Positions 1 through 64,000 of a stretch of DNA of 64,000 nucleotides are shown here, in pieces. The notes under the pieces were generated by a model that was not told the DNA's origin, did not search any database, and saw nothing but the letters and a program-made list of their open reading frames with translations. Every line of letters begins with the position of its first letter. The stretch's first letter is position 1. A program made the position numbers and the translations under genes. Source of the stretch: Bacteroidota bacterium (GTDB taxonomy: Bacteria; Bacteroidota; Bacteroidia; Chitinophagales; Chitinophagaceae); assembly GCA_013286305.1 (NCBI GenBank), contig JABDFW010000004.1, forward strand, positions 1-64,000. The letters are read 5' to 3'.

Positions 1-1318
1 GCGCAGTGATGGGTTGTACTGCCGCAACTCGCGCATGATGATGGTAAAATCGTTCTGCCCTTTTTCGGTGCGGGTATCTTGTTGTATGCCCGATGGGTCG
101 CCATAAATGAACATGCCCGCTTTGTGATTTGGGTATTTTGTTCGTATTTTTTTGCACACATCGGTTGTGCGGTTAAAGGGGTTGGGCAGGCACACCTCGT
201 CAATTTGTAATGCCTTTTTATTTTGTAATTGCCATACGGTGCAGGTGATGTAGGGGTTTACATTAAAGTCGAACGAAAGGTGCAGCGGCAGTTTTGCATT
301 ATACAATTGCGGCAGGCCTTTTATTATTTTATTTTCAACAGTGTTGCGCGATTGTGAGAACAGTTTATAAAACCCCGCGCCACGTTTCATGCTCTGCGGG
401 TTTTGCTGGTATTGTGCTTCAAACACAAGCTCGTTAATGCGTTTAAGGTGCAGCAGTTCCGCTACCGTATGCTTAAGCGGCCAAAGAGCCTTACCATTTG
501 GCTGCAGGCAGGGCAGCGTTATAACGGTCCACACGTCGGGCTCTTTCGCCACCAGGTAACCGCTAAGGTCGTTCTCATGCACCCGCTGCTGAATAACGAT
601 TATAGGCGTTTTACGGCTGTTAACCCTGTTGCGTATGGTTGTTTCAAACCGCTCGTTAATACGCTCCCGTTTAACCTCGCTGTGGGCTTCTTCGGGCTTT
701 ATGGGGTCGTCTATTATTATTGCGCCGCCAAATAATCCCTTCTCATTCAATTCAAACATCGCGTTGCTAAACTCCATCATATCAGGCTCATTCACTTCAA
801 ATGCATCGCTTGCAGGCATGGTTTCATTTTCTTCTTCTATATTACCGGCGCCAAAACCGGTAACCTGCCCGCCTGTTGCAGCCGCATACACTCCGCCGCC
901 CATGGTGGTGTACCATTTGTCTTTCGCGTTGCTGTGTTTGGTTATCCTCACTTTTTTAAACAGCCGCCTGAAATCTTCATGCTGCACTATTTCTTTTGCT
1001 TCTTCCGAATTATCCAGCGCGAGCTTTGATGAATAAGTGAGATGAATAAATTTTGCAGCAGGGTTTAATGCCAAACCATGCGCGATAAAACTTTTTACAG
1101 CGATCTCTGTTTTTGAATAACGTGGCGCTACATTGATGATGAGGCGTGTTATTTCGCCACGAAGCACTTTGTCCAATGCATAACAAATGGTTTTGTGATG
1201 ATGGTTTATAATAAACTTACGGCCATAACGCCGCCCGTAAAAAATACTGTGTTTGAAACAGCAGCGACTTCAAACATCTGCGCTGTATTATCCTGTCTGA
1301 TTTTATAAGTTTACTCAT
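1..1318 (-). pseudogene. Phage terminase large subunit, truncated by window edge and apparently frameshifted near its 5' end
   Basis: Manual reverse-strand translation gives ...YGRRYGRKFIINHHHKTICYALDKVLRGEITRLIINVAPRYSKTEIAVKSFIAHGLALNP...GGAIIIDDPIKPEEAHSEVKRERINERFETTIRNRVNSRKTPIIVIQQRVHENDLSGYLVAKEP...LSFDFNVNPYITCTVWQ...YGDPSG: TerL-like ATPase and nuclease motifs. The start MSKLIKSDRIIQRRCLKSLLFQTQYF is in another frame; the switch falls at a 6-base A/T run (1239-1244). Confidence 0.85.
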
Positions 1319-1465
1319 CTGCAATTTAATTGTTTACGCTATATGCTTTACGCTTTCATTTCCGAAGCTTCATAATCCCTTCCGCCCTCCACTTTTAACT
1401 TTTCACTCCCGATACTTCAGGATATGACTTACTGACCCAATGACTTCATTGTTAACTTTACGCCA

Positions 1466-1527
1466 TCGTTGGTGTTTTCACCAACGATTATAACCATTGT
1501 TCGTTGCAGGTGAAAACACCTGCAACG
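1466..1527. repeat. Two adjacent perfect hairpins, TCGTTGGTG-TTTT-CACCAACGA and CGTTGCAGGTG-AAAA-CACCTGCAACG
   Basis: Arms read directly at 1466-1487 and 1502-1527. Confidence 0.8.
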
Positions 1528-1539
1528 GCGAAAATGACT

Positions 1540-1741
1540 TACTGACCCAATGACTTTACTGTTAACTCTTCACTCCTCCACTCCGTATTTTTTCGTCCAG
1601 CATTTTATAACCATTGTTCGTCTCCCCCAATGACTTTTTAACCATTGTTCGTCTCCCCCAATGACTTACTGACCTACTGACCCAATGACTTTACTGTTAA
1701 CTCTTCACTCCTCCACTCCGTATTTTTCATCCAGCATTTTA
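1540..1741. repeat. Direct duplication (1540-1607 and 1675-1741) that includes the 3' end of the terminase small subunit gene
   Basis: Both copies read TACTGACCCAATGACTTTACTGTTAACTCTTCACTCCTCCACTCCGTATTTTT..TCCAGCATTTTA. The spacer holds two copies of TAACCATTGTTCGTCTCCCCCAATGACTT. Confidence 0.85.
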
Positions 1742-2178
1742 TTTATCATCATCGCTTCTTCCAGATCCATAGGGCCGTCATCGTCAATGATACCCGGGAA
1801 GGCGGCGTCAGATGCTGTGCGGTCTTTATAATTATCGGGCATGTGCGATTTAAGCAGCATGGCGAGCAGCGTATCGGAATATTCTTTTACGGTGTCCACC
1901 TTTTTACCCTGGTGAAATATGGCCTTATCAATACCATGCACCGCGCGGCGAATGGCCTCGTCTTCCAGGTAAGCGTTGATGGTTTGCATAGCGGCATTAA
2001 ATTTAATTTTAAAGGCGCGGCTTTTACTAAGCCAGTCGTACACGGTTTGCCTGGTAATACCGGTGGCCTTTGCTGCGCTGGTAACGGATAACGATTCAGT
2101 AAGATGGCTTAAGAATTCGGCCTGCATGGCGGCTTTGCCGCGTTTTGCTTCTTCGTTTTGATTGATAGTTTGTGTCAT
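1705..2178 (-). CDS. Phage terminase small subunit-like HTH protein
   Basis: 157 aa with HTH-like segment SVTSAAKATGITRQTVYDWLSKSRAFKIKFN; lies just upstream of TerL on the same strand. Confidence 0.7.
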   Translation of the reverse strand: MTQTINQNEEAKRGKAAMQAEFLSHLTESLSVTSAAKATGITRQTVYDWLSKSRAFKIKFNAAMQTINAYLEDEAIRRAVHGIDKAIFHQGKKVDTVKEYSDTLLAMLLKSHMPDNYKDRTASDAAFPGIIDDDGPMDLEEAMMINKMLDEKYGVEE

Positions 2179-2299
2179 ATTATTTTGCTAAATTATTTAG
2201 TAATTTACTAAAAATAAATGAAGAAAACAAATGTTTTTGGAGGAGATGGGGAATTAATAATTGGAGGAGTATAATAATTTTTTGATAATGCGCTTTTTT

Positions 2300-3180
2300 T
2301 AATTGCCCCGCGCCCCGTCCGTACCGGCGCGGGCGGGCTTTAGGGCGGGGATAAAAGGCGCACCCCCCGGCTCTGTCCAAAACACAAAAAAATATAGAGG
2401 GCTAAAGTCCTCTATGTTGCATATATTTTGCCCCCGCCCTAAGGGCGCGGGGCAATTGATAGGATAAGTTTCGTCAAACTCTCTTGTTTTTGTATCGACT
2501 GGCTACAAAGCAACTACAGCTTCAATGATTGATTCCCCGGCTGTTTAGCTCCATAGGAGCGGCACGTTAGTAGCAGATAACAAAACAGATCCATACCCCA
2601 AAGCCCCGCCACGGTGGGGCTGGAATGCGTTAATTTATTACATTTATGTACTGTAATTGAAAGATGGGCATGGCGAAAAATACAAACAACGATAATGAAA
2701 TCCCTAAATGGCTTAGATATATTCTTATCATAGTTGCCATATTAGCGTTAATAAAAATATGTACAACATGGAGAGATCCTCAATCAAATAGTTGGCCTGT
2801 TCATTAAATAATGTATAAGTTCTTCCCTGTTGTTGTTGTGTCGCCTGACCAACAATATACAGCCTATTTTTTACGTGGCTCCTACGGAGCCAAAACATCC
2901 ACTTCTAAATATTTCTATAAACACGTTGCCCCGATAGGGCAAGGCATAAAGCAGACAAAACAAGTAGTAACCTGTTACCATCGCTCTGTAAGAGCGGCGT
3001 GTTTATAGAAAAATATATACAACGTCCCCGGCTGCTTAACTCCAGCGGAGTGGCACGTTAGTAGAAAAATAAACATTATACCCCTCGCCCAAAGCGCCGT
3101 AGGTGCGAAACAATAAAAATAAATGTGCCGCCCCGCCGCGGCAGGGCTGGGCTTACGCACGTAACAAAAGGGCTTAGCCA
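2300..3180. repeat. Cluster of short GC-rich Bacteroidota-style palindromic repeats
   Basis: Two near-identical units, CCCCGGCTGTTTAGCTCCATAGGAGCGGCACGTTAGTAG (~2536) and CCCCGGCTGCTTAACTCCAGCGGAGTGGCACGTTAGTAG (~3029), plus GGCTCCTACGGAGCC, GCCCCGCCACGGTGGGGC and others. Confidence 0.8.
2664..2807 (+). CDS. Possible small single-TM protein (47 aa), below the ORF-track cutoff
   Basis: Manual translation MGMAKNTNNDNEIPKWLRYILIIVAILALIKICTTWRDPQSNSWPVH*; one clear hydrophobic helix between repeat clusters. Confidence 0.4.
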   Translation: MGMAKNTNNDNEIPKWLRYILIIVAILALIKICTTWRDPQSNSWPVH

Positions 3181-3213
3181 TAAAAACGTACGGATGAGCA
3201 AGAGCAAATTCCT

Positions 3214-3835
3214 TAAGATCACAAAATGTGACCTTAGAGGATCAAAAACTCAACAACCTTTCTTCCTGTTATTATTAATTATTCATTCTTAATTATTAAT
3301 TCCTACCCCCTTCTCATTCCCTTTAAGATCACAGATCGTGACCTTAAAGAATCGGTATTTTCCGATGCGGTCACAATTTGTGACCGCATAGTTTATCAGT
3401 CAAACTCCTGCCTTCTTCTTTTAATTATCAATTATTAATTTTTAATTCCCATCACTCCTTATTTCTTAAATCCTATTCGCTCCCTTGCACCCCATTTTCT
3501 GTCTGCGGCCTTTTCGTCAAGCAGGTTTTCCATAGCATCATAAATTTGGTTTAGTTGTATATCATGCTCGCCTAACCGTTGTTTTAGCTCCAGTAATTGT
3601 TCCTTTAAGTCACTTTCGCGCAGCATTATCCGCCTTATTTCAACAAACGCCCGCATAATGGCAATATTCATGTTAATGGCCTTATCGCTGTTTAATACCC
3701 CACTGAGCATAGCCACGCCTTGTTCTGTAAAGGCGTAAGGGGTTATTTTGGTATTTCTTTTATTTTGGTATGCGGTCACAATTTGTGACTGCATGCCGGC
3801 CTGGTTTTCCAATGAGGTCACTGTCTGTGACCTCA
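3214..3835. repeat. Five palindromes sharing core G[A/G]TCAC-N5-GTGAC[C/T]
   Basis: 3214-3236, 3322-3348, 3365-3389, 3770-3794 and 3813-3835. Copies 3365-3389 and 3770-3794 match at 24 of 25 positions; the last two lie inside the ORF6N CDS. Confidence 0.9.
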
Positions 3836-4022
3836 AACTTTGCCATTCCTCTACAGTAAGCCGGAACATAAAATCTTTAGGAAACCTTTTTATATTGCGC
3901 ACAACAGCCTGGTTTAGCACTTTGGTGGCTACTTCGTACAGGGCTGCCAGGTCAAAATCAAGCATTACCCTTTCGCCCCTTATTTCGTATATCCTGTTTT
4001 GAATGGACTGTATTATTTGCAT
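3459..4022 (-). CDS. ORF6N domain-containing protein
   Basis: MQIIQSIQNRIYEIRGERVMLDFDLAALYEVATKVLNQAVVRNIKRFPKDFMFRLTVEEW...PYAFTEQGVAMLSGVLNS matches the ORF6N family pattern; start chosen internal to the listed ORF. Confidence 0.9.
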   Translation of the reverse strand: MQIIQSIQNRIYEIRGERVMLDFDLAALYEVATKVLNQAVVRNIKRFPKDFMFRLTVEEWQSLRSQTVTSLENQAGMQSQIVTAYQNKRNTKITPYAFTEQGVAMLSGVLNSDKAINMNIAIMRAFVEIRRIMLRESDLKEQLLELKQRLGEHDIQLNQIYDAMENLLDEKAADRKWGARERIGFKK

Positions 4023-4329
4023 CGTTAGCTTTTTATTACAGGTGTTTGGTTTAGCAAAATGGCCAATTATAGAATAAATATGGTGCAATATTTATCCTCA
4101 CCAAAGGTTTAATAATTATTTGTATAGGTTAAACAAGTGTGGAATTTGTATTTGTATGTGGGGTAAAAACACGACGTGTAATTTGATCCAAAAAAGTGAA
4201 ATATTATCCACACCGGTACTTTTTTTACAAAAAAAATGCCTCAAAACACATCATTTTGAAAAATATTAAGAGTTGCATGAATTTTGATGGCAGATATAAT
4301 ACGCTTTACGATAAAAACTTATAACGGTT

Positions 4330-4539
4330 ATGGAAGAGATTAAAGACTTGCAAACGGACGTTCTAATGGACATGCTTGCCGGGTACACTTCAGATTATTC
4401 AAGAATGATTAAAGAGGGATACGAGGGCAATGAATTTATCAACTGCCAAACAAAAATAGAAGAGATTCAATCAGAAATATTATTCAGGTCAAAGTTTGAG
4501 CAATTTAAACACAACGCAGAGGTTATGGCAGTTGTGTAA
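4330..4539 (+). CDS. Small uncharacterised protein, paralog of 8593..8808
   Basis: 69 aa MEEIKDLQTDVLMDMLAGYTSDYSRMIKEGY...NCQTKIEEIQSEI, aligned by eye to the second copy. Confidence 0.7.
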   Translation: MEEIKDLQTDVLMDMLAGYTSDYSRMIKEGYEGNEFINCQTKIEEIQSEILFRSKFEQFKHNAEVMAVV

Positions 4540-4864
4540 TGCCTGTAATTTACAGGTACAGGATAGATATATAATATTTCACTCCCCCCGAAATTACATT
4601 TCTTTAACTACGGCATACTGTCGGTCAGGGTACGTGTGCGGTACATTTATTACAAAATAGTGTATTCGCTGCGGGCTTATTTAAACCAGGGTAATGTGTG
4701 GCTAAAAAACAACAGGTAATTAGCAAAAAGTTAAATATAACTGCAAATTGTTACACAAAAGGTATTATATAAGCAACAAGCTTTTTTAAGCCCGAAGATT
4801 GCACGGATTTTGCAAATAGCTTATTAGGTTATATAGTATTGTTAACCATTTTAAATCTATTATT

Positions 4865-5365
4865 ATGAAACTAAAATTAAAGTTACGGTTTATCACTTGT
4901 TTATTAGCAGGCGCTATGTTTTTATTGGCACGCAGCACTGCTTTTGGACAGGAAGAAAAAACTTTGTCACCTGTTACCGTAACAACATCCAGCAATGTTA
5001 CCAAAGCCGTTAACAGATCTTTCAATAAATCATTCTCTGATGCCGTTAACACGCAATGGTATAAAGTTAACAGGAAATATTTAGCAGAGTTTATGATGAA
5101 TGATCAGCAAAATAGGGCTTTGTTTCAAAAAAACGGGTCGCTTATTTATCACATCACTTATGGTTTTGAAAAAGACGTTCCAGCTGATGTACTGCAGCTT
5201 GTAAAGGGCAGTTATAACAATTATAACATAACAAGAGCAATTAACGTGGAGGAAGACAACAGGAACATTTGGGTGATAAATATGGAAACCGATAAAAAAC
5301 TCGTACTTGTGCGGGTAGAAGACGGCGCCCTGGAAGAAGTGGGCAACTATGATAAATCAGAATAG
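4865..5365 (+). CDS. Secreted PepSY-like/DUF2874-like protein
   Basis: 166 aa with N-terminal signal peptide; repeated putative beta strands (NTQWYKVNRKYLAEFMMNDQQNRALFQKNGSLIYHITYG). Confidence 0.55.
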   Translation: MKLKLKLRFITCLLAGAMFLLARSTAFGQEEKTLSPVTVTTSSNVTKAVNRSFNKSFSDAVNTQWYKVNRKYLAEFMMNDQQNRALFQKNGSLIYHITYGFEKDVPADVLQLVKGSYNNYNITRAINVEEDNRNIWVINMETDKKLVLVRVEDGALEEVGNYDKSE

Positions 5366-5484
5366 TAAATTTTTAGCCCGGGATTAATTGGGAAGTATTA
5401 CTAACAAAACAAAGCTTCGGCAGCGTGGCATATATGAATGAATGTGCCACCCCGCCGGGGCTTCTTTGTTTTATGCCCTGTGTC

Positions 5485-5822
5485 CCTTCAACATTCAAAA
5501 TCCTTTGTTCGTTGTTCGATATTCATTTCCTTGTTCAATATTCCATCCCTTCAACATTCAAAATTCCTTGTTCCTTGTTCGATATTCATTTCCTTGTTCC
5601 TTGTTCGATATTCCATCCCTTCAACATTCAAAATTCCTTGTTCCTTGTTCGATATTCATTTCCTTGTTCCTTGTTCGATATTCCATCCCTTCAACATTCA
5701 AAATTCCTTGTTCCTTGTTCGATATTCATTTCCTTGTTCCCTGTTCGATATTCCATCCCTTCAACATTCAAAATTCCTTGTTCCTTGTTCGATATTCATT
5801 TCCTTGTTCCTTGCTCGATATT
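5485..5822. repeat. Tandem array, 5 copies, period 70 bp (first copy 63 bp)
   Basis: Unit CCTTCAACATTCAAAATTCCTTGTTCCTTGTTCGATATTCATTTCCTTGTTCCTTGTTCGATATTCCATC; copies start at 5485, 5548, 5618, 5688, 5758. Confidence 0.95.
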
Positions 5823-5837
5823 TGTATTTACGTTTAT

Positions 5838-6602
5838 TCACCGCCTCTCAGCATCCAACAATCGTATTTGCATTTTATAGTTAGAAGGGAGTACAGCATT
5901 TTTTAAAACACCATCCAGCTTTATTTTGCGTGCGATTTTATATACCTGTACAACAGGATATAAAAAAGAAATATTGGTGAATGAAAGCAGTCTGCGCACC
6001 CGTGCCGGGATCACCAGCAATTGCGCCTGTTTTAAAAGCAGGTAACGCCCAATGCCCAGGTGTTTTCTATATTGTTTAAAAAGGTCTTTTGTATAATGGC
6101 TTTTAATAAGGTTTTGCTGCAGGTGGCCGGCACGCATCACTTCCCATTCGCTGTAAGTAGCGGGCAACCCTGTTAGCCCCATGCGTAAACCAATGGTATA
6201 AAATACAGTAAATGTTTCTTCCTTTTCTGGCACAGTTAGTTTGCGCTGCAGCAATTGATACGAGCGGATGGAATAATCAATCAGCATAAAAAGTACATCA
6301 CGGTAAGCCCAGTCGGGTATGGCAGCGCCACGCTGCTGCTCAACATTTTTATGTATGGCTGTAATACTGTCAATGCTGGCAAGGGCAGCATCATGTTCAG
6401 CAAAAACGATCCGTTGTGCATATGCTACGGTAGAGAATAACCTTGCAAGCGGGTCTTTGGGCAGGCGGCCTGTAAAATAAAGCCAGTCCACGGCTTTGTT
6501 TAAAGCAAATTCAGCAGAGGCTCCGGCAAAAATAAACAGTATGGTATCTGCACTGCCCCATATTTTACGCACAATACTATTTTCCGGTACAAAAGGTTGC
6601 AT
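5838..6602 (-). CDS. Oxygenase MpaB family (DUF2236) protein
   Basis: 254 aa with RKIWGSADTILFIFAGASAEFALNKAVDWLYFTGRLPKDPLARLFSTVAYAQRIVFAE. Confidence 0.75.
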   Translation of the reverse strand: MQPFVPENSIVRKIWGSADTILFIFAGASAEFALNKAVDWLYFTGRLPKDPLARLFSTVAYAQRIVFAEHDAALASIDSITAIHKNVEQQRGAAIPDWAYRDVLFMLIDYSIRSYQLLQRKLTVPEKEETFTVFYTIGLRMGLTGLPATYSEWEVMRAGHLQQNLIKSHYTKDLFKQYRKHLGIGRYLLLKQAQLLVIPARVRRLLSFTNISFLYPVVQVYKIARKIKLDGVLKNAVLPSNYKMQIRLLDAERR

Positions 6603-6612
6603 ACAGTTTATT

Positions 6613-7014
6613 TTATACAGTGCCGGGCACTGTGTTTTTTGCCCGGTTTGCAGCTATCATTTTTTCAATTATAATAACTAATAGAATACCTAAAGTATAA
6701 GCCAATATATCAGTGAACGAAAAAGAATTCCCCAGCAAAATATTCGCAAGCTTTGAGTCTTTAAGCCCAAGGTGCACCACCAGTTTAAAGTATTGCGATA
6801 CCTCAACCGTGTAAGCAAATAGCAGCACACATAGAGCGGTTATTATAACCGGAGTGTTTACAAAACTTTTTACAAAACAATAAATAAGTATCACCACCAA
6901 AAAATCGCCGCCGTATGGCCTTATAAGGCTATCGTGTGCGTATGCAGCTATCACCACTTCTGTAATAAACAGCAAAATGGTTAAGGCAAAATATCGTTTA
7001 TTAAATTGAAACAT
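6613..7014 (-). CDS. DUF2809-like membrane protein
   Basis: 133 aa, hydrophobic; contains SLIRPYGGDFLVVILIYCFVKSF and EVSQYFKLV...GNSFSFTDILAYTLGI. Confidence 0.75.
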   Translation of the reverse strand: MFQFNKRYFALTILLFITEVVIAAYAHDSLIRPYGGDFLVVILIYCFVKSFVNTPVIITALCVLLFAYTVEVSQYFKLVVHLGLKDSKLANILLGNSFSFTDILAYTLGILLVIIIEKMIAANRAKNTVPGTV

Positions 7015-7164
7015 TTGAGTTATTTAAAAGCACTTTGAATTACAAAGTAAAATATAAATTACCGTTATTCCAAAGAAATTTTTTATTACCCCTTGTTCTG
7101 TGTTTTTTGTTTTTGGGGTTCTTTTTGAGAGTATGTGACATTATATTGTAGAAAAGAAATACTA

Positions 7165-7310
7165 AATGCGCTGAATCCCGAAGGAGTGACATAAAAAAAT
7201 GTTTTAGATCTAAAAGCTTAATATTTATTGGTATGTCACCCCGTTGGGGTTTGTACCAGGATGTATTATAATTTGCTATAATAATATCATCCCTGCGGGA
7301 TTAAAGAAAT
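7165..7310. repeat. REP-like palindrome group
   Basis: AATCCCGAAGGAGTGACAT...ATGTCACCCCGTTGGGGTTT...ATCATCCCTGCGGGATT; GTGACAT/ATGTCAC inverted pair. Confidence 0.7.
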
Positions 7311-7338
7311 ATGCGTTATGGGTTTGTTTTCTTATTGC

Positions 7339-7397
7339 TTGTTCAATATTCAAATCCTTCAACATTCAAAATTCCTTGTTCCTTGTTCGATATTCAA
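7339..7397. repeat. Single dispersed copy of the 5485-5822 array unit
   Basis: TTGTTCAATATTCAAATCCTTCAACATTCAAAATTCCTTGTTCCTTGTTCGATATTCA. Confidence 0.9.
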
Positions 7398-7401
7398 CCC
7401 C

Positions 7402-8109
7402 CTACGACGGGTTTATTATAAAATGCACCCTATACACAAATGTTATGTCGTCAATGGGTATGTCCTGCGGGGGAATTTTGTCGTTGTAGCTTACAATTTT
7501 TATATACTCTTTGCCCTGCATTGAAGGGTGTATAAATTTTACCATGCTTTGGCCATAGCGGGTGTGTATGCCATATTTTTCGCCGTATATTATGCCGCGC
7601 TTGTCAATTATTTTACCTACTACAAATGCCTGGTTCATGATGAGGGGGTACATGCTGTCGCCGTTTACTTTTTCGCCGTGGTTGCAGCCGGGAAAAACGT
7701 TTACAGGCAAATGCGCAATAGGAGTTTGCATTTCGGGGTCGTCGCTGTACACCTGTATGGTGCCTGCTCGTGTGTTGCCCACATACACCGGAATATCTTT
7801 TACAGGCTCATCATTTTTTTTGGTGCGGCGCTCTTTTAAATAAGCGCCCTTTTGTTTTTCGGGCTCGGTAGTTTGTGGAGGCTGCAGCAGCATTTCGCCC
7901 TCGCCGGTTATAAGCCAGTTGCTGTTTATTTCGGGTATATGTTTTAGTATGTCGTTTACAATTTGTATGCTGGGCATATTGCCTTCGGTTTTTAGCCTGT
8001 TTATTTTTTCAGACGACTTGTAACCCAATAACTGGGTGGCAAACAGGTTTATACTGCCTATTTTTTTATACTTGCGTATTTGCTCAATGCGGTCAAAAAA
8101 GTCGCTCAT
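7402..8109 (-). CDS. S24/LexA-CI-like phage repressor
   Basis: 235 aa: N-terminal HTH-like region, then NGDSMYPLIMNQAFVVGKI...YGQSMVKFIHPSMQGKEYIKIVSYN as in S24 peptidase repressors. Confidence 0.85.
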   Translation of the reverse strand: MSDFFDRIEQIRKYKKIGSINLFATQLLGYKSSEKINRLKTEGNMPSIQIVNDILKHIPEINSNWLITGEGEMLLQPPQTTEPEKQKGAYLKERRTKKNDEPVKDIPVYVGNTRAGTIQVYSDDPEMQTPIAHLPVNVFPGCNHGEKVNGDSMYPLIMNQAFVVGKIIDKRGIIYGEKYGIHTRYGQSMVKFIHPSMQGKEYIKIVSYNDKIPPQDIPIDDITFVYRVHFIINPS

Positions 8110-8592
8110 GGGGTTTCAAACTGGTTTGTAGGGGGAAAGATAAGGGTTTTTATTAAAATTAAGGGGGTTTGGTGGGACAGGCTGGGGAATGGCTATTTGG
8201 CTGCAGTGGCGTCGCACTCGTGTGCTGTTGCACATTAATGGGCAACCCGTTATGCCTGCGCAGGCAGGCATCTCATAAATATAAGCGAGTATAAATAATG
8301 TTGGCTTTGCCCATGTTTTATTTTCTGATGGGCGTTGCCCGTCGCTGGTAAATGATGCGCCTTTCAGCCCGCCGGACGAACTTGGCCGTGCCACAGGCTC
8401 TGTTGCCAGTTTTGTTTTTGCGTAGCCTAACCTGGCCATTATTATATTAAGGCAATACCCCAAAATGAGGAAAGGATTATACATATAATATATTTATATT
8501 ATTTCTAAAACACTGATTTTAAACATAGTGGGGGGGGGGTATAAACTTTGTGGGAAAAATGTTATCACGGCTTTTAAAACTGCTAAGATTTT

Positions 8593-8808
8593 ATGGAAGA
8601 TATTAAAAACATTCAAACTGATACACTTATTGACATGCTTGCTAAGTTTACCGCTGATTATTCAACAATGCTTAAGGAAGGGTATATGGATGATGAGCTT
8701 ACAAACTGTCAGCTAACCATTGATTCTCTTCAATCTGAAATAACGGCCAGGAAAAATATTGAGGCAACAATTTCTAAATATAAGTTTGTAAGTTCTGTTA
8801 CAAAATAA
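8593..8808 (+). CDS. Small uncharacterised protein, paralog of 4330..4539
   Basis: 71 aa MEDIKNIQTDTLIDMLAKFTADYSTMLKEGYMDDELTNCQLTIDSLQSEI. Confidence 0.7.
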   Translation: MEDIKNIQTDTLIDMLAKFTADYSTMLKEGYMDDELTNCQLTIDSLQSEITARKNIEATISKYKFVSSVTK

Positions 8809-8903
8809 TGTTTGTGGTAGTAAAACTCCGGCGCTTTTTAGCACAAGAAAAATACTGCGTTGTTGTTGGCCGCTTCCCTGTTATTGTTGGCCGCCCTGCA
8901 AGA

Positions 8904-9347
8904 TCAACAAACAGTATTCCAATAGTCAATCCATTTCTTTTTTACTTCATCTTCTGATATGCCTGTATCGTAAGCCGGCGAAAACAGTGGCATTACCCGC
9001 TCAATTTTTACCAATACAATATTTTTAATGTTATGCTTTACGCCTGCGCCACGGTAAAATAAAAGTATATCGTTAAACAACGGGCCTTTAGATAACACCG
9101 TGCCGGTGCCTTTAAACCGGTAGCCTTTTCTAATAAAAATATCAACCACATTTATTTCAATGGACGGGTTAAGCAAAAGATTGTTTATTGTGCCGGGGGA
9201 ATGAATATCGGCAAATATCAAATGATCATCATCCCACACATTGGTTGTGCCTTTTGGCGACAGGTTAGGTGTTCCGTCGGCGCAAACAGTTGCAATAAAG
9301 CCAAGCTTTTGCTTTTTAACAAACTCCTTTATTTCATTGGTTAACAT
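8904..9347 (-). CDS. Pyridoxamine 5'-phosphate oxidase-fold protein
   Basis: MLTNEIKEFVKKQKLGFIATVCADGTPNLSPKGTTNVWDDDHLIFADIHSPGTINNLLLNPSIEINVVDIFIRKGYRFKGTG. Confidence 0.85.
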   Translation of the reverse strand: MLTNEIKEFVKKQKLGFIATVCADGTPNLSPKGTTNVWDDDHLIFADIHSPGTINNLLLNPSIEINVVDIFIRKGYRFKGTGTVLSKGPLFNDILLFYRGAGVKHNIKNIVLVKIERVMPLFSPAYDTGISEDEVKKKWIDYWNTVC

Positions 9348-9477
9348 GCCAATTATTATTATTGGTATTGGTGAGGTACACAAAATTAGTGTGCGCTCTT
9401 ATACAATTGTAAACCTTCGCGAAATTATCTTCACATCATTCTTTTCGTCCCAACAGTCAACCTTTGATTTACATGTA

Positions 9478-9529
9478 AATACAAATATATTTGAAAAATA
9501 TGTAAATTACTCACAAATATATTTGTATT
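9478..9529. promoter_or_regulatory. Paired operator-like palindromes CAAATATATTTG
   Basis: AATACAAATATATTTG (9478-9493) and its exact reverse complement CAAATATATTTGTATT (9514-9529), immediately before ATG 9538; each arm contains the self-complementary 12-mer CAAATATATTTG. Confidence 0.7.
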
Positions 9530-9537
9530 ATTCAAAC

Positions 9538-9927
9538 ATGATTGCTATTTTTGATCTGTCAATTACTTTTAAAACAGAAGCAGAAATACCTGCTTTTTTA
9601 TTGAAAGATGATGCTAAAATTATTAGTAAACAGGCGAGTGACTACCACAAACTGGAAACTGGAAACTTGAAACTCGAAACTATGTGCAATTTTTTAATAA
9701 CGGAACAAAAGCAGCATCTGCGGTCGCTGGAAGAAACGCTTGGCCATATTGAAAGCTGCAATTTATTAGGCGAGATAGACCCCGCTTATTATGTCGACAA
9801 AAAGAATGAATACATTCTGCAGTATGCCCACCAGCTATCGCAATTGGCGCAAACAGTATTCGAAAAAAAAGTGCACACGCCAAACGCATTGCTTATCGGC
9901 AACCTTAAGGTGATGAAGAAAGGATGA
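9538..9927 (+). CDS. Hypothetical prophage early protein with repeat-derived internal segment
   Basis: MIAIFDLSITFKTEAEIPAFLLKDDAKIISKQASDYHKLETGNLKLETMCNFLITEQKQHLRSLEETLGHIE... An alternative start is the internal MCNF (~9681). Confidence 0.5.
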   Translation: MIAIFDLSITFKTEAEIPAFLLKDDAKIISKQASDYHKLETGNLKLETMCNFLITEQKQHLRSLEETLGHIESCNLLGEIDPAYYVDKKNEYILQYAHQLSQLAQTVFEKKVHTPNALLIGNLKVMKKG

Positions 9928-10179
9928 TAAAAAAAGTCATTAAGTCAATAAGGAGGCAACCGTCATCTGTCAGTTTTTTTAATGACTTAATGACCCAATG
10001 ACCACTTCCTGTCAACCGTCAACTCTATTAAAGTGTGTGTTTTAGGTTTTTTGGGGTTAAAAAACGGCCCTGCTTTTCTAAGTGGGGCCTCTTTTAAAAT
10101 TAATTGTAAAGAGTAGTTGATTGGTAAGAGAGTAGTTGATAAGTAAACGGGCAAATGAACAGGAACACAAAACCGCCAA

Positions 10180-10506
10180 CTATTGTGCCCCCTATGTTTC
10201 CTACATGCCTATGTGGTTAACAGAACACAATACACAACTATTGTGCCTCTATGTTTCCTACATGCCTATGTGGTTAACAGAACACAATACATAACTATTG
10301 TGCCTCTATGTTTCCTACATGCCTATGTGGTTAACAGAACACAATACATAACTATTGTGCCTCTATGTTTCCTACATGCCTATGTGGTTAACAGAACACA
10401 ATACATAACTATTGTGCCTCTATGTTTCCTACATGCCTATGTGGTTAACAGAACACAATACATAACTATTGTGCCTCTATGTTTCCTACATGCCTATGTG
10501 GTTAAC
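10180..10506. repeat. Tandem array, 6 copies, period 57 bp
   Basis: Unit CTATTGTGCCTCTATGTTTCCTACATGCCTATGTGGTTAACAGAACACAATACATAA; copies start at 10180, 10238, 10295, 10352, 10409, 10466. Confidence 0.95.
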
Positions 10507-10538
10507 GAACTGGAAACTATAAACTGGAAACAGCTCAC

Positions 10539-10769
10539 ATGAACGACCTGCTAAACTCTTTAATTAAAATAATGCCGTCGCTCAGTTATCGGGGCTGCTG
10601 CATTAATATTCATAAAACCCATTGTACCGTAATGGGTAAAACATTTGTTACGGTGCATGATGCCAAAACCGCTGTGGACAATGGTTACAGGGGTTTGAAG
10701 GAATCTATTGTGAGAGTTAGAAGTGAAGAGTTAAAAGTGAAGAGTAATGAATTAACAATTAATAATTAA
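10539..10769 (+). CDS. Hypothetical small prophage protein
   Basis: 76 aa; C-terminus RVRSEELKVKSNELTINN is encoded by repeat-like DNA. Confidence 0.5.
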   Translation: MNDLLNSLIKIMPSLSYRGCCINIHKTHCTVMGKTFVTVHDAKTAVDNGYRGLKESIVRVRSEELKVKSNELTINN

Positions 10770-10795
10770 TAATAATACCGCGATGCGGGTCTGCT

Positions 10796-11080
10796 ATGCT
10801 TAAATCAAAAAATCACCAGGACACAAGGGAGATACACTTTCATGTAAATGTGCCCTTGCTGAGGGCGCCAAAAATTGCACGCACTACCATGATTGATGGC
10901 AAACGGTTTTATATTGGCCGTAACAAAAAACAATACCGCGCCGACCTTTACGACAAAATGTTTAAAGTTACCAAAGGCGAAGTATTGCCATGGACTTACA
11001 AAGGCGCCAACCACAGTGAGATAAAGAATTTGAGATGGAGGGAGAAGGAGGAGTTGCAGATTGGGAATGAAGAGGACTAA
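10796..11080 (+). CDS. Hypothetical prophage protein
   Basis: 94 aa, collinear with the replication module; no family recognised. Confidence 0.55.
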   Translation: MLKSKNHQDTREIHFHVNVPLLRAPKIARTTMIDGKRFYIGRNKKQYRADLYDKMFKVTKGEVLPWTYKGANHSEIKNLRWREKEELQIGNEED

Positions 11081-11148
11081 CATTAGAAACATGCAACTGC
11101 AAACTATCACAAAGTGATCTATTTGGGACAAACTAAAAACTTTTTATT

Positions 11149-11988
11149 ATGGCACGACCAAAAAAATACGGACTTGATTATTTTCCGCTGGATGTATCTC
11201 TTTTTGAGAACAAGAAAATGGAAGCCATCTCAGGCGAATTTGGCGACGCTGGCCTGCTGGTAACAATCAAACTGATGTGCGACATATATCAAAACGGGTA
11301 CTATACCCATTGGAAACCGTTGAATAAAATGCAGCTGCTTAGCAGGATAAAAGGTGCAACCCCGCAAATTGTAGAAGATGTAGTACAAAGATTGATAACT
11401 TTTGAAGTTTTTGACGAGCATATTTTTAACACATACCAGGTGCTTACCTCAAAGAAAATTCAGGAAACGTTTTTAGAGGCTACAAAAAAAAGAAAGGACA
11501 TAGAGTTTGAGCTTTATATATGCCAGGAGATAAATGTATGCAGAAACCCCACCATTGCTGTACTTAATGACAACATTAATACACAAAGCAAAGAAAAGGA
11601 AAGCAAAGAAGAGGAAATAAAAGAAAATAAAATTAAAGAAAACGAAAGCAAAGAAAGCTCATTTACGCGCGGGCCCGTCCGAACGGATCATCCGGGCGGG
11701 CCTGAAATTCTACATTCAAATTTATTTAGACAGCCAAAAGTGCCTGATAAAAAACAGGTGGAAGAGTTTTTTTTGCGAAGCGGCGGCACGCTTGAAATGG
11801 CTGATCATTTTTTTAAAAGGCACGAAGCAACCGCGTGGTTTTTAAACGGCTCGCCGATAACTAATTTTCATAACCTGGTGCCATCGTATATAAAAAACTG
11901 GATTGCAAATGTAAAAAATAAAGGCAGCACCTATAAGTTTGATCATACAAAAGTTGGTGCACGAAACGATTACAGCACACCTTTTTAA
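11149..11988 (+). CDS. DUF4373 (Lin1244/Lin1753-like) phage replication protein
   Basis: MARPKKYGLDYFPLDVSLFENKKMEAISGEFGDAGLLVTIKLMCDIYQNGYYTHW. Confidence 0.85.
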   Translation: MARPKKYGLDYFPLDVSLFENKKMEAISGEFGDAGLLVTIKLMCDIYQNGYYTHWKPLNKMQLLSRIKGATPQIVEDVVQRLITFEVFDEHIFNTYQVLTSKKIQETFLEATKKRKDIEFELYICQEINVCRNPTIAVLNDNINTQSKEKESKEEEIKENKIKENESKESSFTRGPVRTDHPGGPEILHSNLFRQPKVPDKKQVEEFFLRSGGTLEMADHFFKRHEATAWFLNGSPITNFHNLVPSYIKNWIANVKNKGSTYKFDHTKVGARNDYSTPF

Positions 11989-12313
11989 CTATGCAGCTTT
12001 TCACCACATAGGCACAAAGAAAACATAGGTACACATAGATTTTAATAAACACCCCCGTTGTTATTATGTAGCCTGCCTGATAGCATTGCAGGGTAAAACC
12101 GTGTTGCCCACCTTCATCAACGATATATGGCACAAGTGTGCGACGCAAGGGACGATGCCATGAAATGCAAATGCCCGTAGCAATAGAAAAATTCCAAATT
12201 TTAAATCCCAAAGTCCAACACACAACTACCACAAAGTGATCCCTTTGGGACAAACTTCTATGCGCCCCTATATTTCCTCTATGCCTATGTGGTGAAAAAC
12301 AAAATAATAAACC

Positions 12314-13135
12314 ATGCAACAATTACATACTATAAAAAAAATGTTACCACCGCCGCCGCCCGAAGTAAAAGAGCTGTTTGATGCGGTTGAGCTAAACGAT
12401 GAAGAAATAAACTCCGCTATTTTTGATGCGAAGAGAAATAAATATTTTGTGCTTGATGAGGAGCGAAAACAACAGGAGAAAAAAGATATTCGCGATGAAG
12501 CATTGAGGCCATGGAGCACTAATGAGCTTTTTCATTTCGCAAAAAAAGAAGCGGAGGTGCTGGTAAAAATAAGCGGCAAAGTGCACTGCTTAGATGAATA
12601 TGTTGAACCGGTTTTTAACCAGCTATGCCTGTATTTTAGCAACAATGCGTTATTTGAAAGCAATGGGCTTAGCCTTAACAAAGGCATAATGCTTATTGGC
12701 AATGTGGGCGTAGGCAAAACCGACCTGCTAAAGGCTTTCAGGAAAAATAAACGGCAATGTTTTTTGCCTGTTACCTGCAACGAGGTGGAAGAAAAATGCA
12801 GGGACAAAGGGCTGCGTTACAGCGAAACATTTGCAGGGCCCGTACCTGGCCATGGCAATACGCCGCAATATTTTTTTCAGCACCAGGTGGGCTGGATGTT
12901 TGACGACCTGGGCACCGAGGGCATTATAAAAGAATATGGCAACCAATTAGAGGTGATGGAAAAAATAATTCACATGCGGTATATGCTAAAAGAGCATGTG
13001 CCCTTTAATACCATGCATTTAACCACCAACATACCCGTTGACGACCTTGAAAAACGTTACGGTTACCGCATGCGCAGCCGTGTGCGTGAAATGTTTAACG
13101 TTATTACACTGCCCGGGCCTGACAGGAGGAAATGA
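12314..13135 (+). CDS. DnaC-like AAA ATPase (phage replication)
   Basis: Walker A GNVGVGKTDLL; Walker B-like WMFDDLG; MHLTTNIPVDDLEKRYGYRMRSRVREMFNVI. Confidence 0.85.
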   Translation: MQQLHTIKKMLPPPPPEVKELFDAVELNDEEINSAIFDAKRNKYFVLDEERKQQEKKDIRDEALRPWSTNELFHFAKKEAEVLVKISGKVHCLDEYVEPVFNQLCLYFSNNALFESNGLSLNKGIMLIGNVGVGKTDLLKAFRKNKRQCFLPVTCNEVEEKCRDKGLRYSETFAGPVPGHGNTPQYFFQHQVGWMFDDLGTEGIIKEYGNQLEVMEKIIHMRYMLKEHVPFNTMHLTTNIPVDDLEKRYGYRMRSRVREMFNVITLPGPDRRK

Positions 13136-13146
13136 AGAAAGTTTAC

Positions 13147-13306
13147 AGTTTGTCCCAAGGGATCACTTTGTGATAGTTTACAGTTTGTGGTTTGTTCCAA
13201 AGTGATCCCTTTGGGACAAACTATCACAAAGTGATCCCTTGGGACAAACTATCACAAAGTGATCCCTTTGGGACAAACCATCACAAAGTGATCCCTTTGG
13301 GACAAA
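13147..13306. repeat. Short tandem array with ~29-bp unit; first copy inverted
   Basis: Inverted copy 13147-13181; forward copies CTATCACAAAGTGATCCCTTTGGGACAAA at ~13194-13220 (partial), 13221-13248, 13249-13277, 13278-13306. Single copies at ~11104 and ~12226. Confidence 0.95.
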
Positions 13307-13354
13307 CTTCTATGTGCCCCTATGTTTCCTCTATGCCTATGTGGTGAAAAAAAA

Positions 13355-14587
13355 CTACTTCCCCTGCAACTCCCCCAACTTCTTTCTTGTATCCGGGGTT
13401 TCTTTAATGGATAATGCTTTTTTATAATTCTCTATCGCCTGTGCTTTGTCGCCTTTTGCACTGTACAGGTCGCCTATTGAATCATACACATTAAAGCTTT
13501 CAGGATAGTTTGCTATGTTTAATTTAAACAAGCTCTCCGCTTTATCAAACATTTTATTCCCCATAAACTGGTAAGCCATTTCATTTACATCCTGTTCGGG
13601 GGGCAATACACTATACCCAAACTCGGCTGATATTAGTTTGTAGTGCACTGTAAGAAATGAATCTATCTTAAATGACTGGTCTGTAAAATAACTGTTCTTT
13701 ATTTTGAGCGGGTAATTTTTAAAAATAAAATGCAACCCGTCGTACTCTGTAATTAAAGGGGAGGAGCCGTGGTTGTCTTCATTATAGTACCTGTAATTTA
13801 CGCGTAAATTATTTTGTTTATTGGCTGCAAAGTAGTGGCTTAGTTTTAAAATAGAACGTATGTGTGCGGTGCTGCCGCTGGTGTCGCTTTGTACCCTCGT
13901 GGTATCCATGCCTTCGTCCATGGTGTTGGCAATGCCCATATAAATAGCCGTGCCTGCAAATGAATTTGTTCTTAAATATTCTTCTGTTTGTTTTAAAAGC
14001 TTTTGATTGTCCCACCACATGCTTGGGTCAACCGCTATGTACGATCTGAACAGGTTTGTATGATGCACCAGCGTATTAATTACCGTTAACCCGCCAAATG
14101 AATGCCCTATAAGCATGCGGTATGGTGTGGTGGGGTACAGCGAATCAATATGCGGTATCAGTTCCTTTTCTATGAACGCCATAAATGCTTCGCCGCCACC
14201 AGATGTTTTAGTTGCAGCGCTGTCCATATATAGCCCGCCAGCAACATGTGTGGGGGTTAAATCCCTTGTCCTGTCAGTGTTTGGTATGCCCACTACAATC
14301 ATCTGCGGGCAAATAGTATTGCCGTTTACGCTGCTTAGTTGCTGTATCATTCCCACAACAGAGCTAAAATGCCCGTCGCCATCCAGCAGGTAAACAACGG
14401 GGTACCTCGCCCCTCCATAAATAGCATTGCCCTGGTTATTGGGCACATATACCCATATTTTGCGTTGCTCTTTTAGTATGGTTGAATTAACGCTGTCAAT
14501 AATGCCAATGCTAATGGTATTTTTATCCTGCGCCCTTAGCGTTATTATTGCAATACATAAAAAGGCTATAAGAAGAAATGTTTTCAT
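13355..14587 (-). CDS. Secreted esterase-like alpha/beta hydrolase with C-terminal TPR-like region
   Basis: 410 aa: signal peptide, PVVYLLDGDGHF, LIGHSFGGL, and C-terminal ESLFKLNIANYPESFNVYDSIGDLYSAKGDKAQAIENYKKAL. Confidence 0.8.
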   Translation of the reverse strand: MKTFLLIAFLCIAIITLRAQDKNTISIGIIDSVNSTILKEQRKIWVYVPNNQGNAIYGGARYPVVYLLDGDGHFSSVVGMIQQLSSVNGNTICPQMIVVGIPNTDRTRDLTPTHVAGGLYMDSAATKTSGGGEAFMAFIEKELIPHIDSLYPTTPYRMLIGHSFGGLTVINTLVHHTNLFRSYIAVDPSMWWDNQKLLKQTEEYLRTNSFAGTAIYMGIANTMDEGMDTTRVQSDTSGSTAHIRSILKLSHYFAANKQNNLRVNYRYYNEDNHGSSPLITEYDGLHFIFKNYPLKIKNSYFTDQSFKIDSFLTVHYKLISAEFGYSVLPPEQDVNEMAYQFMGNKMFDKAESLFKLNIANYPESFNVYDSIGDLYSAKGDKAQAIENYKKALSIKETPDTRKKLGELQGK

Positions 14588-14922
14588 TGCTGAATATTTG
14601 GGGTAAAATACAAATTTTAAAATTCAGTGAGAAAGAATATTAGTTGATTGGCGAAAGAGAAAAGTTGATTGGTATGTAACAGGAAGATGAAACACATAGG
14701 CAGATAGGGAACATAGGGGCACAATAGGAGTTTATACCCGTCCGTCCGCCCGCCCGTTCCATACCTAAAAAAAATATCGAAGGCCGGGGGCGGAGCTCTC
14801 CTGTAGAAGAAAATTCAGTTTAATGACCTGCAGGGAGAAAACTTTGATACGTTTAAAAAATAAAAAAGCAGGGGTGAGTACAGGTTATAGGTTGAAGGAA
14901 TATAAAACCCGGCTTTTTAGAT

Positions 14923-15354
14923 TTATAATTTTTGATGGTATTTTGCGATGTAGTCATAAAAGAAGGCATTATGATATAATATCATTGGAGCCCAGCCACC
15001 TTTGTAATGAAAAGTCTTATCTTTTGAATCTATAAAAATGGTATCCCCTTTTTTACAAAAGCCTCTAACTCCCTCTTGATAAATTTCCGCCTTATCGTTT
15101 TTTATAATTCCATAATAATAATCAGCTTTATTACGGAGATCATAATATTTAATATTTGATTGCAAAACATGTAAATCAAGAACACAAAAGCCATTGTACC
15201 CATTTGTACAATCAGGTTCATCAGTTATCACCGCTACCATTTTTAGATTAAGATTTTCAAAGTATTCGTCATTACCATTTTTATCGCTTGCTATTTTATA
15301 AAAGAAGAAAATAGTAACCAAAAGAAACATTATAAAAATTGTAATTTCTTTCAT
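14923..15354 (-). CDS. Hypothetical protein with N-terminal TM segment
   Basis: 143 aa; MKEITIFIMFLLVTIFFFYKIA hydrophobic start. Confidence 0.55.
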   Translation of the reverse strand: MKEITIFIMFLLVTIFFFYKIASDKNGNDEYFENLNLKMVAVITDEPDCTNGYNGFCVLDLHVLQSNIKYYDLRNKADYYYGIIKNDKAEIYQEGVRGFCKKGDTIFIDSKDKTFHYKGGWAPMILYHNAFFYDYIAKYHQKL

Positions 15355-15478
15355 TCTGCAAATGCCTTATAAATAGACTAAGCTCGTCAAAATAGCGCAA
15401 CCTTCGTAGTTTTTCTGAAAACAATATGTATACGTAATATGGCATAAAAAAAGCCGCTCAAATTAAGCGGCTGCTAAG

Positions 15479-15564
15479 TGCCCCAGACGGGAGTTGAACC
15501 CGTACGACCGTTGCGGGTCACAGGATTTTAAGTCCTGCGTGTCTACCAGTTCCACCACCGGGGC
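15479..15564 (-). tRNA. tRNA-Leu (anticodon TAA)
   Basis: Reverse strand GCCCCGGTGGTGGAACTGGTAGACACGCAGGACTTAAAATCCTGTG...GGTTCAACTCCCGTCTGGGGCA: class II tRNA with long variable arm. Confidence 0.95.
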
Positions 15565-15612
15565 GGTAGTTGAAAAAAAATCCCGCCTTTTCTGCGGGAC
15601 TTTACTTTTCAG

Positions 15613-15685
<73 letters not shown>

Positions 15686-15764
15686 TTATATCTCTCTCTA
15701 AGAACTGTGTTTAAGGGGTGCAAAAATAGCAATTTGAACTGTATGGCAAAATTTTTATGCCTTT

Positions 15765-15986
15765 TTACTTATAAACAGGGGTATATTCACTGCTGCTCTG
15801 CACTTCTACATCCGGTTTGCCCTTATAACGCTTTTGATACAACATGGCACAACCGCCTAAAGTTGCGGCTGTAAAGCATAAAACCTGCAGGTAAAACAAA
15901 AAACGGGATGAGTTAACCCAGTTATAGCCAAATTCTTTTTTTCCTCTTATATTTTCGCTTTCGTGTGATGCTGCTTCGTGTACCAT
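15765..15986 (-). CDS. Small hypothetical membrane protein
   Basis: 73 aa with one TM segment (FLFYLQVLCFTAATLGGCAMLY). Confidence 0.5.
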   Translation of the reverse strand: MVHEAASHESENIRGKKEFGYNWVNSSRFLFYLQVLCFTAATLGGCAMLYQKRYKGKPDVEVQSSSEYTPVYK

Positions 15987-16028
15987 ATTTTAAAAATTGC
16001 AATGCAAAAATAAGGATGGAGCGATAAA

Positions 16029-17102
16029 TTAAGTAAACTTCTTTTTAACAATTTCCGAAAATCTTGTTTTATGTTCAACAAAATACTCCCAAACAATGCT
16101 TTTTGCATAAACGCCGTCAAGCTGTTTTAGTGGTTTGCGTGGCAGTATATTGGGCTTTTTGCTTTTAAACATCCATACCAATAACGCGTAATGCGCTTTA
16201 AATACCGCCTTGCAAGGTGCCGTTTGCCCTGCCAGTAAGTTTTTTAAGGCAAACACTATATCCAGCAAAATGCGGAAGGGCAGTTTCCAAACCTTCTCTG
16301 CAAAAGGCAGGTTCTTTGCCATCATAATAAGGTTATTACGAAAGTTTAAAAAAACCTTCCTGCTGTTACCTTTGGGCAGGGTGCCGCCGCCAATATGATA
16401 TACCACCGATTGCGGGCAGCAAATAATGGAATACCCGGCCAGTTGCATACGCCAGCAAAGGTCTATCTCCTCCATATGCGCAAAAAAGAAGGCATCCAGC
16501 CCGCCCAATTGTTTATATACTTCAGCCCTAACAAACATGGCCGCCCCCGAAGCCCAGAATATCTTCTCCACCCCGTTATACTGGCCTTCGTCTTTCTCAC
16601 ACACGTCAAACACCCGCCCGCGCGAAAAAGCATAGCCTAATGCATCAAGCCAACCGCCGCAGGCGCCGGCATATTCAAAATATTCACGGTCGTTATAGGC
16701 TAATATTTTCGGCTGACAGGCAGCAATGGCAGGGTTTGCTTCCATGGCTTCAATAACGGGCTCAATCCAGCCCGGAACTACTTCCACATCGGAGTTCAGC
16801 AGCACATAACAATCTGCCTGTACCTGCGCCAGGGCCCTGTTATAGCCTTCGGCAAAGCCATAATTCTTATCCAATAATATCCGTTCAACCAGGGGAAAAT
16901 CTTTCTTAAGCATCTCAATACTGTCGTCGGTGGAGGCATTGTCTGCCACGATGATCTTTTTATTGGCGTAGGTTGATGCTGTTACCCCCGGCAAAAACCT
17001 TTGCAGGTAATTGCTGCCATTATAATTAAGTATCACTATTGCAACCAGGGGATTGTTCAATCCGTTATATTTTTTCAAAAATAACATTGTAGCCAATAGC
17101 AC
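16029..17102 (-). CDS. Family 2 glycosyltransferase
   Basis: VAIVILNYNGSNYLQRFLPGV...IIVADNASTDDSIEML...CYVLLNSDVEVVPGWI; true start may be slightly internal. Confidence 0.9.
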   Translation of the reverse strand: MLLATMLFLKKYNGLNNPLVAIVILNYNGSNYLQRFLPGVTASTYANKKIIVADNASTDDSIEMLKKDFPLVERILLDKNYGFAEGYNRALAQVQADCYVLLNSDVEVVPGWIEPVIEAMEANPAIAACQPKILAYNDREYFEYAGACGGWLDALGYAFSRGRVFDVCEKDEGQYNGVEKIFWASGAAMFVRAEVYKQLGGLDAFFFAHMEEIDLCWRMQLAGYSIICCPQSVVYHIGGGTLPKGNSRKVFLNFRNNLIMMAKNLPFAEKVWKLPFRILLDIVFALKNLLAGQTAPCKAVFKAHYALLVWMFKSKKPNILPRKPLKQLDGVYAKSIVWEYFVEHKTRFSEIVKKKFT

Positions 17103-17156
17103 GGCAGAATAAAAAGCAAATATTTAAAACACGGCACAGTGTTAGGGTTATCTTTG

Positions 17157-17268
17157 GTTACAGGTTGCAAGTTGCTGGTTGCTGGTAACATGGAAAGTAA
17201 AAATTCACAATTTATTATTTAGTATTTGTTAATTCGCTAACAGAAGCTGGCAACTTGTAACCTGTAAC
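17157..17268. repeat. Inverted repeat, 22-bp arms (19/22), upstream of RNase Z
   Basis: GTTACAGGTTGCAAGTTGCTGG (17157-17178) versus CTGGCAACTTGTAACCTGTAAC (17247-17268). Confidence 0.75.
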
Positions 17269-17303
17269 TGGCAACAGAATACTTTTTTTTAACGTGATAG
17301 CCT

Positions 17304-18206
17304 ATGTTTGGTGTAACTATTTTAGGAAATAATTCTGCGCTGCCTGCCTACGACAGGCACCCAACATCGCAGGTGGTAACACTGAACGACCAGGTATTTA
17401 TGATCGATTGCGGGGAAGGCACCCAAATGCAGTTAAGTAAATACAAAATACGTCGCAGCAGGATAAACTATATTTTTATATCGCACCTGCATGGCGACCA
17501 TTATTTTGGTTTGCCCGGTTTAATAACCAGCCTGGGATTGTTAGGCCGCGAGAACCACCTGCACATATACGCACCAGAAGCGCTTAAAGGCATTATATTG
17601 CCGCTGCTGTTTGCTGCTGATGCACATTTGCCGTACGAGCTGGTATTTCATGCATTGAAAGAAGAGGGAGTGATATTGGATGATGAAAGATATTCAGTAG
17701 AATGTTTTGCTGTTACACACAGGATAGAATGCTGGGGGTTTATTATAAGAGAAAAAAAGAAGCCGAGAAAAATAAATAAAGAAACCATTACGAATTATAA
17801 TATCCCGGCTACATTTTATGAGAGCCTTAAAGACGGGCAGGATTACATTGCGCCCAACGGCGATGTTATAAAAAACGAACTGGTTACCATTGCCAATACA
17901 CCCGGCAAAAGTTACGCTTATTGCGCCGATACGCTGTATGATGAAGGCCTTGCACAAAAGGTGAAGAATGTAACCATGCTATACCACGAAGCCACTTATC
18001 TAAAAGACCTTGAAGACAAAGCTGTGGAACGGTTTCACTCCACATCGGTGCAGGCAGGCAAAATAGCAGCGCTTGCACATACCAAACATTTGCTCATCGG
18101 GCATTTTAGCAGCAAATACGAGTCGCTGGATGATTTTCTCACCGAAACAAAAGAAGTTTTTCCTGATACGCAACTGGCTATTGAAGGGGTGACGTTTTTT
18201 ATTTAG
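17304..18206 (+). CDS. rnz: Ribonuclease Z
   Basis: 300 aa metallo-beta-lactamase fold: FISHLHGDHYFGLPGLI, YCADTLYDEG, LIGHFSSKY. Confidence 0.95.
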   Translation: MFGVTILGNNSALPAYDRHPTSQVVTLNDQVFMIDCGEGTQMQLSKYKIRRSRINYIFISHLHGDHYFGLPGLITSLGLLGRENHLHIYAPEALKGIILPLLFAADAHLPYELVFHALKEEGVILDDERYSVECFAVTHRIECWGFIIREKKKPRKINKETITNYNIPATFYESLKDGQDYIAPNGDVIKNELVTIANTPGKSYAYCADTLYDEGLAQKVKNVTMLYHEATYLKDLEDKAVERFHSTSVQAGKIAALAHTKHLLIGHFSSKYESLDDFLTETKEVFPDTQLAIEGVTFFI

Positions 18207-18413
18207 CGGCTGTGTTTTGGGTTTTGGTTTTATGTTTCGGGTTGGGCGCTCATTTTAGTCCATGTTGCATAGTCCATAGCCCACAGAAAGAAGGGCGTAA
18301 ATTAATGCGCATTTATTTAGAAATATGCACAGCCATTAACAGGCTGGATAAAAAAGTAAAACGCAAAAAAATACCCCGTAATATTACCTTTGCACCGAAA
18401 ATATAAGGACAGC

Positions 18414-20516
18414 ATGAAGTTATACCCGGAAACGGCTGATGTGCAGTTGGAGCTTACCAAGGTAAAGGCATTATTAACAGAGCATTGCAAAAGCGAATAT
18501 GCAAAAAATAAGGCCACGCATTTGCGTGTTCATACCAAAAAAGAATTTATAGAGCTGCAATTGCAGCAAAGCCATGAATTTAAGTTACTGCTAACGCTTG
18601 CCCAATATTTTCCCAATGATGATATACTTAATGTTTCAAAAGAAATAAAGTTGCTGGGCATTCCCGGCGGTTCATTGGGCGGCGAGCAATTTATACAAAT
18701 ACGCAAGCTGGCAGAAAGTATAGAAAAAATATTCCGCTGGTTTGATAATGAACGCAGGCTTGCATACCCCGCCCTAAGCCAGGTAATAAAAGATACATGG
18801 TACGAAAAGGCCATTATTAATTTGATTGATGAAGTGCTGGACGAAACAGGCAGTGTAAAAGATACCGCATCTGCCGGTCTGCAGAAAATACGCATGGGCC
18901 TGTATAAAAAGCGTAATGAGCTACGCAGGGCATTTGAAAAGGTAATAGCAAAGCTGGCAAAAGCAGGCTATACGGCTGATATTGATGAGAGTTTTAGCAA
19001 TGGCAGAAGGGTAGTGGCTGTTTTTTCTGAACATAAACGCCAGGTAAAAGGCATTTTGCACGGCGAAAGCGACAGCCGTAAAACAGCGTTTATTGAACCG
19101 GAAGAAACCATCCATCTTAATAACGATGTTTTTGCTTTAGAGAATGATGAGCGCAAGGAGGTACTACGCATACTGCGTACGCTTTCAGCAAATCTTTCTG
19201 TCTATAGCGGTTTATTAAATACCTGGTACCAGGTGGTAGGCGAATACGATTTTATTTGTGCCAAGGCAAAGCTGGCAATTGATATGAATGGCAATTACCC
19301 CAATGTAGTTGATAAGGCCCATATTGAATTGAAAGATGCTTATCATCCATTGCTCTATTTATACAACCAGCGCTCCTCCAAAAAAACAATACCTGTTACC
19401 TTAACCCTTGATGAAAAAAGCCGCATACTGGTTATAAGCGGCCCCAATGCAGGCGGAAAGACGGTTACCATGAAAACGATTGGGCTTAACCAAATGATGA
19501 TGCAAAGCGGCTTGCTGGTGCCGGTGCACCCAACATCGGTAATGGGTATATTTAAACAGTTATTTATTCACATAGGCGATACGCAGAACCTTGAGTTTGA
19601 GTTAAGCACCTACTCATCGCACCTGCTGCACATGAAATTTTTTATTGAGAATGCCAATGGCAAAACCCTTTTTTTTATTGATGAGCTTGGCAGCGGCAGC
19701 GACCCTAACCTCGGCGGTGCTTTTGCAGAAGTGATACTGGAGGAACTATCGCGCAGGCATTCCTTTGGCGTAGTTACCACGCACTATCTTAATCTTAAGG
19801 TAATGGCAAACCACACCAATGGTATTTTAAACGGTGCTATGGCTTTTGATGAAGCTAACCTGCAGCCACTGTATAAGCTTATCCCCGGTAAGCCCGGCAG
19901 CTCATACACATTTTCTATTGCAGAACGTATTGGCTTGCCACAGTATTTAATTAAAAGGGCAAGAACGCTGGTGGAAGAAGATCATTTTAGGTTAGATAAA
20001 TTGCTTAACAGTACCGAACAGGATTTACAGGCATTAGACAAGGAAAAAAAAGAGCTTCAGAGGCTGCTTAAAGAAAATGACCGCCTGAAGAAAGAGATGG
20101 AAACAGTGATGGATAAAGAACGGCACCGGCAGCAGGTGGAACTGTTAAAACACCAGAACACCGTAACCGAAGAGCGGATAGATTACTTAAAAGATACCGA
20201 ACGAAAATTAAAACAGATTGTTTTGGAATGGAGAAAGAGCGAGAATAAGCAAGAAGTGTTGAAGCAAATACAGAACCTGTTGTTTAAGAAGAAAGAGCAG
20301 GCAATAGACAATAAGCTGGCAAAAAAAGCAAACTCAAAATACCTTGAAACAAACGCTGCTATTGCAGTTGGCATGAAAGTGAAGATGAAAAAGAACCACC
20401 AGGTAGGCGAGGTAAAAGAAATACGGGGCAAAAGGGCTGTAGTGCAAATAGGGATGCTGCCGATGAGCGTTGATCTGTCTGATCTGGTAACGGTTGAAGA
20501 AAAAGTTATTGCCTAA
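18414..20516 (+). CDS. MutS2-family ATPase lacking a recognisable C-terminal Smr domain
   Basis: ISGPNAGGKTVTMKTIGLNQMMMQSGLLVP and LFFIDELGSGSDPNLGGAFAEVILEEL; ends ...GEVKEIRGKRAVVQIGMLPMSVDLSDLVTVEEKVIA. Confidence 0.9.
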   Translation: MKLYPETADVQLELTKVKALLTEHCKSEYAKNKATHLRVHTKKEFIELQLQQSHEFKLLLTLAQYFPNDDILNVSKEIKLLGIPGGSLGGEQFIQIRKLAESIEKIFRWFDNERRLAYPALSQVIKDTWYEKAIINLIDEVLDETGSVKDTASAGLQKIRMGLYKKRNELRRAFEKVIAKLAKAGYTADIDESFSNGRRVVAVFSEHKRQVKGILHGESDSRKTAFIEPEETIHLNNDVFALENDERKEVLRILRTLSANLSVYSGLLNTWYQVVGEYDFICAKAKLAIDMNGNYPNVVDKAHIELKDAYHPLLYLYNQRSSKKTIPVTLTLDEKSRILVISGPNAGGKTVTMKTIGLNQMMMQSGLLVPVHPTSVMGIFKQLFIHIGDTQNLEFELSTYSSHLLHMKFFIENANGKTLFFIDELGSGSDPNLGGAFAEVILEELSRRHSFGVVTTHYLNLKVMANHTNGILNGAMAFDEANLQPLYKLIPGKPGSSYTFSIAERIGLPQYLIKRARTLVEEDHFRLDKLLNSTEQDLQALDKEKKELQRLLKENDRLKKEMETVMDKERHRQQVELLKHQNTVTEERIDYLKDTERKLKQIVLEWRKSENKQEVLKQIQNLLFKKKEQAIDNKLAKKANSKYLETNAAIAVGMKVKMKKNHQVGEVKEIRGKRAVVQIGMLPMSVDLSDLVTVEEKVIA

Positions 20517-20573
20517 ACAAAAATTGTTATAATTTCAATGCTTTATAATTACTAACCCTGCAAAGCTGCGATC

Positions 20574-20981
20574 ATGCCTTTATTTGATAAAGTTTTACTT
20601 GTTGAAGACGACCCTATCACCATACTGGTTTGCAAAAGAACTATAGAAATATCTGGTTTTGCAAACGAAGTACGATCGGTTATTAACGGCCAGGAAGCCA
20701 TTGACTATTTAAAAGACTTTCAAAATTTTCCTGATCTTATTCTGCTTGACCTGAACATGCCTATACTTAACGGGTGGGAATTTTTAGAATGGTACTCAGA
20801 ATGGGCAAAGTCTGTATCCAAGGTTCCGGAAGTATATATTTTATCTTCCACTGTTGACCCGGAAGATCAAAAGAAGGCAATGGAATACCCTTATGTAAAA
20901 GGGTTTATTTCAAAACCGCTTACCAGGGAACATTTGGCAAAACTGCAAAACGAGCATAGCTCCGGCAACGGATCGGTATAA
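20574..20981 (+). CDS. CheY-like single-domain response regulator
   Basis: VLLVEDDPITILVCKRTIE...PDLILLDLNMPILNGWEFL...ILSSTVDPEDQKKAM...GFISKPL. Confidence 0.9.
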   Translation: MPLFDKVLLVEDDPITILVCKRTIEISGFANEVRSVINGQEAIDYLKDFQNFPDLILLDLNMPILNGWEFLEWYSEWAKSVSKVPEVYILSSTVDPEDQKKAMEYPYVKGFISKPLTREHLAKLQNEHSSGNGSV

Positions 20982-21016
20982 GCCATATTTGCCTCTTATT
21001 CATTTACCCTTTTTAT

Positions 21017-21202
21017 GACTATCCGCATATTGCGATCCTTGGTGCTCTTCGTGTTGCATTTTCTTAGTGGCCTTCGTGGTTCTGTTCCTTTTTTTACCAC
21101 AAAGTCCTCAAAGGAAGAGCACAAAGCACCCGTCCGACCAGTCATCCGGGCGGGCACAAAGGCTGTTCATAACATTGTTTAGGTTGATATATGCGGATAG
21201 TC
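21017..21202. mobile_element. MITE-like element (186 bp) with 14-bp perfect terminal inverted repeats
   Basis: GACTATCCGCATAT (21017-21030) and ATATGCGGATAGTC (21189-21202); flanks ATTTACCCTTTTTAT and AATTACCTTTTTAT resemble a target duplication. Confidence 0.55.
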
Positions 21203-21217
21203 AATTACCTTTTTATA

Positions 21218-22861
21218 ATGAAACGATTGTTATTGCCGGTTATTCTTCTTATAACCATCAACATACTATGTATTGCACAGCACGCTTTAGCGGTACATAC
21301 CTATTACGTTAGCGCAAACGGCAGTAACGGCAACGATGGCAGCAGCATTGCTAAAGCCTGGAGAAGCATTGCAAAAGTAAACAGCACTATATTCAGCCCC
21401 GGTGATAAAATACTTTTTGAAGGTGGCGAAATTTTTTATGGTAATGTTCGCATAGATAATGCCAGCGGCACAGGAGCCAACCCTGTTGTTATTTCATCGT
21501 ATGGTAAACAAATGGCTGTTATTGATGCCGGCGGTGCAAGCGGCATTGTTGTACACAACTGTTCCAACATAAAAATCTCAGGGCTTCATTTTAAAGGCAA
21601 CGGCGTAAATGCAAACACAGGCAGCGGTATAATGTTTTATTCCGACAGGGTTGATAAACAGTGCAACAACATTGTTATTGATGGTTGCATTGCAGAAGGG
21701 TTTAACCAATACGGTATCCTCATCAGTTGCGCCGAAGGAGAAAATATTAAAGGGTACAATAATGTGCTTATAACCAATTGCATTGCCACCGCCAATGGCG
21801 AAGGGGGTATAGCATCTTCGGGCGGGCAAACATCTTTTCATCACACCAATATTCATATCACACAATGCAGGGCCTTTTTAAATAAGGGCATACCTTCTAA
21901 AACTACTAACCATTCAGGCAACGGCATAGTAATGAGCAGTGTGGAGCATTTGCTGATAGACCATTGCCTGGCTTATGAGAATGGTGCTGATAACCATTGC
22001 ACGGCCGGCGGCCCTGTAGGTATATGGATGTGGCTTTGCAAAGATGGTATTATTGAGCACTGCGAATCGCACCATAACCATGCCGGGCTTAATAAAGACG
22101 GTGGCGGCTTTGATATTGACGGTGGTTGTAACAGTTGCATACTTCAATATAACTATTCGCACGATAACGAAGGCGCTGGTTATTTACTGGCGGAATATGG
22201 CGCCGGCCTGCCTTTTACAAATAATACAGTAAGGTTTAATATAAGCCAAAACGATGGCAGAAAAAATGGATATGGGGCAATATCGTTTTGGGGCGTGAAT
22301 GATGCGTTTAAAGTAACCAATACCTATGTATATAATAACACTGTTTTTGTTAATGGCGCAAATGTTGTAAATGGTATTCCTGCTGCTGTAATGGCTTTGG
22401 GTAACCACTTTAGCCATGTTATTGTTGCCAATAATGTTTTTCTTACAAATGGCAGTGCAAGATTTCTTAACAGCGATGCACCGCTTGATACAGACGCCAT
22501 TTTATTTTTATCAAACAACTATTTCAGTTATAACAATGCTTACCTGTTTAATTACAACAATGTGCCGGTGCATAGCATAAAGGAGTGGCTGCAACATGAT
22601 GATGCCCAGGAAATGTTTCATGGCAAAGCAACTTACCTTTCAACTGATCCATATTATACAGCGGCAGGCAGCGGCAAAACTGTTGGTAATACCTTATCGT
22701 TATCCTCTTTGCTTACAGAATATCATATTAGTGGCAATCATTCATCAAATAAGGCCGTTAACCTGTACAGCATGTATGCATGGGATATTGGAGGCCATGA
22801 TTTTTACGAAAATATGCTTACAAAACAAAACCGCAATTTTGCCGGAAGCGTACTAAAGTGA
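21218..22861 (+). CDS. Secreted right-handed parallel beta-helix protein
   Basis: Signal peptide, then YYVSANGSNGNDGSSIAKAWRSIAKVNS and repeated IxGCxxxxN-type coils. Confidence 0.85.
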   Translation: MKRLLLPVILLITINILCIAQHALAVHTYYVSANGSNGNDGSSIAKAWRSIAKVNSTIFSPGDKILFEGGEIFYGNVRIDNASGTGANPVVISSYGKQMAVIDAGGASGIVVHNCSNIKISGLHFKGNGVNANTGSGIMFYSDRVDKQCNNIVIDGCIAEGFNQYGILISCAEGENIKGYNNVLITNCIATANGEGGIASSGGQTSFHHTNIHITQCRAFLNKGIPSKTTNHSGNGIVMSSVEHLLIDHCLAYENGADNHCTAGGPVGIWMWLCKDGIIEHCESHHNHAGLNKDGGGFDIDGGCNSCILQYNYSHDNEGAGYLLAEYGAGLPFTNNTVRFNISQNDGRKNGYGAISFWGVNDAFKVTNTYVYNNTVFVNGANVVNGIPAAVMALGNHFSHVIVANNVFLTNGSARFLNSDAPLDTDAILFLSNNYFSYNNAYLFNYNNVPVHSIKEWLQHDDAQEMFHGKATYLSTDPYYTAAGSGKTVGNTLSLSSLLTEYHISGNHSSNKAVNLYSMYAWDIGGHDFYENMLTKQNRNFAGSVLK

Positions 22862-23048
22862 GTAATTGATAAGATATTGAGCCTTAATATTTTTGATTAA
22901 CCCAATTTTACTATTATTTTAAGGCGCGCTTAATTCATTTTGGGGCTGTTGTCATTATCATTTTGTAAAATTGCATATTGTTTCGCTTTAGCAAAAGCAT
23001 ATAAAATTCAATGTCACCTATCCAATATTGCGTAAAGTAATATTTCCT

Positions 23049-26000
23049 ATGAGTTTTAACCGGTGTTTCACCTTCATATTATTATTGCTTGCCCTTTCAT
23101 CAAAATCGCAACGGCAGAACCTCAAATTTGAGCATCTTAGCACTGCTAACGGCCTTTCTCACAGCAATGTATTGGCTATTTTGCAGGATAAGCGTGGTTA
23201 CATGTGGTTTGCTACGCGCGACGGTTTAAACAAATACGACGGCTATAATTTTACCGTGTACAGAAACAATCCTGATGATATTTACAGCCTTAGCGGCGAC
23301 TATGTAATTGGCATGGCCATGGACAGTTCCGGAACTTTATGGCTGGGCACAGTTGGTGGAGGGCTTGACAGTTTTAACAGGCAAAAAAACAGGTTTGTAA
23401 GTTTCAGGCATGATAACAAAAACCCTGCAAGCATTTCAAGTGATTATATTAACTGCCTTTTGGCAGACAGCAGGGGAGATCTTTGGATTGGCACAGAAGG
23501 AGGGGGTGTTGATAAATTTGACCATGTTAAAAAAACATTTACCCATTACCGCAACAAACCCGGTGATGCAAATAGCCTTAGTGACGATTTTATAAGAAGC
23601 ATTTATGAAGATAAGGAGCATAATATCTGGGTAGGCACAATTAATAACGGGCTAAGCGTGCTTAACACTAATACCGGCACATTTACCCGTTATGTAAACA
23701 ATTACAACGATGCCTCTTCATTAAGCTATAACGATGTGCGTTGTATTTATGAAGACAGCCGTAAACAATTATGGGTAGGCACAAACGGTGGTGGCCTTAA
23801 TTTACTGAACCGGAAAACAGGAACATTCTCACACTTTGTAAACGATCCGCGCAATAATAACAGTTTGTCAGGAGACGCGGTTTTTGATATTTGGGAAGAT
23901 GATAAAGCAAATTTGTGGTTGGGTACCGAAAATGGCGGCCTTTGCATTTATAATCCTGTAACGGGTATTTTTAATACTTACCTGCATGACGACATAGATT
24001 ATAATTCAATAAGCAATAATTCCATTTACCATTTCTGCAGAGATACCAAGGGCAATATATGGATGGGCACTTTTTCAGGTGGCGTTGATTTTATTAATAT
24101 AGACAACAACAATTTTGAACATTACCGCCAAAGTTCGCTGCAGTCGGGCCTTAGCAGTAATAAAGTATTGTGTATATATGAAGATAATAAGCAAAATATA
24201 TGGGTAGGCACCGACGGTGGCGGCTTGAATATGCTTGATGTAAAAACAGGCCTGTTTACCCATTATATGCATAAAGAAGGTAGTAATAACAGTATTTGCG
24301 GCAATTATGTATTGCATGTAACGCAGGATAGCAAAGGCAATTATTGGATAGGTACCTGGGGCGATGGGTTAACTGTTTTTAACAAAGAAAAAAACACCTG
24401 GGCACACTATAAAAACAATACCGCCGATACGGGAAGCTTAAGCAGTAATAATGCATGGTCAATTTATGAGGACAGGGAAAAAAATATATGGATAGGTACC
24501 ATTGGCGGCGGGCTTAATCTCTATAACCCTAAAACAGGAAAATTCACCCACTACCTGTCTGATGAAAAAGATCCTAACAGTATTGGCAACAATAAAGTAC
24601 GCACTGTATTTGAAGACAGTAAAGGCAGGCTTTGGCTTGGCACTGAAGCAGGAGGGTTAAATTTGTTTGACAGGGCACATAACAAATTTATACGTTACCT
24701 GCACGATGATAATGCAAACAGTATTTCTGATAACAGCGTAGAAACTGTTTTTGAAGACCATAATGGCAATTTATGGTTAGGCACGGCAAGCGGATTGGAT
24801 TGTTTTAACCCCGAAACCAATAAGTTTATTGTTTATACAACAAAAGATGGGCTGCCCAACAATGTTATATATGGTATTTTACAGGATGATAACAATAATT
24901 TGTGGGTAAGTACCAACATGGGGATCTCAAAATTAAATTTACTCACCCGCAAATTTGAGAATTTTACCGTTGCCGATGGCTTGCAGGGTAATGAGTTTAA
25001 AGAGATGGCTTACTGCAAAAGCCAATCGGGGGCAATGTATTTTGGCGGCAATAATGGCTTTAATGTTTTTTCCCCGAACAAAATAAAAAGGGTTCCTTTT
25101 GACCCCCCGCTTGTATTTACTGCCTTCGAAATATTTAATCAGCCTGTTCCTGTTGCCGACAGTTCAAATGCCTCATCTCCTTTAACAAAAGATATTTCTG
25201 AAACAAAAAACATAACACTGTCGTATAAGCAATCTGTTATTTCATTTGAGTTTGCATCGTTGAATTTTAGCCCTGTCAATAAAAAACAGTACGTATATAA
25301 ACTGGAGGGGTTTGATGAGAACTGGAATAATATTGGCACAAAACGCCTGGTTACTTATACAAACCTTAACCCGGCAAAATATACATTAAGGGTACGCGGA
25401 CTAAATAATCAAGGCCAGTGGTCAACCGAAAAAGAACTTGTTCTTGGTATAGCTATCACACCCCCCTTTTGGCAAACCTGGTGGTTTAGGGTGTTGGCAG
25501 TATTGGCAGTTATAGCCATAGCAACAACTTTTTTCAGGATGCGTATAAGAATGGTACAACGCCAAAAAGAGCACCTGGAAGAACAGGTGAGCGAGCGCAC
25601 ACTGCAACTGGCACATTCAATAGAGCAGGAAAGAACTGCCCGCCGTAATGAAGAAAATGCAAGGCTTGAAGCCGAACAGGCAAACAGGGCTAAAAGCGTA
25701 TTTCTGGCAACGATGAGCCATGAGATACGCACGCCTTTAAACGGCGTTATCGGCATGTCGTCTTTATTGTCAGAAACAGAGTTAACAGGTGAGCAGGAAG
25801 ATTTTGCCAGTACCATAAAAAGTTGCGGGGAAAGCCTGATGTCGGTAATAAATGACATCCTGGATTTTTCGAAGATAGAATCGGGCAATATGGAAATTGA
25901 ACACACAGACTTTGACCTTCGCGCCTGTATTGAAGAAGTACTGGATGTGTTTGCCGGCAGCTCAGCAAAAACCGAAATAGACCTTGTATATCAGATAGAC

Positions 26001-27245
26001 CATAACGTTCCTTCACAGATAATAGGGGATATGCACAGGATGCGCCAGGTATTGATGAACCTGGTGGGCAATGCAATTAAATTTACCAATAAGGGCGAAA
26101 TTTTTGTAGGCGTACACCTTTCCAAATCACCGGATCCATCTCAATTGAACCTGGTGTTCGAAGTACGCGATACCGGCATAGGCATACCGGCGGATAAGCT
26201 TAACCGCCTGTTTAAAGCGTTTTCGCAGGTTGACTCTTCAACAACGCGCAAATACGGCGGAACAGGCCTTGGATTGGCTATTTGCGAAAAGCTGGTAAAA
26301 TTAATGGGAGGAAATATTTATGTTGCCAGCCAGTTAGGAACAGGAACAACATTTTCTTTCAATATCATTACAGAACCAAGCAGCCAGCCCCAAATAAAAT
26401 ATGTACACTACAATAATGTAGACCTGGAAGATAAAAAAGTGCTGGTGGTGGATGATAATTCTACCAACAGGCGTATTCTCTACACACAACTTGAACAATG
26501 GAAGCTCAATCCAGTTCTTTCTGCTTCAGGCACTGAGGCGCTTGAAGCCTTATCGTCAGGCACCAGGTTCGATTTCGTAATTACTGATATGCATATGCCC
26601 GAAATGGATGGCATACAGTTAACAAAGCTGATAAAACAAAAGCATCCGTTGTTACCTGTTATTTTATTAAGCTCCATTGGCGACGAACATTCCCGTAAAT
26701 ACCCCGACTTGTTTAGCGCGGTGCTTAATAAACCCATTAAGCAGCATGCATTGTATAAATGTATTGTGCAGGTATTAAAATCAAAAGAAAAGCCGGTTGC
26801 TGGAGCCGGGGTGGCGGCAACAAAAATGCCGGCTGTAAACCTCGCGCAAAAATATCCGCTTGAAATACTTATTGCCGAGGATAATTTAATTAACCAGAAG
26901 CTGATAATACATGTACTTAGTAAATTAGGATATACGCCTGTTATAGCGGCAAACGGCCAGGAAGTGCTGGAAAAAGTGGTACAAAGCTTATTTGATGTAA
27001 TTTTCATGGATGTGCAGATGCCCGAAATTGACGGGCTGGAAGCAACGTGCATTATTCGCAAGCAACAGGCGCAACAACCCGTAATTATTGCCATGACAGC
27101 CAACGCCACAAAAGAAGACCGCCAGGAGTGCCTTGATGCGGGCATGGATGATTATATAAGCAAGCCGATACAATTAGATAAACTGATAAGCATGCTTGAA
27201 AAATGGGCTAAACAACGAAGCGAATATATTGAAGAATTTGATTAA
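23049..27245 (+). CDS. Hybrid two-component system: reg_prop propellers, Y_Y_Y, TM, HisKA, HATPase, two receiver domains
   Basis: Many IYEDxxxNIWVGTxGGGLN repeats; [68 protein letters not shown]; two REC domains ([28 protein letters not shown]). Start uncertain (23028 alternative). Confidence 0.92.
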
Positions 27246-27313
27246 TGGTTTCCCGGTGTTATTGTTAGCCGCCCGGCCTTAAGCGTTCACAAGACAGAAG
27301 CAACATGGTTCTT

Positions 27314-27420
27314 CGCATTGCTAAAAATATTTAAAGGGTACATGCCGGATCGTCATGCACAGGCAGGCCACTCGCGTTGCTAAAAATGTTTAAAGAGTAA
27401 ATGCCGGATCGTCATGCCTT
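27314..27420. repeat. Two tandem copies of a ~59-bp repeat containing GCCGGATCGTCATGC
   Basis: CGCATTGCTAAAAATATTTAAAGGGTACATGCCGGATCGTCATGC versus CGCGTTGCTAAAAATGTTTAAAGAGTAAATGCCGGATCGTCATGC. Confidence 0.85.
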
Positions 27421-27613
27421 CGAAGGAAGGCATCTCAACAAATTGAACGAGTTCGGTGAAAAAAGAGTTTTCATAAATAAGATGCTTGTTTAAATTTATA
27501 GATGCCTACGAAGGCAGGACGTCACCTCACGGTTTTGGCAGAACGTGGACAATTGTGATCTCCCAAACAAGTGTTGCTGCCTGATCAATAACACTTCTTT
27601 GTTTTATGCTCCG

Positions 27614-27656
27614 TCCCTTCAACATTCAAAATTCCTTGTTCCTTGTTCGATATTCA
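27614..27656. repeat. Dispersed copy of the 5485-5822 array unit
   Basis: CCCTTCAACATTCAAAATTCCTTGTTCCTTGTTCGATATTCA; the preceding CTTCTTTGTTTTATGC is also shared with ~5461. Confidence 0.9.
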
Positions 27657-27693
27657 CTCCCTGTTATTGTTGGTCACCCCTGTTACAACCCCC

Positions 27694-28467
27694 CTACTCA
27701 TAAATACTCGCAGCCGTTTTTTCAGCAATACTTTTTGGCGCCAGCCATGCCAGCGCCGCTCCCAGCTTGTTAATAAAGCCGGTAATAACTTCAGTTTTGC
27801 GGGCAAACATTTTTTCTACCGCAATTGCTGCAACCTCCTCCGGTTTCATGTTTAATTTTTCTGCCGCCTTTTTGCCTTTTGCGCCAACATTCGCCCGGTT
27901 AGGGAAATCAGTATCCGTAGCGCCGGGGGAGATACAGGTAACAGAAACGGTTGTCTTTTTAAGCTCGTAATGCAAAGCCCTTGAAAAACTTACCACAAAT
28001 GATTTGGTGGCTGCATAAACGCTTAAATAAGGCACGGCCTGGTAAGCTGCAGAGCTGGCGATGTTTAAAATGTATGCCTGCGGTTGCTCTTTTAGTAAAG
28101 AAAGAAATAAAGAAGTCATCTCCACAAGTGCAAGCATGTTTACCCGCATCATATCCGCATGTTCTTTGGCAGAATATTTTTCAAATGAGCCGCTTAACCC
28201 GTAGCCTGCATTATTTACTAATATATTAACCGGGTAATTATTGGCGGTGCACCAATGTAAAATATTTTCGGGCGCATTTGTGAGTGACAGGTCGGCAACA
28301 AAATAATATGCTTTAACACCAAATTGCGCCCGCAGTGTACTGCACAACTCTTTAAGTAACATTTCGCTCCTCGCAACAAGCAGAACATCTGTTTTACGTT
28401 TAGCTAGCTCAAAAGCAATATTCTTTCCTATCCCTTTACTGGCGCCTGTAATTAATGCAAATGACAT
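27694..28467 (-). CDS. Short-chain dehydrogenase/reductase
   Basis: ALITGASKGIGKNIAFELAKR, NILVNNAGYG, YAATKSFVVSFS. Confidence 0.93.
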   Translation of the reverse strand: MSFALITGASKGIGKNIAFELAKRKTDVLLVARSEMLLKELCSTLRAQFGVKAYYFVADLSLTNAPENILHWCTANNYPVNILVNNAGYGLSGSFEKYSAKEHADMMRVNMLALVEMTSLFLSLLKEQPQAYILNIASSAAYQAVPYLSVYAATKSFVVSFSRALHYELKKTTVSVTCISPGATDTDFPNRANVGAKGKKAAEKLNMKPEEVAAIAVEKMFARKTEVITGFINKLGAALAWLAPKSIAEKTAASIYE

Positions 28468-28488
28468 GAATGATGTTTAAGATAAAAA

Positions 28489-28510
28489 AGGCCGCACAAT
28501 CAGCGCGGCC
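28489..28510 (-). terminator. Probable terminator of the dioxygenase-SDR intergenic region
   Basis: GGCCGC/GCGGCC hairpin preceded by an A-run on the + strand; hosting gene not certain. Confidence 0.35.
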
Positions 28511-28535
28511 CCAAATATACTTTTTACTAAGGTTA

Positions 28536-29351
28536 TTAACGGTTAACTTTTGAGGCAAATTTATGATAGAAAGGTGTTTTGCTGTCCTCAGTCTTTGGTT
28601 TGTATTTGCCGGTTATTATTGGTATGTACATTACCCTTCTGCGGCTTTTTTCCCCATAATTTGGTGACTGTTGCACACGGTGCCATAGCCTTCCGTCATG
28701 CACTGACAGGTCGCCGGCAAACATATCAAAACCCGCTTCGCGTTTGTCGGAATTATTATCAACAAAATATTTTTTGGCAAATAATAGCTTTAATACACCC
28801 TGTTTATGTGTGCCGGGAATAATTCTAAGGCCGCCGTTTTCAAAGGGGCAATTATCTAAGTGAATACCAACATTAAGCATAGGCATAATCTTTTGCCCTA
28901 AAAAAATATCCCGTGGGGCGTCGGTGTGCCACCCCATTTGCGAAAAAGCGCTGTTAGGGGTACGCACATAATTATTCATCACCAAACCATCTTTCTCATT
29001 TTCACCTATCCTTCCTTCGTATGGTTTAAGAAATTCGGTTAACATTTGCAACCGGGGGTCTTGTAAAAGCTGGTGTAATACAGGGCTGTAGAGCGAGAGA
29101 AAGCATAAACGCTGAATTGTTAAATTACCATTTTCGTCTTTGCCGTATTTAAGCGGTGTGCCATTTACTTTTTCCCTGCCTTCCTCAATCCATTGCTTTT
29201 CAATTTTTGTCGCCTCACTTAAAAATATTTTAGCAGTTTCCGGGGTAACAAAATTTCTGAAGACTATTACACCATTTTTGTCAAAATAATGCAACTGCTC
29301 TTCAGTTAACTTTTCACCCAATGTAAAAACGGGTTCTGTTATTTTTTTCAT
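28536..29351 (-). CDS. Phytanoyl-CoA dioxygenase family protein
   Basis: YFDKNGVIVFRNFVTPETAKIFL...GWHTDAPRD...ENGGLRIIPGTHKQG...DLSVHDGRLWHRV. Confidence 0.88.
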   Translation of the reverse strand: MKKITEPVFTLGEKLTEEQLHYFDKNGVIVFRNFVTPETAKIFLSEATKIEKQWIEEGREKVNGTPLKYGKDENGNLTIQRLCFLSLYSPVLHQLLQDPRLQMLTEFLKPYEGRIGENEKDGLVMNNYVRTPNSAFSQMGWHTDAPRDIFLGQKIMPMLNVGIHLDNCPFENGGLRIIPGTHKQGVLKLLFAKKYFVDNNSDKREAGFDMFAGDLSVHDGRLWHRVQQSPNYGEKSRRRVMYIPIITGKYKPKTEDSKTPFYHKFASKVNR

Positions 29352-30043
29352 ATAATCCTGTTAGGGGACTGGGAGGTTTCTTTTATTTAATAAAACTAAC
29401 TGTTAACGCCAATATTACAAAATTGTAAATTTTAAAGGAATAATATTTATTTTTTTCCTTTTTTAAATGAAACTTAATGTTTTAAGTATGATATAAGTTT
29501 AATATTTACGGTTATAAAAATACTGATATTGGTAAAGACCGCCTGTATTATTTTTTTGTACTGCCCTTTTTGTATGATGGCTTAGCCGGCAAACATCCCT
29601 CAAAAATAAAAATTATTTAGTATTTGCCCACAACATGGCTGTTGATACCCGGCCAAAGGCACAGGTGCGGCAGGGCTAAAATATTTACAAGGGTACTACT
29701 ATGCTTTTTATAACCATATCCTGCTGCCAAACACAAATAAACCCGTTATTATTAACTGATCTTTGCATGGGCAAAACTCCTTTACCTAACCCTTTTTGTT
29801 CCATCCGGTAAAACATTTTTTAGCTGCATAACCCTTAATTTTTTACCAGGGATGTAAATGTATAAACATTACGGCAGAGGGGGTGTTAAAGATAGGGTTT
29901 ATCATCCCCTTGTTTTTTTGCACAAACCCTCCTGGCACAAAAAAATAAGTAAAAAAGTCATTTCAATACAAAAAGTTAATCCTGTTCTATTTTACCGGTA
30001 AGCATCTGGCTATGTTTACTTTTTTGCGTAATACAAATAAATA

Positions 30044-31231
30044 ATGGCTGCCATGGCTGCAAACGTTTTACCTGTTTATACTTTACGGCAATTGATCCTG
30101 TATTTTTTAAAACTTGGGTACAGCGGTTTTGGCGGCCCTGTTGCATTGGTAGGATATATGCACCGCGACCTTGTTGAAAAGCGTGGCTGGATAACCGAAG
30201 AAGATTACAAGGAAGGCCTTGCCCTGGCACAGCTTGCCCCGGGGCCATTGGCGGCCCAGTTATGCATTTACTTAGGTTTTGTTCATTACAGGATTTTAGG
30301 GGCTACATTGGCAGGTATTGCTTTTGTATTGCCTTCTTTTATAATGGTGGTGCTTATTGGCATGGCCTATAAATTATTTGGAGGCCTGCCATGGATGCAG
30401 GCAGTGTTTTATGGAGTAGGTGCAGCAGTCATCGGTATCATTATAATGAGTTCGTATAAGCTTACGCTTAAATCAGTTAGTAAGCTCAATATAAAAGCCA
30501 TCAGCCAAAACTGGCTGTTATGGTTATTTTATGTTGCAGGGCTGATAATAACCGTTGTCACCCGGTCAGAGCAGGTATTATTCTTTGTACTGGCCGGTTT
30601 AACCTATATGATCATAAAAGCACCACCTGAATGGATGAGGGAAAGAAAAGTAATGCCGGGCATACTCCTTGTTACGGGAACTGGATTTTGGAGCTATAAG
30701 CCCGGCATTTTACCGGAGATATTAGTGTTCTTTGCCAAAGCAGGCGCATTTGTATTTGGCAGCGGATTGGCCATTGTCCCTTTCCTGCACGGCGGGGTGG
30801 TAACAGAGCATCACTGGCTTACTGAAGAGCAGTTTGTAGATGCCGTCGCCGTTGCCATGATCACGCCTGGCCCCGTGGTTATTACGGTTGGTTTTATAGG
30901 GTACCTTGTGGCAGGTTTCCCCGGTGCGTGTGTTGCATCGCTTGCTACGTTTTTGCCCTGTTATTTATTTACTGTTATTCCCGCGCCGTATTTTAAAAAG
31001 ATCGCTAAGAACATCTCTATCAAAGCTTTTGTTGATGGTATTACTGCCGCGGTTATAGGCGCCCTGGCTGGTGCTGTAATTATAATAGCTTTACGCAGTA
31101 TATATGATATTCCAACTGCATTGATCGCTGTGGCAGCTATTCTAACGCTTATATATGTAAAAAAAATTCAGGAACCTTATATCATTCTTGCGGCAGCATG
31201 TATTGGGCTTATTTTAAAATTGGTTATATAA
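30044..31231 (+). CDS. chrA: Chromate transporter family protein
   Basis: FLKLGYSGFGGPVALVGYMHRDLVEKRGWITEEDYKEGLALAQLAPGPLAAQLCIYLG and second half KAGAFVFGSGLAIVPFLHGGVVTEHHWLTEEQFVDAVAVAMITPGPVVITVGFIGYL. Confidence 0.93.
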   Translation: MAAMAANVLPVYTLRQLILYFLKLGYSGFGGPVALVGYMHRDLVEKRGWITEEDYKEGLALAQLAPGPLAAQLCIYLGFVHYRILGATLAGIAFVLPSFIMVVLIGMAYKLFGGLPWMQAVFYGVGAAVIGIIIMSSYKLTLKSVSKLNIKAISQNWLLWLFYVAGLIITVVTRSEQVLFFVLAGLTYMIIKAPPEWMRERKVMPGILLVTGTGFWSYKPGILPEILVFFAKAGAFVFGSGLAIVPFLHGGVVTEHHWLTEEQFVDAVAVAMITPGPVVITVGFIGYLVAGFPGACVASLATFLPCYLFTVIPAPYFKKIAKNISIKAFVDGITAAVIGALAGAVIIIALRSIYDIPTALIAVAAILTLIYVKKIQEPYIILAAACIGLILKLVI

Positions 31232-31284
31232 CGTGGGTTCGGGATAAGCTATTATAATTCTTTAAGCTATTAGGATTAAACTTT

Positions 31285-31510
31285 TAAAGTTCCAGAGGAA
31301 CCTAATATTGGTAGAAAAAATAATTTAATGTCATGCCGTGCCGTCAGGTACGGCATATTTAAAAAAAATATGAAATTGAATTTGATGAGCGGTATATTTT
31401 CCATGATGTTCTATAAGAAGATATTGCTTGCCTACGGCACGCTGTGAAATGTGGGTTTTATTTCTACCAATATTTTGTTCCTGACGGAACATTGCCCGGT
31501 TACATATTTG
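31285..31510. repeat. BIME-like composite of REP-like palindromes
   Basis: TCCAGAGGAACCTAATATTGGTAGAAAAAATAA ... TTATTTCTACCAATATTTTGTTCCTGACGGAAC, plus inner ATGCCGTGCCGTCAGGTACGGCAT. Confidence 0.7.
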
Positions 31511-31572
31511 CACACTTATTTTAAAACTTGTTATATAGATTAGATATTATTCAAACCTCCAAAAAAGTAAAT

Positions 31573-32439
31573 ATGAACCTCCAAAGAAAATTGTTGCTTG
31601 CCTTGTTACCGGCCTTTATTATTAATGGCAGTTTTGCACAAGTGGATTCTACCGGCCTTAATACAGTATTCGGTAAAAAGGGAACAGTTACAGGAAATGT
31701 GTACAAGATCACTTTTCCGCGTTACGACCTTAAAGTAAAAGTAAACGGTTTTCCTGTAGCGCCTGGCCTTGCATTAGGCTCATGGATTGGTTTTTATACA
31801 ACGGGCACCCAAACAATGATGATGGGCGATCTTGTTCTGCTTGATTCCGAAGTAGCACCTGTGGTTAACAAACTAGTTGCTTCCGGCTTAAAAATAACCG
31901 CTATCCATAACCACCTGGTTAACGAAAAACCCAATATAAAATATATTCATTTTTCCGGTGATGGTAATTCGCTGCAGCTTGCAAACAGCATCAAATCCGT
32001 GCTTGCAGTAACTGCTACACCGCTGGCCCCTCCACCGGCATCGCAGTCGCCGGCTCCTGATTGGTCAAAGGTAGAAGCAATATTAGGTACCTCCGGAAAA
32101 CACAATGGCATACTTTTACAATATAGCTTTGCAAGAAAAGAAACATTAACCGAGAGTGGCATGGAAATGCCTGCAGCCATAGGCATGGCAACAGCCATTA
32201 ATTTTCAGATGGATGGAAGCATTGCGGCAATCACCGGCGATTTTGTTTTGTTGCCGGATGAGGTAAACCAGGTTGTGAAAGCACTTACGGAAAATGGCAT
32301 AGCGGTTACGGCTATACATAACCACATGCTGTACGATAACCCGCGGTTATTCATGCTGCATTTTTGGGCGGTTGATGATCCGGCCAAACTGGCAATGGGG
32401 CTAAAGGCTGCGCTGGATAAAACAAATTCAAAAAGATGA
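31573..32439 (+). CDS. DUF1259 (LppY/LpqO-like) protein, two tandem domains
   Basis: Two halves share GDLVLLDSEVAPVVNKLVASGLKITAIHNHLVNEKPNIKYIHFSGDG / GDFVLLPDEVNQVVKALTENGIAVTAIHNHMLYDNPRLFMLHFWAVDD. Confidence 0.85.
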   Translation: MNLQRKLLLALLPAFIINGSFAQVDSTGLNTVFGKKGTVTGNVYKITFPRYDLKVKVNGFPVAPGLALGSWIGFYTTGTQTMMMGDLVLLDSEVAPVVNKLVASGLKITAIHNHLVNEKPNIKYIHFSGDGNSLQLANSIKSVLAVTATPLAPPPASQSPAPDWSKVEAILGTSGKHNGILLQYSFARKETLTESGMEMPAAIGMATAINFQMDGSIAAITGDFVLLPDEVNQVVKALTENGIAVTAIHNHMLYDNPRLFMLHFWAVDDPAKLAMGLKAALDKTNSKR

Positions 32440-33446
32440 ATATTATCAACAAATGCACAAGTGTTATATGTTTTTCAATCATCATTTGTTTTGCCGGCAG
32501 TTGTAAAAGCCAGCAATCGTTCGGCGCCAGTTACCTGCAGTTAAATAAAGTTATTGCTATGCCGGGTATAAAAGGCAGGATAGACCATATGGATATTAAC
32601 CTTAAAGCCGGATTGTTGTATGTGGCCGCACTGGGCAATAATACACTGGAAGTTGTTGATATAAACAGCGGAAGAGTGCTGCATAGTATAAACGGCCTTG
32701 ACGAACCACAAGGGGTTGCTTACATCCCTGGACAGGACGAGATTTTTGTTGCGAATGGTGGCAACGGCGAGTGTTATTTTTTTAATGCTAAAACATACGA
32801 AAGGACAGGAGTAATAAAGCTTTCATCAGATGCGGATGATGTACGCTATGATGCCGCAGAAAGAAAAATATATGTGGGATATGGCGACGGCGGCATAGCC
32901 ATCATAAATGCCGCTACACACCTGCAAACAGGGGATGTAAAGCTTATGGGGCACCCTGAATCTTTTCAAATAGATAAAAAGGAAAATAAATTATACGTAA
33001 ATGTGCCGGATGATAATATGATAGTGGTGATTGACCTCGGTACTTTAAAGGTGATGAGTGAATGGAAGAGAAATACGCTCTCTGCTAATTTCCCCCTGGC
33101 AATGGATACGGCCAGCCACCTCATTTTTATTGGTTACCGGCATCCCGCAAAGCTGCAGGTGCTTAGCGCTATGGACAACGAAATGGCGTTATTAGATATG
33201 GCCGGTGACGCAGATGATCTGTATTATGATGAGAAGACAGCCGAAATATTTGTAAGCGGCGGAAGCGGTTATATAAACATGTTCAGGCGCGATAATTCAG
33301 GTGCATATAAACAAATTGCAAATATCCCTACACGCAACGGGGCAAGAACCTCGTTGCTGGTGCCTGCTTTAAACCTTTTTATACTTGCAGGGCGTGCTGG
33401 ATCGGGGAGCGATGCAAGCGTTTGGATATATAAGGTTACACCGTAA
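32436..33446 (+). CDS. YncE-like beta-propeller lipoprotein
   Basis: Signal sequence with lipobox-like FAGSCKS; repeats GLLYVAALGNNTLEVVDINSGRVLHSI; overlaps the upstream gene by 4 nt. Confidence 0.75.
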   Translation: MNIINKCTSVICFSIIICFAGSCKSQQSFGASYLQLNKVIAMPGIKGRIDHMDINLKAGLLYVAALGNNTLEVVDINSGRVLHSINGLDEPQGVAYIPGQDEIFVANGGNGECYFFNAKTYERTGVIKLSSDADDVRYDAAERKIYVGYGDGGIAIINAATHLQTGDVKLMGHPESFQIDKKENKLYVNVPDDNMIVVIDLGTLKVMSEWKRNTLSANFPLAMDTASHLIFIGYRHPAKLQVLSAMDNEMALLDMAGDADDLYYDEKTAEIFVSGGSGYINMFRRDNSGAYKQIANIPTRNGARTSLLVPALNLFILAGRAGSGSDASVWIYKVTP

Positions 33447-33465
33447 AAATTGCTTTGCTTTTTTT

Positions 33466-34122
33466 TTATTTTAACTGGTTGGCGGGCGAGCCAGGGGGCC
33501 GTTTGGTTATTTTGGTGGCTGCATAAAAAGCAAGAAACGCAAACAGGGGGGCGATTGCCACATCAATAGTATAATGCACATGCTGTACCAAAACCAATGC
33601 GCCTACTATAAATGTTGCTGCTAAGGCAAGTATTTTTTCCACCTTGTTCCTTAAACAAAAAAATATAACAAACATATAAGCAGTGTGTCCCGAAAAGAAA
33701 AGGTCTTTTGATACAAAAGATTTGCCGTAAACCATATTGGTTAAGGGATCTATTAAAGGAATGATCTTATCCGGGGGATTTAGCGGTGTTAATGTTATAG
33801 TGGCCATGCGAAACAGGGTAAGAAAGATAAACGACCACAAAAAATTAATAAATATTGTTGGGTCTGTAAACACTCTGAATGCGGTTATGAGCCCTATGCA
33901 CCAGATGGTGATAAAAATAGGCACAGACATATTTTTTACCGGCAGGTTTTGCAGGAAGGTATCGTTTATGGTAAATCCTTCCCTCTTTTCTATATATTGA
34001 AAGAAGAACGGTAAACATGAAAGTATAACCACTGCGATGATCAACCCGGTAATGGATTGCCATTTAAAAGACCGTGCGCTGAATTCAATTTTCCAGTTTT
34101 GTTTTATTTCTGATATATACAT
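33466..34122 (-). CDS. PAP2/sphingomyelin synthase-like membrane phosphatase
   Basis: 218 aa multi-TM with DLFFSGHTAYMFVIFF...HVHYTIDVAIAP. Confidence 0.75.
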   Translation of the reverse strand: MYISEIKQNWKIEFSARSFKWQSITGLIIAVVILSCLPFFFQYIEKREGFTINDTFLQNLPVKNMSVPIFITIWCIGLITAFRVFTDPTIFINFLWSFIFLTLFRMATITLTPLNPPDKIIPLIDPLTNMVYGKSFVSKDLFFSGHTAYMFVIFFCLRNKVEKILALAATFIVGALVLVQHVHYTIDVAIAPLFAFLAFYAATKITKRPPGSPANQLK

Positions 34123-34148
34123 TATCCAACGCTGTTACCGGTTTATAA

Positions 34149-34180
34149 AACAGGCGGCATATTTACATGCCGCCTGTTAA
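34149..34180 (-). terminator. Terminator downstream of nagB
   Basis: AACAGGCGGCAT-ATTTAC-ATGCCGCCTGTT with A/T flanks. Confidence 0.75.
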
Positions 34181-34188
34181 AAATTGTA

Positions 34189-36093
34189 TTAATAATGCCA
34201 TCTTACAAATGCTTCCATAGCCGCGTATTTGGTTAGCCCCAATGCCGCATACAGGTTGGCTGTGTTACCGTTACGTTCCTCGGCACGCTGCCAAAACTCG
34301 CGGCTGTCTGTACCCTGGAAAGGCACACTGTCTTTCTGGCTCTGGTGAATAAAAATGCCATAGCGTTTTTTTATTACCTGGTCGGGGCTCATAGGTATAG
34401 CCATTTCAATATCAGCAATATCCCATTCCTGCCAGGCGCCTTTATACAGCCATATCCAGCAATCTTTCACCCATTCTTCGCCTGCGGCTTTTAACCTGTG
34501 CAGGCTTTCAAAAACTACGTCAAGGCATACTTTATGTGTGCCGTGCGGGTCAGCAAGGTCGCCTGCGCAATAGATCTGTTGTGGTTTTAATTTTTGTAAC
34601 AATTCTATTGTTACTCTCACATCTTCCTCACCCATCGGTTTCTTTTCAATAGTACCTGTTTCATAAAATGGCAGGTTTTGAAAATGGATATTCTCATCCT
34701 TCAACCCAACATATTTACACGTAGCTTTTGCCTCGCATCTTCTTATCAATCCTTTTATTGAACGTATTTCAGGTGTGTCTATCTGGTGAAGTTGTTTGGT
34801 TGATAAAAACTTGTGCGCCTCTGCCAATATTTGCCTGCTCTTTTCATTGTCCATATCAAACATCTGCTGAAAGCCTACGGCAAAGTCAATAAAGCGTGTA
34901 ACAAATTCGTCAGTTACCGCAATATTACCGCTGGTTTGATAAGCTACATGCACATCATGCCCCTGGTCGTGCAGGCGCATAAATGTTCCGCCCATGCTTA
35001 TAATATCATCATCAGGGTGCGGCGAAAATATCACACACCTTTTGGGATAAGGGGTGCTTCGTTCAGGATGGTTTGGCATCACCGAATTTGGCTTGCCACC
35101 CGGCCAGCCGGTAATGCTGTCGCGTATCAAATAAAAAACCTGCAAGTTTATTTCATAAGCATCGCCCTTTTCAACAAGCAGGTCACCAAGCCCGTTTTCG
35201 TTATAGTCGTGTGTGGTAAGGCTTAAAACGGGTTTTTCCAGCTTTAATGCTAAATTTACTACGGCACGTTTTATCATTTTTGGCGACCATTCAATTTCCC
35301 CCGTTAACCACGGCGATTTAAACCTCGTAAGGTCCGACGCAGCCAGTTCATCCAGCACAAATGTGCAGTTATTGTGTTGTTGTAAAATACTTGCCGGTAA
35401 TTGTTCCGTTACATTGCCTTCAACAGCCTTTGCTACAATGGCAGCTTTGTTACCCCAGGCCATCAATAAAATACGTTTTGCCTTCATAATGGTGCTTATA
35501 CCCATGGTAATTGCAAGGCGGGGCACTTTGGCAATATTAGGAAACTCCTTTGCATTGGCAGTGCGGGTGTTATTGTCTAAATTGGTAAGCCTTGTTTTGG
35601 AGAAGATGCTGGAACCCGGTTCGTTAAAGCCAATATGGCCGTTATTGCCAATACCCAATACCTGCAGGTCTATTCCCCCGGCGTTGTCAATCATCTGCTC
35701 ATATTCTATGCAATGCTGCTTTGCCTGTTCTTTGGTAAGGTTACCATTTGGAACATGAATATTTGCGCCGTCAATATCAACATGGTTAAATAAATGCCTG
35801 TGCATAAAGCTCCAGTAGCTTTGCCTTGCATCCCTTTCAATAGGAAAATATTCATCAAGATTAAAAGTGATCACATTTTTAAAGCTTAAACCTTCTTCCC
35901 GGTGCAGGCGAACAAGCTCCGCATACATACTAATGGGGGTAGAGCCTGTAGCAAGGCCCAATACGCATTTTTCACCGGCCTGCTGCTTTTGTCTTATCAG
36001 TTCCGCAATTTCAGCCGCTACATAAGCTGAACCACTTTTTGTGTTTGAAAAGATCTCTACATGAATTTTTTCAAAAGAATCTACCATGCTCAT
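34189..36093 (-). CDS. nagB: Glucosamine-6-phosphate deaminase fused to a PIG-L/LmbE-like deacetylase domain
   Basis: N-terminal LGLATGSTPISMYAEL...FNLDEYFPI...GIGNNGHIGFNEPGSSI; C-terminal CVIFSPHPDDDIISMGGTFMRL...GDLADPHGTHKVCLD. Confidence 0.92.
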   Translation of the reverse strand: MSMVDSFEKIHVEIFSNTKSGSAYVAAEIAELIRQKQQAGEKCVLGLATGSTPISMYAELVRLHREEGLSFKNVITFNLDEYFPIERDARQSYWSFMHRHLFNHVDIDGANIHVPNGNLTKEQAKQHCIEYEQMIDNAGGIDLQVLGIGNNGHIGFNEPGSSIFSKTRLTNLDNNTRTANAKEFPNIAKVPRLAITMGISTIMKAKRILLMAWGNKAAIVAKAVEGNVTEQLPASILQQHNNCTFVLDELAASDLTRFKSPWLTGEIEWSPKMIKRAVVNLALKLEKPVLSLTTHDYNENGLGDLLVEKGDAYEINLQVFYLIRDSITGWPGGKPNSVMPNHPERSTPYPKRCVIFSPHPDDDIISMGGTFMRLHDQGHDVHVAYQTSGNIAVTDEFVTRFIDFAVGFQQMFDMDNEKSRQILAEAHKFLSTKQLHQIDTPEIRSIKGLIRRCEAKATCKYVGLKDENIHFQNLPFYETGTIEKKPMGEEDVRVTIELLQKLKPQQIYCAGDLADPHGTHKVCLDVVFESLHRLKAAGEEWVKDCWIWLYKGAWQEWDIADIEMAIPMSPDQVIKKRYGIFIHQSQKDSVPFQGTDSREFWQRAEERNGNTANLYAALGLTKYAAMEAFVRWHY

Positions 36094-36242
36094 AATTATA
36101 TCGTTTGGTTGAAGAATTACAATGGCTGCAAAGGATTTTGCAAAAAGTGAGTGGCAAATATAATTTGTAATGAGAAAGTACAGGACAATTTTTTGTTACC
36201 AAACGTTTTTTGGAGTTTGTTGCACGGGATAGGCACATAAAA

Positions 36243-36270
36243 AAGTCCCGTATTTTTATTACGGGACTTA
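36243..36270 (-). terminator. Terminator of the DUF6600-like gene
   Basis: AAGTCCCGTA-TTTTTAT-TACGGGACTT. Confidence 0.75.
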
Positions 36271-36299
36271 ACTTATTATAAACTGGCATTATTTTGCTG

Positions 36300-37751
36300 T
36301 TACCTTCTTCCTGCTCTGCCGCCGCCACCGCCGCCTCTATATCCACCACCGCCGCCGCCACCTCTGTAGCCGCCGCCACCGCCACCACCTCTATAACCAC
36401 CACCACCGCCGCCGCTGTAACCACCTCTGTATCCGCCGCCACCGCCGCCATAACTTCTTGCCTGCGCCTGGTATTGCGGCCTTGCCTGGGCCTGGTATTG
36501 TGGCCTGTATTGTTGCTGGTACTGGGGCCTTTGCTGATATTGCTGTGGCCTTGCCTGTGCCTGGTACTGTGGCCTGTATTGTTGCTGTTGCCTGTATGGC
36601 TGCTGGTACATTTGCCTTTGCTGTGCCTGGTACTGTGGCCTTGCCTGTGCCTGGTACTGCTGTCTGTTAGGCTGCTGGTATGCCTGCTGCCTGGGCTGTT
36701 GCTGGCTATAATTCCTGTTATTTAAGGCGTTATTCTGTTGCTGTTGCCTGTTATTATAAACCGGCTGCCTTTGTGCATTGTTGAAGCCCTGATTTTGGGC
36801 GGGCCTGTTAACGGCAGTATTCTGCCTGCTGTTATTTTGAGGCTGTACACCCTGGCGCTGGCCTGTACTGTTATTGCGGTTTACAAGGTTGCTGCCTGCC
36901 TGCCTAACATTTGGCCTGTACATTTGTAAGCCGTTCCTGTTCATCACAGTTGCACCCGGCCTTGAGGCATTGCGTATAGAAACCTGGTTGATCCTGTTGC
37001 CGCCGGCCCTTTCCACTTCGCGCCTGTCGGGGCCTGCTACATACCTTGAATTTCTGTAGGTACCAATATTATTGATAACTGATGTGTTTCTTATAAAATT
37101 GTAATTCTCACCCCTGCCAAGGCAATAGTTTGAAAAATTACGGTTTGTTAAATAACCTGCGCGGCAAAAGTTCCAGCGTTCGGCAGCAATATAACCGCCA
37201 TAACCAAAGCCAAACCCAATATTTATGCCCGGCCCTAAAGGTGCCCAGCCATAATATCCGCCGCCTGAACGCCAGCTAACCCAGGCTGGTGCCCATTGAT
37301 AGCCCGGTACCCACATCCAGCGGTTGTTGTATGCCCAGCGCCCATAATGGAAAGGTGCCCATCCCCAGTCGTAGCTGGAATTCCATGCCCAACCGGCATC
37401 GGTGTAAGCCCAGTTACCGCCTGAATAATAAGGCACAAAACCAGGTTCATTGCAAATCCACACCTGGCCATAAGAAGGATCATTATCCCATGTGCCATAA
37501 GGGCTTAGATCATCATAAAATGTATCAAAGTCAACATCCCCCTGCGACTGGTCGTACTGGCCATTTTGATCAGTAGTAGCATTACCCTGGTCATCCTGGG
37601 GCTGCTGGTTCTGCTGATCAGCCGGTGGCTGTTGTGAATTATTATAGCCGTTATCATCGGATTGCGCACTGGCATATCTTGGCGCGCTGCATGATACTGC
37701 TATCGCGCCTGCGATCAGGATGCCGATGATTGAGCTAAACTTCTTTTTCAT
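36300..37751 (-). CDS. DUF6600-like lipoprotein with long disordered Q/N/Y- and G-rich tail
   Basis: DTFYDDLSPYGTWDNDPSYGQVWICNEPGFVPYYSGGNWAYTDAGWAW...; tail YQAQARPQYQAQ repeats then GGGYRGGGGGG. Confidence 0.8.
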   Translation of the reverse strand: MKKKFSSIIGILIAGAIAVSCSAPRYASAQSDDNGYNNSQQPPADQQNQQPQDDQGNATTDQNGQYDQSQGDVDFDTFYDDLSPYGTWDNDPSYGQVWICNEPGFVPYYSGGNWAYTDAGWAWNSSYDWGWAPFHYGRWAYNNRWMWVPGYQWAPAWVSWRSGGGYYGWAPLGPGINIGFGFGYGGYIAAERWNFCRAGYLTNRNFSNYCLGRGENYNFIRNTSVINNIGTYRNSRYVAGPDRREVERAGGNRINQVSIRNASRPGATVMNRNGLQMYRPNVRQAGSNLVNRNNSTGQRQGVQPQNNSRQNTAVNRPAQNQGFNNAQRQPVYNNRQQQQNNALNNRNYSQQQPRQQAYQQPNRQQYQAQARPQYQAQQRQMYQQPYRQQQQYRPQYQAQARPQQYQQRPQYQQQYRPQYQAQARPQYQAQARSYGGGGGGYRGGYSGGGGGGYRGGGGGGGYRGGGGGGGYRGGGGGGRAGRR

Positions 37752-37937
37752 AATCGTTTATTGAAGGTGAATCAAATTTATTTAAGGTATGACTATTTAT
37801 TAAACGCAAGGTTAATACAGACAGGTAAAAAATTATTCATTTTATCAATTCTTTGGCTTTTGCAACCATGTTGCAGTGGTTTTGTTAAGAAAGTTAACCA
37901 AAAGACTTGACAATCGGAGATATTCTTACTAAGGTAA

Positions 37938-37968
37938 AAAGTATTACTTTTTTATTAAGTAATACTTT
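37938..37968. promoter_or_regulatory. Operator-like inverted repeat upstream of the toxin-antitoxin pair
   Basis: AAAGTATTACTT-TTTTATT-AAGTAATACTTT: 12-bp perfect arms. Confidence 0.75.
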
Positions 37969-37993
37969 GTAATTTAGTAGTAAAAATAGCATA

Positions 37994-38263
37994 ATGGAAA
38001 CATCTGTATTAACAGTAAAAGGCCAGTTACTGATACCTAAACGCCTGCGAAATAAATATGGCATTAAACCCGGGGTAAAAATGGTATTTGAAGAAACGGA
38101 GAATGGTATTATACTTAAACCCATGAACGAAGAATATTTTAGGTCTTTTGCCGGTATTTTAAAAGGCACGGGAAATCTTAAAGAAGAATTGAAAGAAATG
38201 AAAGACGAAGAGAAGGCTTTGGAAGACCGCAAAGCAAGAAAAGTTAACCCTGGAAAAAAGTAA
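37994..38263 (+). CDS. AbrB/MazE-like antitoxin
   Basis: METSVLTVKGQLLIPKRLRNKYGIKPGVKMVFEETENGIILKPM. Confidence 0.88.
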   Translation: METSVLTVKGQLLIPKRLRNKYGIKPGVKMVFEETENGIILKPMNEEYFRSFAGILKGTGNLKEELKEMKDEEKALEDRKARKVNPGKK

Positions 38264-38269
38264 AATATT

Positions 38270-38674
38270 ATGCCTGGATATGTATTAGACAGCTATGCTA
38301 TGCTTGCCTATTTTAGAAAAGAAGCCGGCGGCGAAATAGTTGAAAAAATATTATTAGAAGCGGCTGCAGGCAAACATGAATTATTTATGGCTTGTATTAA
38401 TGCCGGCGAGATTTTTTACATGGCATACCGTAAAGACGGCGCTGATAAAGCAGCTTTGGTATGGAAAGCATTACAGCAATTTCCTATAAAAATAACAGAT
38501 GCCGATTTACAGTTTACACATAAAGCGGCTTATATAAAAGCACGGTATTCCTTAAGCTTTGCAGATGCTTTTGCTGCCGCCCTGGCAATAAATAAAAAAG
38601 CAGTGCTGCTTACAGGCGATACAGAGTTTAACAATTTAATTAATGAAGCAGGCTTTAAAGTGAAATATTTATAA
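38270..38674 (+). CDS. PIN-domain toxin (VapC-like)
   Basis: MPGYVLDSYAMLAYFRKEAGG...YSLSFADAFAAALAINKKAVLLTGDTEF; starts 6 nt after the antitoxin stop. Confidence 0.9.
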   Translation: MPGYVLDSYAMLAYFRKEAGGEIVEKILLEAAAGKHELFMACINAGEIFYMAYRKDGADKAALVWKALQQFPIKITDADLQFTHKAAYIKARYSLSFADAFAAALAINKKAVLLTGDTEFNNLINEAGFKVKYL

Positions 38675-38691
38675 CATCTTCAGAAAATACC

Positions 38692-39594
38692 CTACTGCTG
38701 CTTTTTCTTTCTTAAATAAATTTCCCTTACTTCATTTAATTTGGCGCGTACTTCAATGGGGTATAGCTCAGTTTTTGATTCAATTCTTATCATCGCCGTA
38801 TTAGGTGGTAAACTGCCTTCGTTAAGGGCGATCACTCTTATCGTGTCAACATCATTGTTCGCAAGGGTTGTTTCTATAATTTTTACCGTTGAGTCAAGCG
38901 TATAATTTTGAAGAATGTATTTATTGTTTATCATTAATGATATCCTGTCGCCATCCACCACGCCATTATCCCAAATGGTGAATTTTATATAAGCCCCTGT
39001 AAAAAGCAATTCCTTCCCTTTGCTGTCTGCAACCTTTATTATATCTGTTGGCGCCGGTTGCCTGGGTTTGGTTTCTTCTTTGGGTTCGTTTTGTTTGGGC
39101 TGGTTTCTGTCTATCCAGTCAAGTATGCCTTTTGCTTTTGCTGAGTTTATCAATTTTATTTCCCCGTCAGCGCATGGCTCTGTTTTTCCGGGCTGTACCC
39201 CCGTAAATTTCCCCGACAGCGTTTCAATAAGTTTGCTTTTTTTGAGTTTAAGGGAAGCTTTTACAAAACATAGATACTCTCCACTCTTTTGCAGATCAAC
39301 TTTAGAGCGCAAAATTCCTTTTTCCTCATAACTTAAAATCTTAGTTGAACTGTCAAAGCTGCCAAATATTTTTGTTTTGGTTTCATTTGGGCCCCTTGCA
39401 TCTGTAAGGCTGTAGCCTGTTACCTGGTTGGCAGCATTTATTGTAAACCTCAGGTCGTAGGTATAGGTAACTTGTTTTGACACCTTTATATTACCAACAA
39501 AATAAAGGGTATCGCCTGAAGCATGTAAAGAAGAAGAAAAGAGTAAGAACGTTAAAACGCAGAAGATCACTTTTAACCGGTTGCTCTGTAGCAT
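38692..39594 (-). CDS. Hypothetical secreted protein
   Basis: 300 aa with signal peptide; KGKELLFTGAYIKFTIWDNGVVDGDRISLMINNKYIL beta-rich C-terminus. Confidence 0.65.
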   Translation of the reverse strand: MLQSNRLKVIFCVLTFLLFSSSLHASGDTLYFVGNIKVSKQVTYTYDLRFTINAANQVTGYSLTDARGPNETKTKIFGSFDSSTKILSYEEKGILRSKVDLQKSGEYLCFVKASLKLKKSKLIETLSGKFTGVQPGKTEPCADGEIKLINSAKAKGILDWIDRNQPKQNEPKEETKPRQPAPTDIIKVADSKGKELLFTGAYIKFTIWDNGVVDGDRISLMINNKYILQNYTLDSTVKIIETTLANNDVDTIRVIALNEGSLPPNTAMIRIESKTELYPIEVRAKLNEVREIYLRKKKQQ

Positions 39595-39655
39595 CTAAAA
39601 TAAGATTTAACGGTAATTGACAAGATAAGGTTGAAAATTTTATAGAAAAGGATTA

Positions 39656-39690
39656 AAAAAAGAGGCCATAATATACAGCCTCTTTTTAAA
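39656..39690 (-). terminator. Terminator of the TM2-like gene
   Basis: AAAAAGAGGC...GCCTCTTTTT hairpin. Confidence 0.6.
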
Positions 39691-39713
39691 TAAATAATAT
39701 ATCATTTTAAAAA

Positions 39714-40241
39714 TTAGCTGTCAAATCCTTCTTCCGGTTCCAGGCTGCCTGTAAGAATGCGTACGAAATCAACTATAGCCCAAATAGAGGCTGCCAGCAA
39801 CATTGCCAAGCCCACGAAAAATATCACCGGGTAGGTCGCCGCGGTAGTTGTAGCGGCCGCAGCAGCTGAAACATAAGAAGCAGCACCTGCTATATACAAA
39901 ATAATGCCACCCCCGCCCAATACAGCCTGGGCGATGCCTTTTGTGGTATTGCCCATATAAAAACTATGTACGCCAACAAACCCACAACAAATTGCCAATA
40001 TAGCGGCAGTCATCTTTTTTTTACCTCCGCCGGAATAACGCGCTTTCATTTGGGCTTTGGCTTCTTTCTTAAGTTCTCTTTTGGAAACTGAATTTGAGGC
40101 AACATTGTTTGCCGTTGAAGAAGGCGTTGTTACTACTGCCTGTTTAGTTTCTTTTGAAAGTGGAAAAGCTGCGTGTACTGCGCTGGTACTCAGTAATGCG
40201 CATAGAATAACTGCGCACAATAATTTTAAGAGTTTAGTCAT
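39714..40241 (-). CDS. TM2-domain-like membrane protein with signal peptide
   Basis: KKKMTAAILAICCGFVGVHSFYMGNTTKGIAQAVLG...IWAIVDFVRILTGSL. Confidence 0.75.
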   Translation of the reverse strand: MTKLLKLLCAVILCALLSTSAVHAAFPLSKETKQAVVTTPSSTANNVASNSVSKRELKKEAKAQMKARYSGGGKKKMTAAILAICCGFVGVHSFYMGNTTKGIAQAVLGGGGIILYIAGAASYVSAAAAATTTAATYPVIFFVGLAMLLAASIWAIVDFVRILTGSLEPEEGFDS

Positions 40242-40424
40242 GATTGTTGTTTTAAGTGTTTTGGTATATGATTTTTCAAATATATAAAAGATTTTGAAAA
40301 ATCAAATTTTCCAACGGGGTAATTTAAAATCTTAAGGTGTTTCTAATCCCTTTAAACTTTTACATTAAATGTGAAGTAGTGATAAGCAACGAAGAATTAA
40401 AATTTGAATAACCCCGTGCAAAGC

Positions 40425-40505
40425 GCGGGGTTAACGTGATGAATTTCTTTTGAACCCTTACAGGGTTCAATAAATAATATAGATTCAATCCCTAAGGATT
40501 ATTTA
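40425..40505. repeat. REP-like palindromes
   Basis: CCCCGTGCAAAGCGCGGGG, GAACCCTTACAGGGTTC, AATCCCTAAGGATT. Confidence 0.65.
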
Positions 40506-40508
40506 AAT

Positions 40509-41825
40509 CTAAAACACAATATGCAGCCGCAATGCCACTATATGCACGGGCCCGCGGTCTCTATTATAACCGGGGTTGATAACGAACTGGTAATCGGGGC
40601 TTATCACAAGGTGATGCCCAACAGCGAGGGAGTAATATAACTCTGTAATTTGCTCAGGGCCGTAATTAAGCTTGCCATCGCCAATTAAAAAACCATAACC
40701 CCCTTTGGCAAGGTATTGCCTGTGCAGGTCAGAAATATTGTTCTGCACATAGGCAAGGGCAAGCTTATCAGAATTTCTTTTCCAAATTTTGCCATCTAAT
40801 TGTACGCCTGCAGATGCGCTTGCGTCAATTTCTGTAAACGCCCATGTTTCATTAGCGCCGTCATTCCAGCTATCTTTAAAAAAATAATGAAAGTTGCCGA
40901 GTGTATTATCCAGCGTTATATAATATCCTTTTTTGCTTCTGCCGTACATACGGCTTTGTGTTATATCAGGAGTATCTGATTTAAGCGCTTCGGCATAACT
41001 GCCCATACGGGCTAAATTCATAAATATGCCAGCACGCAGTGTTGAAAAATGAGTAGTATTTTTATAAAACAGGCTATCCTTTTCTACTTCAAAAACCTGG
41101 CCCATTGCTTTGCTGCCTTTCCATTGCAGGTCGTGTCCATTTGCTTCGGTGGGCACTGCGGTATTGGCATAACTGAACACCCAGTTATGGTAATACACGC
41201 TTAAAATAACGCCTAAATTATAACCGCGTGTATTAGCAGGATAATCCCAGCCACCCAGCCCCATTAGCGACCAGTTGAGAAATTGTGTACGCGGGTCGTC
41301 GCTGAAATCTGCATTGCCAAAAATATCTGTAAGGCTGAATTTGCCAGCCAGTATGGAGATATAATCTTTGCTCGAAACTTCCTGTACCTGGTTTATATCA
41401 TCATCAACAATATCCGTTGCCCGCGAAAGGGGAAACCGCTGCTCAACGTACAGCCGGGCTATATAGGGTTCTGGTTTGGGGTCGCCAACGCGGTAAATTT
41501 CCCCGTTAGGGAAGCCCGCGATACCCAATGTTTTGCTAAGGCCCTTGCCGCCCGCAACTTCAGGGTCAAAAACAATATAGGTGTGGCTAAAGGGTTTATA
41601 AGCCATAAACAAAGTGCCTGTAAAAGAAGTGCGCACAGGCTCATCCGGCAACAGGCTGTTTGTACCCTGGTAAGGGGAATGGAAATCAAAATGATACTGG
41701 GGTATAAGCGTTGCCTGCGCATGAAAGGAAAACTTTTTATTAACCGAAGAATCAGTTTTTTGTGCGTATGCACTTAACTGCATGCATAGCAGTAAAAAAA
41801 GGGTTAATCTAAATAATTTGTTCAT
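40509..41825 (-). CDS. OprB-like carbohydrate porin
   Basis: Signal peptide MNKLFRLTLFLLLCMQLSAYA; C-terminal EQITELYYSLAVGHHLVISPDYQFVINPGYNRDRGPVHIVALRLHIVF. Confidence 0.75.
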   Translation of the reverse strand: MNKLFRLTLFLLLCMQLSAYAQKTDSSVNKKFSFHAQATLIPQYHFDFHSPYQGTNSLLPDEPVRTSFTGTLFMAYKPFSHTYIVFDPEVAGGKGLSKTLGIAGFPNGEIYRVGDPKPEPYIARLYVEQRFPLSRATDIVDDDINQVQEVSSKDYISILAGKFSLTDIFGNADFSDDPRTQFLNWSLMGLGGWDYPANTRGYNLGVILSVYYHNWVFSYANTAVPTEANGHDLQWKGSKAMGQVFEVEKDSLFYKNTTHFSTLRAGIFMNLARMGSYAEALKSDTPDITQSRMYGRSKKGYYITLDNTLGNFHYFFKDSWNDGANETWAFTEIDASASAGVQLDGKIWKRNSDKLALAYVQNNISDLHRQYLAKGGYGFLIGDGKLNYGPEQITELYYSLAVGHHLVISPDYQFVINPGYNRDRGPVHIVALRLHIVF

Positions 41826-42008
41826 GCGGCGCAAAGATAAAAGCTCATCCTTTAAATTATGCGTTTTACTGCATTTCTTAATGCAACCAAGTTTCAACCA
41901 TCATATACTTAATAATAAGATAATATAATTTAGCAATGCAACAGGTATCTCAGCAAATAAAAATGGCCGCACAACTGCAGCCATTTATTTATATTTTGTA
42001 ATTCTACT

Positions 42009-45000
42009 TTAAGCTTCTTTTTCAGTCATATTATCGCTGTCCTTTGTATTAAATTTTCTGTAAGCCCTGGCAAATATCAGGGGAAATATAAGCAAGGAAA
42101 AGAACATGGCACAGAGAATACCGCCAATAACTACCCTTGCCAAAGGCCTTGAACTTTCTGAGCCTATGCCATGCGAAACAGCTGCGGGCAATAAACCTAT
42201 CGCAGCCATTAAAGCCGTCATCATTACTGGCCGCACGCGCGACTTTACTCCCAGCCGTATTGATTTATATAACGCATTCGCCTGGTTTTTATGTTTAACT
42301 AAGTTTTCTTTAAACTCGGTAATTAACAGTACACCAAACAAAATACAAATACCAAACAAGGCTATAAAACCAATACCGGCTGAAATGCTGAAATTGGTAC
42401 CGGTAATAAACAATGCCACAATACCGCCTACAATGGCAAATGGCACATTTAAGAATACAAGGCCCGCATCTTTTAAATTACCAAACATGGCAAAGAGTAA
42501 AAGAAAAATTAATAATAAGCTTATCGGCACAACCTGCTGCAATCTTTTTGTTGCGCGTTGCTGGTTTTCAAAATCGCCCTGCCAAACCATCGTATAACCT
42601 CTTTTTAAAGTTATTGCCTTATTAACCTTATCCTGCGCTTCTGCAATGGCGCTGCCCATATCGCGGCCACGAACGGAGAATTTAACTGCCGAATACCGTT
42701 CATTATCATCCCTGAAAATTAAACAGGGCCCCGTTTTAGTAGTAATATTGGCTATTTCTTTAACAGGCACTTTTGATCCGCTCTGCGTTGGTACCATCAG
42801 GTTGCCAATGTCGTCTTTTGTTTTGCGGTATTCTTCAGGAAACCGGATACGGATATCAAATTTTCTTATGCCTTCATACAACGTAGAAGCTGCTTTACCG
42901 CCTATTGCCATTTCAATTACAGCATTCGCATCAGCGGAAGCAACACCGTAAAGCGCCATTTTTTGCTGGTCCAGGTCTATATCAAGTTCCGGCTGGCCAA
43001 TATTTTTTATAACACCCAGGTCTTCTATACCCTGCACAGTTTTTAGTATATTATAAACTTCATAAGCCTGCCCCTCCATATAATCAAGCGAATCCCCAAA
43101 TATTTTTACGCAAATAGAGCCTTTTACACCCGAAACAGCTTCTTCAATATTGTCTGTAATTGGTTGCGAAAAATTGAGATCCGCGCCAGGTATGGATGAT
43201 AATTTTTTATTCATCTGGTCAACCAGCTCATCCTTGGTAATGTGCGGTTTCCAGTCGTCTTCCGGGTAAAGCATCACATCAAATTCGTTATTGTAAAAAC
43301 CTGCAACGTCTGTTCCATCATCGGGGCGGCCGGTTTGTGATACTATATTTGATACCTGCGGGAAAGTCATCATTTTTGCACGCACATCTTTTGAAATTGT
43401 AACTGATTGGTCTAACGAAACACTATAGGGCAGTTGCACGCGAAGCCAGATAGAACCTTCATCCAGCTCAGGTAAAAATTCACTTCCCAAAAATTTAAAA
43501 GAGTATAAGCCTATTATTATAATGATGAAAGAAATAATTACTGCTGTAAACTTGTGCCTGTAAGTAAAAGTAAAGCCGCGCACCACGGAGTTTACAAGAA
43601 AATTTACGATAGGATTGTTTTTTTCTTTTACATTCTTTTTTAAAAGCATGCTTATCAACACCGGCACCAGCGTTAAAGTACACAGCAGGGCTCCTAATAG
43701 TGCAAAGCCTAAAGTGTAAGCAAGAGGCGAGAACATTTTTCCTTCCACTTTTTCAAAAGAAAAAATGGGCAGTAAAGCCGCAATAATGATCAGTTTTGCA
43801 AAAAAGATGGCTTTGGCAAGCTGGGCGCCATTTTTTCTTATCAATCCTAATTTTATAACCTTGTTAAACCTTTCCATACCCATTGCATGCGCCTCACGGT
43901 CAAGTATCACAAATATCCCTTCAACCATTACTACTGCTCCGTCTATAATAATACCAAAATCAACAGCGCCTAACGAAAGCAGGTTAGCGCTCATTCCCAT
44001 TAGCCGCAGGCATATAAAAGAGAATAAGAGGGATAACGGTATTATTATAGAAACTATAAGGGTTGTGCGCCAGTTAAACATGAAAAGGGAAACTATTAAT
44101 GTTACTAATAAAATACCTTCTATCATGTTATGCAGCACCGTGTTTGTGGCAAAATTTATAAGATTTTCACGATTGTAAAAAGGAACTATTTTTGTATCGG
44201 CAGGTAAAACGTTGGCATTTATTTTGTCAACCCTTTGTTTTAATGCATCTATCACGTCCGATGGGTTTTCACCCTTACGCATTACTACAATTGCTTCTAC
44301 AACATCGTCTTCATTGGCTATTGTTCTGCTGCCGCCCGGGCCTGTTATTGCATCCGTTCTGCCCACAAGTCCAAGCCGCGGCAGGTTAGATATTTCTACC
44401 TCGGCAATATCTTTTACTAAAACAGGCACGCCATTTAAATTTTCAACGATGATGTTTTTTATCTCGTTAATATCGTTCAACAAGCCAATGCCCCTTACAA
44501 CATACGCCTGGTTGTTTTGAATAATAACATCGCCGCCTATATTAAAGTTACTTTTTTGTACTGCCGAAAAAACATCAAGGGGCGTAATATTAAGGTTAGA
44601 CAGTTTAGCCGGGTCAATTTTTATTTCATAGGTTTTTGTCATGCCGCCAAAACTTACAACATCAGCAACACCTGGCACTGATTTTAGCTGGCGGTCAATC
44701 ACCCAATCCTGTAATGTTTTCAACTCCCTGGCATCTCTAAAAGTGCTTCTTAGTGTATAGCGGAAAATTTCACCGGTTGGGCCTGTTGGCGGTTGTATAT
44801 CAGGCGTTACACCATCCGGCAGGTCTGCGTCGCCCAAAAGATTATTTACTCTTATACGTGCCTCATCATTAGTAACCTTATCTTCAAAAACAAGTTTAAT
44901 ATACGATAACCCAAAAATGCTTGTGGAGCGCAGGCTTATTTTTTTCTGCACCGGGTTCATGGCAATTTCTAACGGGATAGTAACAAATTTTTCTATCTCT

Positions 45001-45185
45001 TCAGCGCTTCTGCCGGGCCATTGGGTAATGATGGTTATTTCTGTATTGGTTACATCGGGAAATGCCTCTATAGGCATGGTTTTAAAAGTAATAACCCCGG
45101 CCACCAGCAGTATTAAAGTAGCAAATAAAATAAAATACTTATTTTTTAGTGAGAATGCAAGAACACCTTTAAGAACCTTGATCAT
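42009..45185 (-). CDS. CusA/CzcA heavy-metal RND efflux pump, copy 1
   Basis: 1058 aa: MPIEAFPDVTNTEITIITQWPGRSAEEIEKFVTIPLE; GAVDFGIIIDGAVVMVEG. Confidence 0.95.
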   Translation of the reverse strand: MIKVLKGVLAFSLKNKYFILFATLILLVAGVITFKTMPIEAFPDVTNTEITIITQWPGRSAEEIEKFVTIPLEIAMNPVQKKISLRSTSIFGLSYIKLVFEDKVTNDEARIRVNNLLGDADLPDGVTPDIQPPTGPTGEIFRYTLRSTFRDARELKTLQDWVIDRQLKSVPGVADVVSFGGMTKTYEIKIDPAKLSNLNITPLDVFSAVQKSNFNIGGDVIIQNNQAYVVRGIGLLNDINEIKNIIVENLNGVPVLVKDIAEVEISNLPRLGLVGRTDAITGPGGSRTIANEDDVVEAIVVMRKGENPSDVIDALKQRVDKINANVLPADTKIVPFYNRENLINFATNTVLHNMIEGILLVTLIVSLFMFNWRTTLIVSIIIPLSLLFSFICLRLMGMSANLLSLGAVDFGIIIDGAVVMVEGIFVILDREAHAMGMERFNKVIKLGLIRKNGAQLAKAIFFAKLIIIAALLPIFSFEKVEGKMFSPLAYTLGFALLGALLCTLTLVPVLISMLLKKNVKEKNNPIVNFLVNSVVRGFTFTYRHKFTAVIISFIIIIIGLYSFKFLGSEFLPELDEGSIWLRVQLPYSVSLDQSVTISKDVRAKMMTFPQVSNIVSQTGRPDDGTDVAGFYNNEFDVMLYPEDDWKPHITKDELVDQMNKKLSSIPGADLNFSQPITDNIEEAVSGVKGSICVKIFGDSLDYMEGQAYEVYNILKTVQGIEDLGVIKNIGQPELDIDLDQQKMALYGVASADANAVIEMAIGGKAASTLYEGIRKFDIRIRFPEEYRKTKDDIGNLMVPTQSGSKVPVKEIANITTKTGPCLIFRDDNERYSAVKFSVRGRDMGSAIAEAQDKVNKAITLKRGYTMVWQGDFENQQRATKRLQQVVPISLLLIFLLLFAMFGNLKDAGLVFLNVPFAIVGGIVALFITGTNFSISAGIGFIALFGICILFGVLLITEFKENLVKHKNQANALYKSIRLGVKSRVRPVMMTALMAAIGLLPAAVSHGIGSESSRPLARVVIGGILCAMFFSLLIFPLIFARAYRKFNTKDSDNMTEKEA

Positions 45186-45445
45186 ATTTGAATTAAATTA
45201 AGTAAAAATAATTTGTTCTTCTTTAAAAAACATGGCAGATTTTGAACGGGTACTTAGGTTTTAAAATCTTTATTTTTTAAATAACAATGCCTTTAATAGC
45301 TATACAATAATAAAAATTATGAAGATAACGGATAAAGAAGTATAGGCTGTTATTATTTTTTTAAAGTCGGTATAAAGTACATGTTATTCGTTATATGCTA
45401 TACAGGATTTAACTTTTTTAATTATACGGGCGGCAAAAAAAAAAA

Positions 45446-45481
45446 GAAAAGTTTATTGAAACGTACTTCAATAAACTTTTC
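45446..45481 (-). terminator. Strong rho-independent terminator between the two RND genes
   Basis: GAAAAGTTTATTGAA-ACGTAC-TTCAATAAACTTTTC (15-bp perfect stem) next to an 11-A run (T-run on - strand). Confidence 0.85.
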
Positions 45482-45535
45482 CCTTCTTGATTTAGTAACA
45501 TCTGTGTTCCGTCACACCAGTTCCGTTACACCCCG

Positions 45536-48500
45536 TTATTTTTCATCTATCTTATCACTGTTCTTTAATTCAAATTTGCGGTAAGCCCATCCAAAAATAA
45601 GCGGGAAAACCCACAGCGAAAATATCATCGCGCATAAAATGCCGCCAATTACAACCCTTGCAAGCGGCCTTGAACTTTCAGAGCCTATACCATGCGAAAC
45701 GGCAGCCGGTAACAGGCCTATGGCCGCCATCATGGCCGTCATCATAACCGGCCTTATCCTTGAATTAACACCCAGCTTGATGGAAGTGTATAGCGAGCTG
45801 CTTTGGCCCCTTACCTTTTCAAGGTTTTGCTTAAACACAGTAATAAGCAACACGCCATCCTGTATGCAAATGCCAAACAACGCAATAAAACCAATACCTG
45901 CCGATATGCTGAAATTTGTGCCAGTTATATGCAGTGCAAACAACCCGCCTACTATGGCAAACGGTACGTTAAGAAACACAAGCGCTGCATCTTTAAAATT
46001 ACCAAACATGGTAAATAATAAAAGAAATATAAGCAATAAGCTTATGGGTACCACCTGTGCAAGCCTTTTCTCTGCCCTTTGCTGGTTCTCAAAGTCGCCC
46101 TGCCATGCCATACTGTACCCTCTTTTTAATTTAACCACAGCATTTACTTTTTCCTGCGCTTCTGCAATAGTGCTTCCCATATCCCTGCCGCGCACAGAGA
46201 ATTTTAGCGCAGCGTACCTTTGATTATCATCCCTGAAGATGAGGCAGGGGCCGGTTTTTTCAGATATATCAGCTATTTCTTTAATAGGTACTTTAGAGCC
46301 ATTTTGGGTAGGCACCAGCACATTGCCAATATCCTCAGGCGTTTTTCTAAATTCCTCCGGCAGCCTTACGCGTATATCAAATGTTTTAATGCCTTCGTAT
46401 AACGTTGAGGCGGCAAGCCCGCCAATGGCCATGGCTACAACGGCGTTTGCATCAGCCGTCGCAACGCCATAAAGCGCCATTTTTTGCTGATCAAGGTTTA
46501 CATCCAGCTCAGGCTGGCCTATATTGTGTATTACGCCAAGGTCTTCTATTCCCCTAACATCCTTTAATATATTATACACAGCATTAACCCTGTCCTCCAT
46601 ATAGTTTAAAGAGTCCCCATATATCTTAACGCAAATAGAACCCTTTACGCCGCTCACAGCTTCTTCCACATTATCCATGATCGGTTGCGAAAAGTTAAGG
46701 TCAGCACCGGGCAACACCGAAAGTTTTTTGTTCATCTCATCAATCAATTCCTCCTTGCTTATCTTAGGTTTCCAGCTTTCTTCCGGGTAAAGCATTACCG
46801 AAAATTCGTTGTTATAAAACCCGGCAACATCAGTACCATCATCCGGCCGCCCTGTTTGGGATACCGCGTATTTTACCTGTGGAAAGCTCATTACAATGCC
46901 CCTGACTTTTTTTGATACTTCAACTGATTTTTCTAGCGATATGCTATACGGCGTTTGCACACGAAGCCATATAGAACCCTCATCCAGTTCAGGCAAAAAC
47001 TCCGAGCCAAGGAATTTAAATGAATAAAGCCCAACCACCATTATTATAAGCGCCACAATAACTACAGGTACTTTGTGCCTGTACGCCTTTGTAAACCCTA
47101 ACAGCATAAAGCCGGTAAGGTGATGTACAAAAGGGTTGTGTTTTTCGTGCACATTTTTTTTCAGCAGCATGCTTATAAGTACCGGCACTAATGTTAGCGT
47201 AGTAATAAGGGCGCCAAGCAGGGCAAAACCCAAAGTAAAAGCAAGCGGGGAGAACATTTTGCCCTCTACTTTTTGAAAAGCGAAAATGGGCAATAAGCCT
47301 GTAATAATAATTACTTTGGCAAAAAAAATAGCTTTTCCCAATTGCGCGCCATTGCGTTTTATAAGCCCCAGTTTAATAATTTTATTAAACCGTTCCATAC
47401 CCATTTCCATCGCCTGCCGGTCCAGTATCACAAACATGCCTTCTACCATCACCACGGCCCCGTCTATGATGATTCCAAAATCCACAGCGCCCAATGAAAG
47501 CAGGTTGGCCGACATGCCCATTAAGTGAAGGCAAATAAAGGCGAACAAAAGTGCCAGTGGAATGATGATAGATACAATAAGCGTAGTACGCCAGTTGAAC
47601 ATGAAAAGTGATACCAATATAGTAACCAGGAGAATACCCTCTATAAGATTATGCAAAACCGTATGTGTAGCATACTCAATCAGGTCTGAACGGTCGTAGT
47701 AGGGTACCATTTTAGTATCAGCAGGAAGAATGGAATTATTGAGTTTATCTATTTTATCTTTTATAGCCTTTACAACCTCAGATGGGTTTTCGCCTTTGCG
47801 CATTACAATAATAGCTTCTACTACATCTGGTTCATCGGTAACAACCCGCTTGCCTGTAGCGGAATCAATTAAGCCATCAGATCTTGCCACCCATCCAAGA
47901 CGCGGCAAATTTGAAATTTCTACATCAGCTACATCTTTTACTAAAACCGGTACGCCATTATTGTTTTCAACAATAATATTTTTTATTTCATTAATATCAT
48001 TTAACAAACCGATGCCCCTTACCACAAAAGCCTCGTCGTTTTTAATGATCATATCACCCCCAATATTAATATTGGTTTTTTGTACGGCTGTAAACACGTC
48101 TAAAGGGGTTATACCAAGCGATGTTAGTTTTCCGGGGTCAACCCTTATTTCGTAAGTTTTGGTTTTGCCCCCAAAAGCATTAATATCCGCCACGCCCCGT
48201 ACCGACCTTAGCTGGCGGTCTATCACCCAATCCTGCATGGTTTTTAATTCACGCACATCCCTAAAACTGCTTCTCAAAGTATAGCGGTAAATTTCACCGG
48301 TAGGGCCCGTAGGAGGTTGCACTGCGGGTGTAACGCTGGGGGGCAATGCCGCATTTGCCAGTAGGTTCATTACCTGTTGCCTTGCCTGTGGGTCTTTTAC
48401 CTCATCATCAAAAATTAGTTTTATATAAGACAGCCCAAATATGGTGGTGGAGCGAAGGCTGGTTTTTTGCTGAACCGGGTTCATCGCAATTTCTATCGGA

Positions 48501-48709
48501 ATGGTCACGTACTTTTCAACTTCTTCAGCACTTCTGCCGGGCCATTGGGTAATTATATCTATTTCTGTATTAGTTACATCGGGAAAAGCTTCAATTGGCA
48601 TGCTGCTGAAAGTGAAAATACCTGTTACAATAAGCGCAAGTGAAGCAAATAATATAAAATATTTATTCTTTAGCGAAAACGCTATTATACTTCTTAGTAC
48701 CTTGATCAT
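45536..48709 (-). CDS. CusA/CzcA heavy-metal RND efflux pump, copy 2
   Basis: 1057 aa, closely similar along its length to 42009..45185. Confidence 0.95.
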   Translation of the reverse strand: MIKVLRSIIAFSLKNKYFILFASLALIVTGIFTFSSMPIEAFPDVTNTEIDIITQWPGRSAEEVEKYVTIPIEIAMNPVQQKTSLRSTTIFGLSYIKLIFDDEVKDPQARQQVMNLLANAALPPSVTPAVQPPTGPTGEIYRYTLRSSFRDVRELKTMQDWVIDRQLRSVRGVADINAFGGKTKTYEIRVDPGKLTSLGITPLDVFTAVQKTNINIGGDMIIKNDEAFVVRGIGLLNDINEIKNIIVENNNGVPVLVKDVADVEISNLPRLGWVARSDGLIDSATGKRVVTDEPDVVEAIIVMRKGENPSEVVKAIKDKIDKLNNSILPADTKMVPYYDRSDLIEYATHTVLHNLIEGILLVTILVSLFMFNWRTTLIVSIIIPLALLFAFICLHLMGMSANLLSLGAVDFGIIIDGAVVMVEGMFVILDRQAMEMGMERFNKIIKLGLIKRNGAQLGKAIFFAKVIIITGLLPIFAFQKVEGKMFSPLAFTLGFALLGALITTLTLVPVLISMLLKKNVHEKHNPFVHHLTGFMLLGFTKAYRHKVPVVIVALIIMVVGLYSFKFLGSEFLPELDEGSIWLRVQTPYSISLEKSVEVSKKVRGIVMSFPQVKYAVSQTGRPDDGTDVAGFYNNEFSVMLYPEESWKPKISKEELIDEMNKKLSVLPGADLNFSQPIMDNVEEAVSGVKGSICVKIYGDSLNYMEDRVNAVYNILKDVRGIEDLGVIHNIGQPELDVNLDQQKMALYGVATADANAVVAMAIGGLAASTLYEGIKTFDIRVRLPEEFRKTPEDIGNVLVPTQNGSKVPIKEIADISEKTGPCLIFRDDNQRYAALKFSVRGRDMGSTIAEAQEKVNAVVKLKRGYSMAWQGDFENQQRAEKRLAQVVPISLLLIFLLLFTMFGNFKDAALVFLNVPFAIVGGLFALHITGTNFSISAGIGFIALFGICIQDGVLLITVFKQNLEKVRGQSSSLYTSIKLGVNSRIRPVMMTAMMAAIGLLPAAVSHGIGSESSRPLARVVIGGILCAMIFSLWVFPLIFGWAYRKFELKNSDKIDEK

Positions 48710-48733
48710 TTTACTGATTTGAAGGGATGAGTA

Positions 48734-49852
48734 TTAATTGTTTAGTGCACCGTAAATAAGCACCGCCTGCGAGGTTATAAGATGGTCCCCTATTTTTACA
48801 CCGCCTGAAAGATATGTTTTGTCGCCAAGTGTGCTTAATACCTCTACAGGTGTTATATCTGCATCGCCATTACCATTATACTTTAATACAAAATACCGGC
48901 TGTTATCGAATATCAAGGCTTTTGAAGAAATACATATTGACTGTTTATTTTCCGGGTTGGTAACGGTTACACTCGCAAACATCTGTGGCTTTAACGCGTA
49001 GCCGGGGTTGTTAAGCACTATACGCACTTTCATCACTTTATTGGCGGGGTCAAGCACATTCTGCATTTTATCTATCCTGCCATTAAAAACGCGGCCGGGA
49101 TAAGATACCGTAGTAATAATAACGTTATCACCTAAGTGAACTTTGCTTATGTTTGATTCATATACGTTTGCCTGTATCCATACTTCCTCCAGGTCAGAAA
49201 TGCTAAAAAGATTAGTTCCGTTGTCTGTACGGATGGCGGTATTATTTGTAACATTTTTTTGCACGATAAACCCGCTGATAGGGGCTTTAATAATGTATTT
49301 ACCCTCGGTATTATTGCCATTGATCTTTAACACTCTTTTTGCGGTTTCAAGCGCCGACAAGGCCTGGTCGTAATTGGCCTGGGCAGACGTAACATCTAAT
49401 TGCGATGCCAGCCCGCTTGCAAAAAGGTCTTTCTGCGCATCTAATTGTTTTTTGGTAGATGTAACATTTGTTTCGGCAATTACCAAACTGTTGCTGTAAC
49501 CGGCCATCTCGCTGCTGTTAACCACAGCCAGTTCTTCGCCTGCGGTAACATAATCGCCCAATTGAACTTTTACGTCCTGAACATTGCCGCTTACCAGCGG
49601 GTAAACATTTACCTGTTTATCCTGGTTAAAATCAACACTGCCCGTAAGCGTTATGGCATCTACCAAAGGGCATGTAGTAACGGTGTCTATTGTTAATGCT
49701 CTTAAAAGCGAATCGGGTATTATATATTTTTGCCTTTCTTCAGGCTTCTTGTCTGCACTTGTATTACAGGCGGTAAAAAGTATGGATACCGTTGCAGAAA
49801 TAAATAGCAGTACATATTTTAGTTTCAATATTTTTTGCATAACCATGTTCAT
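48734..49852 (-). CDS. RND efflux periplasmic adaptor (CusB/CzcB-like)
   Basis: Lipoprotein-like start; VYPLVSGNVQDVKVQLGDYVTAGEELAVVNSSEMAGY...IIKAPISGFIVQKNVTNNTAI. Confidence 0.93.
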   Translation of the reverse strand: MNMVMQKILKLKYVLLFISATVSILFTACNTSADKKPEERQKYIIPDSLLRALTIDTVTTCPLVDAITLTGSVDFNQDKQVNVYPLVSGNVQDVKVQLGDYVTAGEELAVVNSSEMAGYSNSLVIAETNVTSTKKQLDAQKDLFASGLASQLDVTSAQANYDQALSALETAKRVLKINGNNTEGKYIIKAPISGFIVQKNVTNNTAIRTDNGTNLFSISDLEEVWIQANVYESNISKVHLGDNVIITTVSYPGRVFNGRIDKMQNVLDPANKVMKVRIVLNNPGYALKPQMFASVTVTNPENKQSICISSKALIFDNSRYFVLKYNGNGDADITPVEVLSTLGDKTYLSGGVKIGDHLITSQAVLIYGALNN

Positions 49853-49854
49853 TT

Positions 49855-51171
49855 TTAGTTGAAAAAGGGTGTTCCGGTGTAATAATTAATATCTTCCAGC
49901 GCGCTTATCCTGTTAAACTTAATTGAGTTTTGCTGAAGGATATTTTGTTTATACGAATCGTAAAAATCAAGAAAATCTAAAAGCCCCAGGTTTCTTCTTT
50001 GGTAATTTATCAAAACCTCGTGCATCAATCTTTCAAAATCGCCGGCAAATTTTGGGTCTATATTTTTATAAAGCCTGTCTTCGGCAAAGGCCTTCTCCAG
50101 CGCCCTCGCTACGTTTTGCTCTACGGTTGCCTGTGTGCTTTTTTGAATTAAGCCGGTATTTTCAATGGTAGCCCTTGCCGCTTTAATATTACCCTGGTTA
50201 CGGTTAAAAAAAGGAAGGTCAATTGACGCGCCTACACTGTTAAAATTATGCGCATAGCTTCCCTGCTCATCATACGATAATGCAAGGGTAAGGTCAGGCA
50301 CTGCTAAAGCTTTCTGGTAATTGTAGTTTAGCTCACTGATGCTTGCGTTTGTTATGGCAATCTGCAGGTCGGTTCTGTTATGATAAGCGGAATCCATCAG
50401 TGTGGATAGTGCATACTTACCGGGATCAAGGCTTTCAATTGCAGCGGAATCTGCCAGGGGGTCAATATAATTAACCGGTTTAGCCTGTAATATCAATTTC
50501 AATTCGGCTTGCTGGTCGTTCACCTGGTTCAACAGGTCATTATATTCACTTTGCAGGCTGTACAATTGCGCTTTTACACGCACCACTTCTTTCTCCGAAA
50601 TATAACCCTTGCCCTGTAATTGGTTGTAAGCATTTATTACAACCTGCAATGAGTTTATTTCTTCGTTATACACTTTTGCGGATTGTTGTAAATAATAGAT
50701 ATTATAAAAATCCGTTCTCAGCGTATATTTTAAAGTTCTCAGCAGGTCAAAGAATTGATATTCGGTCAGTGTAACATTGGCTTGTGCTATTTTAATTTGT
50801 TTATTCCTTTTTCCTGCCAATAAAATAAGCTGTGATACATTACCTGCATTTTCGCTGTGTGAAAAGAAATTGGAATGAGGGTATTGCGAATTGGGGTCAT
50901 TTATGGGTATAACCGGGCCTCTTTCGTATGCGAAATTTGGATTGGGGTACAGCCTTGCCTGTATAACCTCTGCCTTTGCTGAATCAATACTGTACCGCTG
51001 GGCTAATAATTGAAAGTTGTTTTGTAAAAACATGCTTTCAGCGCTGTTGAGGGTTAAGTGAAGGGTGTCTGTTTGAAATTGCGGCGCCTGTGTTTGCGCT
51101 TTTGCCAAACCAAACACAAGCTGCAATAAACAAACTATAATTACTTTTACAGATCGCATATATAAATTCAT
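49855..51171 (-). CDS. TolC-family outer membrane efflux protein
   Basis: 438 aa: ARLYPNPNFAYERGP, PDLTLALSYDEQGSYAHNFNSVGASIDLPFFNRNQGNIKAARATIE. Confidence 0.92.
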   Translation of the reverse strand: MNLYMRSVKVIIVCLLQLVFGLAKAQTQAPQFQTDTLHLTLNSAESMFLQNNFQLLAQRYSIDSAKAEVIQARLYPNPNFAYERGPVIPINDPNSQYPHSNFFSHSENAGNVSQLILLAGKRNKQIKIAQANVTLTEYQFFDLLRTLKYTLRTDFYNIYYLQQSAKVYNEEINSLQVVINAYNQLQGKGYISEKEVVRVKAQLYSLQSEYNDLLNQVNDQQAELKLILQAKPVNYIDPLADSAAIESLDPGKYALSTLMDSAYHNRTDLQIAITNASISELNYNYQKALAVPDLTLALSYDEQGSYAHNFNSVGASIDLPFFNRNQGNIKAARATIENTGLIQKSTQATVEQNVARALEKAFAEDRLYKNIDPKFAGDFERLMHEVLINYQRRNLGLLDFLDFYDSYKQNILQQNSIKFNRISALEDINYYTGTPFFN

Positions 51172-51275
51172 ATTTTTAAAATAAATAATAGCCAGGGCAT
51201 AACTATATTAATAATAAAATAATCGTAACAAACCGGTCAATTCAACCTTTTTAATAAAATGTATTAGCCGGTATT

Positions 51276-51665
51276 TTAAGCTTTGGGAGGAGGGGGGATG
51301 ATCTTACTTGAGAAAAGATATTTATATTCTTCTTTTAAAGGCGTTTGTGTGGATGAAGATGAGCAATAGGACGGGGCATCACAGATTCTTCCGAAGTTGA
51401 TGATCTTAATACAAATATGCTTCATTTGATGCGAGAAGTTGTTGTGATTGTGTACGCCATTTTCAGGGAAAGCGTCTTTGTGGTCAAGCATTATCTCCGC
51501 CACATATTCAATCAAAAAATCTATCTGGTTATATTCACCAATGATCTTCTGGTTATTGCTGGCTGCAAGTACATCAATATCGCCGCTATACACACTTAAA
51601 TTAAGTATTTGCAGCGCTACTATAAGTATTATAAACCGGGACAAATATGTACGTATGGTTTTCAC
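51276..51665 (-). CDS. Small hypothetical protein at head of the efflux operon
   Basis: 129 aa: N-terminal hydrophobic segment, NGVHNHNNFSHQMKHICIKI, terminal PPPPKA. Confidence 0.65.
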   Translation of the reverse strand: MKTIRTYLSRFIILIVALQILNLSVYSGDIDVLAASNNQKIIGEYNQIDFLIEYVAEIMLDHKDAFPENGVHNHNNFSHQMKHICIKIINFGRICDAPSYCSSSSTQTPLKEEYKYLFSSKIIPPPPKA

Positions 51666-51793
51666 TATTGTTAAAAATCGGTTTGCAAAGTTATTACTTA
51701 CAGGTTTTAAGTTATGTTAAAAGCAATATTTTATTTTTAATTAATATTTGTGCTTTTGCGGGCCTGCACTGGCTTTTTTATGAATATAAATAC

Positions 51794-51823
51794 AAAACCC
51801 CCCGCCTCGCAGGCGGGGGGTTT
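51794..51823 (-). terminator. Terminator of secDF
   Basis: AAACCCCCCGCC-TCGCA-GGCGGGGGGTTT. Confidence 0.8.
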
Positions 51824-51841
51824 GCACGTTTAATAGTTATT

Positions 51842-54800
51842 TTATCTTCTGATAGATTCTGTTTTCCTTGCAGTATCAGTGCTTCCCAAAGGCTTGCTGC
51901 GGGCAAAGTCAACAAGTATGGGCGCTGCCACAAAAATGGATGAATAAGTACCGGTGATCACCCCTACCAGCATGGCGAATGCAAAGCCTCTCGTTACCTC
52001 GCCGCCAAAAATAAAGAGGATAAGTATGGTCAGGAATACGGTTAAGGATGTCATTACCGTACGGCTTAAAGTTTGGTTAATGGCCTTGTTAATGATGGCT
52101 TCTTTGCTTTCGCCCTTCATCAGCCTTACATCTTCACGAATACGGTCATACACAATTACCGTATCGTTCATCGAGAAACCAATTACCGTTAGCACCGCGG
52201 CAATAAAATACTGGTCTATTTGCAATGGGAACGGCACAATGCTTTTGCAAAAACTAAACACTGCCAATATTACAAATACGTCGTGAAAAAGCGATACAAT
52301 GGTGCCTAAAGAATACCTCCAGTCGCGGAAACGTATAAAAATGTACAGGCAAATAATTACAATGGCTATTATACCTGCTTTTACTGCGCCACTTTTAAGT
52401 TCGCTTGAAATAGATGGCTCCACTGTTTGCGACCCCTGGTAATATTTTGATTGAAACTCTTTATAACTGATCGTTTGCGGGATGAATGAATATTGCTGCA
52501 GCCCTTTAAATAAAGTTGTTTCTACCACCGAATCAATATTGTTGCCCCCGTCATTTATTTTGTACGATGTGGTAATATTTAGCTCGTTACCTGTGCCTAC
52601 TGTTTTAATGGTAGGGTATTCTTTAAATACATTCTTCAATTGATTCCCAAGGTTTTCTGTATTCACCTTATACATAAAATCTATGGAGTAGCTGCGGCCT
52701 CCTTTAAACTCAACCCCTTCATCAAAACCATGTATCATCGCGCCTATGCCTAAGCACAGCACTACTGCTGAAATACCATAAGCTATTTTTCTGTATTCGA
52801 TAAATTTAAAGGCAGAGTGCTTGAATATACGGCGCGAAATACCGGTAAAATATTCAAAGTGGCGTTGTTTGCTTGTATAAATATCAGTGATAAGGCGCGA
52901 TATAAGAATGCCGCAGAACAAGCTTAGCGATATACCCAGCATTTGCGTAGTGGCAAAACCAAGTACAGGGCCAAGGCCAAAAATAAAGAGTATGGCTGCG
53001 GTTAAAAACGTGGTAACGTGCGCATCCAATACCGGCGCATAAGAGCGTTTGTAACCATCTGACACAGCCGTTAAATATCCCTTTCCTTTGCTTAATTCTT
53101 CTTTTATCCTTTCAAAAATAATTACGTTGGTGTCCACCGCCATGCCTATGGTTAACACCAAACCTGCAATACCCGGTGCCGTTAACATAAAGCCCAAAGC
53201 GCTTAAAATGCCTATGGTAAATAACAGGTTAAGTATTAAGGCAGCATTTGCTACCCAGCCTGCTGTATTATAGTAAATAAGCATTAAAGCAAAAATTACT
53301 ACAAAGGCGATAAGGAAAGACAACCCGCCTGCATTAATGGTTTTTATACCTAATGTTGGGCCAACTATTTGCTGGGCAGTTATCCTTGCAGGGGCCGGCA
53401 GCTTACCAGATTCCAGAATGTCAGCAAGGTCCTGGGTTTGTTTAGTAGTAAAACTTCCTTCTATTTCTGATGAACCGTTAGGTATTGGATTAATTACATT
53501 AGGCGCAGTATATACAACATTGTCCAGAACAATGGCTATTGGTTTCCCAACATTTTTAGTGGTCATGTCAGCCCACAGGGTTGTGCCGGTTGCATCCATT
53601 TCCATTTTAATGATAGGCCCCTTTTCACCAAAATCTGCATATGCCCTGCTTATATGATCGCCTTCCAGTTTGGCTGCACCATTTTCCAGGGTTTTTACCG
53701 CGTATAGATCAAGGTCGTTCTTTACTGCGTTTTTATCATCCGATTCCAGCGGGCCGTACAAAAACATCAGATCGCCGGGAAATTTGTTCTTAACTATATC
53801 CATGTTCAGGTACTGGTTTATTAAACCGGTATCCTTTATTCTTACAACACCAATAGCAGCCCTGTAATCTGCTGCACCGGTTTGTTTATCCTGCCTGCCC
53901 TGGTCAAAAGATATCAGTTTTTGCAACGGGTATTGATTAGCTTTTATTATAGTGGAATCAACAACCTTTGCAATGGTTTTATTAGTTGTATCCGGCCTTT
54001 TTTTAGCTAATTTACCGGTGTTTGTTTTACTTGTGTCAACTGTAGGCTTGGTGGTATCCGCACTGGTTCCGTTCAAATAGTTGCTAAGCGCTTTTTCAGC
54101 GGCAACTATACCTTCATACACATCGGGCATTCTGTACACCTCAAAAAACTGGAGGTTAGCTGTAGCCTGCAGGTTATGCCTTATCCTGTCAGGGTCATTT
54201 GCGCCCGGCAATTCAACATTTATGATTGCTTTGGCCTTATCCCTGCTAATGGTAGCCGAGCTTAACCCAAAACGGTCAATCCTGTTATTCAATATTTTGT
54301 AGGTATTGTCATAAGCGGTGCTTGCCTGGTCGCTTAAATAAGTGAGCACCGAATTATCAGAATCAGTATATTTTACCCTGCCATTGCTTCGTGCAACAAA
54401 AAAGGTTGCCAGCGATACGCCGCTGTTAGCTTTTTTATATTCCTCACCAAATAAAGTGATGAGGTCGGCGCCGCTGTTAGCCTTTAATTTTACGGCATTG
54501 TTAAGCGCCCTGTTAAAGGCCGGGTCTTTTGAATTGTTGGCAAGTGAGCGTATCAAAGCATCCAAACCAACTTCCATTGTTACGCTCATACCACCCTGCA
54601 GGTCAAGGCCAAGCTGAAGCTCCTTATCACGGGCGTTGCGGTAAGTAGTTAAACCAAACGGGCCGATATTACTATCCAGGGTACTATCCACAAGCCGCTT
54701 ATACTTTAAACTTTTAAAGTCGTTAAGTGAATCCTGGTAGGCGCTCCGGAGCGCTTTATCGTTCGGGTACTTCTTTGCAGCAGAAGGATAATGAGCTTTA

Positions 54801-54928
54801 ACCCAACTGGTTGCTTTATCGTCAAGACTGCTTTCATGGCTGCGCGCGATCCATGTAAATGACAGTTGATACAGGCATATTAAAATAAGCGCAATCGCAA
54901 AAAAACGCACCAAACCTTTAAGTTGCAT
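51842..54928 (-). CDS. secDF: SecDF fusion protein translocase subunit
   Basis: KELQLGLDLQGGMSVTMEVGLD; GMAVDTNVIIFERIKEEL; GFSMNDTVIVYDRIRED. Confidence 0.96.
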   Translation of the reverse strand: MQLKGLVRFFAIALILICLYQLSFTWIARSHESSLDDKATSWVKAHYPSAAKKYPNDKALRSAYQDSLNDFKSLKYKRLVDSTLDSNIGPFGLTTYRNARDKELQLGLDLQGGMSVTMEVGLDALIRSLANNSKDPAFNRALNNAVKLKANSGADLITLFGEEYKKANSGVSLATFFVARSNGRVKYTDSDNSVLTYLSDQASTAYDNTYKILNNRIDRFGLSSATISRDKAKAIINVELPGANDPDRIRHNLQATANLQFFEVYRMPDVYEGIVAAEKALSNYLNGTSADTTKPTVDTSKTNTGKLAKKRPDTTNKTIAKVVDSTIIKANQYPLQKLISFDQGRQDKQTGAADYRAAIGVVRIKDTGLINQYLNMDIVKNKFPGDLMFLYGPLESDDKNAVKNDLDLYAVKTLENGAAKLEGDHISRAYADFGEKGPIIKMEMDATGTTLWADMTTKNVGKPIAIVLDNVVYTAPNVINPIPNGSSEIEGSFTTKQTQDLADILESGKLPAPARITAQQIVGPTLGIKTINAGGLSFLIAFVVIFALMLIYYNTAGWVANAALILNLLFTIGILSALGFMLTAPGIAGLVLTIGMAVDTNVIIFERIKEELSKGKGYLTAVSDGYKRSYAPVLDAHVTTFLTAAILFIFGLGPVLGFATTQMLGISLSLFCGILISRLITDIYTSKQRHFEYFTGISRRIFKHSAFKFIEYRKIAYGISAVVLCLGIGAMIHGFDEGVEFKGGRSYSIDFMYKVNTENLGNQLKNVFKEYPTIKTVGTGNELNITTSYKINDGGNNIDSVVETTLFKGLQQYSFIPQTISYKEFQSKYYQGSQTVEPSISSELKSGAVKAGIIAIVIICLYIFIRFRDWRYSLGTIVSLFHDVFVILAVFSFCKSIVPFPLQIDQYFIAAVLTVIGFSMNDTVIVYDRIREDVRLMKGESKEAIINKAINQTLSRTVMTSLTVFLTILILFIFGGEVTRGFAFAMLVGVITGTYSSIFVAAPILVDFARSKPLGSTDTARKTESIRR

Positions 54929-55000
54929 ACTGGAAAGGGTTTACCTAATTTTAGTGAGCGGCAAAGATAGGGGAATTGACATTTAAAATATATGGATAAA

Positions 55001-55034
55001 AAAATACCGGGAAAACAGTTGTTCCCGGTATTTT
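55001..55034 (-). terminator. Terminator of the FKBP gene
   Basis: AAAATACCGGGAA-AACAGTTG-TTCCCGGTATTTT. Confidence 0.75.
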
Positions 55035-55051
55035 CTTTGAGGAAAAATAGT

Positions 55052-55528
55052 TTATTCAATGGCCGTTATAATTACATCATAAGATACAACCGAGTTAGAA
55101 GGTACTACCGTACCTGCCCCCGTGCAGCCGTAAGCCAGTGAAGATGGTATTACCATCTCTATATGTGTATTTAACTTAAGATAACTGTCCATTAACTGAA
55201 AACCCTCGATCAAACCAGATATGGCCTGCTGTGCGGCGCCACTGCCTAATATTGTACCGTTTAACAAAGTGGCCGTATAAGTAAAATTTATTACTGATGC
55301 TGATGTTGCAGAAACGCCGGTACCGGTATCGGTTATATGGTAATAAACGCCGCTTACATCCCTTTTAAAAGTAACGCTGTCCTTATTACAAAAAGTTTGT
55401 ATTGCAGGGTCTTCCGAAGTAGTATCAACATTTGTACAGGTAGTGGTGGTACCCGTATTAGTAGTACCCTTAACACAAGCGATCAATATTACAGATACTA
55501 CAATTGCAAATGCCAGAAATTTTTTCAT
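55052..55528 (-). CDS. FKBP-type peptidyl-prolyl isomerase-like lipoprotein
   Basis: VINFTYTATLLNGTILGSGAAQQAISGLIEGFQLMDSYLKLNTHIEMVIPSSLAYGCTGAG. Confidence 0.88.
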   Translation of the reverse strand: MKKFLAFAIVVSVILIACVKGTTNTGTTTTCTNVDTTSEDPAIQTFCNKDSVTFKRDVSGVYYHITDTGTGVSATSASVINFTYTATLLNGTILGSGAAQQAISGLIEGFQLMDSYLKLNTHIEMVIPSSLAYGCTGAGTVVPSNSVVSYDVIITAIE

Positions 55529-55590
55529 GCTTTTTTTGGTTTTTATTATAAATGACTACGAAAAATATTAAATCGTTGCTTGATTTTTGT

Positions 55591-55902
55591 TTAACTGTCT
55601 CTTTTTTTTACTATTAACTCTTTATACCGCTGTTCATTTGCCTCCCATTTGTATCTTTTGTAAAAAATTCCGGTAAAAACGGCAATTGCTGCAATAGCTA
55701 TTAAAAGTATATATGGGCTTGACTGGGCATAGGCAACCATATTAGCCCTTTGGTACCATCCCGACTCCAGCATAATAACTATTCCTATACCCAATAATAA
55801 GCCAAAAGGTAACCCAAAAAAAATCTGCCTGAATATGTTTTTTTCCCTTTCCCTGTTTTGTGCCCAGTAGTCAAGGAACTTGTTTTCTTCCGGTGAAAGC
55901 AT
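55591..55902 (-). CDS. Hypothetical two-TM protein
   Basis: 103 aa with two hydrophobic segments. Confidence 0.65.
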   Translation of the reverse strand: MLSPEENKFLDYWAQNREREKNIFRQIFFGLPFGLLLGIGIVIMLESGWYQRANMVAYAQSSPYILLIAIAAIAVFTGIFYKRYKWEANEQRYKELIVKKRDS

Positions 55903-55994
55903 TTTTAGAAGGGATTATTAATTTATAAACGTTATTTATAAAAATTTATGCAGCATTTAGCTTTAATTACTACTTTTCGTGTCAAATTACAAAA

Positions 55995-56861
55995 GTGAGT
56001 AAATACGATCAATACCTTAAAGAATTTTTGCTAAAGAATCGTGAATTATCTGTTGAGAAAATTGGAACCTTCGTATTAACTAACCCCGGCGCAGATGAAA
56101 AAGTGATACATCCCCAGTTTATAGGTTTTCAATTTAACAGGAAGGCTGAGACCGATGAAGCGTTAATAGATTTTATTGTTGCCGAAACCGGCAAAAGCAA
56201 AACTTTAATAAGTTCAGACCTGGGTTCGCTTTTTGAAGATATACGGCAATATGCTAATCTTGGTAAAGTATATTCTTTCGCAAACCTCGGTATGATCTCA
56301 TTAAACAGGCTGGGCGAATACGAATTTGTTGCAGGCCATGGCAATATTTCAGTTTCTGATGCGGGGCCTGGTACTAAAGTGGTAACTGAGGGAAGCAGCA
56401 AACAGCAGGCAAGCCGCAATGTAGTGATATTTATAGCGTTTTTAATTGTTATACTTATTGCCGGGGCATTAGGATGGGGTATTTATAAATATATTGGACA
56501 GAAAAAAACCGATACTGTGCAGGCCGACACGCCGGCAAATAAAATTGATACCAATGCTGTACAAAACAAGCCTGATACTGCAGCAATAACGCAAAAACAG
56601 CCGGCAACCATAAAAGGCATGCCAACAGACAGCAGTTATTTTAAATTTATTTTTGAAACAACCGAAAACAGGGCCAGGGCTTACAGGCGGTTTGATACGC
56701 TGAGAAGTTACAAAGACCCTGTAAAGATAGACAGCATAAAAAGCGATTCCAGCATGATCTACCACCTGTATATCGGGGCAAAGATAGCAGTGCGCGACAC
56801 TGCATATGTAAGAGATTCCATCCAAAAATATTTTCAGCGTACCATAAAAATTGAACATTAA
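55995..56861 (+). CDS. Membrane protein with N-terminal HU-like (CCDC81-type) region
   Basis: MSKYDQYLKEFLLKNRELSVEKIGTFVLTNPG..., TM NVVIFIAFLIVILIAGALGWGIYKYIG, SPOR-like tail. Confidence 0.55.
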   Translation: MSKYDQYLKEFLLKNRELSVEKIGTFVLTNPGADEKVIHPQFIGFQFNRKAETDEALIDFIVAETGKSKTLISSDLGSLFEDIRQYANLGKVYSFANLGMISLNRLGEYEFVAGHGNISVSDAGPGTKVVTEGSSKQQASRNVVIFIAFLIVILIAGALGWGIYKYIGQKKTDTVQADTPANKIDTNAVQNKPDTAAITQKQPATIKGMPTDSSYFKFIFETTENRARAYRRFDTLRSYKDPVKIDSIKSDSSMIYHLYIGAKIAVRDTAYVRDSIQKYFQRTIKIEH

Positions 56862-56891
56862 TTTCTTGGGTACTAACCAAAACCACGCCGT

Positions 56892-57602
56892 ATGAAAGTT
56901 GCCACTGCCCTTATTATAACCTTTTTTTGGGTTATTTTATTTGTTGATTGCATTTTAATATTAAATCAATATAACGAGTACCGGGTTTATACAAAACCCC
57001 TGCTTGTGCCATTGCTGTATATTTTAATGGCGGTTCAAACAGTTAATACAACCCACAGGAGATCAAAATTTTTTATCGGGATCGCCTTATTGGGTTGTTT
57101 TGCGGGGGACCTGTTTCTTTTAAAGGGAGATCAATATTCTTATTTTGTTGCCGGGCTTACCAGTTTTTTAGTGGCACATATTTTTTTCAGTATCTTTTTT
57201 TACAGGCTAAAGCCATTTACCAGAAAAAGAACTGCGTTTATAGTAATCATATCCTGTTTAACCGTTGGTTATTTTGTTTTGTTTTTAACAGCGATGTGGA
57301 CAAAAATCCAGGATCAAAACCTGGCTTTGCCTATAATGATCTATTCACCCGTTATAGGTTTTATGGCCCTTACAGCTATATATACTATTACGGGCAGAAG
57401 AGTACGAAGGCTGGCTATGCGGAATTTTATTCCGGGAGCTATCCTGTTTGTTATTTCAGATTCGCTGTTAGCCATAAGCAAATTATACAGCGCTTTTTTA
57501 AAAGATGATATAATGCTGCTGCTAAATATACTGGTAATGGTAACCTATGGCCTGGCTGTGTTTCTTATTGTTACAGGCGCTACCCGTTTTATAAAACGAT
57601 AA
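56892..57602 (+). CDS. Lysoplasmalogenase/YhhN-TMEM86-like membrane protein
   Basis: 236 aa multi-TM: KPLLVPLLYILMAVQT...GCFAGDLFLL...GAILFVISDSLLAISKLY. Confidence 0.85.
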   Translation: MKVATALIITFFWVILFVDCILILNQYNEYRVYTKPLLVPLLYILMAVQTVNTTHRRSKFFIGIALLGCFAGDLFLLKGDQYSYFVAGLTSFLVAHIFFSIFFYRLKPFTRKRTAFIVIISCLTVGYFVLFLTAMWTKIQDQNLALPIMIYSPVIGFMALTAIYTITGRRVRRLAMRNFIPGAILFVISDSLLAISKLYSAFLKDDIMLLLNILVMVTYGLAVFLIVTGATRFIKR

Positions 57603-57639
57603 TTGTTACTACCAAAGGAGTTCGGGGTAAGGAATGCCG

Positions 57640-57780
57640 CAACCAATCCTGAAAGGATTGAATTTTAATAGCCCCGTATGAAATACGGGGTGAATAATAA
57701 AAAAGTGCGGTAAACCCGCCGCGGCGGGGTTTAATATTTTATGCCAACAGGCAGGTTGACCCCCTTCAGGGATACAACAA
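57640..57780. repeat. REP-like palindromes
   Basis: CAATCCTGAAAGGATTG, GCCCCGTATGAAATACGGGG, AAACCCGCCGCGGCGGGGTTT. Confidence 0.75.
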
Positions 57781-57907
57781 TTATAACATTTATAATTTAT
57801 TTCTTCTTTTCTTGTTCCGAACTTCTTTACAGCCAATAAAAAAAGTTCCCGCTAAAATAAATTAACGGAAACTTTTTTATTTTAAGCCTCAACAGGCAAT
57901 ATACTTA

Positions 57908-59569
<1,662 letters not shown>

Positions 59570-59608
59570 TTAGAATTTGAAAACCCGTTGTTAACACAAT
59601 GGAAATCC

Positions 59609-59911
59609 TTACTTGGTTTTCATTAAAATGTCGGATGCCCGCATGATCAAATAATCCTCACCTTCAATAGTTATCTCAGTGCCTGCGTACTTGCCATAAA
59701 GCACGGTATCGCCTATTTGTTGCTTAAGAGGAATGAGATTACCCGTTTGTTCTGCGTATTTGCCCGGGCCTACAGCAACAACGGTTCCCTTTTGGGGTTT
59801 TTCTTTTGCTGTGTCAGGGATGATTATACCACCCTTGGTTTTTTCTTCAGCGGGAGCTGGTTTAATAAGAACTCTATCATCATAAAGTTCACAATTTACC
59901 TGATTTGCCAT
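59609..59911 (-). CDS. groS: Co-chaperonin GroES
   Basis: [42 protein letters not shown]. Confidence 0.97.
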
Positions 59912-60238
59912 AATGTGTATTGATTTTTTAGATAATGAACAGTTGAGTTTAACAACCGTGTGGTTAACTATTTCTGTGCCATAGGTTTAAAAAAAGCCAA
60001 AATTTCATTTTTATGCCTTTCAAAAATACCGGTAAGCATCGTTTGGCAGGCATTAAAAGGGGCACAAAGGAAAGGTTTTACAGCAGAGTGACAAAATTTC
60101 ATTCTAAAATTGGCAGAAAATTGTGGTTGTGATGCTGGATCAAATATTAGTTGAGGAGAATAAGGGATCCTGAAAAGTTTCCTTTCCAGGTTATATTTTA
60201 TTTATCTTACCGGTAATTTTCCCGCCAAAATTAATACG

Positions 60239-61063
60239 ATGAAGGTTCTTATAAGGCACTATCCCGCTATTGCCTATTTTGTAATCACATATATTATATC
60301 ATGGTCAGGCGCTTTTATATTGGTTGCCCCAAAATTATTGCACGGCGTACCAATAGGTAAAATGGATGGTATTATCATGTTCCCCATAATGCTTGCAGGC
60401 CCATTTTTCACAGGCATCATTTTAAACTATACGCTGGATGGCAAGGCAGGCCTTCGCGGGCTTTTTTCAAAAATGGGACGGGGCGGGGTTGGTTTTCGCT
60501 GGTATGCCCCTTTGCTTATACCCCCGGTTGTAATTATAGCTGTACTCTTATTCCTTTCAGCTTTTTTCTCACCCCATTTTGCACCTAACTTTTTCCTGCT
60601 GAGCATTTTATTTGGTATTCCCGCAGGTTTTTTTGAAGAAACCGGCTGGATGGGCTTTGCTTTCCCCAGGCTTAATTTGCGATACAGCGCCTTTAAAGCA
60701 AGCGTTATTTTGGGTATCTTTTGGGGTTTATGGCATTTACCGGTGATTGACTTTTTAGGCGCTGCCAGCCCGCATGGCGCATATTTAGTGCCTTTTTCCC
60801 TTTCTTTTATTGTATTAATGACCGCTATGCGTGTTTTAATTGCCTGGATATACACCAATACCAAAAGCATATTGCTGTGCCAGTTAATGCATGCCAGTTC
60901 AACCGGGTTCCTTGTTATGTTTGGGCCGCCGCATGTAAGCCCGGCACAGGAAACCTTATGGTATGCAGTTTATGCAGCCGCTTTATGGGCCATTGTATTG
61001 GTTATTAAAAAAATATATGGCCCCGGGCTGTATATTAAGCTGGTTAAAAAGGTACCGGCATGA
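60239..61063 (+). CDS. CPBP-family intramembrane protease-like protein
   Basis: GFFEETGWMGFAFPRL...GIFWGLWHLP...NTKSILLCQLMHAS. Confidence 0.88.
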   Translation: MKVLIRHYPAIAYFVITYIISWSGAFILVAPKLLHGVPIGKMDGIIMFPIMLAGPFFTGIILNYTLDGKAGLRGLFSKMGRGGVGFRWYAPLLIPPVVIIAVLLFLSAFFSPHFAPNFFLLSILFGIPAGFFEETGWMGFAFPRLNLRYSAFKASVILGIFWGLWHLPVIDFLGAASPHGAYLVPFSLSFIVLMTAMRVLIAWIYTNTKSILLCQLMHASSTGFLVMFGPPHVSPAQETLWYAVYAAALWAIVLVIKKIYGPGLYIKLVKKVPA

Positions 61064-61095
61064 ACGCTAAAGCGGGTGATGAAAATGATCATAAA

Positions 61096-61127
61096 AAACC
61101 GTCCCGCTTTAACAGGACGGTTTTTTT
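61096..61127. terminator. Bidirectional terminator between convergent genes
   Basis: AAAACCGTCC-CGCTTTAACA-GGACGGTTTTTTT. Confidence 0.85.
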
Positions 61128-61142
61128 GTAAAGCCTGGAAGA

Positions 61143-64000
61143 TCATCTCGTTAACACCATTTGTTTAGAGGCAACTTTTTTGCCGTCAACTATCAGGGTA
61201 TAAAAATAATTGCCGCTGGCAAGTTCGCCGCCATAAATGGTGGTTTGCCCGGTACCCTTGCTGCTTAAGGAGTAATATTTTAATACCTGCCCGCTAACAT
61301 TGGTTACCATCATTTGCGCGTTTTGCGCGGTTGAAGGAATATAGTAGCGGATGATTGTATTATTGTTAAATGGGTTTGGCGCGTTTTGTTCCAGTTTTGC
61401 AGCGTCGCCCGTAACAACCGATTGCGGGTTTACCAATGCAGACTGATTTGCATTAAAGCAACATGCTTCCTGTGCAGTTTTTAGTTCCCCTAACTGGCTT
61501 CTTAAGTCAGACAGTTGTGAAAGCACATCTTTTAAAGTTGATTTAAGTGTGGTGTTATCTGTTTTAAGCGATGCAACATCCGATTTTAAAGCACTGTTAT
61601 CCGTTTTAAGCGAATCATTTTGGGTAGATAGCTCCTGAACCGCTTTTACCAGGGGAACAACAAATTCTGAGTAACGCAAACCGTAAAAATCGTTGTTGTT
61701 CTTTGGCGCGTCCACTCCATCAAAATCATACCCCATGTCGTTGGCTGTTTTTTCCACTTCCTGGGCAACAAACCCTGTTGATACAATTTTTTCCTGGGCG
61801 GCGATAGATGCCTGATCTTGTCCGGCAGGTAGCGTGCCTGCACCGGCACTTTTTAAGCTGCCTTGCTGGCTGGCAGTTTGAGGCGTATTTTGTTTTAAGT
61901 AATTATTTATGCCGGTAACATCAATATTAAAGGTAACAGGGCGTAGTTTTTTAATAAAAGCAAGGCCTGGTACATTTTCCTTAATATTCTTTTTAAAGCG
62001 GCCATCACTAAGGTTTGTCCATGCTTTAAAACCCCCTATGCTTGTTATACTGGTGTTGCCAATACGAACCTGGTTGCTGGCTGTACCTAATGCGCCTGCA
62101 CCTATTACAGTGGTGTTTGAATAGTTAGCGCCATTAAAGGTGGCATCACTGCCCAAAGCAGTATTATTTGAACCTGTTGAGTTTGCTGCCAGTGCTGCTT
62201 CTCCCACAGCCGTGTTAGAAGAACCTGTTGTGTTACTGCCAAGCGCGCCTGCACCAAATGCAGCATTGTAGCCTCCTGAATTATTAAATTCAAGCGCTGA
62301 AATACCGGTTGCGGTATTGTTTAATCCCGTTAAGTTGTCAAACATAGCCTCGTAACCGGTAGCAGTATTACCGTACCCGGTGGTGTTTTTTATCATTGCT
62401 TCGTATCCAACGGCAACATCGGAGTTGCCTGTTGTGTTTGCGTACATAGTTTTTGACCCCACCGCAGTATTGTAAACACCGCCCGCCTGGTTGCTTATCA
62501 TAGACGAATCGCCTATTGCCACAAGATTGCTTGCAGTTGTGCTATTAAGCAACGCACTAATGCCTATGGCCACATTGCTGAAGCCGCTGGTATTGTCGGC
62601 TAAGGCAAGGTAGCCCTGGGCAACATTGTTTGAACCGGTTGAGTTGTTATACATCGACCAGAAGCCAACAGAAGTGTTATACGCACCGGTTGTGTTGTTA
62701 TACAAAGCCTTTGAGCCAATACCTGTATTGGCACCTGCGCCGCCGCTGGAATGGTACATGGCAGAGTCGCCAACAGCTACCATGTTGTTCAGCGTATTGT
62801 TTTGGTACAATGCGGAAATACCTACGCCAACGTTGCTGTAGCCGGTAGTATTACTGCCTAACGCGCTAACACCAAACGCTGTATTACTGTTGCCGGTTAC
62901 ATTTGAATACAGTGCGGCGTAACCGGTTGCGGTGTTATTAAAGCCCGTAGTATTGGTATATAATGTCTTAGAACCTAATGCAGTATTGTAGCCGTAACCG
63001 CCGATTGTGTTATACATTGCCGAATCGCCTACTGCAACAAGATTACTTATTGCTGTATTGCTGTACAATGCATAAATACCCATAGCTACATTGGAAGTGC
63101 CTGTGAGGTTACTTTGAAGTGCAGAAGTACCTATTGCCACATTATTGCTGCCGGTTGTGTTTGCTAAAAGCGCCTGTGACCCCGCAGCTATATTGAAATT
63201 GCCCGAAGTATTTTGGCTAAGTGCATATGCACCTGTGCCTGTGTTCCAATTGCCGGTTGTGTTAGCAGGAAGGCTTTTAAACCCGGTGGCTGTATTACCC
63301 CAGCCAACATTATTCAGGTAAAGGCTTTGATAACCAGTAGCCGTATTAGCATAACCCAGGGTATTGCCAAACAGCGCCTTTGAGCCAACTGCAGTGTTGT
63401 TTTGTGCCTGGAATGGATAAGAAGCACCGGAGCCGTTGTTATATAACGCTGAGTCGCCTATGGCAACCAAGTTACTTACAGCCGTGTTGAGGTATAATGC
63501 GTTAATACCCATTGCAACATTTGAAAAGCCGGTTGAATTGCTATACAAGGCGTATGAACCATTAGCAGTATTATTAGCGCCTGTTGTGTTAAAATACATG
63601 GCCCTGGCTCCATTCGATGTATTATAACTTCCTGTTGTGTTTGAATTAAGGGTGCTTCCGCCGGTGGCCGTATTGTCTATGCCTGTTGAATTGGCATAGA
63701 GCGCCCTGAAACCATTGCCCGTATTTTGACTTCCTATGTTTAGATAAAGGGCATAAGAACCATTTGCTGTATTTTGAGAGCCTGTTTTATTAGTGTACAG
63801 CGCCCTGAAACCGCTGGCAGTATTATCACCACCTGCGGTATTTGAAAATAAAGCTTTTGAACCCAGGGCTGTGTTGTTTGATATCCTGGAATCGCCATAA
63901 CCGCCGTTTTCGTTAAATAAGGCAGAATCACCCACAGCTACAATATTGTGCCCGTTTGTATTTGAATATAATGCTTTTATGCCAATGGCCACGTTGGAAT
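61143..64000 (-). CDS. Giant Hep/Hag-like repeat protein with S74 chaperone domain and T9SS C-terminal sorting domain; 5' end beyond window
   Basis: Repeats N(T/V)AxGxxALYxNTTG; LSDGRFKKNIKENVPGLAFIKKLRPVTFN (S74); C-terminal LEQNAPNPFNNNTIIRYYIP...ASGNYFYTLIVDGKKVASKQMVLTR. The listed start is an internal GTG in SNVAIG, so the frame continues past 64000. Confidence 0.92.
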   Translation of the reverse strand, partial: SNVAIGIKALYSNTNGHNIVAVGDSALFNENGGYGDSRISNNTALGSKALFSNTAGGDNTASGFRALYTNKTGSQNTANGSYALYLNIGSQNTGNGFRALYANSTGIDNTATGGSTLNSNTTGSYNTSNGARAMYFNTTGANNTANGSYALYSNSTGFSNVAMGINALYLNTAVSNLVAIGDSALYNNGSGASYPFQAQNNTAVGSKALFGNTLGYANTATGYQSLYLNNVGWGNTATGFKSLPANTTGNWNTGTGAYALSQNTSGNFNIAAGSQALLANTTGSNNVAIGTSALQSNLTGTSNVAMGIYALYSNTAISNLVAVGDSAMYNTIGGYGYNTALGSKTLYTNTTGFNNTATGYAALYSNVTGNSNTAFGVSALGSNTTGYSNVGVGISALYQNNTLNNMVAVGDSAMYHSSGGAGANTGIGSKALYNNTTGAYNTSVGFWSMYNNSTGSNNVAQGYLALADNTSGFSNVAIGISALLNSTTASNLVAIGDSSMISNQAGGVYNTAVGSKTMYANTTGNSDVAVGYEAMIKNTTGYGNTATGYEAMFDNLTGLNNTATGISALEFNNSGGYNAAFGAGALGSNTTGSSNTAVGEAALAANSTGSNNTALGSDATFNGANYSNTTVIGAGALGTASNQVRIGNTSITSIGGFKAWTNLSDGRFKKNIKENVPGLAFIKKLRPVTFNIDVTGINNYLKQNTPQTASQQGSLKSAGAGTLPAGQDQASIAAQEKIVSTGFVAQEVEKTANDMGYDFDGVDAPKNNNDFYGLRYSEFVVPLVKAVQELSTQNDSLKTDNSALKSDVASLKTDNTTLKSTLKDVLSQLSDLRSQLGELKTAQEACCFNANQSALVNPQSVVTGDAAKLEQNAPNPFNNNTIIRYYIPSTAQNAQMMVTNVSGQVLKYYSLSSKGTGQTTIYGGELASGNYFYTLIVDGKKVASKQMVLTR

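Follow-up and report, generated by a model that had tools for sequence, protein, structure and literature searches.

The central segment of ORF6N genes carries a DNA palindrome whose symmetry is conserved and whose peptide is not, as is apparent from codon choice, covariation and independence of reading frame, and the whole central cassette that holds it is swapped between close ORF6N genes. A tentative reading, to which we assign a probability of about 45% from sequence comparisons, is that the palindrome constitutes a shape-recognised DNA unit, tied in cis to ORF6N, fixed within an exchangeable cassette and probably acted on by the ORF6N protein itself.

The five palindromes with a GRTCAC-N5-GTGACY core that the first-pass annotation had described in the window, by which we mean the whole 64,000-nucleotide stretch of DNA analysed, are real. 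Their cores lie at 3217-3233, 3327-3343, 3369-3385, 3774-3790 and 3816-3832 and are the only exact matches in the entire assembly (3.58 Mb, 161 contigs, 70% complete), across which a reversed control pattern gave 0 matches. When one mismatch is allowed and both strands are counted, the window contains 10 core matches, against a mean of 0.2 and a maximum of 2 in shuffled windows. The outer arms, as had been noted, differ and yet pair: all five palindromes fold as DNA hairpins, with energies of -7.7 to -12.8 kcal/mol and z-scores of -3.5 to -7.9 relative to shuffles. Two copies lie in the ORF6N coding sequence, one being followed 14 codons (42 nt) later by the other in the same frame, and three lie 70-250 bp past the stop codon; the repeat reported between 3365-3389 and 3770-3794 is likewise borne out, spanning 25 bp with one position different. 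The features are as follows.

3459..4022, minus strand: ORF6N-domain gene, 187 aa, ATG at 4022-4020 (MQIIQSIQNRIYEIRG...); Pfam PF10543, E 5e-34
3733..3864, minus strand: variable central cassette of the ORF6N gene (RLTVEEWQ...KRNTKITPYA), holding both in-gene palindromes; its counterpart is block-exchanged between close homologs
3813..3835, centre 3824, minus strand: in-gene palindrome 1, gene strand TGAGGTCAC-AGACA-GTGACCTCA, encoding LRSQTVTS
3770..3794, centre 3782, minus strand: in-gene palindrome 2, gene strand ATGCAGTCACAAATTGTGACCGCAT, one broken pair, encoding MQSQIVTA
3365..3389, no strand assigned: extragenic palindrome, perfect over 25 bp, ATGCGGTCACAATTTGTGACCGCAT, 70 bp past the ORF6N stop, with the arm type of in-gene copy 2
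3322..3348, no strand assigned: extragenic palindrome, TTTAAGATCACAGATCGTGACCTTAAA, one mismatched pair, arm type as in LRSQxVxLK genes
3213..3237, no strand assigned: extragenic palindrome, TTAAGATCACAAAATGTGACCTTAG, core GATCAC-N5-GTGACC

The protein belongs to PF10543 (116.8 bits, gathering cut-off 27.8) and matches both the PADLOC phage-defence candidate PDC-S05 (E 1e-53, a profile match that makes a defence role a candidate one) and phage anti-repressor PHROGs (phrog_4792, anti-repressor, E 5e-27). Structure searches returned weak matches to DNA-binding folds only (Ski/Dachshund, MarR-like), none with E below 0.001, and neither a catalytic motif nor a relative of solved structure was found. 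In the AlphaFold2 model, the palindrome-coded residues form a helix end and a low-confidence loop that adjoins a conserved strand; as modelled, this loop can tolerate cassette change, and it may be the part that sets specificity.

Several further observations concern the surroundings of these genes. A terminase-small-like HTH protein (1705-2178) and an S24 peptidase-type regulator (7402-8109) lie near the ORF6N gene in the window, which suggests a prophage remnant. The non-coding stretch adjoining the palindromes contains two 75-nt direct repeats, 75% alike (2534-2608 and 3025-3099); the similar small ORFs at 4330-4539 and 8593-8808 (MEEIKDLQTDVLMDMLAGYTSDYS... and MEDIKNIQTDTLIDMLAKFTADYS...) are a paralogous pair; and the tandem and dispersed repeats at 5425-5906 and about 7244-7489, which code for FNIQNSLFLVRYSFPCS-like peptides in all three frames, are probably a non-coding repeat array. 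In other genomes, ORF6N relatives adjoin Fic, type I restriction, Abi and ArdA genes (L393, L794, L796, L793, L800), or stand directly behind the tyrosine integrase genes of conjugative-type elements (L160, L161, L180, L800, L793), with a palindrome between the integrase stop and the ORF6N start and, at L793, one between two integrase genes. On a Parabacteroides distasonis plasmid (L795:2995-4728), three tandem ORF6N genes about 25 nt apart each contain a different central palindrome.

The palindrome is a general property of ORF6N genes. Among 204 distinct central segments (RFPxDFMF to FTEQG) drawn from public genomes, viral contigs and plasmids, and scored over pairs 2 to 13 from the palindrome centre with a threshold of at least 10/12, 189 reach the threshold, compared with 0/204 equal-length flanks upstream and 7/204 and 3/203 downstream. 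When synonymous codons are resampled according to the codon usage of the individual genes, the best score averages 5.5/8, against the 7 or 8/8 seen in 189/204 genes. The palindrome is about 20-31 bp long, usually with the skeleton GGTnnCAAWTTGnnACC, in which nn is complementary across the two sides; there is usually one unit per gene, occupying 8-10 codons, and for 142 of the 181 well-paired cases the distance from the anchor to its centre is exactly 39 nt. The same gene position is occupied in Bacteroidota, Omnitrophota, Elusimicrobia, Nitrospirae, Acidobacteria, Verrucomicrobia and Proteobacteria, as well as in Campylobacterota, Spirochaetota, Fusobacteriota and Bacillota; titles of sampled contigs also name Nitrospinota, Rokubacteria, Dojkabacteria and Gastranaerophilales, and plasmid records add Legionella, Sulfuricurvum, Treponema, Haliovirga and Butyrivibrio. 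Labels of MAG contigs can be wrong, and the spread over phyla is independent of any single one of them.

The core that had been called invariant is so among the five copies of the window; across homologs it changes symmetrically. In Treponema (Spirochaetota), an altered core retains a perfect dyad, AGGTCGAAAATTTCGACCT. A second ORF6N gene in the source genome (L389, G000:C33:16249-16500) carries a palindrome with other arms, AACTTGAGGAGCCAAATTGGCACCTCAAATT, and with serine AGC in place of TCA, and is invisible to the pattern originally noted.

Searches of the host genome and its relatives confirm a very strong association with ORF6N. Throughout 61 related genomes, every match with a central AAATT or AATTT is inside an ORF6N gene or at most 500 bp away, while those with a different centre show the scatter expected by chance, one genome having many of them. 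A degenerate 25-base pattern that represents the most frequent arm types, applied to 248 Bacteroidota genomes (roughly 0.9 Gb) in which ORF6N genes were found independently by the Pfam model, gave 27 sites, 24 of them in or at most 400 bp from an ORF6N gene, and its reversed control gave 0 sites. The palindromes are therefore largely confined to ORF6N loci and rare elsewhere. The remaining three sites are lone intergenic palindromes of the ORF6N type (L432, L442, L445), with no clear ORF6N in the surrounding 3 kb; at L445:1440-1560, two lone palindromes stand side by side. A viral contig (L288) has five GTCACAAWTTGTGAC sites with no ORF6N signature beside them. The idea that such palindromes are a general phage feature was set aside: arm extension in GTCAC-, GTCGC- and GTTCC-type 15-mers from IMG/VR is roughly as frequent as in an invented control palindrome, and hardly any of these matches are at ORF6N, which marks them as background; the shorter 13-mer matches outside ORF6N loci for the most part have no extended arms and are attributed to chance. 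The Rha domain (PF09669) proved unusable as a control family, since it has too few independent Bacteroidota members and the few placeable matches are ORF6N genes.

At the level of the encoded peptide, symmetry takes precedence over codon choice and amino acids, and even over the reading frame. Within the S-Q-x-V motif, serine is TCA in 131/131 cases and valine GTG in 130/131, compared with 21% of serine and 23% of valine codons elsewhere in the same genes; where alanine replaces valine, serine becomes TCG in 39/43 (9% elsewhere in the same genes), and where glycine (GGC) does so, serine can become AGC. Other codons in the palindrome are paired as well, AGG with ACC in 69 cases and AGA with ATC in 12. 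The dyad stays intact under replacement peptides such as RCQFGT (AGGTGCCAATTTGGCACCT), RFQFGT (AGGTTCCAATTTGGAACCT), RTQFAS (AGGACGCAATTTGCGTCCT), RCKNCT (AGGTGCAAAAATTGCACCT) and RFQIET. In a second class of genes, a palindrome at the same gene position is read in the +1 frame as V-T-N-C-D, with variants VITNCDN, VTICDQ, VANCDR and VPNWHQ (also VTNCD, VANCD and VPNWH); the third frame includes TGA. An RSQ-type peptide is common and stands at a fixed place, as would be expected if the protein needed RSQ-I/F-V-T and the palindrome were a by-product, but codon choice, the intact palindromes under RCQFGT, RFQFGT, RFQIET and RTQFAS, and the +1-frame class contradict this account, whose probability we regard as negligible and which is rejected. 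Homologs that keep the peptide and lose the palindrome had been named as an observation that would refute the interpretation of the palindromes; in homologs it is instead the palindrome that is retained, while the peptide and even its frame are lost.

Exchange of the segment is apparent between two close genes (L160 and L161), which are 94% identical in their N-terminal part, 98% in their C-terminal part and 30% in the central segment, and which each hold a palindrome in the centre, read in different frames. In 69 gene pairs whose flanks are 80-90% identical, the central segments agree at a median of 53%. A candidate for precise excision of ORF6N as a cassette, the one conjugative-type element without ORF6N (L799), turned out to be an ordinary deletion.

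Pairing between the arms exceeds the expectation under independence out to 15 bases per side and is at expectation by 16. Over 60 units, 86.3% of cells are complementary, against 65.3% after shuffling and 24-40% after sliding, and the covariation score is 0.512 against 0.158 shuffled (reached by 0/500 shuffles, which is not a probability because the rows are related) and 0.07-0.11 slid, a control that retains the relatedness. Among 91 non-coding copies, mismatches show no G.T excess, numbering 55 G.T and 67 A.C over k4-15, and pairing over k4-13 is 85% in outside copies and 91% in in-gene copies. Arm covariation without a G.T excess points to DNA, not RNA, and thus to recognition of a dyad in double-stranded DNA or of a DNA hairpin, or else to a mutational process at the DNA level.

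The same evidence bears on an RNA hairpin in ORF6N mRNA, acting in translational control or as an attenuator, a terminator or a type III-like antitoxin. In its favour are stable hairpins, with folding computed as DNA, both within the gene and on either side of it. However, a structured RNA element is expected to show G.U wobble on the transcribed strand and to match a curated RNA family, and the ORF6N palindromes do neither: G.U is not tolerated in the non-coding copies (41 G.T against 46 A.C over k4-13), the in-gene S-Q-x-V motif never takes the form TCG..GTG, which a single synonymous change of its most frequent form would give, and an Rfam search gave no match beyond chance, with one sub-threshold microRNA match. 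With wobble lacking, the RNA hairpin is rejected as the main reading and appears very improbable.

Further units accompany 59 of 197 ORF6N loci; most of them lie either 24-180 nt before the estimated start or 13-320 nt beyond the stop. At one locus (L363), four upstream copies follow each other at intervals of exactly 34 nt, each with a different arm type, and core arms also differ within a single locus or gene elsewhere (GTCAC and GTCGC at L130; GTGCC and GTCAC at L115). Ten comparable Flavobacterium-like loci carry from 0 to about 4 units at the site after the stop, and one of them alone has a 72-bp, two-unit insertion right before the ATG; in Segatella (L798), an extra copy is read in frame within an N-terminal extension. 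Several outside units combine two arm types in one hybrid, which is what recombination or deletion between cores would be expected to produce. Outside copies are thus gained, lost and hybridised between orthologs. Their arms agree with those of their own in-gene copy at 0.675 and with those of other loci, after permutation, at 0.622 (0/500). In the 91 extragenic copies, no conserved bases were found beyond k=13-15 and a GTAG tag is absent. That A.C mismatches are as frequent as G.T and that arms are hybrid is as expected if many outside copies decay without function.

In the reading we prefer, each ORF6N gene would carry an obligate self-complementary unit at a fixed place in its cassette, with optional copies or small arrays before the start and after the stop, and recognition of the unit would depend less on a fixed sequence than on its dyad or hairpin shape. 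The limitation to cis, the anti-repressor annotation and the obligate presence of the unit argue that the recogniser is most likely the ORF6N protein, a putative DNA-binding protein of KilA-N-like or anti-repressor-like character and probably a dimer, or a partner acting in cis. The in-gene copy could then be a site that travels with each cassette, and the outside copies could originate in the cassettes of other ORF6N genes and serve in regulation, in recombination or as decoys. Against this reading count the differing arms within a locus, so that no single cognate site is apparent, the failure to find a catalytic motif or solved relative, the signs of decay among outside copies, and template switching, which could by itself keep the arms complementary (PMC8794818). 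A stronger version, in which the protein, the obligate in-gene hairpin or dyad and the cis arrays of alternative hairpins form one self-contained system, with the cassette both encoding the recognition segment and serving as its DNA target and the arrays recording the palindrome types of other alleles, is a speculative and distinctly unlikely proposal; if true, it would represent a new kind of self-recognition or allele exchange, possibly in phage defence or in competition between mobile elements.

Autoregulated DNA-binding proteins have operators within their genes or promoters, that is, palindromic sites in and around their own gene, and an ORF6N dimer binding its own palindrome, with specificity and site drifting together so that arms differ but stay symmetric, would be an autogenous, sequence-specific operator of this kind. 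Binding by a homodimer would explain strict symmetry without a G.T preference, and the clustering of upstream copies 24-180 nt before the estimated start, the phage anti-repressor and ORF6N annotation, and the slightly better agreement of own-locus arms are consistent with it. Autogenous operators, however, keep their sequence among copies, whereas ORF6N copies keep symmetry and not sequence. The arm diversity within genes and loci (L130, L115, L363) argues against a plain operator, and many loci have no outside copy, so that this reading is rather unlikely. The earlier suggestion of autoregulatory or structural sites accordingly stands in part, and it is its plain sequence-specific form that fits poorly, given the differing arms and the small margin of own-locus over permuted agreement. 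The other suggestion, a mobile palindrome that inserts in frame, is likewise half sustained: outside copies are gained and lost from one ortholog to the next, as a mobile unit would be, whereas the central copy, found at one position in almost all ORF6N genes, is anything but an occasional insertion. A selfish palindrome of the Rickettsia RPE or REP/MITE type, tolerated in a permissive ORF6N loop and without ORF6N function, would agree with small units coming and going around the gene, with extra in-frame copies in the loop and in the N-terminal extension at L798, with the low-confidence AlphaFold2 loop and with the three lone intergenic copies; yet a near-universal central copy at a fixed position argues against a purely selfish insert, units gather largely at ORF6N loci and are not dispersed over genomes, and no tag or mobilising enzyme was seen, which renders it improbable. 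We consider similarly improbable a purely mutational account, in which an ancient palindrome is kept perfect by hairpin-templated (quasipalindrome) template switching with no selection for symmetry. Template switching creates and repairs perfect stems and gives double compensatory changes (PMC8794818), the arms of inverted repeats are homogenised in yeast coding genes (PMC8604942), and strict Watson-Crick pairs with free drift of the arms would follow. Asymmetric hybrid copies nevertheless persist outside the gene, outside copies pair worse than in-gene copies, and the fixed position in many phyla, the linkage to a cassette and the cis arrays are left unexplained; template switching may help to keep arms perfect, yet it does not account for the hybrids.

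A DNA symmetry that overrides codons, amino acids and frame at one site of a widespread, multi-phylum family is unusual, and a search of the open-access literature, in which five papers mention ORF6N, found no earlier report of palindromes in ORF6N genes. ORF6N proteins are common and poorly understood, annotated as anti-repressors and listed as defence candidates, and the palindrome offers a testable handle on their target. It is also a natural test case for distinguishing hairpin-templated mutation from selection as the force that keeps DNA palindromes perfect.

Inverted repeats attributed to template switching (PMC8794818, PMC8604942) share strict complementary arms and concerted change with the ORF6N palindromes, but they are scattered mutation events, whereas the latter occupy a fixed site in one family and have cis copies. 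RPEs of Rickettsia and Wolbachia (PMC2996958, PMC10969869) are likewise palindromic DNA read in frame within unstructured protein segments; they occur, however, at assorted positions in unrelated proteins, in contrast to one family, one site, nearly all members and two frames. PARCELs (PMC2996958) are coding sequences with dyad symmetry that are horizontally spread, and they differ in being 25-residue amphipathic tandem repeats of imperfect symmetry, unrelated to ORF6N, with no fixed single site and no cis arrays. The REPtron, comprising REP sequences and a TnpA-REP/RAYT gene, has short perfect or near-perfect palindromes with varied arms that border one protein gene, and in some genomes REP palindromes are concentrated near the TnpA-REP gene (PMC8266576). 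Its palindromes adjoin an HUH Y1 transposase, whereas the neighbour here is ORF6N, which has no such domain according to Pfam and no HUH relative in structure searches; they bear a GTAG (or CGTC) tetranucleotide at the foot, which the 91 extragenic ORF6N copies lack; and they are dispersed in many extragenic copies, in contrast to the five of the source genome, all at ORF6N, and the 24/27 sites in the 248 genomes. The ORF6N system, moreover, has one obligate copy within coding sequence. REPtrons, Rickettsia palindromic elements and PARCELs are thus the nearest known kinds, each of which fails at least one defining test, and ORF6N, as a protein gene accompanied by palindromes of its own, resembles in behaviour a REPtron that lacks the HUH transposase.
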